Source of the DNA: Candidatus Poseidoniaceae archaeon
GTDB lineage: Archaea; Thermoplasmatota; Poseidoniia; Poseidoniales; Poseidoniaceae
Length of the DNA stretch: 32,562 nucleotides
Assembly (NCBI GenBank): GCA_938084675.1
Contig: CALKGM010000030.1
Location: forward strand, 1 to 32,562
Direction: 5' to 3'
Shown here: one piece after another, positions 1-32,562 of the stretch
Layout: the number at the start of each line of letters is the position of its first letter
Numbering within the stretch: position 1 is the stretch's first letter
Notes under the pieces: model-generated
The model's database searches: none
The model's input: only the letters and a program-made list of their open reading frames with translations
Told to the model about the DNA's origin: nothing
Program-made: the position numbers and the translations under genes

Positions 1-1092
1 GTGCGCCGTCTTGGTACTCGAGACCATTGGAAGAAACATCGTGATGCTCGGGTCAGTGCCGAACAGGTCAACACCCCAATGAGCATGGATTCACCCAAAG
101 GATTTACCTCCAACGAAATCCATTCTATGGAACGCTTGGGACTCAAGCCCCGACTTCTCTATGAGCGTCCACTGCCAGGAGAAAAAGCCGCTCTCAACGT
201 TCTCTATTCGTTTCTCGATGAACGTGGTCGAACCTATCGTAAAGACATGTCCAGCCCCAAAACGGGATGGGATGCTTGCTCCCGGTTGTCACCTTATCTT
301 GCTGCAGGTTGCATTACTATTCGACAAATTCTCCACCACACCCGCCGCAAACAGAAAAAGGTCAAAGTCAACCCACGCTCAAAAGAAAACCTTGGTTGGA
401 CTTCGAGTTTAAGCTCGTTCCAAAGCCGTCTTGCATGGCATTGTCATTTCATCCAACGGTTGGAATCGGAGGCGACAATGGATGTCATTGCCTTGAATCC
501 CGAATTGGATGGGCATCTGGCACGAGAAATGGACGCTGAACGGTACGCTGCTTGGTCTCAAGGAAAAACGGGGTGGCCGTTTTTTGATGCTTGCATGCGT
601 TCACTGATTGCGACGGGCTGGATTAACTTCCGTATGCGCGCTATGCTGCAGTCGGTTGCATCATACACGCTCTGGCTGCCTTGGACGGATACAGGTCTCC
701 ATCTCGCTCGATGTTTTTTGGATTATGAGCCGGGCATTCACTGGTCACAAGTTCACATGCAGTCGGGTGTGACCGGTATCAACTCAATACGGGCCTATTC
801 TATTCGCAAGCAATCCACAGACCAAGACCCAGATGGTGATTTTATACGAACTTGGGTTGAAGAGTTGCGAGATGTGCCCAAAGAACACATCCACGAACCG
901 TGGCTGATGAGCGACGAGCAACAAAAGAACTTCAATTGCATCATTGGTGAAGACTATCCCTCTCCAATCGTCGATGAGAAAACGGCACGTAAGGAAGGCG
1001 TAAGTAAATCCTATTCGGCAAAATCAAAACCAGAATCAAAGCAACGCTCATTGCTTGTTTACGAAATTCACGGAAGTCGAAAACGGCGATAG
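1..1092 (+). CDS. Cryptochrome/DNA photolyase family protein, C-terminal part (5' end outside window)
   Basis: The 363 visible residues are the helical FAD-binding domain of the photolyase/cryptochrome superfamily. The frame is open from base 1, so the N-terminal antenna-binding alpha/beta domain probably lies upstream and the GTG at base 1 need not be the start. Around residues 181-215 the run R-Y-x-x-W-x-x-G-x-T-G-W-P-x-x-D-A-x-M-R-x-L is the typical FAD-domain signature, followed by an N-F-R-M-R-A-M segment. Near 256-271 GVTGINSIRAYSIRKQ matches the segment of photolyase-like proteins that ends a few residues before a D-P-D-G-x-F-I-R block. Such proteins either repair UV lesions using light and reduced FAD or act as blue-light receptors; substrate class cannot be told from this part. 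A lysine/arginine-rich tail closes the protein. A DsrE-family gene ends 3 bases downstream on the other strand, and a second photolyase follows it. Confidence 0.9.
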   Translation: MRRLGTRDHWKKHRDARVSAEQVNTPMSMDSPKGFTSNEIHSMERLGLKPRLLYERPLPGEKAALNVLYSFLDERGRTYRKDMSSPKTGWDACSRLSPYLAAGCITIRQILHHTRRKQKKVKVNPRSKENLGWTSSLSSFQSRLAWHCHFIQRLESEATMDVIALNPELDGHLAREMDAERYAAWSQGKTGWPFFDACMRSLIATGWINFRMRAMLQSVASYTLWLPWTDTGLHLARCFLDYEPGIHWSQVHMQSGVTGINSIRAYSIRKQSTDQDPDGDFIRTWVEELRDVPKEHIHEPWLMSDEQQKNFNCIIGEDYPSPIVDEKTARKEGVSKSYSAKSKPESKQRSLLVYEIHGSRKRR

Positions 1093-1095
1093 GCT

Positions 1096-1488
1096 TCAGT
1101 AAACCATCTGCACTTCGGAGTCGGCAGCGAGTTGAATGACGCCAGGTGGTCCGCTCCAAATGAGGTCCAAGCCTTCGACAAACATGCCGTCTGAGTTTTC
1201 AGGCGTAAGACCGACGACGGCTTGCGAACCGGTGGAACAGTAGATACCTTCTGCATTCTTTACAAGTTCCTTGAGTATGCCTTGGCAGAAACCTTCGGGT
1301 GTGCCTACGCTTGAGTCAAGTTTCGAAATGTAGTCACTCTGCAAGAGTTTTACGCCGAATGAAGCAAAGAAGACATTCACATTGTGTCCGTCGTTTATCG
1401 CTTGATTGGCACAAGCCATTCCAACGATGCACTTGCGTGGGTCAACTTCAGGATCGGTTACAATTTTGAAGAACATATTCTTGCTCAT
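1096..1488 (-). CDS. DsrE/DsrF-like family protein
   Basis: This 130-residue soluble protein has the small alpha/beta fold of the DsrE/DsrF family. It opens with a short strand (MFFKIVTDPE), then R-K-C-x-V-G-M-A-C-A-N-Q-A followed by the strand NVNVFFASFGV, and a later G-I-Y-C-S-T-G-S segment. The cysteines at about 20 and 26 and the later one are candidates for the persulfide-carrying residues used by some family members in sulfur relay; many DsrE proteins lack a known reaction, so the role is open. It sits convergent to the partial photolyase and divergent from the full-length one, an arrangement that could link it to redox or light stress, but that is inference. The minus-strand upstream region has an A/T-rich stretch near 1519-1530 that may hold its promoter. 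Confidence 0.75.
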   Translation of the reverse strand: MSKNMFFKIVTDPEVDPRKCIVGMACANQAINDGHNVNVFFASFGVKLLQSDYISKLDSSVGTPEGFCQGILKELVKNAEGIYCSTGSQAVVGLTPENSDGMFVEGLDLIWSGPPGVIQLAADSEVQMVY

Positions 1489-1553
1489 GAGACGATGTTA
1501 AAACTGAATGTATTAGGTTTTTTTTATTCGAATTCTTGTGGCTTAAACATCGG

Positions 1554-1560
1554 TATATAT
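1554..1560 (+). promoter_or_regulatory. TATA-like box for the class II-like photolyase (leaderless start)
   Basis: TATATAT centred at 1557 lies 26 nt upstream of the ATG at 1583. That spacing fits an archaeal promoter whose transcript begins at or within a few bases of the start codon, so the mRNA would be leaderless. It also argues for ATG 1583 over the in-frame TTG at 1577. Inferred from sequence only. Confidence 0.55.
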
Positions 1561-1582
1561 CTCATCAGGCGAACCGTTGAAC

Positions 1583-3514
1583 ATGATTGACCGACTTCCG
1601 AGCCATTTGGCCGAACGCACCCGTCAACTCAATTCGATAGATACTCTCTACGGAGATGGTCCTGTCGTTGTTTGGCTCAAGTCTTCTTTCCGCGTTCATG
1701 AGAACCCTGCCATCGAAGTAGGCGCAACCATTGCACAACAAAACGGTCTCCCGCTTTTGATTTACCACGGCATCGATGAACGGTATCCACACGCCTCTCT
1801 TCGACACCACAACATGCTGTTAGAGGCTGCAATCGATATGGACGAGAACTGTAGAAAGAACAGCCTCCGCTATGTGCTCCACCTCGCACGTGAAGGCCAT
1901 CGCCAACCTGTACTGAAAGAATTCAGTCAAACCGCAAGTTGCATTGTCACCGATATGTTCCCCCTTCCTCCGTGGACAGAATGGCTTCAGACCATTTCGG
2001 CAACAGCGAAAGGGCCGGTGTTCGATGTTGATTGCCATTGTGTTGTCCCAATGCCGATGTTTGGGAAATCGGTAGATCGCCCCTACAAATACCGTGATGC
2101 AACCAAGAAGATGCGAAAGAAACGATTGCAAGCATCGTGGCCTGTTCTCGATGTTCAAGCCGAACAATACACGGGTGAACTTCCGTTTGAGCCGGTTGAT
2201 ATTGCGAATCGCGTTATAGATCCAAATGAGCGAATTGCTCTGCTGCAAGAATGCAACATCGATCCGACGGTTCTGCCGATTTGGGATGTTCGAGGCGGCG
2301 AGAAAGCAGCTCTGCAAAAGTGGCAGAAATTTTTCGACAAAGGCCTCAATGGTTATGCTCGTAGAAGAAATAACGCTGCAGATACAACGGGCGTCTCAAG
2401 GCTGTCTCACGCCTTCCACTACGGATTTTTATCACCGATGAGGGTCGCCCGAGAAGCGGCTGCTGTTGGAACTAAATCCGCAGATAAGTACCTCGATGAA
2501 CTCTTGGTTTTCCGTGAACATGCTTGGCATCATATCTACGCAGTGCCAGAGCCTTATGCCCCTTCAAACCTCCCAGATTGGGCCAAGCAATCGTGGAGAG
2601 ATACCTCTGATGACCCGAGACCAGTCCTCCTTACCTCCCGCCAACTCGAATACGCCACATCACCCTTTGAATTATGGAATCTATGCCAGCAATCTCTCGT
2701 TCGGCATGGTGAATTACACAACAATCTCAGAATGACTTGGGGCAAAGCCTTCCCACTTTGGACTCAAAATCTTGAAATCTCGCTTGAACAATCACAGATG
2801 CTGAACGACAAATACGCTCTTGACGGCCGAGATCCGTCTTCAGTGGTTGGTATTCAGTGGTGTCATGGCCTGTTTGATCGAGCCTTTTTCCCTTCTGAAC
2901 CGGTCATGGGTGTGGTGAGAAAACGAGACATCGTGACGCATTCATCGCGTCTTGACACCGAGCGTTACGGCGCTCATGTCAAACGCAATCCAAGCAAGGT
3001 CGATGGAGTCTACCTTCTGCAGGGGCGAAATCCGATTACTTCTTTCGTTGCCAATGTTCTTTCCGACCAAGGATATACGGCTCACTTTACTGAAACAGGA
3101 GATGCCTCAACTTCAACCGATTCCATACCCCCACTCAGCGAACGTGATTTCCAGCGCCATCCGACTTGGTTGGTTGAAAAATATCTTGTATTGGAGAAAG
3201 AAATGCATGTCCAAAACCCTCGCGTCGAATCATCCCATGTTTCCACTGGACTGAGTGAAGACGGTTCTACGGCCAGTGTTGAAAACCAACATCATGCTGC
3301 TTTAAGCATCATCTCCATCATTGAAGGCAGACTCGTTTTTACTGCCGCCCCACACCAATCCGAACCTTCATCTTCCACGGGCAGAAACTCGGGCCATTCA
3401 GTTCCACTTGTTGAACAATTGAGGCATGCAGCGTGGGATCTTGCTCGTCGTATGTTTGCTTTGCATGCGCATCAATCAGAGTCTGCTTATGCTGTCCAAA
3501 CTCGTTTATTTTGA
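1583..3514 (+). CDS. Class II-like DNA photolyase with long C-terminal extension
   Basis: This is a 643-residue flavoprotein of the photolyase superfamily, predicted to split UV-induced pyrimidine dimers using light. Residues about 20-170 form the N-terminal Rossmann-like domain (VVVWLKSSFRVHENPAI). Residues about 255-465 form the FAD-binding helical domain. Class II features are N-N-x-R-M-T-W-G-K near 380-388, the L-N-D-K-Y-x-L-D-G-R-D-P segment near 407-418, and P-V-M-G-V-V-R-K-R just after. Class II enzymes usually end soon after this point, but here about 170 residues (474-643) follow that I cannot assign. They begin with a hydrophobic strand-loop-helix (VYLLQGRNPITSFVANVL) and contain a low-complexity middle. 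The start is ATG 1583, from the TATA-like box 26 nt upstream; an in-frame TTG lies two codons earlier. It is distinct in sequence from the photolyase ending at 1092. Confidence 0.88.
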   Translation: MIDRLPSHLAERTRQLNSIDTLYGDGPVVVWLKSSFRVHENPAIEVGATIAQQNGLPLLIYHGIDERYPHASLRHHNMLLEAAIDMDENCRKNSLRYVLHLAREGHRQPVLKEFSQTASCIVTDMFPLPPWTEWLQTISATAKGPVFDVDCHCVVPMPMFGKSVDRPYKYRDATKKMRKKRLQASWPVLDVQAEQYTGELPFEPVDIANRVIDPNERIALLQECNIDPTVLPIWDVRGGEKAALQKWQKFFDKGLNGYARRRNNAADTTGVSRLSHAFHYGFLSPMRVAREAAAVGTKSADKYLDELLVFREHAWHHIYAVPEPYAPSNLPDWAKQSWRDTSDDPRPVLLTSRQLEYATSPFELWNLCQQSLVRHGELHNNLRMTWGKAFPLWTQNLEISLEQSQMLNDKYALDGRDPSSVVGIQWCHGLFDRAFFPSEPVMGVVRKRDIVTHSSRLDTERYGAHVKRNPSKVDGVYLLQGRNPITSFVANVLSDQGYTAHFTETGDASTSTDSIPPLSERDFQRHPTWLVEKYLVLEKEMHVQNPRVESSHVSTGLSEDGSTASVENQHHAALSIISIIEGRLVFTAAPHQSEPSSSTGRNSGHSVPLVEQLRHAAWDLARRMFALHAHQSESAYAVQTRLF

Positions 3515-3600
3515 TCATCAATGCCGCATTGTGCACTGTGTCTTCTCGAGCGTTTCATCTACAGATGCATGGCTTGAATTGCTGAATGAATCGTCGTGAG

Positions 3601-3607
3601 TTTATTA
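3601..3607 (+). promoter_or_regulatory. TATA-like box for HEAT-repeat protein (leaderless start)
   Basis: TTTATTA centred at 3604 lies 27 nt before ATG 3631, with no Shine-Dalgarno sequence between, which again suggests a leaderless transcript. The rest of the 3515-3630 gap shows nothing further that I recognise. Confidence 0.5.
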
Positions 3608-3630
3608 GGGGTTGAATCCACGAATTATCG

Positions 3631-5160
3631 ATGTTAATCGACACGCCTTTCGGACAACTTTTGGTTAACACGGAACTCTCTCGAAACAGAGTCATGGCTA
3701 TTCTTCGTGCTCTTAATTGGTGTGACGCCATCGTCGAAGGGAGTCTTTGGCGTAAGTCTTCACGTGAAGGTTTTGTTTCGCTTACTCAAACCATTAACGG
3801 GCAATTTCTCGAGGTGTTCCCCCTCCGTGCTGCTTCGCTTGATGCTGGCAATCCTACGTTGTTTCAACGAAATCATCTCCCTATCAATCTCAACGGGCGA
3901 AGCGCATGCGTCCGTTCTCATTCAGCGACACGACCACGGCCTTTACACGCTGATATGGTGGCCAGTATGCTTCTTTTGTTGGGTTCTGCAGATTTCGACC
4001 CGCTTCAAGTCCCTCTTACTCTCACGCCGATTCTTACCGAAGAACAACAGGCTCTCCTGCCACCTCGGCAAATCAACAACCATCTTCATGCCCCACGTTT
4101 GGAAACTCATCCGCTTGAGTGCAATGACGAAGAAGCACGGCAGTTTTTCCAAGAGCAGCCGGCTGCCGATTGGAGTCATCATGCTCGCCGTCTTTCGGCG
4201 ACTCGTCACCAATCGACGCTCCGCTGGGTACTTCTCCATTTGGCGGCAGAGGAAATCGATGCATACGGCGTGAGCCGATGGATGTCGGGTAGATTTTATT
4301 CCTGCCAACATATCTTCACCGAACACGACATTGAACAATTTCTCAATCATGAGGACCAAACTTTGCGTTCATGGGCTGTGGAGAACTTACGATCGACGGA
4401 TACAGAACATCAATTGAATCTCTTGGAACCTATGCTCACTGACATCTCTTCAGCAGTCCTTCATAGAGTCATGACGAGAATTCGCTCGTTGTCCATCCCA
4501 ACTCAACAGAAACTCGATCTGTTTCAACCGGTTCTCGAATCGCAATGCCACGTTGCCATTTCCCAAATCGGCCATCTTGAGATTGAACCATCAGTTAAAC
4601 TCGAAATACTGCAACCGTATCTTGATGATGCCAATTCCAATATTGTGGTGGGTACAATTCGCGCTCTGCGTCACTCAGGTGATGAATCAACGGAGCAGAT
4701 TTTGATTTCCAATCTGAATCATGCCGATGACCTCGTAGTGCGTTGTCTTTTACAGAGCATAGCGTCTTTTGGGCCATGGTTTGAATCCAAAATACCGCTG
4801 TACTATGAACGCTCAAACCTTCACCAAGCCCTGCTTTCGGCGCTTGAGAGGGCCGAGGGTTTTTCTCCAGTACCTTACATCACTCAATTGCTTAACGGTC
4901 AACGAAACACCATCATCGTACGGGGTATCTCTACGCTTGCTAAGATCGGATGTAAGCAAGCTATCAAGACCATTGGTAACTATCTTTTAGCGTTCAAATC
5001 GATTTATGTCCGCAGAAACGCTGCCGAATATCTTGGAGAAACCGGTCATGAATCAGCACTCGAATTTCTTGAGGCCGCCTTGGTGGATGCTTCACCTGGT
5101 GTTCGGCAATCATCACTACGGTCAATCGCACAAATACACGCAGTTCAGCATTCGTGGTAA
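3631..5160 (+). CDS. HEAT-repeat protein
   Basis: This is a soluble protein of 509 residues with no signal peptide or membrane segment. Residues 1 to about 190 form an N-terminal region I cannot place. From about residue 235 to the end it consists of repeated helix pairs typical of HEAT or PBS-lyase-like repeats. Examples are the LNHEDQTLRSWAVENL unit, the YLDDANSNIVVGTIRALRHS unit, the LNHADDLVVRCLLQSIASFG unit, and the last two units with VRRNAAEYLGETGHESALEF and SPGVRQSSLRSIAQI. Such solenoids act as protein-binding scaffolds or as parts of modifying enzymes; no catalytic motif is evident. It follows the class II-like photolyase by 116 nt but probably has its own promoter. It is convergent with the calcium-repeat protein, with five bases between the stop codons. 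Confidence 0.75.
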   Translation: MLIDTPFGQLLVNTELSRNRVMAILRALNWCDAIVEGSLWRKSSREGFVSLTQTINGQFLEVFPLRAASLDAGNPTLFQRNHLPINLNGRSACVRSHSATRPRPLHADMVASMLLLLGSADFDPLQVPLTLTPILTEEQQALLPPRQINNHLHAPRLETHPLECNDEEARQFFQEQPAADWSHHARRLSATRHQSTLRWVLLHLAAEEIDAYGVSRWMSGRFYSCQHIFTEHDIEQFLNHEDQTLRSWAVENLRSTDTEHQLNLLEPMLTDISSAVLHRVMTRIRSLSIPTQQKLDLFQPVLESQCHVAISQIGHLEIEPSVKLEILQPYLDDANSNIVVGTIRALRHSGDESTEQILISNLNHADDLVVRCLLQSIASFGPWFESKIPLYYERSNLHQALLSALERAEGFSPVPYITQLLNGQRNTIIVRGISTLAKIGCKQAIKTIGNYLLAFKSIYVRRNAAEYLGETGHESALEFLEAALVDASPGVRQSSLRSIAQIHAVQHSW

Positions 5161-5165
5161 TATTG

Positions 5166-6194
5166 TCACTCCTCTGAACTGAGGCCCATCTTCAGTCGCC
5201 GTGTAGAGTTCTCTTGCTCTTCAATCGTGTTTCTTAATATGAGCCCGTGCAAGGTATTGATTTTCTTGTTCTCAACCAAAGAATTCACCTGTTTTTCAAG
5301 TGAATATAATTTGTCTCCATCCTCAGTACATCGGATTTCATCGCGCAGAGATTCAAATCTTCTTTTCTTGGAGATGAAGAAATACAAGTAAAGTGGAATC
5401 AGTAAAAATGGAATCACCAATTCCTCTGTGACGATTTCAATGACGCCAGAGACTGAGATCTCTATAGCTTCAGCATCGTAGGCCGAAGAAATTTTGAAAC
5501 CGCCTTGGTAGAAGAAGCCGGTGTTGATGCCGAAATACTGGTTGAAGGGCGTTTTGTCAACGTCCAACGGATTTGAGCCGCGGTCTTGCTCGATGATATC
5601 AGGCCATCCATCGTTGTCATCATCATCATCAATCGCATCGGGTAATGTGTCAAAGTCTGAATCTTCAGGAACCGAATTTGGGTCCATTGGGTCATAGTAG
5701 GTGAGTACCAAGGACGCAGCAACTTCCATTTCGTTTGAGATGCCATCGCCGTCGATGTCCGTGTCCAATACATCCGGAATCCAATCCAAGTCCATATCTG
5801 AGCATCCAAACAAAACCTCTCGACTCGTTCCGAACTTCAACGGGCAGTCATCGGTGATATCGAGGTTTACTTGGTCGGCGAACATGTCACCGTCTTGGTC
5901 GCTCCAGGCATCGCTTCGCTGAGGAAAAACATCTGCCCCATCGGTGTAATTCCATGAACTGTCCGCATCCGAATAGCCGTCTCCGTCGGAATCAAGACAA
6001 CCAATACGGTCATTGGTGGAATTGCCAGCCACATCTGGACAAGCGTCTGTCTCTTCGTAACCATCGTCATCAGAATCAACAAAGGAAAACACCATCTCTT
6101 CCAGTTCGCTTCCTTTTGCCTGAGTCTCGCTGATGCTAAGAGCGAAGAGCATGACCAGTGCGAGTAGGAATGACTGCATGATTTTGTTACGCAC
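5166..6194 (-). CDS. Membrane-anchored thrombospondin type 3-like calcium-repeat surface protein
   Basis: This 342-residue secreted protein starts with a signal peptide (QSFLLALVMLFALSIS, likely cut near residue 26). Residues about 40-215 hold at least six acidic Dx[DN]xDG-type loops, including DSDDDGYEETD, DSDGDGYSDAD, DQDGDMFAD, DIDGDGISNEME and a DDDDDNDGWPD stretch, plus paired cysteines (ACPD, IGC, DDCP, FGCSD). These resemble thrombospondin type 3 repeats, which bind Ca2+ between aspartates. A hydrophobic segment near 258-274 (IPFLLIPLYLYFFI) is followed by KKRR and a charged, heptad-like tail of about 65 residues, so the repeats should face outside with a coiled tail in the cytoplasm. 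The start is GTG 6194; an ATG five codons in (6179) is possible. Its ligand or partner cannot be read from the sequence. Confidence 0.8.
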   Translation of the reverse strand: MRNKIMQSFLLALVMLFALSISETQAKGSELEEMVFSFVDSDDDGYEETDACPDVAGNSTNDRIGCLDSDGDGYSDADSSWNYTDGADVFPQRSDAWSDQDGDMFADQVNLDITDDCPLKFGTSREVLFGCSDMDLDWIPDVLDTDIDGDGISNEMEVAASLVLTYYDPMDPNSVPEDSDFDTLPDAIDDDDDNDGWPDIIEQDRGSNPLDVDKTPFNQYFGINTGFFYQGGFKISSAYDAEAIEISVSGVIEIVTEELVIPFLLIPLYLYFFISKKRRFESLRDEIRCTEDGDKLYSLEKQVNSLVENKKINTLHGLILRNTIEEQENSTRRLKMGLSSEE

Positions 6195-6233
6195 GCATCT
6201 TTTACCGTTCGGTCGTTTATGAAAGCCACGGCC

Positions 6234-6239
6234 TATATG
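6234..6239 (+). promoter_or_regulatory. TATA-like box upstream of thioredoxin-like lipoprotein
   Basis: TATATG centred near 6236 predicts transcription from about 6260, roughly 25 nt before ATG 6285. It lies inside the longer open frame that begins at 6219, which is one reason to reject that earlier start. Confidence 0.35.
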
Positions 6240-6284
6240 TCACAAAGGCGTAAGAATGAAGAGGGATATTCACTACGCCAAACC

Positions 6285-6785
6285 ATGAAGTTGAGCACCG
6301 TCTGTCTCTCACTGCTCTTGTTGATGTTGACCGCCTCGCCGGGTTGTATCGGCGGTGATGATGCTGAAAAGACGGAAAATATCCCTTCATTCTCGGTCGT
6401 CGCAGACGACAACGAAACGTATTCGTCTGAGAATTTACTCGGAACCCCTTACATTCTGCATTTCTCTGCCTCTTGGTGCAGTCAATGCAGGCCAACAATT
6501 CATGCCGTTGATGCACAACTTTCAGAACACATGTACATCATCGTATCAACCGATGCTGCAGATTCAACTAAGTTATCTGATTGGCATCAGCAAGTCAATG
6601 AGAGTAAGGAAGGAAGCACTGTAGATTCGCCTTTTTCAGCCAACGCAGACCTGTCCTCTACGTTGGGCATTAACAATACACCAACGCTCATTCTGGTTGG
6701 AAGCAACGGTGAAATGCTTGACCGCCACCTCGGTCCGATGACCGAAAACAGCGTAATCGATGAATTTTGGTCCCAGGCAGTTTAA
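6285..6785 (+). CDS. Thioredoxin-like lipoprotein (TlpA/ResA-like)
   Basis: This is an extracytoplasmic thiol-disulfide protein of 166 residues. Its signal peptide ends in a lipobox (TASPGC, Cys21), so it should be lipid-anchored on the outer face of the membrane. Residues about 35-150 form a thioredoxin fold: the active site W-C-S-Q-C-R-P puts redox cysteines at 65 and 68, and N-N-T-P-T-L-I-L-V-G carries the expected cis-proline. Relatives reduce or shuffle disulfides in secreted proteins or help mature c-type cytochromes; the partner is unknown. ATG 6285 is chosen because it puts the positively charged n-region and hydrophobic core at the N-terminus. An upstream in-frame ATG at 6219 would add 22 charged residues before the signal. 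It is divergent from the calcium-repeat protein and convergent with the HNH gene (2 nt apart). Confidence 0.85.
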   Translation: MKLSTVCLSLLLLMLTASPGCIGGDDAEKTENIPSFSVVADDNETYSSENLLGTPYILHFSASWCSQCRPTIHAVDAQLSEHMYIIVSTDAADSTKLSDWHQQVNESKEGSTVDSPFSANADLSSTLGINNTPTLILVGSNGEMLDRHLGPMTENSVIDEFWSQAV

Positions 6786-6787
6786 TT

Positions 6788-8293
6788 TCATTCGAAACTG
6801 TGAGGCAATTCGAATTGGATGAAGTGGAGTTTTTGCTCCCTCTCAATGCGACATAAAAATCCGCACTCAGTCAACAGCATGTGAATGCGTTCGGCATGAG
6901 TGCCGCCGTCTTTAACGCCAAACTTGGCAAAGTATGCGTCCCAACTTTCGCCGTCTTCTTTCCGTAAATCATCGAGTGCCTCTGTGACACTTTCGAGTGG
7001 TATCCGGGAATGGCTGAATGAATTCAGTAATGCGGTCATGCTCTCTCGGGCGAAGAGAACAGGCAATGAAACTGGTTTGGGGAGGTTTGTATCAAGGTCT
7101 TCCTGTGCCTCATGCTTTTTCTCAATTAAGGCAGGAACCTCAACATCTGCTGCAAAGTTGTGAAAATGGTAATCTTCTTTACCCAAGGAGTAAATGAATT
7201 GAACTGTCCCTTTCCTTTCGATGATGAACTGATTAGGATACAGGCGGATTAGGATGGCATTAATGGAGAGATTCTCCATCCCAATTTTTTGTTTAAACAG
7301 TTCAATACTTCCGTGTTTAAGGAACAATTTCTCAAGTCTTTCGATGCGGTATAACTTATCGTTTTTGATTGAATCTTCAATTCCACTCATTAAGTCCTCT
7401 CTCAATTTCGCAATGGCTTCTTCTTTGCTGAGTTCAACATAAATAGGCTTAATCTCTTCGTTACCGCTATCATCTGAAATGGCCGATGTCAGAAGAGTTG
7501 AAGTTTCCTTCTGTGAAATTTTGTACTCAACATATTCTCCGTCGCCAAACAAGTCATAATCTTCGACTGGAAGATTTTGCGACGAAGCAAGTTGATGCAG
7601 TTCCCAAAACAGGCGGGACATTTGATCGTCCAATTCCTCGTTCTTGCCGTGTACCTGCGTGATGAGAAAGCGAATCGCCCGGTCAGTAATCTTGAACCTT
7701 CCGCGTTTTTTTTCTTGACCGATTTCTAGAACTATCTTGTTCCTCGTTTGATTGCAGAGCCAACACATCCCAACACACTGCGGGAATTCTCCATCGTAGG
7801 AATTTTCGCCTCCATACGACACTGGCACAATGTGCTCAATTGTGAGTCCAAAGAGGCCTCTTGTGAGCATTTCGACGCCACATGTAGGGCATTGTGTTCC
7901 TCTTGATTGCTTAGCAAGTGGCCGAAGTTTGTCCCTGTCGCGGGTATTTTTACCGGCTTTTCTTTTAAAATGTTCATGAGCAGTCCTTTGGCTTGCAAGG
8001 ATATGTGCTTCTAATCGTTCCTGGCGGAGAATTGCTTGACTTTCAATACCTTTCTTGTGGTTTGAATATTCACTGAACAAAAGGAATCCCGCTTCGACCC
8101 GAAACTCTTCTGGAAACAGTTGGTCTAATTTTTTCTGGAAATTATGAGATTCCTTAAGCCCCAACCTCTTCCAAACCTCTTCCTTTGAACCGTGCTGAAT
8201 GTAAAATCGCCTTAATCCAGAATTAATTTTTGTCCCTTTACTGACCATCTTAATCAAGTGCTCATAATACAGCGATTTCAATTTTCCATCCAT
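6788..8293 (-). CDS. HNH endonuclease domain flanked by three winged-helix-like repeats
   Basis: This 501-residue protein has a central HNH nuclease core. Residues 135-138 are CPTC, then L-T-I-E-H-I-V-P-V-S with His154, a GG turn, and CWLC at 177-180 followed by N-Q-T-R-N-K; the four cysteines should bind a structural zinc ion as in McrA-type HNH proteins. Around it lie three similar modules at about 24-76, 310-369 and 434-495. Modules 1 and 2 share a helix ending in H-G-S, a K-R-L-G-L/K-Q-K-I-G-M helix, L-F-P-x-x-F-R-V-E / L-Y-P-x-x-F-I-I-E, and a beta hairpin; module 3 is weaker. They look like winged-helix DNA-binding units. ATG 8293 is preferred over 8326 because a GGAGGTGA Shine-Dalgarno sequence precedes it. 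The target is unknown: a restriction-like defence nuclease or a selfish nuclease are both possible. It stands alone between housekeeping genes. Confidence 0.82.
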   Translation of the reverse strand: MDGKLKSLYYEHLIKMVSKGTKINSGLRRFYIQHGSKEEVWKRLGLKESHNFQKKLDQLFPEEFRVEAGFLLFSEYSNHKKGIESQAILRQERLEAHILASQRTAHEHFKRKAGKNTRDRDKLRPLAKQSRGTQCPTCGVEMLTRGLFGLTIEHIVPVSYGGENSYDGEFPQCVGMCWLCNQTRNKIVLEIGQEKKRGRFKITDRAIRFLITQVHGKNEELDDQMSRLFWELHQLASSQNLPVEDYDLFGDGEYVEYKISQKETSTLLTSAISDDSGNEEIKPIYVELSKEEAIAKLREDLMSGIEDSIKNDKLYRIERLEKLFLKHGSIELFKQKIGMENLSINAILIRLYPNQFIIERKGTVQFIYSLGKEDYHFHNFAADVEVPALIEKKHEAQEDLDTNLPKPVSLPVLFARESMTALLNSFSHSRIPLESVTEALDDLRKEDGESWDAYFAKFGVKDGGTHAERIHMLLTECGFLCRIEREQKLHFIQFELPHSFE

Positions 8294-8297
8294 ACCC

Positions 8298-8305
8298 TCA
8301 CCTCC
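8298..8305 (-). promoter_or_regulatory. Strong Shine-Dalgarno sequence deciding the HNH gene start
   Basis: Read on the minus strand, GGAGGTGA ends 4 nt before ATG 8293 (7 nt from the GGAGG core). It is the best Shine-Dalgarno match I saw in the window. It falls inside the longer frame from 8326, arguing against that start. Confidence 0.75.
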
Positions 8306-8343
8306 TTTGACAGGAACTCCAATCAAATGTTTTGCTGACTGGA

Positions 8344-8349
8344 TTTAAA
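8344..8349 (-). promoter_or_regulatory. TATA-like box for the HNH gene
   Basis: TTTAAA, read on the minus strand in the context GTTTAAATCC, lies about 53 nt before ATG 8293. A transcript starting about 25 nt downstream of it would have a short leader containing the Shine-Dalgarno sequence. Confidence 0.4.
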
Positions 8350-8368
8350 CAGTTCGCCAGCCGATATC

Positions 8369-9085
8369 TCACTGCCTAGGGGATTTGAGATTTCTCTGCC
8401 GCAAGGCTTCTAAAGCCACAACGCTAACGGCAACTTGGAGGTTATAGGAGGGCACAAAACCATCCATTGGTAGTAAAACTACGGCATCAGATGCTTCCAA
8501 TACTTCCGCACTGATTCCTTCTTTTTCAGCACCCACGACCAACATCACATTGCCTGTTAAGTCTTCATCCCAAGGTTCGTGTGTGCCAACATCTTCAACC
8601 GAAATCAACCGGAAATCAGTTTTTCTTATCGCCTTCAAAATCTCTTCAGTGTTGCTGTAGACGACTGGAATAAATCGATCGGCGCGCATGCTCGAGCGTC
8701 GAATTGTCCGTCGTTCCTCATGTGTTTTAGAGACGTTAAGAACAACAGCATCAGCTCCAGAAACCTCTGCTGTTCGTATTGCAAATCCGAGGTTGGTAGA
8801 GTATGTGACACCATCGAAAAACCAAACCGTGCCACCTCGTTCAAGCACTTGTTCTAAATTTCCATGTGGTGTTCTCTCGATGAGCGCTAAAGCGTCGACA
8901 TGACCATCGGCAGACATGCGCCAAAGGTCATTGGTTGAGCCTTCTTCAAGTGGAATATTCTGCACTTGACAGAGTTGTCGAATCTCCGTCGTATCCTTCT
9001 CTCTATCGACCAAGACCATCTTGAGGTCTTCTTGTGCGTGCAGGGCTGCTAGCACTGCATCAGCACCGGTAATTTGTCCTGCCAT
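8369..9085 (-). CDS. SpoU/TrmH family RNA 2'-O-methyltransferase
   Basis: This is a 238-residue knotted (SPOUT) methyltransferase that should transfer methyl from S-adenosylmethionine to a ribose 2'-OH in tRNA or rRNA. The three family motifs are present: N-L-G-F-A-I-R-T-A-E-V-S-G-A (from residue 98; Asn and Arg are the conserved motif 1 residues), V-V-G-A-E-K-E-G-I-S (183-192) and L-P-M-D-G-F-V-P-S-Y-N-L-Q-V-A-V-S (from about 205). Motif 3 usually reads S-L-N; here it is S-Y-N. The first 85 residues resemble the small substrate-binding domain of TrmH/RlmB-like enzymes. The RNA target cannot be given. It is divergent from the rhodanese gene, with a 12-nt palindrome in the 50-nt gap. Confidence 0.9.
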   Translation of the reverse strand: MAGQITGADAVLAALHAQEDLKMVLVDREKDTTEIRQLCQVQNIPLEEGSTNDLWRMSADGHVDALALIERTPHGNLEQVLERGGTVWFFDGVTYSTNLGFAIRTAEVSGADAVVLNVSKTHEERRTIRRSSMRADRFIPVVYSNTEEILKAIRKTDFRLISVEDVGTHEPWDEDLTGNVMLVVGAEKEGISAEVLEASDAVVLLPMDGFVPSYNLQVAVSVVALEALRQRNLKSPRQ

Positions 9086-9104
9086 GGCACTCCGTTGTCC
9101 GCAG

Positions 9105-9116
9105 GCCTCATGAGGC
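9105..9116. repeat. 12-nt perfect palindrome between trmH-like and rhodanese genes
   Basis: GCCTCATGAGGC reads the same on both strands and sits in the short divergent promoter region. It could be an operator shared by both genes. Several 12-nt palindromes are expected by chance in a sequence this long, so only the location is suggestive. Confidence 0.3.
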
Positions 9117-9135
9117 TATCCTCGTTGGGCAGTCT

Positions 9136-9507
9136 ATGGCGAAGAATCACAGTGCGAAATTTCTGGCGATGGTCGAGGCTGCGAGGGCAGAAATTCCAGA
9201 ATGTGAGGCTGGAGAATTACGAGCGATGCTCGACGATGGTCAACCGATTGTGGTCTTGGATGTTCGTGAACGGCATGAGTACGAAGCGGGCCATTTGGTC
9301 GGCTCGGTTCACATCGGCAAGGGCGTTCTTGAACGCGATATTGAGAAGCATGAGTTCGATGAAGATGCACGGATGGTTCTTTATTGCGGTGGCGGCTTCC
9401 GAAGTGCAATTGCCGCTAAGTCCCTCAAAGAAATGGGGTACAGCAACGCTTTTTCACTTTGGGGTGGATGGCGCGGAATCCAAGCAGAAGGCCTTCCAAT
9501 TGAATGA
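9136..9507 (+). CDS. Single-domain rhodanese-like sulfurtransferase
   Basis: This 123-residue cytoplasmic protein is one rhodanese domain with a short helical N-terminal extension. It shows the CH2A motif L-D-V-R-E-R-H-E-Y-E-A-G-H-L (about 41-54) and the active loop Y-C-G-G-G-F-R-S with nucleophile Cys84, then W-G-G-W at 109-112. Rhodaneses carry a persulfide on the active cysteine and pass sulfane sulfur to acceptors such as cyanide, thiols or tRNA-thiolation partners. The six-residue loop length is typical of sulfurtransferases rather than Cdc25-like phosphatases. It lies upstream of the L15e gene in the same direction, 122 nt apart, but L15e appears to have its own promoter. A functional link to the DsrE protein about 8 kb away is only a guess. 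Confidence 0.9.
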   Translation: MAKNHSAKFLAMVEAARAEIPECEAGELRAMLDDGQPIVVLDVRERHEYEAGHLVGSVHIGKGVLERDIEKHEFDEDARMVLYCGGGFRSAIAAKSLKEMGYSNAFSLWGGWRGIQAEGLPIE

Positions 9508-9580
9508 TTCCAGCGACAGTTTCACGCGAGCAGCACGCGTTTTAGCCAAAACTAAGCCCTCTATTCGCGTGGGCAGACTC

Positions 9581-9586
9581 ATAAAG
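9581..9586 (+). promoter_or_regulatory. TATA-like box for rpl15e
   Basis: ATAAAG predicts transcription from about 9609, giving a leader of about 20 nt that contains the AGGTG Shine-Dalgarno sequence. The rest of the 9508-9629 gap shows no other feature. Confidence 0.4.
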
Positions 9587-9618
9587 GGGAGTTAAGTCGG
9601 CAGGATGCTGAGAAGCGC

Positions 9619-9623
9619 AGGTG
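9619..9623 (+). promoter_or_regulatory. Shine-Dalgarno sequence for rpl15e
   Basis: AGGTG lies 6 nt before ATG 9630. It fixes the start at this ATG rather than the in-frame GTG at 9621, which overlaps the site itself. Confidence 0.6.
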
Positions 9624-9629
9624 TTCATT

Positions 9630-10232
9630 ATGACTCGAGGATTGTATCAACATGTTCGTGAAACTTGGAAGCAACCAAAAGAGGCTACGCCTCACATGTT
9701 CCGCCAGACTCGTATGGCTCAATGGCGTCGCGAACCGGTGAATTGCAAGATTGACCGCCCAACTCGCATCGACGCAGCTCGTCGCCTTGGTTACAAGGCA
9801 AAGCAAGGCGTTGTCATGATCCGAACCCGAATCCGCCGTGGTGGACTTCGCAAGGGCAAGATTCACATGAAGCGCAAGCCAAGCAAGGCCGGTATCAAGA
9901 AGATCACTATGGCAAAGAACACTCAACGCATGGCTGAAGAGCGTGTTGCACGCCATTTCCCTAACATGGAAGTTCTGAACTCGTACTGGGTCGGACAAGA
10001 CGGTAAACACAAGTTCTACGAAGTAATTCTCATTGACACACACCACCCAGCAATCATTGCTGACAAGCAACTCGGTGTGTTCAGCGGTGCGAACGGAAAC
10101 AAGTCCCACCGTGGACGTGCTTTCCGAGGCAAGACCTCTGCTGGAAAGCGAGGCCGTGGTTTGCATAACAAGGGTAAGGGAGCAGAGAAATTGCGTCCTT
10201 CGCTTAAGGCAAACCTCAACCGTGGAAAGTGA
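9630..10232 (+). CDS. rpl15e: 50S ribosomal protein L15e
   Basis: This is a 200-residue, very basic protein of the large ribosomal subunit. L15e is found in archaea and eukaryotes but not in bacteria, which makes this the strongest lineage marker in the window. Recognisable segments are the N-terminal M-T-R-G-L-Y-Q-H-V-R-E-T-W-K, the R-P-T-R-I-D-A-A-R-R-L-G-Y-K-A-K-Q-G block, the NSYWVGQDGKHKFYEVILID segment, and the C-terminal glycine/arginine/lysine-rich tail with HRGRAFRGKTSAGKRGRG. Length matches the family (about 190-200). The start is set by the AGGTG Shine-Dalgarno sequence. Its codon choices look more biased than those of its neighbours, as expected of a highly expressed gene. RmuC follows 60 nt downstream. 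Confidence 0.98.
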   Translation: MTRGLYQHVRETWKQPKEATPHMFRQTRMAQWRREPVNCKIDRPTRIDAARRLGYKAKQGVVMIRTRIRRGGLRKGKIHMKRKPSKAGIKKITMAKNTQRMAEERVARHFPNMEVLNSYWVGQDGKHKFYEVILIDTHHPAIIADKQLGVFSGANGNKSHRGRAFRGKTSAGKRGRGLHNKGKGAEKLRPSLKANLNRGK

Positions 10233-10269
10233 TTGGACACCCGTCCATTCACCGCCAATGTCTTCAAGA

Positions 10270-10281
10270 AGTGTCGACACT
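10270..10281. repeat. 12-nt perfect palindrome just upstream of rmuC
   Basis: AGTGTCGACACT ends 11 nt before ATG 10293. The position is right for an operator overlapping the transcription or translation start of rmuC. A chance palindrome of this length is quite possible. Confidence 0.3.
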
Positions 10282-10292
10282 ATCATTGTGAT

Positions 10293-11522
10293 ATGGCAGG
10301 CTTTGCTGAATACGGATTTATCATACTCGGGACAGCGCTGGGTGTTGCTCTCGGCTGGCTTTTGGCAAAGAATCGATACTCCGGTGATGTGATACGTGCT
10401 GAGGCTCAAGTAGCGGCAATTTCGCTGAGTAAGGATACGATGTTGGCTGAAATGCAGAGCGTGGCATCGAATGTCGCTCGGCAGAATTCGGAAGACTTCT
10501 TACGGCTTGCCGAGGAACGGCTTGGAAAAGTTGAATCTGAATCAGCAAAGGATTACGCTGCCCGGAAAAAGGAAGTTGAATCTCTCGTTGATCCTATCAA
10601 AGAACATCTTCAAAAATTGGAAAAGGCAACTACGGACATGGAACTGAAGCGTGAAGGAGCATATCAGGGATTGAAGAGAACCGCAGACATGCTTCATCAG
10701 CAGACCGTTGACCTACGAGACACGAATGTACAGTTATCAACCGCTCTGCGAGGTTCGGTAAAAGCCAGAGGCAACTGGGGCCAAGTTGCTCTAAAGAACA
10801 TCGCAGAAGCTGCCGGAATGCTCGAACACTGCGATTTTGATACCGAAGTGACGCTCAAATCCGGTGCCGGAGGTGCACGCGTCGATCTTTTGGCCAAAAT
10901 TCCGAATGGGGGAAGCATTCCAGTCGATTCGAAAGTACCGCTTGCCGCTTATTGGGACGGATTAGAACTGGACGATGGAAACGCTCGTGCTGTGAAAATG
11001 AAAGAACATGCAAAGGCTGTGAAAAAACACATTGACGATTTGGTAGACCGGGACTATCCTCGTCTTCTCGACGGTGTTGATTTCACGGTGATGTTTATTC
11101 CGGCTGAACCGATTCTCTCAACCGCCTTTGAGTATGAACCAACGCTCCAAGAATACGCATTCAACAAGCATGTCCTCATTGTGACTCCAGTGACGCTCAT
11201 CGCCTTGCTGCGGACTGTTGGTTTGTACTGGCAACAACAATCCATGGCAGACAACGCCAAGGAGATTCACAAGAAGGCCCGGGAATTCTACGATCGCGTC
11301 ACGAAGTTCAGTCATGATTTGGCTAAGATGGGCCGTGGCATCAATACTGTAGTTGGTGCTTACAACGACGCAGTTGGTTCATACGATGGCAGCGTGATGC
11401 CAAGTGGTCGCCGTCTTGAGGAACTCAAAGTGGCTGATGGAGCACAGCGTAAGTTGGCGGATATGCCAGCAACAGCGGTGCCAAGAACGGTGAAGCAAAT
11501 ATCGCCCACGGAAGAAGAGTAA
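10293..11522 (+). CDS. rmuC: RmuC family DNA recombination/limiting protein
   Basis: This 409-residue protein starts with a transmembrane helix (about residues 4-23, YGFIILGTALGVALGWLLA). A long charged coiled coil follows (about 45-165). Then comes the RmuC domain, a restriction-endonuclease-like fold, with R-G-N-W-G-Q-V-A-L near 180, G-G-A-R-V-D-L-L near 210 and P-V-D-S-K-V-P-L-A-A-Y near 228, which carry the expected D and D-S-K residues. Bacterial RmuC limits inversions at short repeats and is thought to be a nuclease acting on recombination intermediates or foreign DNA. ATG 10293 is chosen because it places the membrane helix at the N-terminus; a TTG at 10233 would add 20 unrelated residues and abut the L15e stop. 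It lies 60 nt after L15e, and a 12-nt palindrome precedes it. The family is mainly bacterial, suggesting acquisition. Confidence 0.92.
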   Translation: MAGFAEYGFIILGTALGVALGWLLAKNRYSGDVIRAEAQVAAISLSKDTMLAEMQSVASNVARQNSEDFLRLAEERLGKVESESAKDYAARKKEVESLVDPIKEHLQKLEKATTDMELKREGAYQGLKRTADMLHQQTVDLRDTNVQLSTALRGSVKARGNWGQVALKNIAEAAGMLEHCDFDTEVTLKSGAGGARVDLLAKIPNGGSIPVDSKVPLAAYWDGLELDDGNARAVKMKEHAKAVKKHIDDLVDRDYPRLLDGVDFTVMFIPAEPILSTAFEYEPTLQEYAFNKHVLIVTPVTLIALLRTVGLYWQQQSMADNAKEIHKKAREFYDRVTKFSHDLAKMGRGINTVVGAYNDAVGSYDGSVMPSGRRLEELKVADGAQRKLADMPATAVPRTVKQISPTEEE

Positions 11523-11524
11523 CT

Positions 11525-11755
11525 TCAGAGTGCAGTCTTGAACCCCATTGCTCGAACAACGCACCATCCGGCCCGTGCTTCAAATATGGAGAATGAGCCA
11601 CCAAGGAGGCTGCCTGCTACGGCCACCCATGCTATTGATGGGAGTACACCAATTGCTGTTATGAGTCCAAGTACGAGTCCACCAAAAACGGTGGCGATTC
11701 CAATTTTCAAACGGAATGCTTTACCTGCAGCGCCTATGTTACACGTTAGTGCCAT
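11525..11755 (-). CDS. Small two-helix membrane protein, unknown function
   Basis: This 76-residue protein is convergent with rmuC, the stop codons being 2 nt apart. It has two hydrophobic stretches, about residues 18-36 (GIATVFGGLVLGLITAIGV) and 40-56 (IAWVAVAGSLLGGSFSI), joined by a short turn, and a C-terminal A-R-A-G-W-C-V-V-R-A segment. I recognise no family. ATG 11755 is favoured over a TTG ten codons upstream because an ATATAC box on the minus strand lies 24-25 nt before it, consistent with a leaderless transcript. The good hydrophobic pattern supports a real gene, but its small size leaves some doubt. Confidence 0.6.
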   Translation of the reverse strand: MALTCNIGAAGKAFRLKIGIATVFGGLVLGLITAIGVLPSIAWVAVAGSLLGGSFSIFEARAGWCVVRAMGFKTAL

Positions 11756-11776
11756 GAGGTCAAATAATGACGTGTA

Positions 11777-11782
11777 GTATAT
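11777..11782 (-). promoter_or_regulatory. TATA-like box for the small membrane protein
   Basis: ATATAC on the minus strand, centred about 24 nt before ATG 11755, fits the leaderless promoter spacing seen at several other genes here. It lies in the divergent region shared with the PhoX-like gene. Confidence 0.4.
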
Positions 11783-11908
11783 CAATCAGTGTTTTCATAT
11801 TACATTTTCATTGTCTCTACTCATTCAGCGTGTGTACACTTGTAGGCCATCTATACCTTCGTTTGAATGCAGAGGAATGTTTTTGATTCACTCTTCAGTG
11901 AGTGTAAC

Positions 11909-14086
11909 ATGCGAATGAAGCCAATATTGGTTCTTCTCTCGGTTGGTTTTTTGCTGACACTCAACGTTTCTCCTTTTGCGATGGCTGATGGCCGTGATGA
12001 TGCAACACCTGAAGCGATGACTCGAATCATGATGCTCCCGCCCGAGGCTGAAGTTACCGGCATGCACATCAATGCAAACGGTAACTTCTTTGTCAACGCC
12101 ATGCATCCAGATGAGGACAACTACAAGGCAACAATTGGCGTTATCAACGGAATAGATTGGAACAACCTTCCTGAAACCGTTCCTGAACTGTCTTCGTCCA
12201 GCAGCGAAAATGACATTTGGCACGGAATCCGTACATCGTATGGAGACTATCAGGTGATTCTACAGACCGGAGATGCACTTTCCGAAGGTGGGGTAGCAGG
12301 TGGGATTTATGCAGCAGACGATGAGAGTCAGATACTCATCAGTAAGAAACCAGACTACAACGCCTTCGTACCTCTCAACGCAGACAGTACACACGGCTAC
12401 CTCTACACCGCTTGGGAAGACCGCCCAGCAGGCCTCAGCCAATTGGAACTTGAATGGGACAGTACCTCTTCACAGTGGGCTGTATTGAACAGCAAGATGT
12501 TGGATCTCAGCAGTATTAACGGTGGCTGGGTTTTTTGTTTCGGTAGCATCAGTCCTTGGGGCTCGCCGCTGTTTTCCGAGGAATTGTATTTTGACAATAC
12601 TGAATACTGGAACGACGACAGTTTCAGATACCATTCGGACCAAACCAAGTTGGAAAACTATCTGGGCCACTACCCCAACCCCTACGATTACGGATACATT
12701 GTTGAAATTGAGAACGCAACGACATCCGAACCAGATTTCGTACGGCATCTTTCAATGGGTCGCTACTCACATGAAAATGCAGCAGTAATGCCAGATGATC
12801 AAACCGTCTACCTTACCGATGATGGCTATGAAACGGTCTTGTTCAAATTCGTTGCTAACACAGCAGGTGACCTCAGCGCAGGTACGCTCTACGCTGCGAA
12901 AGTAACTCAAGACAACACAAGAGATTCTGCAGTTGCCGGGTTTGATGTTGAGTGGATGGAAATGGCCTCTTCTTCAAACGCAGAAATACAGGCCTGGATT
13001 GATGAATACGACGGCATCACGACAGATGATTTCGTTTCAGGTCAAAACTCTTACATTTCGGATGAAGAAATAAACGACTGGGCCGAATGGCGTCGGAATA
13101 AAGACTTGAACGGCGATGGAACTGTTGGCACTGCCAGTGATGACCGCGTCGCCTTCCTTGAATCACGTAAAGCAGCCGCTGCACTTGGAGCCACGGATGA
13201 GTGGAGTAAGATGGAAGGGGTCGCGTTCAATGCCAATGTACCTGACAGCCTTTACCTTGCAATGTCGAGAATTGAATCAGCAATGACCGACGGGCAGGAT
13301 GATATCGATGTTTCACTGAATTCCTGTGGAATCGTCTATCGCATGTCGTTCGGCAATGGATGGGACGTAACTCGAATTGACCCCGTTATCTCAGGAGGCC
13401 CTTACATTTCGTCTGCTCAATACGAATGCGATGTAAACAACCTTGCTGGTCCAGACAATCTCCTCGTTCTTGACGATGGCCGCCTTCTCATTGGTGAGGA
13501 CACCAACAAGCATGAAAGCAACATGGTATGGCTTTGGGGCGAGAAATCTGAACCATTGGAAGCTGCTGGTAACATCACCGTAAATTCAGTTCAACTGCGA
13601 AGTTCACCTTCAAGTAACGCCTCAACTTGGGACTACCAAGTAGAAGTCGACGAACTTCAGACAGGTTTGACCTATACCGCATTGATTGTGGTTAAGGAAC
13701 TCGATACTGAAGACTGGAAGGGTATCTGGTGGTGGAACGATATCGAAGAAAACGGTGAACAATACGAACACACCTTTTCCCTAGAGAAAGGATGCTACTC
13801 GATACTTGCATCCCTGTACGAAAGCACCGACCTCAGTACTGATGTCAAAAATGCTACCGTATTGTCGAATTCAGAAGTACCGTTCACTGTTGGAAGTGGG
13901 GCATGTGTCGATGGCGTTTATTCGAACGAAGTTGTCGATTCACAGGAGGATGAGAACGATAGGAATGAAGACAGTGTTCCTGGATTTGGTGTTCTGCTCA
14001 GCGTGGTGGCTTTGCTTGGGGCAGCAGTTTTTGCCCGTATTGGCCTCATTAAGAATCGCAAAAGTATTCATTCAGAGGAAGAATAG
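11909..14086 (+). CDS. phoX: PhoX-like secreted alkaline phosphatase with PGF-type C-terminal anchor
   Basis: This 725-residue extracellular protein has a signal peptide (likely cut after AMA, residue 26) and a PhoX/DUF839 beta-propeller body. The hallmark metal-site segment has Cys210 followed by P-W-G-S-P-L-F-S-E-E with Glu224/225, matching the C...P-W-G-T...E-E iron/calcium site of PhoX. Other family-like segments are G-R-Y-S-H-E-N-A-A-V-M-P-D-D, V-Y-L-T-D-D-G-Y-E and A-G-P-D-N-L-L-V-L-D-D-G-R-L-L-I-G-E-D. PhoX releases phosphate from organic esters outside the cell. A calcium-loop-like D-L-N-G-D-G-T-V-G lies mid-protein, and a domain of about 110 residues follows the propeller. The end shows P-G-F-G at about 691, a hydrophobic helix and a basic tail, like PGF-CTERM proteins processed by archaeosortase. 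ATG 11909 places the signal peptide correctly; an earlier in-frame ATG at 11867 is less likely. The next gene follows after 16 nt. Confidence 0.85.
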   Translation: MRMKPILVLLSVGFLLTLNVSPFAMADGRDDATPEAMTRIMMLPPEAEVTGMHINANGNFFVNAMHPDEDNYKATIGVINGIDWNNLPETVPELSSSSSENDIWHGIRTSYGDYQVILQTGDALSEGGVAGGIYAADDESQILISKKPDYNAFVPLNADSTHGYLYTAWEDRPAGLSQLELEWDSTSSQWAVLNSKMLDLSSINGGWVFCFGSISPWGSPLFSEELYFDNTEYWNDDSFRYHSDQTKLENYLGHYPNPYDYGYIVEIENATTSEPDFVRHLSMGRYSHENAAVMPDDQTVYLTDDGYETVLFKFVANTAGDLSAGTLYAAKVTQDNTRDSAVAGFDVEWMEMASSSNAEIQAWIDEYDGITTDDFVSGQNSYISDEEINDWAEWRRNKDLNGDGTVGTASDDRVAFLESRKAAAALGATDEWSKMEGVAFNANVPDSLYLAMSRIESAMTDGQDDIDVSLNSCGIVYRMSFGNGWDVTRIDPVISGGPYISSAQYECDVNNLAGPDNLLVLDDGRLLIGEDTNKHESNMVWLWGEKSEPLEAAGNITVNSVQLRSSPSSNASTWDYQVEVDELQTGLTYTALIVVKELDTEDWKGIWWWNDIEENGEQYEHTFSLEKGCYSILASLYESTDLSTDVKNATVLSNSEVPFTVGSGACVDGVYSNEVVDSQEDENDRNEDSVPGFGVLLSVVALLGAAVFARIGLIKNRKSIHSEEE

Positions 14087-14090
14087 TATT

Positions 14091-14096
14091 GGAGAG
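14091..14096 (+). promoter_or_regulatory. Shine-Dalgarno sequence supporting a TTG start
   Basis: GGAGAG lies 6 nt before TTG 14103, right after the phoX stop. It identifies a TTG start that places a signal peptide at the N-terminus of the next protein. Confidence 0.6.
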
Positions 14097-14102
14097 ATTA
14101 CA

Positions 14103-14696
14103 TTGCGTCTATTACTTGTCATATTGTTATCGAGTCTTCTGATTGCTCCATCCGTGGAGGTATTTGGTTCATCACATGGAATTGAGGGATTTTCTGAAAC
14201 GGGTTGCAACTGCCATGGATCGAATCCTGGTGTTGAGACCTATGTTGAAATTATCGGAATACCAGATAACTATTCACATGGAGAAATATATGAATTAACT
14301 ATCATTCTTTCTGGTGGCCCTCAAGAAGCAGAACAAGGTCACAGGGGAGGATTCAATCTGAAAGCCTCCGATGGAGATTTTTCCTCCAAAGATTCGGCAA
14401 CATACGTCACCGAAAACGGTGAAATTACGCATGATCACTCTGGAGCGAATCAACGTACTTGGGACGTCGAATGGAAAGCTCCTTACAGTGATGAAGATGT
14501 ACGGTTCACCATAGCAGGCAATGTTGTTGACGGAGATCATCAACCGACGGATGGAGATGATTGGTCTTTAGAAAGTTATACCTCTTACGGAAGCAAATTA
14601 TCATTGTCTGATCAAATCCTTCAATATTCTGATATTATGATTATAACGTTTCTTTTTGGCGTTCCACTTGTCTTGCTTTATCGGAAAAAATCATGA
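14103..14696 (+). CDS. Secreted CxCH 'choice-of-anchor V'-like (reelin-domain-like) membrane-anchored protein
   Basis: This 197-residue protein starts at TTG 14103, chosen from the GGAGAG site 6 nt upstream and the signal peptide it exposes (LLLVILLSSLLIAPSVEVFG). The mature N-terminus has F-S-E-T-G-C-N-C-H-G, where families of this type show C-x(1-2)-C-H; the motif could bind heme or a metal, although C-x-C-H is one residue short of the classic c-type site. A beta-sandwich follows, with Y-E-L-T-I-I-L-S-G-G, R-G-G-F-N-L-K-A-S-D-G, W-D-V-E-W-K-A-P and F-T-I-A-G-N-V-V-D-G-D, in the order seen in choice-of-anchor V/reelin-like domains. A C-terminal helix (MIITFLFGVPLVLLY) with R-K-K-S anchors it. 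It is probably co-transcribed with the phosphatase; the partner role is unknown. Confidence 0.78.
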   Translation: MRLLLVILLSSLLIAPSVEVFGSSHGIEGFSETGCNCHGSNPGVETYVEIIGIPDNYSHGEIYELTIILSGGPQEAEQGHRGGFNLKASDGDFSSKDSATYVTENGEITHDHSGANQRTWDVEWKAPYSDEDVRFTIAGNVVDGDHQPTDGDDWSLESYTSYGSKLSLSDQILQYSDIMIITFLFGVPLVLLYRKKS

Positions 14697-14948
14697 TTCC
14701 TTGTGTAGGCTAAAAATTCACACCCTCTCTCATGGGCTGATACAGACAACCGACATATCATTTCCATGAAATCGCAAGGGTTCTGTCAAACCCCTCGAGA
14801 CATTATGGATGAGTATAATGGGTGTTCAGTCTCCCAGTACACTCGCTACGGTCTGATGAGCCGTTTCATGAGAGGGTCTCTCTGATTCGGACATGCACAA
14901 CATTGCATTATAATCATAATTATATATTGATGATAGCATCATTCACCA
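14697..14948 (+). other. 252-nt intergenic region with RNA-folding potential and a promoter
   Basis: No convincing open frame occupies this stretch. ACCCTCTC (14722-14729) can pair perfectly with GAGAGGGT (14870-14877), enclosing about 140 nt. Inside, GGGTT (14778-14782) pairs with AACCC (14789-14793) across a 6-nt loop, and GGCT near 14734 can pair with AGCC near 14859. This may be a structured untranslated region or a small RNA, or chance. A TATA-like box for the next gene lies at its 3' end. No tRNA-type T-loop or known riboswitch motif was seen. Confidence 0.25.
14921..14927 (+). promoter_or_regulatory. TATA-like box for three-helix membrane protein (leaderless start)
   Basis: TATATAT centred at 14924 is 25 nt before ATG 14949, in an A/T-rich tract starting near 14908. 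No Shine-Dalgarno sequence lies between, so the transcript is probably leaderless. Confidence 0.55.
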
Positions 14949-15350
14949 ATGTCAAATGAAGTAGCTGCATTTGTTGCTATAATTATTTTACCAATCGTTG
15001 GGGTCATTGCTTTCGTTTTGTTGATCATATGGGCTATATTCCATGAGAGAAATCAATCAAAGAAAATGAAAGAGGAAGCACAAAACTATGATGTAAAAAT
15101 TGAGGAAGGTGACACCAAACGTCACCTCGTCAGAAGCCTCGCCCTCATTGGCGGAGGTTGGTTGCTTTCCCAACCTTGGAATGTACGAGACAGAATCGAG
15201 AGTCTAGCGATCATTGGCATCATCCTGTTTTTGCTCGGCCTTATCTTGTTGGGGTATTGGCTGGTTTCCGACGCCGAGAACAGTTCACGCAAAAAGAAGA
15301 AAATCCTCGCTGCTGCGAAATCACAATCCAAAGGTAAGGGAGAATCTTGA
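14949..15350 (+). CDS. Small three-helix membrane protein, unknown function
   Basis: This 133-residue protein has no family I recognise. Hydrophobic segments lie at about 7-31 (a long run ending in LLIIWAIF), 63-76 (LVRSLALIGGGWLL, weaker) and 84-107 (ESLAIIGIILFLLGLILLGYW). The loop between the first two is charged (K-K-M-K-E-E-A-Q-N-Y-D-V-K). The C-terminus is a lysine/serine-rich tail (R-K-K-K-K-I-L-A-A-A-K-S-Q-S-K-G-K). By the positive-inside rule the tail should be cytoplasmic. ATG 14949 is supported by the TATA-like box 25 nt upstream. A 9-bp inverted repeat begins at its stop codon. Its role is unknown. Confidence 0.7.
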   Translation: MSNEVAAFVAIIILPIVGVIAFVLLIIWAIFHERNQSKKMKEEAQNYDVKIEEGDTKRHLVRSLALIGGGWLLSQPWNVRDRIESLAIIGIILFLLGLILLGYWLVSDAENSSRKKKKILAAAKSQSKGKGES

Positions 15351-15391
15351 GAGGTTGTGGCTTGAATCTTTGTCACAAACGAACAACCTCT
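15350..15391 (+). terminator. Inverted repeat after stop codon, possible terminator
   Basis: AGAGGTTGT (15350-15358) and ACAACCTCT (15383-15391) are perfect 9-nt complements separated by 24 nt. They start at the stop codon of the membrane protein and are followed by GTTTTTCT about 10 nt later. This could fold in the 3' untranslated region and help end transcription. The long loop makes it weaker than a classic hairpin. Confidence 0.4.
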
Positions 15392-15535
15392 GATTCAATC
15401 GTTTTTCTAACGAATTACGGGGTCAATGTACAAACCCACTGATTCGTTTTGACCTCATCAGAGGGGGCGCAGTGGGCTTTGTCATAACCTATCCCGTGCC
15501 AAGGCTTAATGAAGGGGAAAGTGGGCGGGAAAATT

Positions 15536-16201
15536 ATGCATGAAATCATTTATTTTGCCTCACCTGGATTTGCCGAATCGTCTCGTTTTTGCCTCGAGAT
15601 ATCTGGGGTTGAATGGAAAAACACCGTAGTGGACTGGAATGGTTATTCAGAACTAAAGGAATCTGGAATTTTGCCGTACGGCTACCTGCCCATCATCAAG
15701 AGTCCAAACGGAATCATTGCCGAATCTAATGCATTGCTCCGCTACACCGGTGCACTTGCTGGACTTGAGCCAAAAGACCTCCACATGAGAGCTAAAGTGG
15801 ATGAATTGGTTGAGGTAATCAATGGTTGGAGGGAGAATTTTGTCCCTACATTTGGCATAGAAGATTTGGATGAAAAAATTGCAGCGCGCCAAGCAATGTT
15901 TGTGGAAGGGGGAAGTATGGACTCGGCCCTCAAAATCATATCTTCGGTCTACGCAGAGTCAAAAACAGGCTGGCTGGCGAATACCGAGAACATGTCGATT
16001 GCGGACGTCAAAGCATTTATTGACACTTTTATGCTTTTTTCGGGTCAATTTGACGGTATCACGAAAGATTTGCTTGAAAACTACCCGCTTCTCTTGCAAT
16101 TTCACGATTGGATGGCTAACGATGAACGAGTAAAGAACTACTACGCCAATTCAGATGAAATGCGCTGGGTCTTCAAGCCCGATGCATTCAACATGCGGTA
16201 A
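15536..16201 (+). CDS. Glutathione S-transferase-like protein
   Basis: This 221-residue soluble protein has the GST layout. The thioredoxin-like N-terminal domain (about 1-75) contains I-I-Y-F-A-S-P-G-F-A-E-S-S-R, with a candidate catalytic Tyr6, then G-Y-L-P-I-I-K-S-P-N-G with the cis-proline, and I-A-E-S-N-A-L-L-R-Y, where E-S contacts the glutathione gamma-glutamyl group in the family. The helical C-terminal domain includes an N-M-S-I-A-D-V-K-A-F-I-D N-capping-box-like region. Relatives conjugate or reduce electrophiles; archaea mostly lack glutathione, so another thiol may be used. ATG 15536 is preferred because GST strands begin almost at the N-terminus; an in-frame ATG at 15509 would add nine basic residues. 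It is convergent with the GIDE-like gene, 11 nt between stops. Confidence 0.8.
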   Translation: MHEIIYFASPGFAESSRFCLEISGVEWKNTVVDWNGYSELKESGILPYGYLPIIKSPNGIIAESNALLRYTGALAGLEPKDLHMRAKVDELVEVINGWRENFVPTFGIEDLDEKIAARQAMFVEGGSMDSALKIISSVYAESKTGWLANTENMSIADVKAFIDTFMLFSGQFDGITKDLLENYPLLLQFHDWMANDERVKNYYANSDEMRWVFKPDAFNMR

Positions 16202-16212
16202 TCGCTTCTTTC

Positions 16213-17562
16213 TCACAGCGTTGAAAGCCATGCAATGCCGCAGAGTATTGCAAGGAGAAGGGACGGCAAATAAGCCGAGGGGGCGCTTTCGGAATTTGAT
16301 AACGCCAAAATTTCAGAACCTCGGTGTACCATTACCTTGTGGCCTGGCTCTTCACCTTCTTTGGTAAGCATGATGAGGGAGGGGGCAATGGTTTTGTCAA
16401 CGGGTTGTTGTTCAATCTCTGCGTTCGTTTTTGGACGAGCATAGCAGTGAGAAAAGAACGGGTCTCCGATACTCCAGCCACTGGATTTCCACTCGTGTGA
16501 GGCCCTCAAATCACGAACTTTTCCGCTGGGACGGCTCCGAGTATTCCAGAGACTCCTGTCTTCGTCACTCCATGATCCTGTGGAGGGACGTGTGCCGACT
16601 GCGAGCAAATCGGATTCAACAGCCACCCCCCCTGTTCCATCGTGTACGAGAGCGAGCGCTCCTCCGTTATCGTTACGAATTCTACGGTAATCGCTACGAG
16701 ACTTCCATTCTCCGGATACATTTCCTTCGTCATCTTTTGTTTCAACATATTCTTCCCATTTGAACTGATGGCCGTACTCCCAATACCAATTCAGTTGGCC
16801 GTAAACGATTTTGTTTCGGTCACCATCAACAGCGATAGGTGGAACCCAGCCGTTCGCCAGCCGTGGACGCAGTTGCCCGAAGACTTCGACGCCCCCCATT
16901 GGAAGACCTTGCATGGATGATGTTGCGAGGTCACTAATACGCATGGTCTTCCTTCGGCGGAAAAACTGGACCATCAAAATCAGTAGAGCGATAGCGACAC
17001 CCGCACGAGCTGGGTCAACTTCGTTGTATTTTTCTACAGCAAGATAAACAAAAACTCCAGCTGCAAAACTTTGGAAAAGTCGGAGCATAGAGTACATCGT
17101 GAAGGTTGCTGGGACGGGGGTTCCGAGTTTGCGAGGATGTTCCGAAAGCATACCGCCCGCATCAGGGCTGTGAGGTGAGGCAAGGTTCCATTCTGCAATT
17201 TGAGGGGGGTTGAGAATCCATCCTTCGGTCTCAGTCCCTATGCTCGGCTGGGTTTTTTCTTGATTGGGCCCCGTTGCATAATGGACATCTGAACCTCCGG
17301 GTGACAGGTTTCGCAAATTGCGGACTACGATCACAATTGCCGAAGGGAAGGAGGCTGCGAGCATATATCCAAAGAAATAGATAACTACGGCAAGGGCAAG
17401 TGGGTTGTAAGGAGAGACTCCAAAGAGAATCCCAAGGGTTGTCAACATAAGGCCGAAAACAAAGAGAAACCAACGAGATAATCCGAATGGGAGATTGAAA
17501 TCAAAAAATGTGGGTTCAAGGGCTGGTGCAAGAATTTCTCGCACCTGTGCTTCGTCGGCCAT
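16213..17562 (-). CDS. Multi-span membrane protein with GIDE-like (E3 ligase-associated) domain
   Basis: This 449-residue protein has hydrophobic spans at about 31-50, 55-80, 153-175, 186-202 and 431-449. Between spans 4 and 5, residues about 210-400, lies a domain resembling GIDE, the middle domain of the mitochondrial E3 ligase MUL1/MAPL and of archaeal/bacterial relatives. It has L-P-M-G-G-V-E-V-F-G-Q-L near 220, the N-W-Y-W-E-Y segment near 258, and G-A-L-A-L-V-H-D-G-T-G-G-V-A-V-E-S near 301-317, which fits the family's D-x-T-G-x-x-x-V block. No RING finger is present, so ligase activity is not expected. Residues 85-150 form a polar, proline-rich loop between the second and third spans. 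It is divergent from the next membrane protein (99-nt gap), which may point to a shared envelope role. The GIDE assignment rests on motif pattern and needs a profile search. Confidence 0.62.
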   Translation of the reverse strand: MADEAQVREILAPALEPTFFDFNLPFGLSRWFLFVFGLMLTTLGILFGVSPYNPLALAVVIYFFGYMLAASFPSAIVIVVRNLRNLSPGGSDVHYATGPNQEKTQPSIGTETEGWILNPPQIAEWNLASPHSPDAGGMLSEHPRKLGTPVPATFTMYSMLRLFQSFAAGVFVYLAVEKYNEVDPARAGVAIALLILMVQFFRRRKTMRISDLATSSMQGLPMGGVEVFGQLRPRLANGWVPPIAVDGDRNKIVYGQLNWYWEYGHQFKWEEYVETKDDEGNVSGEWKSRSDYRRIRNDNGGALALVHDGTGGVAVESDLLAVGTRPSTGSWSDEDRSLWNTRSRPSGKVRDLRASHEWKSSGWSIGDPFFSHCYARPKTNAEIEQQPVDKTIAPSLIMLTKEGEEPGHKVMVHRGSEILALSNSESAPSAYLPSLLLAILCGIAWLSTL

Positions 17563-17633
17563 ATGGTATCTTTGATAGCCTCCCTTTTCCCCTTTTTGGA
17601 AGGAAAGTGAACAGAATCAACTTCTTTGAAAGG

Positions 17634-17640
17634 ATAAATA
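17634..17640 (+). promoter_or_regulatory. TATA-like box for multi-span membrane protein (leaderless GTG start)
   Basis: ATAAATA centred at 17637 lies 25 nt before GTG 17662. The spacing supports that GTG as a leaderless start. Confidence 0.55.
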
Positions 17641-17661
17641 CGGCGGACCCGTACGCAGGCC

Positions 17662-18312
17662 GTGGTTGATGCTGAAGAAATCGGTTTGAGTCTTTTGGAC
17701 CAAATTATTGAGGGGGGCATAGTTTATGCTGGCCTCATCCTTTCTTTTTCTCTGCTTTTATTTATTCAAGGGGGAAAGAGGCTACCGTTCACATTAGGGA
17801 CTGCTGGATTTCTTGTCGGTTATGGGATGTCGTACCTATTTGTCGACCAGTTCAATGAACTGGGAGTCGCCCTCAATGATGCACAATTTCAACTCTTGTT
17901 GGGGATTGTTGTTGCGGTTGGGGCCATGAGCATCGCACAAATCGCCGCCCGTTTTCTCGCTGCAGGGATGGTTTATCTTGCCGTTACACGCCTTATCTCC
18001 GTCGGAGATAGTTACGGATACGACTTCGAGGGTGACGCGTTTTTATCAGGGATTTTAACGCTTATAGCTCTTCTTTTCAGCCTATCATTCCGCAGACTTG
18101 TTCCTGCTGTTCTTGCTGCGATTATGGGGTCTCTTGGAATTCTCTTTTCGCTGTATCTCGCCCTTGGTTGGGATGTTTACCGGCTCGATGGGGGTTCGCT
18201 TGATGTCTATCTTGCAGCCCCGTTAATGATCGTAAGTTGTTACATCCAATTCAAATATTTCATGGCCGACGATGAAGAGTTGGATGGAGAAGAAAAGGAA
18301 TATGAGTTTTAA
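17662..18312 (+). CDS. Polytopic membrane protein, unknown function
   Basis: This 216-residue protein has about seven hydrophobic segments, near 20-35, 43-60, 77-93, 95-110, 128-141, 146-166 and 181-200, and an acidic tail (D-D-E-E-L-D-G-E-E-K-E-Y-E-F). I recognise no family or catalytic motif. The length and the regular spans resemble small integral membrane proteins of unknown role common in marine archaea. The GTG start at 17662 is supported by the TATA-like box 25 nt upstream. It is divergent from the GIDE-like membrane protein. The stop codon lies inside a strong hairpin that separates it from the SDR gene 39 nt downstream. Confidence 0.75.
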   Translation: MVDAEEIGLSLLDQIIEGGIVYAGLILSFSLLLFIQGGKRLPFTLGTAGFLVGYGMSYLFVDQFNELGVALNDAQFQLLLGIVVAVGAMSIAQIAARFLAAGMVYLAVTRLISVGDSYGYDFEGDAFLSGILTLIALLFSLSFRRLVPAVLAAIMGSLGILFSLYLALGWDVYRLDGGSLDVYLAAPLMIVSCYIQFKYFMADDEELDGEEKEYEF

Positions 18313-18336
18313 TCGCTCAATCCTTATTGAGTGATT
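18311..18336 (+). terminator. 11-bp hairpin at the end of the membrane-protein gene
   Basis: AATCGCTCAAT (18311-18321) pairs with ATTGAGTGATT (18326-18336) over an 11-bp stem with one G-U pair and a 4-nt loop. It begins within the TAA stop codon and ends 15 nt before the SDR start. This is the longest compact stem-loop I saw. It may mark the 3' end of the upstream transcript or sit in the leader of the SDR gene. There is only a short T-tract after it. Confidence 0.5.
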
Positions 18337-18351
18337 TGAACTGCCAACGGC

Positions 18352-19029
18352 ATGAAGATTGCTATTGTCACAGGTGCCAACCGAGGTATTGGGTTTGAAC
18401 TGACGCGCCAACTATTGGATTCAGGTTATGCTGTGCACGCGACATATCGGAGTAATATGGGGGGGCTAAAGGGGGTTCAACATGCCCATTTAACAACCCA
18501 TAGAGTTGATGTTCGTTCGGATGATGATGTGGCTGCTCTGATGGATTCAGTGGGGGGGCGTGTTGACCTTCTCGTCAATAATGCTGGAGTTCCTGATGGC
18601 CGATGGTCTTCAATTGCTGAGATTGACCTTCAAGAGACTGCGGAGGTATTCGAAATCAATGCGTTCTCTCCAGTACGAGTTACGCAGCATGCTCTGCCCT
18701 TACTCGCCAAAAGCGAGGGTGGGGTAGTCGCCATGATGTCGAGTTTGATGGCTTCGATTGACGATTGTAAAAGTGGGAAGTCGTATGCATACAGGGCTTC
18801 GAAAACAGCGCTCAACATGTTTGCTATTTCAATGAAAAATGAACTTGAAGCATTGGGCGCATCCCTCATTATTCTTCACCCTGGCTGGGTTGAAACCGAT
18901 ATGGGGGGGCCTCATGCCCCACTGACTCCTCAAGAGAGTGTGGAGGGTATCGTCGCTCGCCTAAACGAACAGAACGGGGAGTTGAGTGGTCGTTTCGTCC
19001 AGTACGATGGAAGAGAGTTGCCGTGGTAA
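18352..19029 (+). CDS. Short-chain dehydrogenase/reductase (SDR)
   Basis: This 225-residue soluble oxidoreductase is a complete classical SDR. The cofactor loop T-G-A-N-R-G-I-G is at 7-14, N-N-A-G at 76-79, the catalytic serine in the M-M-S-S-L segment (130/131), and the Y-R-A-S-K pair Tyr147/Lys151. H-P-G-W-V-E-T-D-M-G near 178-187 is the usual post-catalytic loop. The arginine after N in T-G-A-N-R-G-I-G and the YRS segment at the end of strand 2 (T-Y-R-S) are compatible with NADP(H) use. The closest general type is the sniffer/CsgA-like carbonyl reductase group; the substrate is unknown. It is followed after 90 nt by the peroxiredoxin, which may have its own promoter. Confidence 0.93.
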   Translation: MKIAIVTGANRGIGFELTRQLLDSGYAVHATYRSNMGGLKGVQHAHLTTHRVDVRSDDDVAALMDSVGGRVDLLVNNAGVPDGRWSSIAEIDLQETAEVFEINAFSPVRVTQHALPLLAKSEGGVVAMMSSLMASIDDCKSGKSYAYRASKTALNMFAISMKNELEALGASLIILHPGWVETDMGGPHAPLTPQESVEGIVARLNEQNGELSGRFVQYDGRELPW

Positions 19030-19119
19030 TCCGCATTGATTTACAGCCCGCTACCAACTATCATTTTCAAAGCGCAGGTTCATAATGATGGTTTGCTTGC
19101 GTTCATTTGAGGCGATATT

Positions 19120-19647
19120 ATGGGTAACATGATCGGAAAAGATGCTCCTGAATGGAGTGCAGATGCATACATTAGCGGTGAACGAGTGAACATCACGAGT
19201 GAAGGGATGAAAGGAAAATGGTACCTCATGTATTGGTATCCCTTTGATTTCACCTTCATTTGCCCAACTGAAATTGTCGGCTTTGAAGCCCTCAAAGAAG
19301 AATTTGCTGACGATGACATTACCGTCATCGGATGCTCCTGTGATTCATGGCATTCACACAATGCATGGTTCGCTGACAAGGAAATCTTCCCTGGCGGCGT
19401 CAACCACCACGTCATTGGCGACACCACTCAAAATGTCACCAAGGCATTCAACATGCGTAACAAAGAGGCTGGTTGCAGTTTCCGTGGAACCGTACTGGTT
19501 GACCCAGAAGGCAAGGTCCAAATGTATTCCATCAACAACATGGATGCGGGTCGAAGCCCTGCTGAAGTCTTGCGTACCAGTCAAGCAACACAAGCCGGTG
19601 GTTTGTGTGGGGCTAATTGGAAGAAGGGCGACGAATACGTCGTTTGA
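19120..19647 (+). CDS. Typical 2-Cys peroxiredoxin (AhpC/Prx1 type)
   Basis: This 175-residue cytoplasmic peroxidase reduces hydrogen peroxide, organic hydroperoxides or peroxynitrite. The peroxidatic centre P-F-D-F-T-F-I-C-P-T-E puts Cys48 in the conserved P-x-x-x-T/S-x-x-C arrangement. C-S-C-D-S near 72-76 resembles the family's C-S-x-D-S. The resolving Cys163 lies in the C-terminal G-G-L-C-G-A-N-W-K-K-G, where AhpC has V-C-P-A-x-W. The catalytic cycle therefore forms an intersubunit disulfide that needs a reductant. A small thioredoxin begins 16 nt downstream and is the obvious candidate. A GAGG sequence lies 8 nt before the ATG. Cys119 (E-A-G-C-S-F-R-G) is an extra cysteine near the active-site arginine. 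Confidence 0.96.
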   Translation: MGNMIGKDAPEWSADAYISGERVNITSEGMKGKWYLMYWYPFDFTFICPTEIVGFEALKEEFADDDITVIGCSCDSWHSHNAWFADKEIFPGGVNHHVIGDTTQNVTKAFNMRNKEAGCSFRGTVLVDPEGKVQMYSINNMDAGRSPAEVLRTSQATQAGGLCGANWKKGDEYVV

Positions 19648-19651
19648 TTCT

Positions 19652-19657
19652 GGAGGT
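19652..19657 (+). promoter_or_regulatory. Shine-Dalgarno sequence for thioredoxin TTG start
   Basis: GGAGGT lies 6 nt before TTG 19664, in the 16-nt gap after the peroxiredoxin stop. It indicates coupled translation in one operon and selects TTG 19664; ATG 19670 is two codons further on. Confidence 0.65.
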
Positions 19658-19663
19658 TTTCTT

Positions 19664-19981
19664 TTGGAGATGCTTGGTCGTGCCGACTGGCAGGAATTTC
19701 TTGAAGCCCCCTTTGCCATGCTCATGCTAGGTAAAACTGGGTGTCAAGCCTGTGAACAATGGACAGAAGAATTAGGCTCCTGGGACGTTCCCGAAGGAGT
19801 TCGAATTGGGAAAATCCTTCTTGATACTCCCGGAATGGGTCGTTTCAAAATCGCTCACCCCTGGGTTAGCGAAGTTGATGTTTTGCCGTACAACGCTCTT
19901 TTTGTTGATGGTGAACTCGTAAAACAATGGGCGGGAGGCGGGGTTACTCGCCTTGAGAATCGCCTCAAGCGCTTCTTGTGA
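19664..19981 (+). CDS. Small thioredoxin-like protein paired with peroxiredoxin
   Basis: This 105-residue protein has a thioredoxin fold with the redox motif T-G-C-Q-A-C-E-Q-W (Cys27, Cys30) on a strand-loop (FAMLMLGKTGC). A D-V-L-P-Y-N-A-L-F-V-D-G segment carries the conserved cis-proline (Pro75) and the last strands. The usual W-C-G-P-C is replaced by G-C-Q-A-C, so the partner range may differ from standard thioredoxin. Position and Shine-Dalgarno spacing put it in an operon directly behind the 2-Cys peroxiredoxin. It is the likely electron donor that resolves the peroxiredoxin disulfide; that is inference from context. The same reading frame is open far upstream through the peroxiredoxin gene, but that stretch is not coding. 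Confidence 0.85.
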   Translation: MEMLGRADWQEFLEAPFAMLMLGKTGCQACEQWTEELGSWDVPEGVRIGKILLDTPGMGRFKIAHPWVSEVDVLPYNALFVDGELVKQWAGGGVTRLENRLKRFL

Positions 19982-20024
19982 GCACCATTGAGCATCACGT
20001 GGAGATACGAACGGGTGGGGTCTC

Positions 20025-20411
20025 ATGGACGACGCACTTCCACTCCTTACGTTGGTTAAGAAAAATGAGATTGGTGTCTGCCCGTCCGATGAAGGGTCTG
20101 TCGGCTTGGACCAAACATTGCAGATGTTGTGTTCGTTTTACACCGTTGAGGATTTAGGAAGTTTTCTCTCAAGTGAGATATTTGAGCGCTACGGCCGAAC
20201 TCAAGATGCTTGGGTTGTTCTTGAACTCGGAATTTACAAAGATCATACGAAGACCATTGAAATGATTCCTTCCGCAGAAGACTTTACACTTGCAGACGCA
20301 TCTCAATCTGGCGTATTTGCAGGAGATGTTTGGCGAGGAAAAAACGTTGGTGACCTTCTGGATGCCGTCCGTACATGGCATAATGTTGTGAGTTCGAATG
20401 AACTTCAATAG
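20025..20411 (+). CDS. Unknown small protein downstream of peroxiredoxin-thioredoxin pair
   Basis: This 128-residue acidic soluble protein belongs to no family I recognise. It is predicted to mix helices and strands (Q-D-A-W-V-V-L-E-L-G-I-Y strand, T-K-T-I-E-M-I-P strand, V-G-D-L-L-D-A-V-R-T-W-H helix). It has two cysteines (C-P-S and L-C-S-F-Y), not in a CxxC pair. A G-G-T-G-G-G-G-rich stretch about 4 nt before the ATG could serve as a Shine-Dalgarno sequence. It follows the thioredoxin gene by 43 nt in the same direction, so it may belong to the peroxide-defence operon. Its last 7 bases overlap the end of the convergent DDAH-like gene. Confidence 0.65.
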   Translation: MDDALPLLTLVKKNEIGVCPSDEGSVGLDQTLQMLCSFYTVEDLGSFLSSEIFERYGRTQDAWVVLELGIYKDHTKTIEMIPSAEDFTLADASQSGVFAGDVWRGKNVGDLLDAVRTWHNVVSSNELQ

Positions 20412-21214
20412 AAAATTGAGCAGCAGGTCAGCGAACCATCTGCTGCACGAATTTCGCTCATGTCAATTTTTATGACTTCTAGTCCACGGCTGATGAGTTC
20501 AGCCTCAACTGTAGGATATCCCTCGGCAATCAACACCTTCTTTCCTGGCAGGCCAATGGTATTGCAGCCATACGCTTCTTCCGCAGGCATCCAGACAACC
20601 TCGCACCCGTCAGGAAGTTCTCCAAATGCATCTTTTGGAAGGTGGTCTTCTGGGACCATAATGAGTTGGTCGGTTGGGGTAGAACTAATGCTTGTCAAGT
20701 GAAGTGCGTGGCCTGGGATGTCAATAATACGCAACTCGTAGTCAAAGAAGTCGAGCAAGCTTCGCAGTGCTGCAATCCCCAAATCGTTCGTTCGGGATGA
20801 GCGGCCTACAAAAAACAGGTTTCCAAGTCGGATGATATCGCCTCCATCCATTCGTGCTTCGCCGCCCATTGTGCATGTTTGAACTCCCTCTAGAGATTCC
20901 ATGAGAAAGTTTGCAATCGGAGGTTGTTCTGCAACCCGGCTTGGGTGACCTGGTGTTGGGAGCAGGATGTGTCCGTCAACAACAACCGCTTGGTCTTCAA
21001 CAAACATGCAATCGGGATGGTTGTGGTCAGCATCAAGAACGGTGACTTCAACCCCTTCTTGGCGGAGAAGTTCACAATAGTCCTCGTGTTGTTTACGGGC
21101 AAGTTCAACGTCGGTTGGACCCGTTCCAAAGTAGCGAGCAAGCGCCCCCGTGTAGGAGTCGGGAACACTGCGAACCAAGGCGCGCGCCTTCTGGTCCAAC
21201 CGTACGGTTGCCAT
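20405..21214 (-). CDS. Dimethylarginine dimethylaminohydrolase (DDAH)-family guanidine hydrolase
   Basis: This 269-residue enzyme of the guanidine-group-modifying superfamily hydrolyses a (methylated) arginine-type substrate to citrulline plus an amine. Family landmarks are D-C-M-F-V-E-D-Q-A-V-V (68-78, substrate-binding acidic residues), M-D-G-G-D-I-I-R (122-129), F-V-G-R-S-S-R-T-N (135-143), the catalytic histidine in L-H-L-T-S (His162) and the nucleophile in D-G-S-L-T-C-C-S (Cys264 or 265, as in mammalian DDAH, which also ends L-T-C-C-S). The length is right for DDAH (about 250-285) and too short for arginine deiminase. Whether the substrate is dimethylarginine, arginine or another guanidine cannot be told. 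It is divergent from the first M28 lipoprotein, with a 130-nt gap. Confidence 0.9.
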   Translation of the reverse strand: MATVRLDQKARALVRSVPDSYTGALARYFGTGPTDVELARKQHEDYCELLRQEGVEVTVLDADHNHPDCMFVEDQAVVVDGHILLPTPGHPSRVAEQPPIANFLMESLEGVQTCTMGGEARMDGGDIIRLGNLFFVGRSSRTNDLGIAALRSLLDFFDYELRIIDIPGHALHLTSISSTPTDQLIMVPEDHLPKDAFGELPDGCEVVWMPAEEAYGCNTIGLPGKKVLIAEGYPTVEAELISRGLEVIKIDMSEIRAADGSLTCCSIFY

Positions 21215-21344
21215 GGTTACTCGGACAACGGGGGTTCCTTAACTGTTCGCCTTTTTATGGTATTGAATTTCCGTTGAGTGGAAACCGCTTACAGCAGCGT
21301 TAAATCGGCTCAGTAAAACTGTAACATTCAACAGGGAGAGAGGT

Positions 21345-22955
21345 TTGGGCAATGACATGCTGAGTTTGAGATTGAATGCTTTTGGCCTCATCGCTCTAAT
21401 GTTGATGGCCCCTTTGGCGGGTTGTTTTGGAGAAGATGGTGGTGGAGGGGTTAGCGCCTCCTCACTCAGTGTCGTTGAGGCAGATTCACTTCAGGGAGGG
21501 ATGTGGCAGACCATTACCCTCGAGGCGTCAGAAGACCTTGCTGTATTCCTACCGTATTTCGTCCAGGACCCTGGTTCCCTGCGGGCTCAGAACGGAACGG
21601 TATTGGACCTCTCCGAGGGTTCAAGCATTGAGGTCAGCATTCTACTACCGCCACGTAATTCTGACATTGTGTTCCTTATTGGTGAGAACGGTCGAACAAA
21701 CTGGCCAATCCGTGCCGCCGATGAGTCGTGGATGGATTGGATTGAGGATGGTTCAAAGGGATCTTCGATTCAAATTACAGATAATGAAGATGAAGGGGGA
21801 TTGTGGTCGTGGGTCGTCCCTGCAAACGCAACCGGCGGAGAGGTCGCTCACCTTCATTTGACAACAGAACGACCTCAGCGCTCCGACCTCACCGAAGAAA
21901 ATGGAGTTGAGGCAAGTGGTGGGTGGCTCAACGGTCGTGACGTCTACGAATGGGTAGATTTCATCACCGATGAAACTGCGGACCCCCTGGACCCAGCTGA
22001 CGGCGCCGTTGGCTTTCTTGACCGGTGGATTGGAAATGGAAATCCTGGTTATGAAGACGCAATCACTTACTTTGAAGGCGTCATGGTTGGATACGGTTTA
22101 GACGTTCAAGTACACCGGTTCCAGTCCGGTACTCTTTGGGCAGTCAACATCTGCGCCTACAAGACGGGCACGGTATATCCTGACGAATGGTTGGTCTTTG
22201 GCGCTCACTTTGACATCGCCCCCTATGCCACGCCCCCTACTGCTGTAATTCCGGGAACTGAACAACAAGGATATGGAACACGTACCGGCGCCTATGATAA
22301 CGCTGCAGGCTCTTCGATGGTGCTCTCAACAGCAAAGGTGCTCGCTGACTTCGATGCCCGACGAACAATGGTGTTCTGTTTGTGGTCTTCGGAGGAAGAA
22401 GGGCTTTGGGGCTCAAGTGCGTTTGCCGGCGACCTCCCTGCGGGCGTTACTGTGAGTAACTATCTCAATCTCGACATGGCGGGTATCAACTACCCCGGCG
22501 ACTTTGCACTTTCTGTATACCTCGGACCAGACGGTACGGGTGATGTCATCGATCAGAAGGGCATGTACCACCTTGCAGAATGGATTGGAGCAGACGCATT
22601 CAACCTAGCTGACCAAATTGAAAACGGACGTGAGGAGTGGGCGAATGGTGGAGAAAGTCCGCTGTGGGAAAACAACTACAAAGACACCGTCGCAATCTAC
22701 GAAAGTCCGACCGCGAGAAGCGACCACGATTCGTTCCAACAAATTGGTGTCGCAACGCTTGGCTGGAACGGTGTTGTTGATGGTTATCCTTGCTACCATA
22801 AGACGTGTGATAAACTCTCAACTATGGAGGAATACATGGCAACCGATAATGCAACTGGTGAAGCAAATCTCGTTCATTCGTGGGACATTGTAACATGGTG
22901 GGCTGTTTACGCATTCTTACACATGGACCAGACCCCGGTGCCCAATGAGTTGTGA
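21345..22955 (+). CDS. M28 family metallopeptidase lipoprotein (copy 1)
   Basis: This 536-residue surface peptidase has a signal peptide ending in the lipobox P-L-A-G-C (Cys27). A domain of about 170 residues without known family follows, shared with its paralog at 26354. The C-terminal half is an M28-type zinc peptidase with all ligands: G-A-H-F-D (His288), A-Y-D-N-A-A-G (Asp318), S-S-E-E-E (Glu350/351, catalytic base and ligand), N-L-D-M-A-G (Asp377) and C-Y-H-K-T-C-D (His485), the last between two cysteines that may form a disulfide. M28 enzymes are amino- or carboxypeptidases, so it probably trims peptides at the cell surface. The start is TTG 21345 with GGAG 6 nt upstream; ATG 21357 is an alternative. 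It is convergent with the SCO1 gene, 4 nt apart. Confidence 0.92.
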   Translation: MGNDMLSLRLNAFGLIALMLMAPLAGCFGEDGGGGVSASSLSVVEADSLQGGMWQTITLEASEDLAVFLPYFVQDPGSLRAQNGTVLDLSEGSSIEVSILLPPRNSDIVFLIGENGRTNWPIRAADESWMDWIEDGSKGSSIQITDNEDEGGLWSWVVPANATGGEVAHLHLTTERPQRSDLTEENGVEASGGWLNGRDVYEWVDFITDETADPLDPADGAVGFLDRWIGNGNPGYEDAITYFEGVMVGYGLDVQVHRFQSGTLWAVNICAYKTGTVYPDEWLVFGAHFDIAPYATPPTAVIPGTEQQGYGTRTGAYDNAAGSSMVLSTAKVLADFDARRTMVFCLWSSEEEGLWGSSAFAGDLPAGVTVSNYLNLDMAGINYPGDFALSVYLGPDGTGDVIDQKGMYHLAEWIGADAFNLADQIENGREEWANGGESPLWENNYKDTVAIYESPTARSDHDSFQQIGVATLGWNGVVDGYPCYHKTCDKLSTMEEYMATDNATGEANLVHSWDIVTWWAVYAFLHMDQTPVPNEL

Positions 22956-22959
22956 ACCA

Positions 22960-23607
22960 TCACATTTCAATCAAGTATCGAAGGTCCTCAATGAAGAGGT
23001 CCAAGACCCAGTCGTTGTCGCCCCACCAAACACGTTGGTCTCCGTACCTATCAATAATGACGGTTCCAGTTGAATGATTGACGGTATAGTCGTCCGGATG
23101 GTGGCGAGCTGAAGTATTGCTTTGATTGTCTTCAATTTGCAAGCCAACGCCAAAATTCATCCAGACTGCATTCATCATAGCCATTCCCGGGGAATCGTCT
23201 TCTGAGGAGGTAACTGTAAGGTGGGTCCAATTCGAATTCGTTCCCGTTTTCCAATCGTGAAGCGTGGTTACGTTATCCCTCCAAGGGTCGACAGTAATCG
23301 TGAGGAAAGTCGTTGCGTTCTTTTCCTCGGGGGTGAGTTGGGCCTGAACCCATTTCATGTTATGAGTTACAATAGGACAGATGTCAATGCAATTGGTAAA
23401 CAAGAAGGCGACGACTACCGTCGTATTTTTTGCTTCTTCTGAAAATGTCCACGGTGTATTTTCACTCGTAGTGAGTGTGAAATCATTGACGAGTTCTGCT
23501 TCAATAATGACTCCGTTTGGCTCCCAGTCAGACAGCTGTTCTGGTGAGGTACAGCCCGCTAAAAGAAGGGTGAAGGAGAGGAGGAGTGTCAATAGCGTAT
23601 TTTTCAT
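22960..23607 (-). CDS. SCO1/SenC family lipoprotein (copper chaperone type)
   Basis: This 215-residue lipid-anchored protein has a signal peptide ending in L-L-A-G-C (Cys19). The thioredoxin-like SCO domain has the copper-binding C-I-D-I-C-P (Cys73 and Cys77) and the third ligand in the D-Y-T-V-N-H-S-T loop (His168), with T-I-T-V-D-P-W-R-D near 103-111 as in the family. SCO1 delivers Cu to the CuA site of cytochrome c oxidase or acts as a thiol redox protein. Its Shine-Dalgarno sequence (AAGGTGA) falls in the 9-nt gap after the stop of the LVIVD propeller gene, so the two are co-translated. No oxidase subunit is in the window. N-x-S/T sequons are frequent, as expected for an archaeal surface protein. 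Confidence 0.92.
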   Translation of the reverse strand: MKNTLLTLLLSFTLLLAGCTSPEQLSDWEPNGVIIEAELVNDFTLTTSENTPWTFSEEAKNTTVVVAFLFTNCIDICPIVTHNMKWVQAQLTPEEKNATTFLTITVDPWRDNVTTLHDWKTGTNSNWTHLTVTSSEDDSPGMAMMNAVWMNFGVGLQIEDNQSNTSARHHPDDYTVNHSTGTVIIDRYGDQRVWWGDNDWVLDLFIEDLRYLIEM

Positions 23608-23616
23608 AAGGTCACC

Positions 23617-25398
23617 TTAGAGGCGGTAAGGGAGATCTATATCCAATTGAACAAGATACAGTCCCGTTGAGATACAGGATGCGTAGGTAATGCCGTCGTG
23701 GTGCTCTACGGCCCAAAGGAAAGGAACCCAACCGAAATCATAGAATTGAGAGTCAAGTGGAGTTCCGTCTTCGCCGTGGGGGAGATAGTATGCTACGGTT
23801 GCCTCTTCATGAATGCCAATTCGGTCATCGGCTTCTGGAGCCACGAGCGTTTCAATATCAATAATCCATAGTCCTGCATGGTAATGAGAAATATACAGAC
23901 GGCCATCCCATCCACCGCCATGGCTCTGATCGGTTTCATCCGTCGTTTCGAAGTACGTGCTGTCAAGGTTGTGCGGTGAAAACAACAACCACTCATCTGC
24001 GTTAGGATGTGCTTCACAATCTTCACCATAACAATGGTCTTCAGCGTATGGAATCTCCCAATCTCGTATCAGTTTAGGTTTGAATTTAAATTGGCCATCT
24101 TCCAACGTGTACTCCGTGGTGTCAATGAGATAGATGATGCCGGTGCCGACGTGAGTTGAAAGAACTTCAACAGCTGCTGTAACGAGATGAACGGGTTCAT
24201 CAGAATACCCAACGTGTGACAAATCCACCATTTCAGGGAAGGGTTCGGCATAATGGATGTAAGATACTCTGCCGCCGTTTTCGTTACCCGTTGTTCCACT
24301 GTCTGGTTGTCCGTCGTCATCCATGTCAAGGAAGTCCATCCATAGGCCAACTTCAGGTGCTCGCCATCGGCACATCAGCGGGTTACCTTGGCCTGCCTTA
24401 CACACAGTGGCATGAATTGCGTAGGCCTCGGGCGAGTCCACTGGGTGGGGTACATCTGTAACATCACCAATACGGAGTCCGGCCTCCCAGTAACTTCCGT
24501 AAATGAAAGTGTGACCGTACCGTGGGTCATTCGGGTCTTCCCCAGGCCATGTTTGAACGGTCATATCGTGAATGTAAATCCAGCCGCCTCGGGTTGTTTC
24601 CCAGGCCACTTCGTATTCTCCAACCTTAACCACGGTATGGCCAAGTCCGGCCGCCGGAACGCCTTGCAAGTTACGTGCAGCCGAGCCGTCCAAATTCAAG
24701 TGAGCAATCGTCACGCCGCCACATGCTTCACCGATCGCATCGTTGCATTGATTATAATCGGGGTTTGCAACAAAGAGATACCATTCACCATTGATCATGT
24801 GAGTGTACAAGTTGTGAGGGCCGCTTGGATGGTCCACATCATACCACGAATCAATCCAGGTTGGATTTGTCTTGTCGGTTACGTCGATGACCACAACTGA
24901 AACTTGACTTGGTTCGCTCCATTGTCCTACATTTGGGTCTGCATTTCCAGGGTCGACCAGTTGGTTTTGTTGAATAATATACTCCCTTCCATTGTATTCC
25001 AAATATTTGACATCCAATACCTGAGTGTTTGGGTCATTAAAAACACCAACAACTTCCGTATTTTCCGGGTCGGTAACATCTACGATGTGCATGTCGTTCC
25101 ATCCAGCTAGGTAGGCATATGTCCGCCCGTCGGGTGTTGTTGCGACCTGAACCTCGGCGTTTCCAGGGGTTGAAAGAGAATTGAAGTCGAGAAGTTCCAT
25201 ATTATCGGTGCCGGCAACGTGTTGACTCGCATTGCTGTGGTCGTGTCCTTCGTATTGGAAAAGTGGGTCACCGCTTGAAGTCAATATTGTATCTGCTTCT
25301 TCAACGCTTTCTTCCTCACCAAGAAGAAGGCTTGTCATAGATGCTAGAAAAAGTAGAAGAAAAATACCTAACGCTATTTCTTTCCCGTTCATGTACAT
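23617..25398 (-). CDS. Secreted LVIVD-repeat beta-propeller protein
   Basis: This 593-residue protein has an N-terminal signal anchor (I-A-L-G-I-F-L-L-L-F-L-A-S-M-T-S-L-L-L) and an all-beta body of repeated blades. Each blade has the LVIVD-type pattern in which a strand ends in I-V-D-V-T/D: M-H-I-V-D-V-T-D-P, V-V-V-I-D-V-T-D-K, I-Y-L-I-D-T-T-E, L-W-I-I-D-I-E, L-Y-L-V-Q-L-D. Several histidines cluster in loops (H-N-L-Y-T-H, Y-I-S-H-Y-H, V-E-H-H-D), along with a C-x(4)-C pair (H-C-Y-G-E-D-C-E), so metal binding is possible. Such propellers bind partners or substrates; no reaction is known to me. It is first in an operon with the SCO1-like copper protein. The start is ATG 25398, with GGAGG 11 nt upstream; a second ATG at 25392 is close behind. 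Confidence 0.8.
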   Translation of the reverse strand: MYMNGKEIALGIFLLLFLASMTSLLLGEEESVEEADTILTSSGDPLFQYEGHDHSNASQHVAGTDNMELLDFNSLSTPGNAEVQVATTPDGRTYAYLAGWNDMHIVDVTDPENTEVVGVFNDPNTQVLDVKYLEYNGREYIIQQNQLVDPGNADPNVGQWSEPSQVSVVVIDVTDKTNPTWIDSWYDVDHPSGPHNLYTHMINGEWYLFVANPDYNQCNDAIGEACGGVTIAHLNLDGSAARNLQGVPAAGLGHTVVKVGEYEVAWETTRGGWIYIHDMTVQTWPGEDPNDPRYGHTFIYGSYWEAGLRIGDVTDVPHPVDSPEAYAIHATVCKAGQGNPLMCRWRAPEVGLWMDFLDMDDDGQPDSGTTGNENGGRVSYIHYAEPFPEMVDLSHVGYSDEPVHLVTAAVEVLSTHVGTGIIYLIDTTEYTLEDGQFKFKPKLIRDWEIPYAEDHCYGEDCEAHPNADEWLLFSPHNLDSTYFETTDETDQSHGGGWDGRLYISHYHAGLWIIDIETLVAPEADDRIGIHEEATVAYYLPHGEDGTPLDSQFYDFGWVPFLWAVEHHDGITYASCISTGLYLVQLDIDLPYRL

Positions 25399-25437
25399 CT
25401 CATCGGGTTCCTCCGTTTGGTCTTTATGACCCTGCGG

Positions 25438-26142
25438 ATGTCGGTGGGTATGGGCAAAGCGTGGATGGGGTTTGGGATTGCCGCTCTTATGGTGACGGTT
25501 TTAGCATCCGGTTCCGTTCATGCGCATGAGCAGCAGACCCTCACAATTATCCTGAATGATAGCGGTGCCGTAGTTGGAAATATTTCCGACCCAGCATTTG
25601 TTCAGGGGAATGCTTTATGGTTCAAAATGCATGATACTACAGAAAATGCTACCATGCAAATTGGAATTGATTTGGACGGCGACGGCGTGCTTAATTCAAC
25701 GGTAGATTTCATGTCGTCAACGCTTGTTGAGGCGTGTGAATTAGATGAAAACGGCTCGTTGGTAGATGAAACATGTGCGGTTTCTGCGACCTACATATTT
25801 CCATTGAATGCAACGGTCGGCTCGTACCAATACTGGGTCATGAAGGATGTGAACGACTCAACTACAAACTGGACGTATGCGATTCAATTGTATGAGGACA
25901 TCCACGATGACGGTGGGCCGGCTCCGGGCGATTGTTTTGGGGCTGGGTGTGACGACCCGGTGAAAACCACTGATGATGGTGGTGAGGTCGTTGAAAGTGA
26001 TGGTTTTTCTCAAAATGATTTGGTGAAATTTACAGCCGTTATTGCCGGCATCGGAGTTGTGTTCCTTACACTCTCAATACAAAATGAACGAAAGGAAAAC
26101 GACGGTGGAAAACAATACACAACCGCATTGGAAGAGGAATAA
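25438..26142 (+). CDS. Secreted acidic protein with C-terminal membrane anchor
   Basis: This protein of about 234 residues has a signal peptide (W-M-G-F-G-I-A-A-L-M-V-T-V-L-A) cut near V-H-A. An acidic, N-glycosylation-sequon-rich ectodomain contains one calcium-loop-like D-L-D-G-D-G-V-L-N, four ectodomain cysteines likely in disulfides (C-E-L-D...T-C-A, D-C-F-G-A-G-C-D), and a C-terminal helix (F-T-A-V-I-A-G-I-G-V-V-F-L-T-L) with a charged tail. The strand-rich middle suggests a beta-sandwich; I recognise no family. Start choice is uncertain: TTG 25417, ATG 25426, 25438 and 25450 are all in frame. 25438 leaves a normal signal peptide and some room for a promoter. It is divergent from the LVIVD-SCO1 operon with a gap of only about 40 nt, so the promoters must overlap. 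Confidence 0.75.
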   Translation: MSVGMGKAWMGFGIAALMVTVLASGSVHAHEQQTLTIILNDSGAVVGNISDPAFVQGNALWFKMHDTTENATMQIGIDLDGDGVLNSTVDFMSSTLVEACELDENGSLVDETCAVSATYIFPLNATVGSYQYWVMKDVNDSTTNWTYAIQLYEDIHDDGGPAPGDCFGAGCDDPVKTTDDGGEVVESDGFSQNDLVKFTAVIAGIGVVFLTLSIQNERKENDGGKQYTTALEEE

Positions 26143-26353
26143 CTTATCCCTCGATCAAGGGGCATTGTATGTCATCTACGATTTCAATAATGTGATTTGA
26201 AAACAGTGTTCGTATATTTTTCCTCTTCAGATGAGAGGGTGTGCCTTTGCTTTTGTTTCGCATATTCTCATGTTTACATTGGTCCTGTTCCTCTATCAAA
26301 GAATCGGTCCGTAGAAGCGCAGGACTTGAGAAGGTGAACCGTCACGCAAGGTC
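26143..26353. other. 211-nt intergenic region before the second M28 gene
   Basis: No open frame of note. CCTCT (26221-26225) and AGAGG (26233-26237) can form a small hairpin next to the T-tract at 26216-26220, possibly ending the preceding transcript. The 3' half should hold the promoter of the M28 paralog, but I see no clear TATA box. Confidence 0.25.
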
Positions 26354-28081
26354 ATGGTGGGTACTCGTGTCAGCCAAGCATGCCTTCTGGTTCTGCTCAT
26401 GATTTCTGCGCCGCTTTCCGGGTGTTTTGGGGAAGACGATGGTGAGAGCCTCGTCAATGCCTCTGATGTTACCATCACCCCAGAGGTTCTCGTCGGAGGT
26501 TCCTTTCAACCGGTAACGGTTGCTGCAAGTGCAGATATGTCTGTATTCCTTCCTTACCTTGTTATTGATAGCGAAACGGGGTATGTCGCAAACTCGACCG
26601 TTCTCGATTTGAGAAAGGGGGATTCGGTACAACTTTCACTCCTTGCTCCACCGCGAGCCGGCCTTGCTGTTGCACTTCTTGGAGAATATGGTCGTGATTC
26701 CTGGCCAATTCGTGATGCAAACGAGTCGTGGGCTTCTTGGTTTTCTGACGGCGGACACCTTGGGGCTGATGGCGGTGCAATACAGCGGACCGGAAATGGA
26801 ACGGGTTTGTTTAATGCGAGCACCACAACAGGTGGTCCCGCTAATATTGTGACTCTCATTGTTGAGAGGCCCAACGCCCCCGCATACAGTTCTGATGAAG
26901 GTGGACGTCACTCAACCGGTCTTGTAAACGGACGAAGCACATACAATTACCTCCACCACATCACCGATCAAACGCCAGACCCTCTTGACTTGACAGACGG
27001 TGCTGTTGGGTACCTAAATAGGTGGGCTGGACAAGGAAATACCGCCTTTGAAGCGGGGGCAGTATACCTTATTGACAAACTTGAATCGTTTGGGTTGACC
27101 GTTGATACACAACGTTTCGAATTTACGGACGTCTTTGGGAATCAGAACCCTGAATCCTACAACATTTGTGGATTCCGATACGGGAGTGAGGTGCCGAATG
27201 AATGGATGGTGTTTGGAGCGCACTTTGATGTAGCCCCACCAGCAAATCTGTTGTTAGCTGATCCACACCTTACTGGGACACGAACCTACGGGACGGGCGT
27301 AGGGGCCTACGATAATTCTGCAGGCACCAGCATGGTATTGACGGTCGCTGAGGCGATGTCTGACTTCGATACCCGCAGGACAATGGTGTTCTGCTTCTGG
27401 TCGGGTGAAGAAGGTGGAAAGCGTGGAAGTGATTACTGGACTGATTATTATGTCAAAGAAGACAATCCGGACGTTACCGTTACCAATTACATCAACTTGG
27501 ACATGGCTGGAGTAAACTGGCCTGGTGGAGGCGGGGCCCCTCATGGCGACCCAGCAACTGAAATCGACCCGGATGGATATCCAAAAGATGAGGAAGTTTG
27601 GCCGATGCGTGTTTACATTGGCCCATCTCTTGACCATGACATCATCAATCAGCCAGAAATGGTTGGTCTCACTCTTTGGATCGGTGCTGACGCCATTGGT
27701 GTAGAACAACAACAGAGCATTTTGGTTGGCGAAGGTTTCGGTGAAGACACGTGGAAGGTTGACGATTGGTTGGACCGTGGAAAACCTGAAATTGTTGTTT
27801 ATGAGGACGTTACTGCTCGTTCCGACCATGCGAGTTTCCAAGCGAACTTGGGTACTGTAACTTTGGGATTCGGAGGTCTTGTTGATGGATATTGGTGTTA
27901 CCACCAAACCTGTGACACACTAGAGGAAATGGAGATTTGGATGGATACAACTGGGAAGGGGTACGGGGAAGAACACTCAGGAACCTCAAACCTTGTTGAT
28001 AGTCTTGACATCATCACATGGTGGGCAGCATACAGTTTCTTCCATTTGGATGAGAAACCGGTTACCAACGCTTATCTTTGA
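26354..28081 (+). CDS. M28 family metallopeptidase lipoprotein (copy 2, paralog of 21345-22955)
   Basis: This 575-residue paralog of the first M28 lipoprotein aligns from the signal peptide (lipobox P-L-S-G-C, Cys24) to the C-terminus. Shared blocks include E-S-W-x-x-W near the end of the N-terminal domain, D-P-L-D-x-x-D-G-A-V-G, E-W-x-V-F-G-A-H-F-D, G-A-Y-D-N-x-A-G, D-F-D-x-R-R-T-M-V-F-C and T-A-R-S-D-H-x-S-F-Q. All zinc and catalytic residues are kept (A-H-F-D, Y-D-N, G-E-E-G, N-L-D-M-A-G, C-Y-H-Q-T-C-D). It differs by an insertion of about 25 residues rich in glycine and proline after N-L-D-M-A-G and by a different substrate-side loop, so the specificity may differ. It lies beyond the SCO1/LVIVD operon from its sister. 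It ends one base before the convergent site-2 protease gene. Confidence 0.92.
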   Translation: MVGTRVSQACLLVLLMISAPLSGCFGEDDGESLVNASDVTITPEVLVGGSFQPVTVAASADMSVFLPYLVIDSETGYVANSTVLDLRKGDSVQLSLLAPPRAGLAVALLGEYGRDSWPIRDANESWASWFSDGGHLGADGGAIQRTGNGTGLFNASTTTGGPANIVTLIVERPNAPAYSSDEGGRHSTGLVNGRSTYNYLHHITDQTPDPLDLTDGAVGYLNRWAGQGNTAFEAGAVYLIDKLESFGLTVDTQRFEFTDVFGNQNPESYNICGFRYGSEVPNEWMVFGAHFDVAPPANLLLADPHLTGTRTYGTGVGAYDNSAGTSMVLTVAEAMSDFDTRRTMVFCFWSGEEGGKRGSDYWTDYYVKEDNPDVTVTNYINLDMAGVNWPGGGGAPHGDPATEIDPDGYPKDEEVWPMRVYIGPSLDHDIINQPEMVGLTLWIGADAIGVEQQQSILVGEGFGEDTWKVDDWLDRGKPEIVVYEDVTARSDHASFQANLGTVTLGFGGLVDGYWCYHQTCDTLEEMEIWMDTTGKGYGEEHSGTSNLVDSLDIITWWAAYSFFHLDEKPVTNAYL

Positions 28082-28082
28082 T

Positions 28083-29063
28083 TCATCTAATCAAATTTGA
28101 AACCGGTTCTGCTACAACCAACAATAACCCCGTAGGCGTCCAGAAGCCCAGGAACATTGTCAACAATGGGACTGCAAAGACAAGAATAACAGCATAGAAG
28201 GTTTTCTCGTCCCAATCTTTGACTTTCAAACCGTCAAGAGGTCCAAAAGGCAACATGTTGAACAATCCCAAGAAGAGGTTTGCACCGAGCCAATAGACGC
28301 CAACATCAATGAGCATAGCCTGCCAGACAAGGCTACCATCAAGCAGATATCCTTGACCGAGGCCTTGTGTTGATATTCCGCTAGGCAGGGTTTCGAATGC
28401 TCCAGAGAGTCCAAGGACGACACCCCATAACGGAATTCCAATGATGAAGAGACCGAGATTCGTCAACGGCCCCGCCACGGCGATATGCCCATTTTGGCGT
28501 CGGGTGACCATGCCGGCTACCATAACAGCGCCCGGGGCCATGAAAAGAAAGCCAAGAAGGAGGGCGAGGAAGATGCCCATTTGGAGCCCTTTTGGGTCTG
28601 CCCTGAATTCAGCCCAACAACCGTTCTTCTTTGCAACGAGTTTATGCCCGATTTCATGAAGAAGAAAGGCCGGGCCGATCGCCACAAACATCACCGGCAT
28701 TGAAAGTAAAAGGTAAACGGACCACTTCGTAAGTCCGAGAGAGCCTAATCCAGAAATGCCACCAACCGACATGAAACCAAGTGCGAGGGTAAATGCCCCC
28801 ATCGCTTGACGGAGATGTGCTTTTTCTTCCTTGCTGAAATGCCATAGGGGGCCTGCATGGTGTGAGGGGGGTTGCCATGCTTGTTGACCAAAGAATTGGG
28901 CAAAAGCGGGTGGGAGTTGATTTCCTGGAGATTTCGTATCGAAATGAATGGTCCCTTGTTCGTCGGTACGTTGGTGAATGTGGCGAACCCGTGATTTTGC
29001 TCTGTAAGAGGATGAAAAGGGGTCGTCATCAATGAGGTCGGCTCGTGAATCTCTCCGCCCCAT
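28083..29063 (-). CDS. Site-2 protease-type (M50) membrane metallopeptidase
   Basis: This 326-residue protein has a polar, proline-rich cytoplasmic N-terminus (1-85) followed by about six membrane spans. H-E-I-G-H (136-140) in the second span is the zinc motif, and N-M-L-P-F-G-P-L-D-G (269-278) supplies the third ligand, Asp277. Both are diagnostic of site-2 protease relatives. Such enzymes cut membrane-bound regulators or remnant peptides inside the bilayer. No PDZ domain is present. The soluble N-terminal extension is not typical of minimal S2P and has low complexity (PPAFAQFFGQQAWQPPSHH). It is divergent from the zinc-ribbon-like gene. No Shine-Dalgarno sequence is visible. Confidence 0.9.
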   Translation of the reverse strand: MGRRDSRADLIDDDPFSSSYRAKSRVRHIHQRTDEQGTIHFDTKSPGNQLPPAFAQFFGQQAWQPPSHHAGPLWHFSKEEKAHLRQAMGAFTLALGFMSVGGISGLGSLGLTKWSVYLLLSMPVMFVAIGPAFLLHEIGHKLVAKKNGCWAEFRADPKGLQMGIFLALLLGFLFMAPGAVMVAGMVTRRQNGHIAVAGPLTNLGLFIIGIPLWGVVLGLSGAFETLPSGISTQGLGQGYLLDGSLVWQAMLIDVGVYWLGANLFLGLFNMLPFGPLDGLKVKDWDEKTFYAVILVFAVPLLTMFLGFWTPTGLLLVVAEPVSNLIR

Positions 29064-29111
29064 ACCGTTTGCTTGATGTCGTTCATTTTGAATCCTCGTG
29101 TCCGAGGGTTC

Positions 29112-29855
29112 ATGTGGTTGAGTGGTTTCGTCCTCATTGCGATTCTCATGTCAATGCCACGCAAAGCGATGAAGGAACTCGGGTTCCAAGCTTGCTGCTT
29201 ATGGTGTGATGCTCCTGATGATGCAGGTGCGGCACGGTGTGGGCCCTGCATCAATCATCATAGAAACGTGAGGGAAACAATTGCTGCAAGCCCTCCTGAT
29301 GACCCTCTGTTTCAGTTAGCAAAGGAGATCATGGCTTTTGCAGCAGCCCCTCATCGCCACGACCACGATGAGACTCACGGTACTGTTTTACGCGAGCAGC
29401 AGCGGTTGGCTGCTGGTTTACAAGAGCCTGTTCCATTACCCACTTCAGAAGAAGTTGGAGATTTATTCGCCCAGCAGAAGTCTGCAAATAAGGAGAGCCT
29501 CATTCAGCAAATTGGCAATAAAAATCCGTGGAAAGATCGGGCTCCGTCGGTTGAAGTAGCCCGAATATTGGGCCAAGAAGCGTGGGACAGTGATGCGTTG
29601 AGTGTCGATGTTAACTACGGTGCAAGGACGGTTCCTAGTGTTCCTATTCAACCGGTAAACCGAGAGGAGCGTTCAGGAGAAGATACCGTTCTTACCGACC
29701 GAGTTCAGGCTGCTGCGGAAACATCAGCAATGGATGATGACGTTGCTGAAATTTTTGAAGAAATTGAGTTCAAGCGTCGTCAAAGCGAGCGCAATGAATT
29801 GAAAACGGCATTGAAAGACATCAAAAAATTAGTCGATGATGATTTAGAATTTTAA
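29112..29855 (+). CDS. Unknown protein with N-terminal zinc-ribbon-like cysteines and C-terminal coiled coil
   Basis: A protein of about 247 residues. Near the N-terminus C-C-L-W-C-D-A-P-D-D-A-G-A-A-R-C-G-P-C-I-N-H-H provides two C-x2-C-type pairs (C-L-W-C and C-G-P-C) that could bind one zinc. The middle is polar, and the last 50 residues (A-E-I-F-E-E-I-E-F-K-R-R-Q-S-E-R-N) look helical and coiled. The start is uncertain. ATG 29112 has GAGGG 3 nt upstream and yields a short hydrophobic N-terminus (W-L-S-G-F-V-L-I-A-I-L). ATG 29154 would give a fully soluble protein starting just before the cysteines; ATG 29076 is the longest. I recognise no family. It is divergent from the site-2 protease, and its stop abuts the AlaX stop. 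Confidence 0.7.
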   Translation: MWLSGFVLIAILMSMPRKAMKELGFQACCLWCDAPDDAGAARCGPCINHHRNVRETIAASPPDDPLFQLAKEIMAFAAAPHRHDHDETHGTVLREQQRLAAGLQEPVPLPTSEEVGDLFAQQKSANKESLIQQIGNKNPWKDRAPSVEVARILGQEAWDSDALSVDVNYGARTVPSVPIQPVNREERSGEDTVLTDRVQAAAETSAMDDDVAEIFEEIEFKRRQSERNELKTALKDIKKLVDDDLEF

Positions 29856-30620
29856 TCAACACTCTTCTCTAAACGGCTTTCGGACAAGTCCGGGAAGATT
29901 GAGATTGTAACTTACTCGCTGAGTACCTTTCCCTTTGGATTTCTTACCGATGATTTCAATGTGACCTATTTCCTTGAGGTTGGAAACATGCGTTCCTGCA
30001 CAGGGGCACATGTCAACCTGTTCGCCGATTTGCACGACCCGTAAATCGTTTACAGACGCCGGTAGAAGGTCCATATTTGTCCGCTCTGGAGGCATGATTG
30101 CGTTGATTTCCTTGCGGGTCATGATCGAGTCTGTGACTTCAAGACCTTCGTCGATTTTATCATTGACTGCCTGGGTCATGGTGCCCAACATGACTTCATC
30201 AAACGAAATGGGATTGAAATCGATTCTGGAACGATCGGCATGGATTTGATTCCCCACTGTACGGGCGCCGTTGAACAATTCATACACTAAGCCACTAACG
30301 AGATGTTGGGCTGTATGCATTCTCATGTGGGCATATCGGCTTTCCCAATCGATCGTCCCTTGGATTTCATCCCCTGCACTCAATTGGTGACCTTCGCCCA
30401 CTGTATGCTCAATGTCTGTCCTGCCACGAACTTCAGTCACTGTGACGGGGCCATTTGGCCCGCTAATCGTACCAGTATCCCAATGCTGCCCACCACCAAG
30501 CGGATAGAAAAGAGTGCGGTCCAAGATGACTGACGTATCGGTTGTATCAACGACATGTGCGTGAAATTTTTGAAAATATCCCGCTTCAATGCTTTCGAGA
30601 TACAACTTCTCTGTAGACAT
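29856..30620 (-). CDS. alaX: Alanyl-tRNA editing protein AlaX (AlaX-M type)
   Basis: This 254-residue free-standing editing protein hydrolyses mischarged seryl- (or glycyl-) tRNA(Ala). It corresponds to the editing half of alanyl-tRNA synthetase. An N-terminal OB-like part has the conserved Y-P-L-G-G-G-Q (39-45), which is the AlaX-M hallmark. The zinc ligands are in H-T-A-Q-H (102, 106) and C-A-G-T-H (Cys207, His211). An extra C-P pair (C-P-C-A-G-T-H) precedes the last pair, and G-K-K-S-K-G-K-G-T-Q-R-V lies near the end. Length fits AlaX-M (about 210-250). A GGAGG-type Shine-Dalgarno sequence sits 3-4 nt before ATG 30620. It lies 30 nt after the desaturase stop and is probably in the same transcript. 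AlaX is widespread in archaea. Confidence 0.95.
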   Translation of the reverse strand: MSTEKLYLESIEAGYFQKFHAHVVDTTDTSVILDRTLFYPLGGGQHWDTGTISGPNGPVTVTEVRGRTDIEHTVGEGHQLSAGDEIQGTIDWESRYAHMRMHTAQHLVSGLVYELFNGARTVGNQIHADRSRIDFNPISFDEVMLGTMTQAVNDKIDEGLEVTDSIMTRKEINAIMPPERTNMDLLPASVNDLRVVQIGEQVDMCPCAGTHVSNLKEIGHIEIIGKKSKGKGTQRVSYNLNLPGLVRKPFREEC

Positions 30621-30650
30621 GTCCCTCCCTAAGGGCGGTCATTGAAGAGA

Positions 30651-31736
30651 TTAACCTTCAATGGGTTGAAGGAAGTCTTCTATCTTGTTAGCATTGCCTT
30701 CTTCGGTTGCATCAATGACGATTGAAGGTGTCTTCCAGGCTGTATGAAGAGCAACTGTTGAGCGCCATAGGGCTCGGATAAATCCGACCTCTTCATATTC
30801 CCATCCCCGCTCTTCAGCATACTCCTTGACAAGGGGTGATGCCTTTGGTAGGTTAAAGTGGGAAAGGGCTGGAAGGAGGTGGTGTTCAATTTGGTAATCA
30901 AGGCCAACAAAGAAAAACGAACCGATCGGTCCAAACTTAATCCGGCGGGCTGTTTCAATCTGTAGTCGCCAGTTTTGGTCGTATTCGGTGATGACGGGTC
31001 GACCTGCGTGGCCAACGATGAAAATTGCTGTAAGACAGGTACCAACCAATCCCCATAGAAGAATGTAGAAACCAAACGTTGCCTGCCAGGAAAGGCCAAA
31101 GGCGATAGGAAGGACCAACCAGAAAACGAAGTGGAGAATAATGAGTGAAGTATCGAGAAGCCAAATTTTGGTAATGCGCTTCTTCTTCTTTGATTTGAAG
31201 GGTTTTGTAGCAATGTACTTCAGGCCGTCAAATCGCATCAAGTGCCCAACGAGAAGAGAAATTGGCCAAAAGGTCCACCCTTGCAAATACCGTTGGAAGA
31301 AACGGCGCACTGGGCCGCTGGTTTTGTATTCTTCTTCGCTGAAGGTAAAGGGCCACGAATGAATATCAGGATCTTTGTTGACGACATTTGGGTGTGCGTG
31401 GTGCTTTACATTGTGCTTTTCACGCCAGTATTCCATAGAGAGGCCGGCAAAAAGAGGGAAGACAATAGCTGCCAGTGATGTGTTTCCTGCTTTGGATTTA
31501 CATGCGGAGGAGTGAACTCCTTCGTGGCCTGTCATGGCGAGTGTTGTTGAAAACAGTGCGGTAATAGGAATGAGGAGGAGGCCGAATTTGAGTGGGAGGT
31601 AGATGTGTGCGCTGTACAAAACACCCACGACGACAAGGAGTGTGATGACCTTGAACCATGACTTTGCTGTTGGTTTAACGAGGAGGTTTTTGTCCTGAAG
31701 TTTCTTTCTCAAATCTGCCATTGGATGTGCTGCCAT
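30651..31736 (-). CDS. Membrane fatty acid desaturase family protein (front-end type)
   Basis: This 361-residue integral membrane di-iron enzyme has all three histidine boxes: H-E-G-V-H (71-75), H-N-V-K-H-H (108-113) and Q-I-E-H-H (282-286), plus an extra H in V-G-H-A-G-R-P. The glutamine in the third box is typical of front-end (delta-5/6-like) acyl desaturases; the cytochrome b5 domain often fused to these is missing. Hydrophobic segments lie around 30-68, 91-100, 155-167, 193-215 and 221-243. The reaction inserts a double bond into an acyl chain using O2 and an electron donor. Archaeal membranes contain isoprenoid ethers, so the substrate here is a puzzle. The start ATG 31736 has G-rich GGGGGG 8 nt upstream. 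AlaX follows in the same direction. Confidence 0.93.
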   Translation of the reverse strand: MAAHPMADLRKKLQDKNLLVKPTAKSWFKVITLLVVVGVLYSAHIYLPLKFGLLLIPITALFSTTLAMTGHEGVHSSACKSKAGNTSLAAIVFPLFAGLSMEYWREKHNVKHHAHPNVVNKDPDIHSWPFTFSEEEYKTSGPVRRFFQRYLQGWTFWPISLLVGHLMRFDGLKYIATKPFKSKKKKRITKIWLLDTSLIILHFVFWLVLPIAFGLSWQATFGFYILLWGLVGTCLTAIFIVGHAGRPVITEYDQNWRLQIETARRIKFGPIGSFFFVGLDYQIEHHLLPALSHFNLPKASPLVKEYAEERGWEYEEVGFIRALWRSTVALHTAWKTPSIVIDATEEGNANKIEDFLQPIEG

Positions 31737-31751
31737 GATGAGTTCCCCCCT

Positions 31752-31768
31752 AAGACGTCAGACGTCTT
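31752..31768. repeat. 17-nt palindrome (8+1+8) upstream of desaturase gene
   Basis: AAGACGTC, one A, then GACGTCTT forms a perfect inverted repeat ending 15 nt before the desaturase start codon on the minus strand. Its size and position resemble a dimeric-regulator operator. On average less than one perfect 8-bp-arm repeat with a given spacing is expected by chance in a sequence of this length. Confidence 0.45.
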
Positions 31769-31814
31769 CAAATCTACGGGCCGCGTCCTTACCATTTGAA
31801 AGTGGTGTTGGGAA

Positions 31815-32552
31815 CTACACCTTTTTTGTAATTATAGTGAATTTTTGTAAAAATTCAGTTGTCTTTTGATACATTGCATCAAAAGAAATCATTGATGTGT
31901 TCTTGGGTAATGAAATTCTAATTTCTTCAATATATCCCTCTTCTGGAATCCAGTAATTCTCGGTGTTCCACCAAAGTTCTGTCAAGTTATCACTTCGGGA
32001 AAGAATCAGTTCAGGAGCGAGAGGAACTGTCGCAGGTAGATGATGGCTGCTAAGAATTCCACCAAACCAGGGAATTAATTCTTCAAAGGGATATTGTGTT
32101 GTATGGTTCTGATGAAGTGTATGTTTCAAACGCCCAGGTTTTTGATGGGGAGTTTGAGCGTCAATAAGATGGTTCAAGGTGAAGGTTGAGGGTTGTGAGG
32201 TTTCGTTCGAAGATGTTTCAACAACGATGTAATCTCCATCCTCAGTAGTCTGTTGAATTCGTGTTCGAGTCCGAAGAGAAACCCCACGCTGAGCTGCGAC
32301 GATGGTGAGATGTTTCATGAGCCATTCCCAACGCATTCCCCAGCCGTCTATACACTGTTTAAGCATGAGAAATGAGCGTTGTTCTTCTGTAAGGAAGGTG
32401 TTGAGTAAGTCCGGATTTAGAATGTAACCTGGATGCCATGCTGGTGTTCCGATTTCCGCATCAAGTTCAAAAACTGTAATTTCATGTTCTGATGCAAGTT
32501 GAATTGAAAGAAGAATTCCCTGAAGACTACCGCCTACGATTCCAATCTTCAT
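31815..32552 (-). CDS. FAD/NAD(P)-binding Rossmann-fold protein
   Basis: This 245-residue protein starts with a dinucleotide-binding beta-alpha-beta unit: I-G-I-V-G-G-S-L-Q-G (GxxGxxG form) followed by a strand ending in acidic E-L-D-A-E near 28-32, which should bind the ribose of FAD or NAD. The segment after it (I-G-T-P-A-W-H-P-G-Y-I) is not one I can place. A later stretch has H-L-I-D-A-Q-T-P. The rest shows scattered strands without a recognised catalytic domain, and it is shorter than most FAD-dependent oxidoreductases (350-450 residues). It could be a truncated or specialised enzyme. It is in the same direction as the desaturase, 78 nt upstream of it, and could be its redox neighbour. 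The base composition is A/T-richer than adjacent genes. Confidence 0.7.
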   Translation of the reverse strand: MKIGIVGGSLQGILLSIQLASEHEITVFELDAEIGTPAWHPGYILNPDLLNTFLTEEQRSFLMLKQCIDGWGMRWEWLMKHLTIVAAQRGVSLRTRTRIQQTTEDGDYIVVETSSNETSQPSTFTLNHLIDAQTPHQKPGRLKHTLHQNHTTQYPFEELIPWFGGILSSHHLPATVPLAPELILSRSDNLTELWWNTENYWIPEEGYIEEIRISLPKNTSMISFDAMYQKTTEFLQKFTIITKKV

Positions 32553-32562
32553 ATTAATCAGC

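Follow-up and report, generated by a model that had tools for sequence, protein, structure and literature searches.

An HNH nuclease gene with an unusual module layout, restricted to one clade of Poseidoniales archaea

Fusions of a winged helix with an HNH nuclease, archaeal members included, are known as m6A-dependent type IV restriction enzymes. In these proteins, such as HhiV4I/HHPV4I, both parts lie in one chain, where the wing serves as reader and the HNH domain as cutter (excerpts of PMC11037411 and PMC10101028). A related design occurs in bacteria and eukaryotes, in which OST-HTH/LOTUS domains are joined to NYN-type (LK/DUF88) nucleases, so that a nuclease is again combined with at least one wHTH module (excerpts of PMC2848206). 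In Septu systems, PtuB is an HNH nuclease whose gene lies beside that of the ATPase PtuA. In the literature searched, no fusion of a LOTUS domain or OST-HTH with HNH is described, and there is little on defence in Marine Group II/Poseidoniales archaea.

Our analysis concerns a 32,562-nt stretch of a metagenome assembly, termed the window, which is a Poseidoniaceae-like contig. A 501-aa ORF at positions 6788..8293, which an initial annotation had reported without its strand, is read from the minus strand and has eight full-length copies. This ORF, called P0001, has the order module 1, HNH, module 2, module 3. It is a real, conserved and clade-restricted nuclease gene with an unusual module layout, and evolves under a dN/dS of 0.23 relative to the copy at locus L023 (genome G121) and 0.16 relative to that at L024.

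The gene had been said to stand alone, and the map of the locus does not confirm this. In gene order, a gene for a TrmH/SpoU-type RNA 2'-O-methyltransferase (8369..9085, minus strand; PDB sequence match E 1.5e-15) directly precedes it in 8/8 copies. Because only 75 bp separate the TrmH-type stop codon from the P0001 start on the same strand, the two genes could be co-transcribed. On the other side lies a convergent gene for a thioredoxin-family protein (6219..6785, plus strand; PDB sequence match E 8.5e-6), and the two stop codons are 2 bp apart. Beyond the TrmH-type gene follow a gene that we take to be rhodanese-like, then ribosomal L15e, and then one presumed to be RmuC-like; the first and last of these names come from reading the sequences alone. 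No defence gene was recognised among the TrmH-type, L15e, thioredoxin-family and rhodanese-like neighbours.

The HNH core occupies residues 135-185 (7739..7891, minus strand) and reads CPTC..EHIVP..N..CWLCNQTRN, as the initial annotation had it. Nine residues (C135, C138, E153, H154, N164, C177, C180, N181 and N185) are invariant in the eight copies. The zinc Cys pairs and the EH...N...CxxCN..RN core are those of the HNH endonuclease superfamily. Pfam gives HNH_5 at E 2.9e-4 and HNH at E 0.014 on these residues, both under their cut-offs. HNH families of PHROG, a library of virus families only, match better (best E 7.7e-8, residues 90-185). Searches of PDB sequences with P0001, with a full-length profile and with a profile of the K modules described below returned no significant match, and among the phages and plasmids searched only the HNH part was matched, at E 0.004 or worse.

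P0001 differs from HhiV4I in that three modules bracket a core of HNH_5-like type, whereas HhiV4I has one wing of the DpnI_C family (PF17726, E 2.2e-16) and an HNH_2 domain. The DpnI_C profile is absent from P0001 at E<=1 and from modules 2 and 3 at E<=10, with HhiV4I matching as positive control, and BLAST links P0001 to HhiV4I through the HNH part only (best E 0.14). P0001 is thus no member of the winged-helix-HNH type IV enzymes, though by analogy it may work like them. The earlier statement that no HNH protein has this layout should be narrowed accordingly: winged-helix-HNH restriction enzymes are described (excerpts of PMC11037411), and what sets P0001 apart is that its modules lie outside their wing family. 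With PtuB of Septu, P0001 shares the HNH nuclease and a weak PADLOC profile match (E 0.0025, residues 97-211) in 1/8 copies, and no PtuA ATPase gene was recognised among the P0001 neighbours.

All three flanking segments had been proposed to be homologous winged-helix-like repeats. For module 1 (residues 1-80; 8054..8293, minus strand) and module 2 (residues 286-376; 7166..7438, minus strand) the homology is confirmed. Profiles of the eight copies align in hhalign with a probability of 82% (E 9.9e-6, score 32.7), and none of 60 column-shuffled controls was as good, the best of them scoring 19.4. Module 3 (residues 408-500; 6794..7072, minus strand) gives only 0.24% and 0.17% with modules 1 and 2 from the same kind of profile; thus a threefold sequence repeat was dropped for this module. 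Its relatives lie elsewhere. The last module of P0004, a second HNH protein of the same assembly, aligns with it at 52% (one row) or 31% (three-row profile), and a module of a protein from genome G095 at 49%.

In an AlphaFold model of the whole protein from two rows (mean pLDDT 42.7), only module 3 is usable, with pLDDT 78-86 over residues 431-490 and 58-66 at the edges (411-430 and 491-500). Its order H-E-H-H-H-E-E is that of a winged helix. Module 2 (residues 296-376), modelled together with module-1 rows, reaches pLDDT 65 with the order H-H-H-H-E-E. Because this alignment presupposed the homology of the two modules, the model does not count as separate proof for module 1, whose own model is poor. 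The proposed winged helices are therefore predicted well for module 3 and moderately for module 2, and extend to module 1 through its homology with module 2 only. Foldseek found no significant match for the whole model; TFIIIC ranked first (prob 0.10) and the ORC1 winged helix second (prob 0.93, E 0.38, 91 columns).

A comparison with OST-HTH/LOTUS domains had also been suggested, and the outcome is mixed. Among the best 50 of 201 Foldseek matches to the module 2 model none is significant, yet the LOTUS domain of Tejas takes ranks 1 and 2 (E 0.78, with prob 0.23, and E 1.5). In the same 50, MARF1 LOTUS appears at ranks 8 and 11 and TDRD7 LOTUS at rank 27, with the winged helices of AF1382, RIOK2 and Cdt1 and some unrelated folds in between. 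The LOTUS order a1-b1-a2-a3-a4-b2-b3 is fitted by the well-predicted part of module 3; in the module 2 model, at its pLDDT of 65, DSSP assigns no first strand. Direct profile comparison gives no link. The Pfam OST-HTH family (PF12872) has no match in whole P0001 at E<=1 or in modules 2 and 3 at E<=10, and hhalign of modules 1, 2 and 3 with an OST-HTH profile yields 0.3, 0.9 and 1.7%. P0001 also differs from the OST-HTH/LOTUS-NYN proteins in having HNH as its nuclease and one module ahead of it. The suggested affinity is thus supported through relatives of P0001 and, weakly, through the fold, and not through direct profile matches of its own modules.

These relatives form a wider module family. 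P0004, encoded on contig C21, consists of HNH and three modules, two of which are 54% identical and define what we call the K type. K modules occur in 19/318 genomes of the order Poseidoniales at E<=1e-4; among 389 genomes of the phylum they occur in 13, all within this order. Their fusion partners are HNH (for example in P0004 and in G246 and G138), a Zc3h12a-type NYN domain (E 1.4e-5, above cut-off) and a PF01936 NYN domain (E ~1e-6, above cut-off), a range that suggests an exchangeable nuclease on a kept module. It is through these NYN proteins that P0001 resembles the OST-HTH/LOTUS-NYN group. The HNH proteins with K-type modules (P0004 and those of G246, G241 and G138) resemble P0001 in having HNH and up to three modules and in coming from the same order of archaea, and P0004 also in its last module. 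They differ in that HNH lies at or nearer the N terminus, the leading module is missing and the module types are others. Kinship of the type-A modules (modules 1 and 2 and that of G095) with K modules is weakly suggested by hhalign (21%, E 1e-3).

A connection to OST-HTH is seen in a module termed H13, found in HNH proteins of G255, G256, G259 and G253. Against an archaeal OST-HTH profile built here from PF12872 hits, H13 aligns at 77% (E 2.1e-5, score 28.8), and 0/200 shuffles were as good (best 16.1). Pfam OST-HTH itself gives one H13 module 12.4 bits (E 0.15, under cut-off) and the second none. For K modules the same comparison gives 2.8%, with 3/200 shuffles scoring higher, and Pfam OST-HTH finds nothing in the K-type proteins (E<=1; E<=10) or in 12 K modules (E<=5). 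PF12872 matches occur in 24/194 genomes of the phylum, and none of the 24 belongs to Poseidoniales.

Individual loci add some detail. At L031 (7339-8952; G000, contig C21) an HNH protein carries two tandem K modules (54% identical) and a third module related to module 3; in G024 (L101) its gene lies between the same neighbours. Six loci (L058, L059, L061, L096, L104 and L118) encode a Zc3h12a-type NYN RNase with a long Lys/Pro-rich linker and one K module, a group for which Pfam was run on L058 and L059. In L058, L059 and L061 this gene lies ~4-6 kb downstream of TrmH. LabA-type NYN domains, the usual partner of OST-HTH, are fused to K-like modules in L134, L135 and L136, and Pfam confirms NYN for L134 and L136.

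The distribution of P0001 itself was determined in 318 genomes of the order with a profile built from P0001 and its relative L005, from a Candidatus Poseidoniaceae archaeon, which is 45% identical to P0001 over the full length. Matches at E<=1e-5 occur in 17/318 genomes, and the eight full-length copies reside in seven. TrmH was found in 123/170 genomes of the family, 49 of them of genus g18, and six of these 49 (G104, G105, G110, G121, G122 and G132) carry the full-length gene. The seventh carrier is the bin to which the window itself is assigned. This assembly (G000) has two L15e and two TrmH genes, on contigs C30 (the window) and C7. Compared with the TrmH of G121, a g18 genome, the C30 protein shows 96% identity and the C7 protein 71%; the latter groups with genus g1. 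The window contig thus probably was binned into the genome of another genus.

The initial annotation had considered a mobile nuclease. The idea of a patchy, mobile gene is weakened by the tree of the neighbouring genes. In a tree built with FastTree from 53 rows of TrmH, rhodanese, L15e and RmuC proteins (L069 was left out as too short), the eight carriers come out as a single clade with support 0.61, six of them with 0.99, and G099, which lacks the gene, is sister to the clade. IQ-TREE on 28 of these rows groups the eight carriers with a modest 82/72, and an alternative that moves G099 next to G105 and G132 passes the AU test without rejection (p 0.33). Because the eight copies all directly follow TrmH and group together on this tree, inheritance appears to be mostly vertical. 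The simplest reading, which is not secured, is one gain and at most one loss.

Within this clade the window copy stands out. When the window is compared with its nearest relative G121 (L023), dS is 0.14-0.22 in five neighbouring genes and 0.15 in codons 410-501 of P0001, whereas the segments of codons 1-409, comprising module 1, HNH and module 2, range from 1.2 to saturated. Identity to G121 is 64% for P0001, compared with 92-96% for its neighbours. At the DNA level, identity falls from ~90% to ~65% at the start codon and recovers at position 7063 (codon 411), apart from one 30-base step past that codon at 77%. The divergent segment thus covers residues 1 to ~410 (7064..8293, minus strand). 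Inside it 799/1212 bases agree, and outside it 1012/1079; since the borders were chosen after looking, the Fisher p of 1e-65 is descriptive only.

On the tree of neighbouring genes the window and G121 are sisters (91/81), and the module 3 tree also places them together (60/65), with alternatives not rejected. For codons 1-409 this grouping is rejected (AU p 0.002), and G121 is placed with the G110-C42 copy instead (97/99). Between G121 and G110-C42, segments of codons 1-376 have dS 0.35-0.82, much like the flanking genes (0.39-0.80), which makes the window copy the likely recipient. In this pair the linker is saturated and module 3 has dS 1.06, both above the flanks and perhaps marking a second event. 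The pattern in the window looks like modular replacement of an allele, one break lying at the start codon and the other at module 3. A clear block is present in 1/3 close pairs. The pair L025-L026 has none (dS 0.08-0.41 in gene segments, 0.18-0.25 in flanking genes), nor has L027-L028 (0.08-0.21 in the gene, 0.13-0.24 in flanks). Across the segments for which it could be computed dN/dS is 0 to 0.51, which indicates purifying selection, and values of at most ~0.5 give no sign of positive selection. If the reading given below is right, the swap amounts to a natural domain-exchange experiment, and marks the part of the protein that changes as a unit.

Our preferred reading of these data, held tentatively, is that P0001 is a single-chain nuclease whose LOTUS-like winged helices would attach to nucleic acid and position the HNH active site on it. 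It would most likely be an intracellular defence enzyme directed against viruses or foreign nucleic acid of other kinds, working in the manner of a modification- or structure-dependent (type IV-like) restriction enzyme. Modules 1 and 2 would set the target, module 3 would be the shared platform, and HNH would cut DNA; the swap would then reflect selection for new targets. A role in defence, as raised initially, fits the block replacement, since such swaps occur in genes whose targets change, as those of viruses do, and the range of nucleases fused to related modules fits it too. Against it stand the lack of a strong PADLOC match (weak hits only, each in one or two of the eight copies) and of a recognised defence gene next to P0001. 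Moreover, most defence genes do not stay at one site in one clade. If the reading holds, P0001 would belong to a defence-like nuclease family of Marine Group II archaea in which LOTUS-like readers are paired with a DNase-type cutter. In animal germ lines the LOTUS fold handles small-RNA granules, and binding of double-stranded or G-quadruplex RNA is a trait of OST-HTH/LOTUS domains. NYN domains are RNases, so modules such as the K type may read RNA, and with the P0001 family one could ask which of the two, RNA or DNA, is read by archaeal LOTUS-like modules. An extended version, which we regard as unlikely, is a nuclease immunity specific to Poseidoniales, in which LOTUS-like wings would steer interchangeable HNH or NYN nucleases and strains would exchange a module 1-HNH-module 2 cassette as one block, with the promoter and the C-terminal platform staying fixed.

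The constant company of an RNA methyltransferase raises the possibility, which we consider rather doubtful, that P0001 is a host nuclease of RNA metabolism. Its LOTUS-like wings would bind structured RNA, and the HNH domain, as nuclease or scaffold, would take part in processing rRNA or tRNA together with the TrmH-type enzyme. The fixed position directly after that gene in all eight copies agrees with such a role, as do the fusion of K-type modules to NYN RNases in relatives and the mostly vertical inheritance. Yet a gene whose full-length form is present in six of the 49 TrmH-bearing g18 genomes, incomplete as these are, is not essential to TrmH. P0001 also evolves faster than its neighbours, as judged by identity to G121, and HNH cores mostly cut DNA.

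A selfish, homing-type HNH gene that entered the junction between TrmH and thioredoxin, with wings that read the target site, seems unlikely. Junctions without the gene do exist. The downstream side of TrmH was examined in 70 loci, two of which (L005 and L083) lacked TrmH by the ORF filter used; for L005 the filter had dropped a TrmH gene that a separate look at gene order finds in place. In G142, G149 and G141 the thioredoxin gene follows TrmH directly, other loci have other genes downstream of TrmH, and G114, G152 and G115 are uninformative on the junction because their contigs end within ~200 bp. HNH combined with several DNA-binding modules is usual in homing-type enzymes, and the better match to phage HNH families, in a library that holds virus families only, points the same way. 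However, the eight frames are all open at one site and grouped on the neighbour-gene tree, with the reservation about G099 noted above. Fixed homing genes tend to decay, whereas P0001 is held at dN/dS 0.16-0.23. Pfam detects no known homing-type DNA-binding domain in P0001, and two scans of viral contigs found no relative of it.

That the apparent swap is a chimera of the metagenome assembly, and P0001 an ordinary clade-specific HNH gene, is quite improbable: the doubled L15e and TrmH genes do suggest that strains were mixed in binning, and two other close pairs lack such a block, yet the two breaks coincide with functional boundaries, one at the start codon and one where module 3 begins, and the reading frame stays open.

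The initial annotation had given the gene a promoter of its own. A GAAC..TTTAAATC-like element lies ~50-60 nt upstream of the ATG, and farther in L027 and L028. All eight copies retain it, L025 and L026 in the variant form CTTTAAATC and L005 as CTTTAAGTT, and this is suggestive only. In the window it reads GAACTGTTTAAATC (8342..8355, minus strand), a candidate TATA-like promoter or operator. The exact 9-mer GTTTAAATC precedes 5/8 copies and occurs in 12/167 loci, ten of which are the same five copies in duplicate fetches and the others L046 and L147. In the 1.94-Mb assembly it occurs 9 times, compared with 19 for the reversed control. When <=3 mismatches are allowed, a longer 5' pattern occurs in the window no more often than in shuffled sequence; its exact form occurs in the window only before P0001. 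A scan for sigma-70 type promoters, a model that does not cover archaea, found 2 where 4.6 are expected from shuffles. The conserved element thus fits a promoter or operator of P0001, with the bacterial-type scan at shuffle level. Directly before the ATG, a Shine-Dalgarno-like AAAGGAGGTGAGGGT (8294..8308, minus strand) can be read from the sequence.

A few observations concern the surroundings of the gene. HNH proteins of more distant kinship occur in G005, G010 and G095 (L032, L033 and L029) at ~1.4, 3.8 and 6.8 kb, respectively, from TrmH/L15e, and therefore the TrmH neighbourhood may have long held an HNH gene. The proteins of L027 and L028 (G105 and G132) are 91% identical, and the genes downstream of them are wholly different, which marks a rearrangement border at the 3' end. 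Elsewhere in the window, two genes near each other (1-1092 and 1577-3514) are presumably photolyase/cryptochrome-like, as judged from the letters alone.
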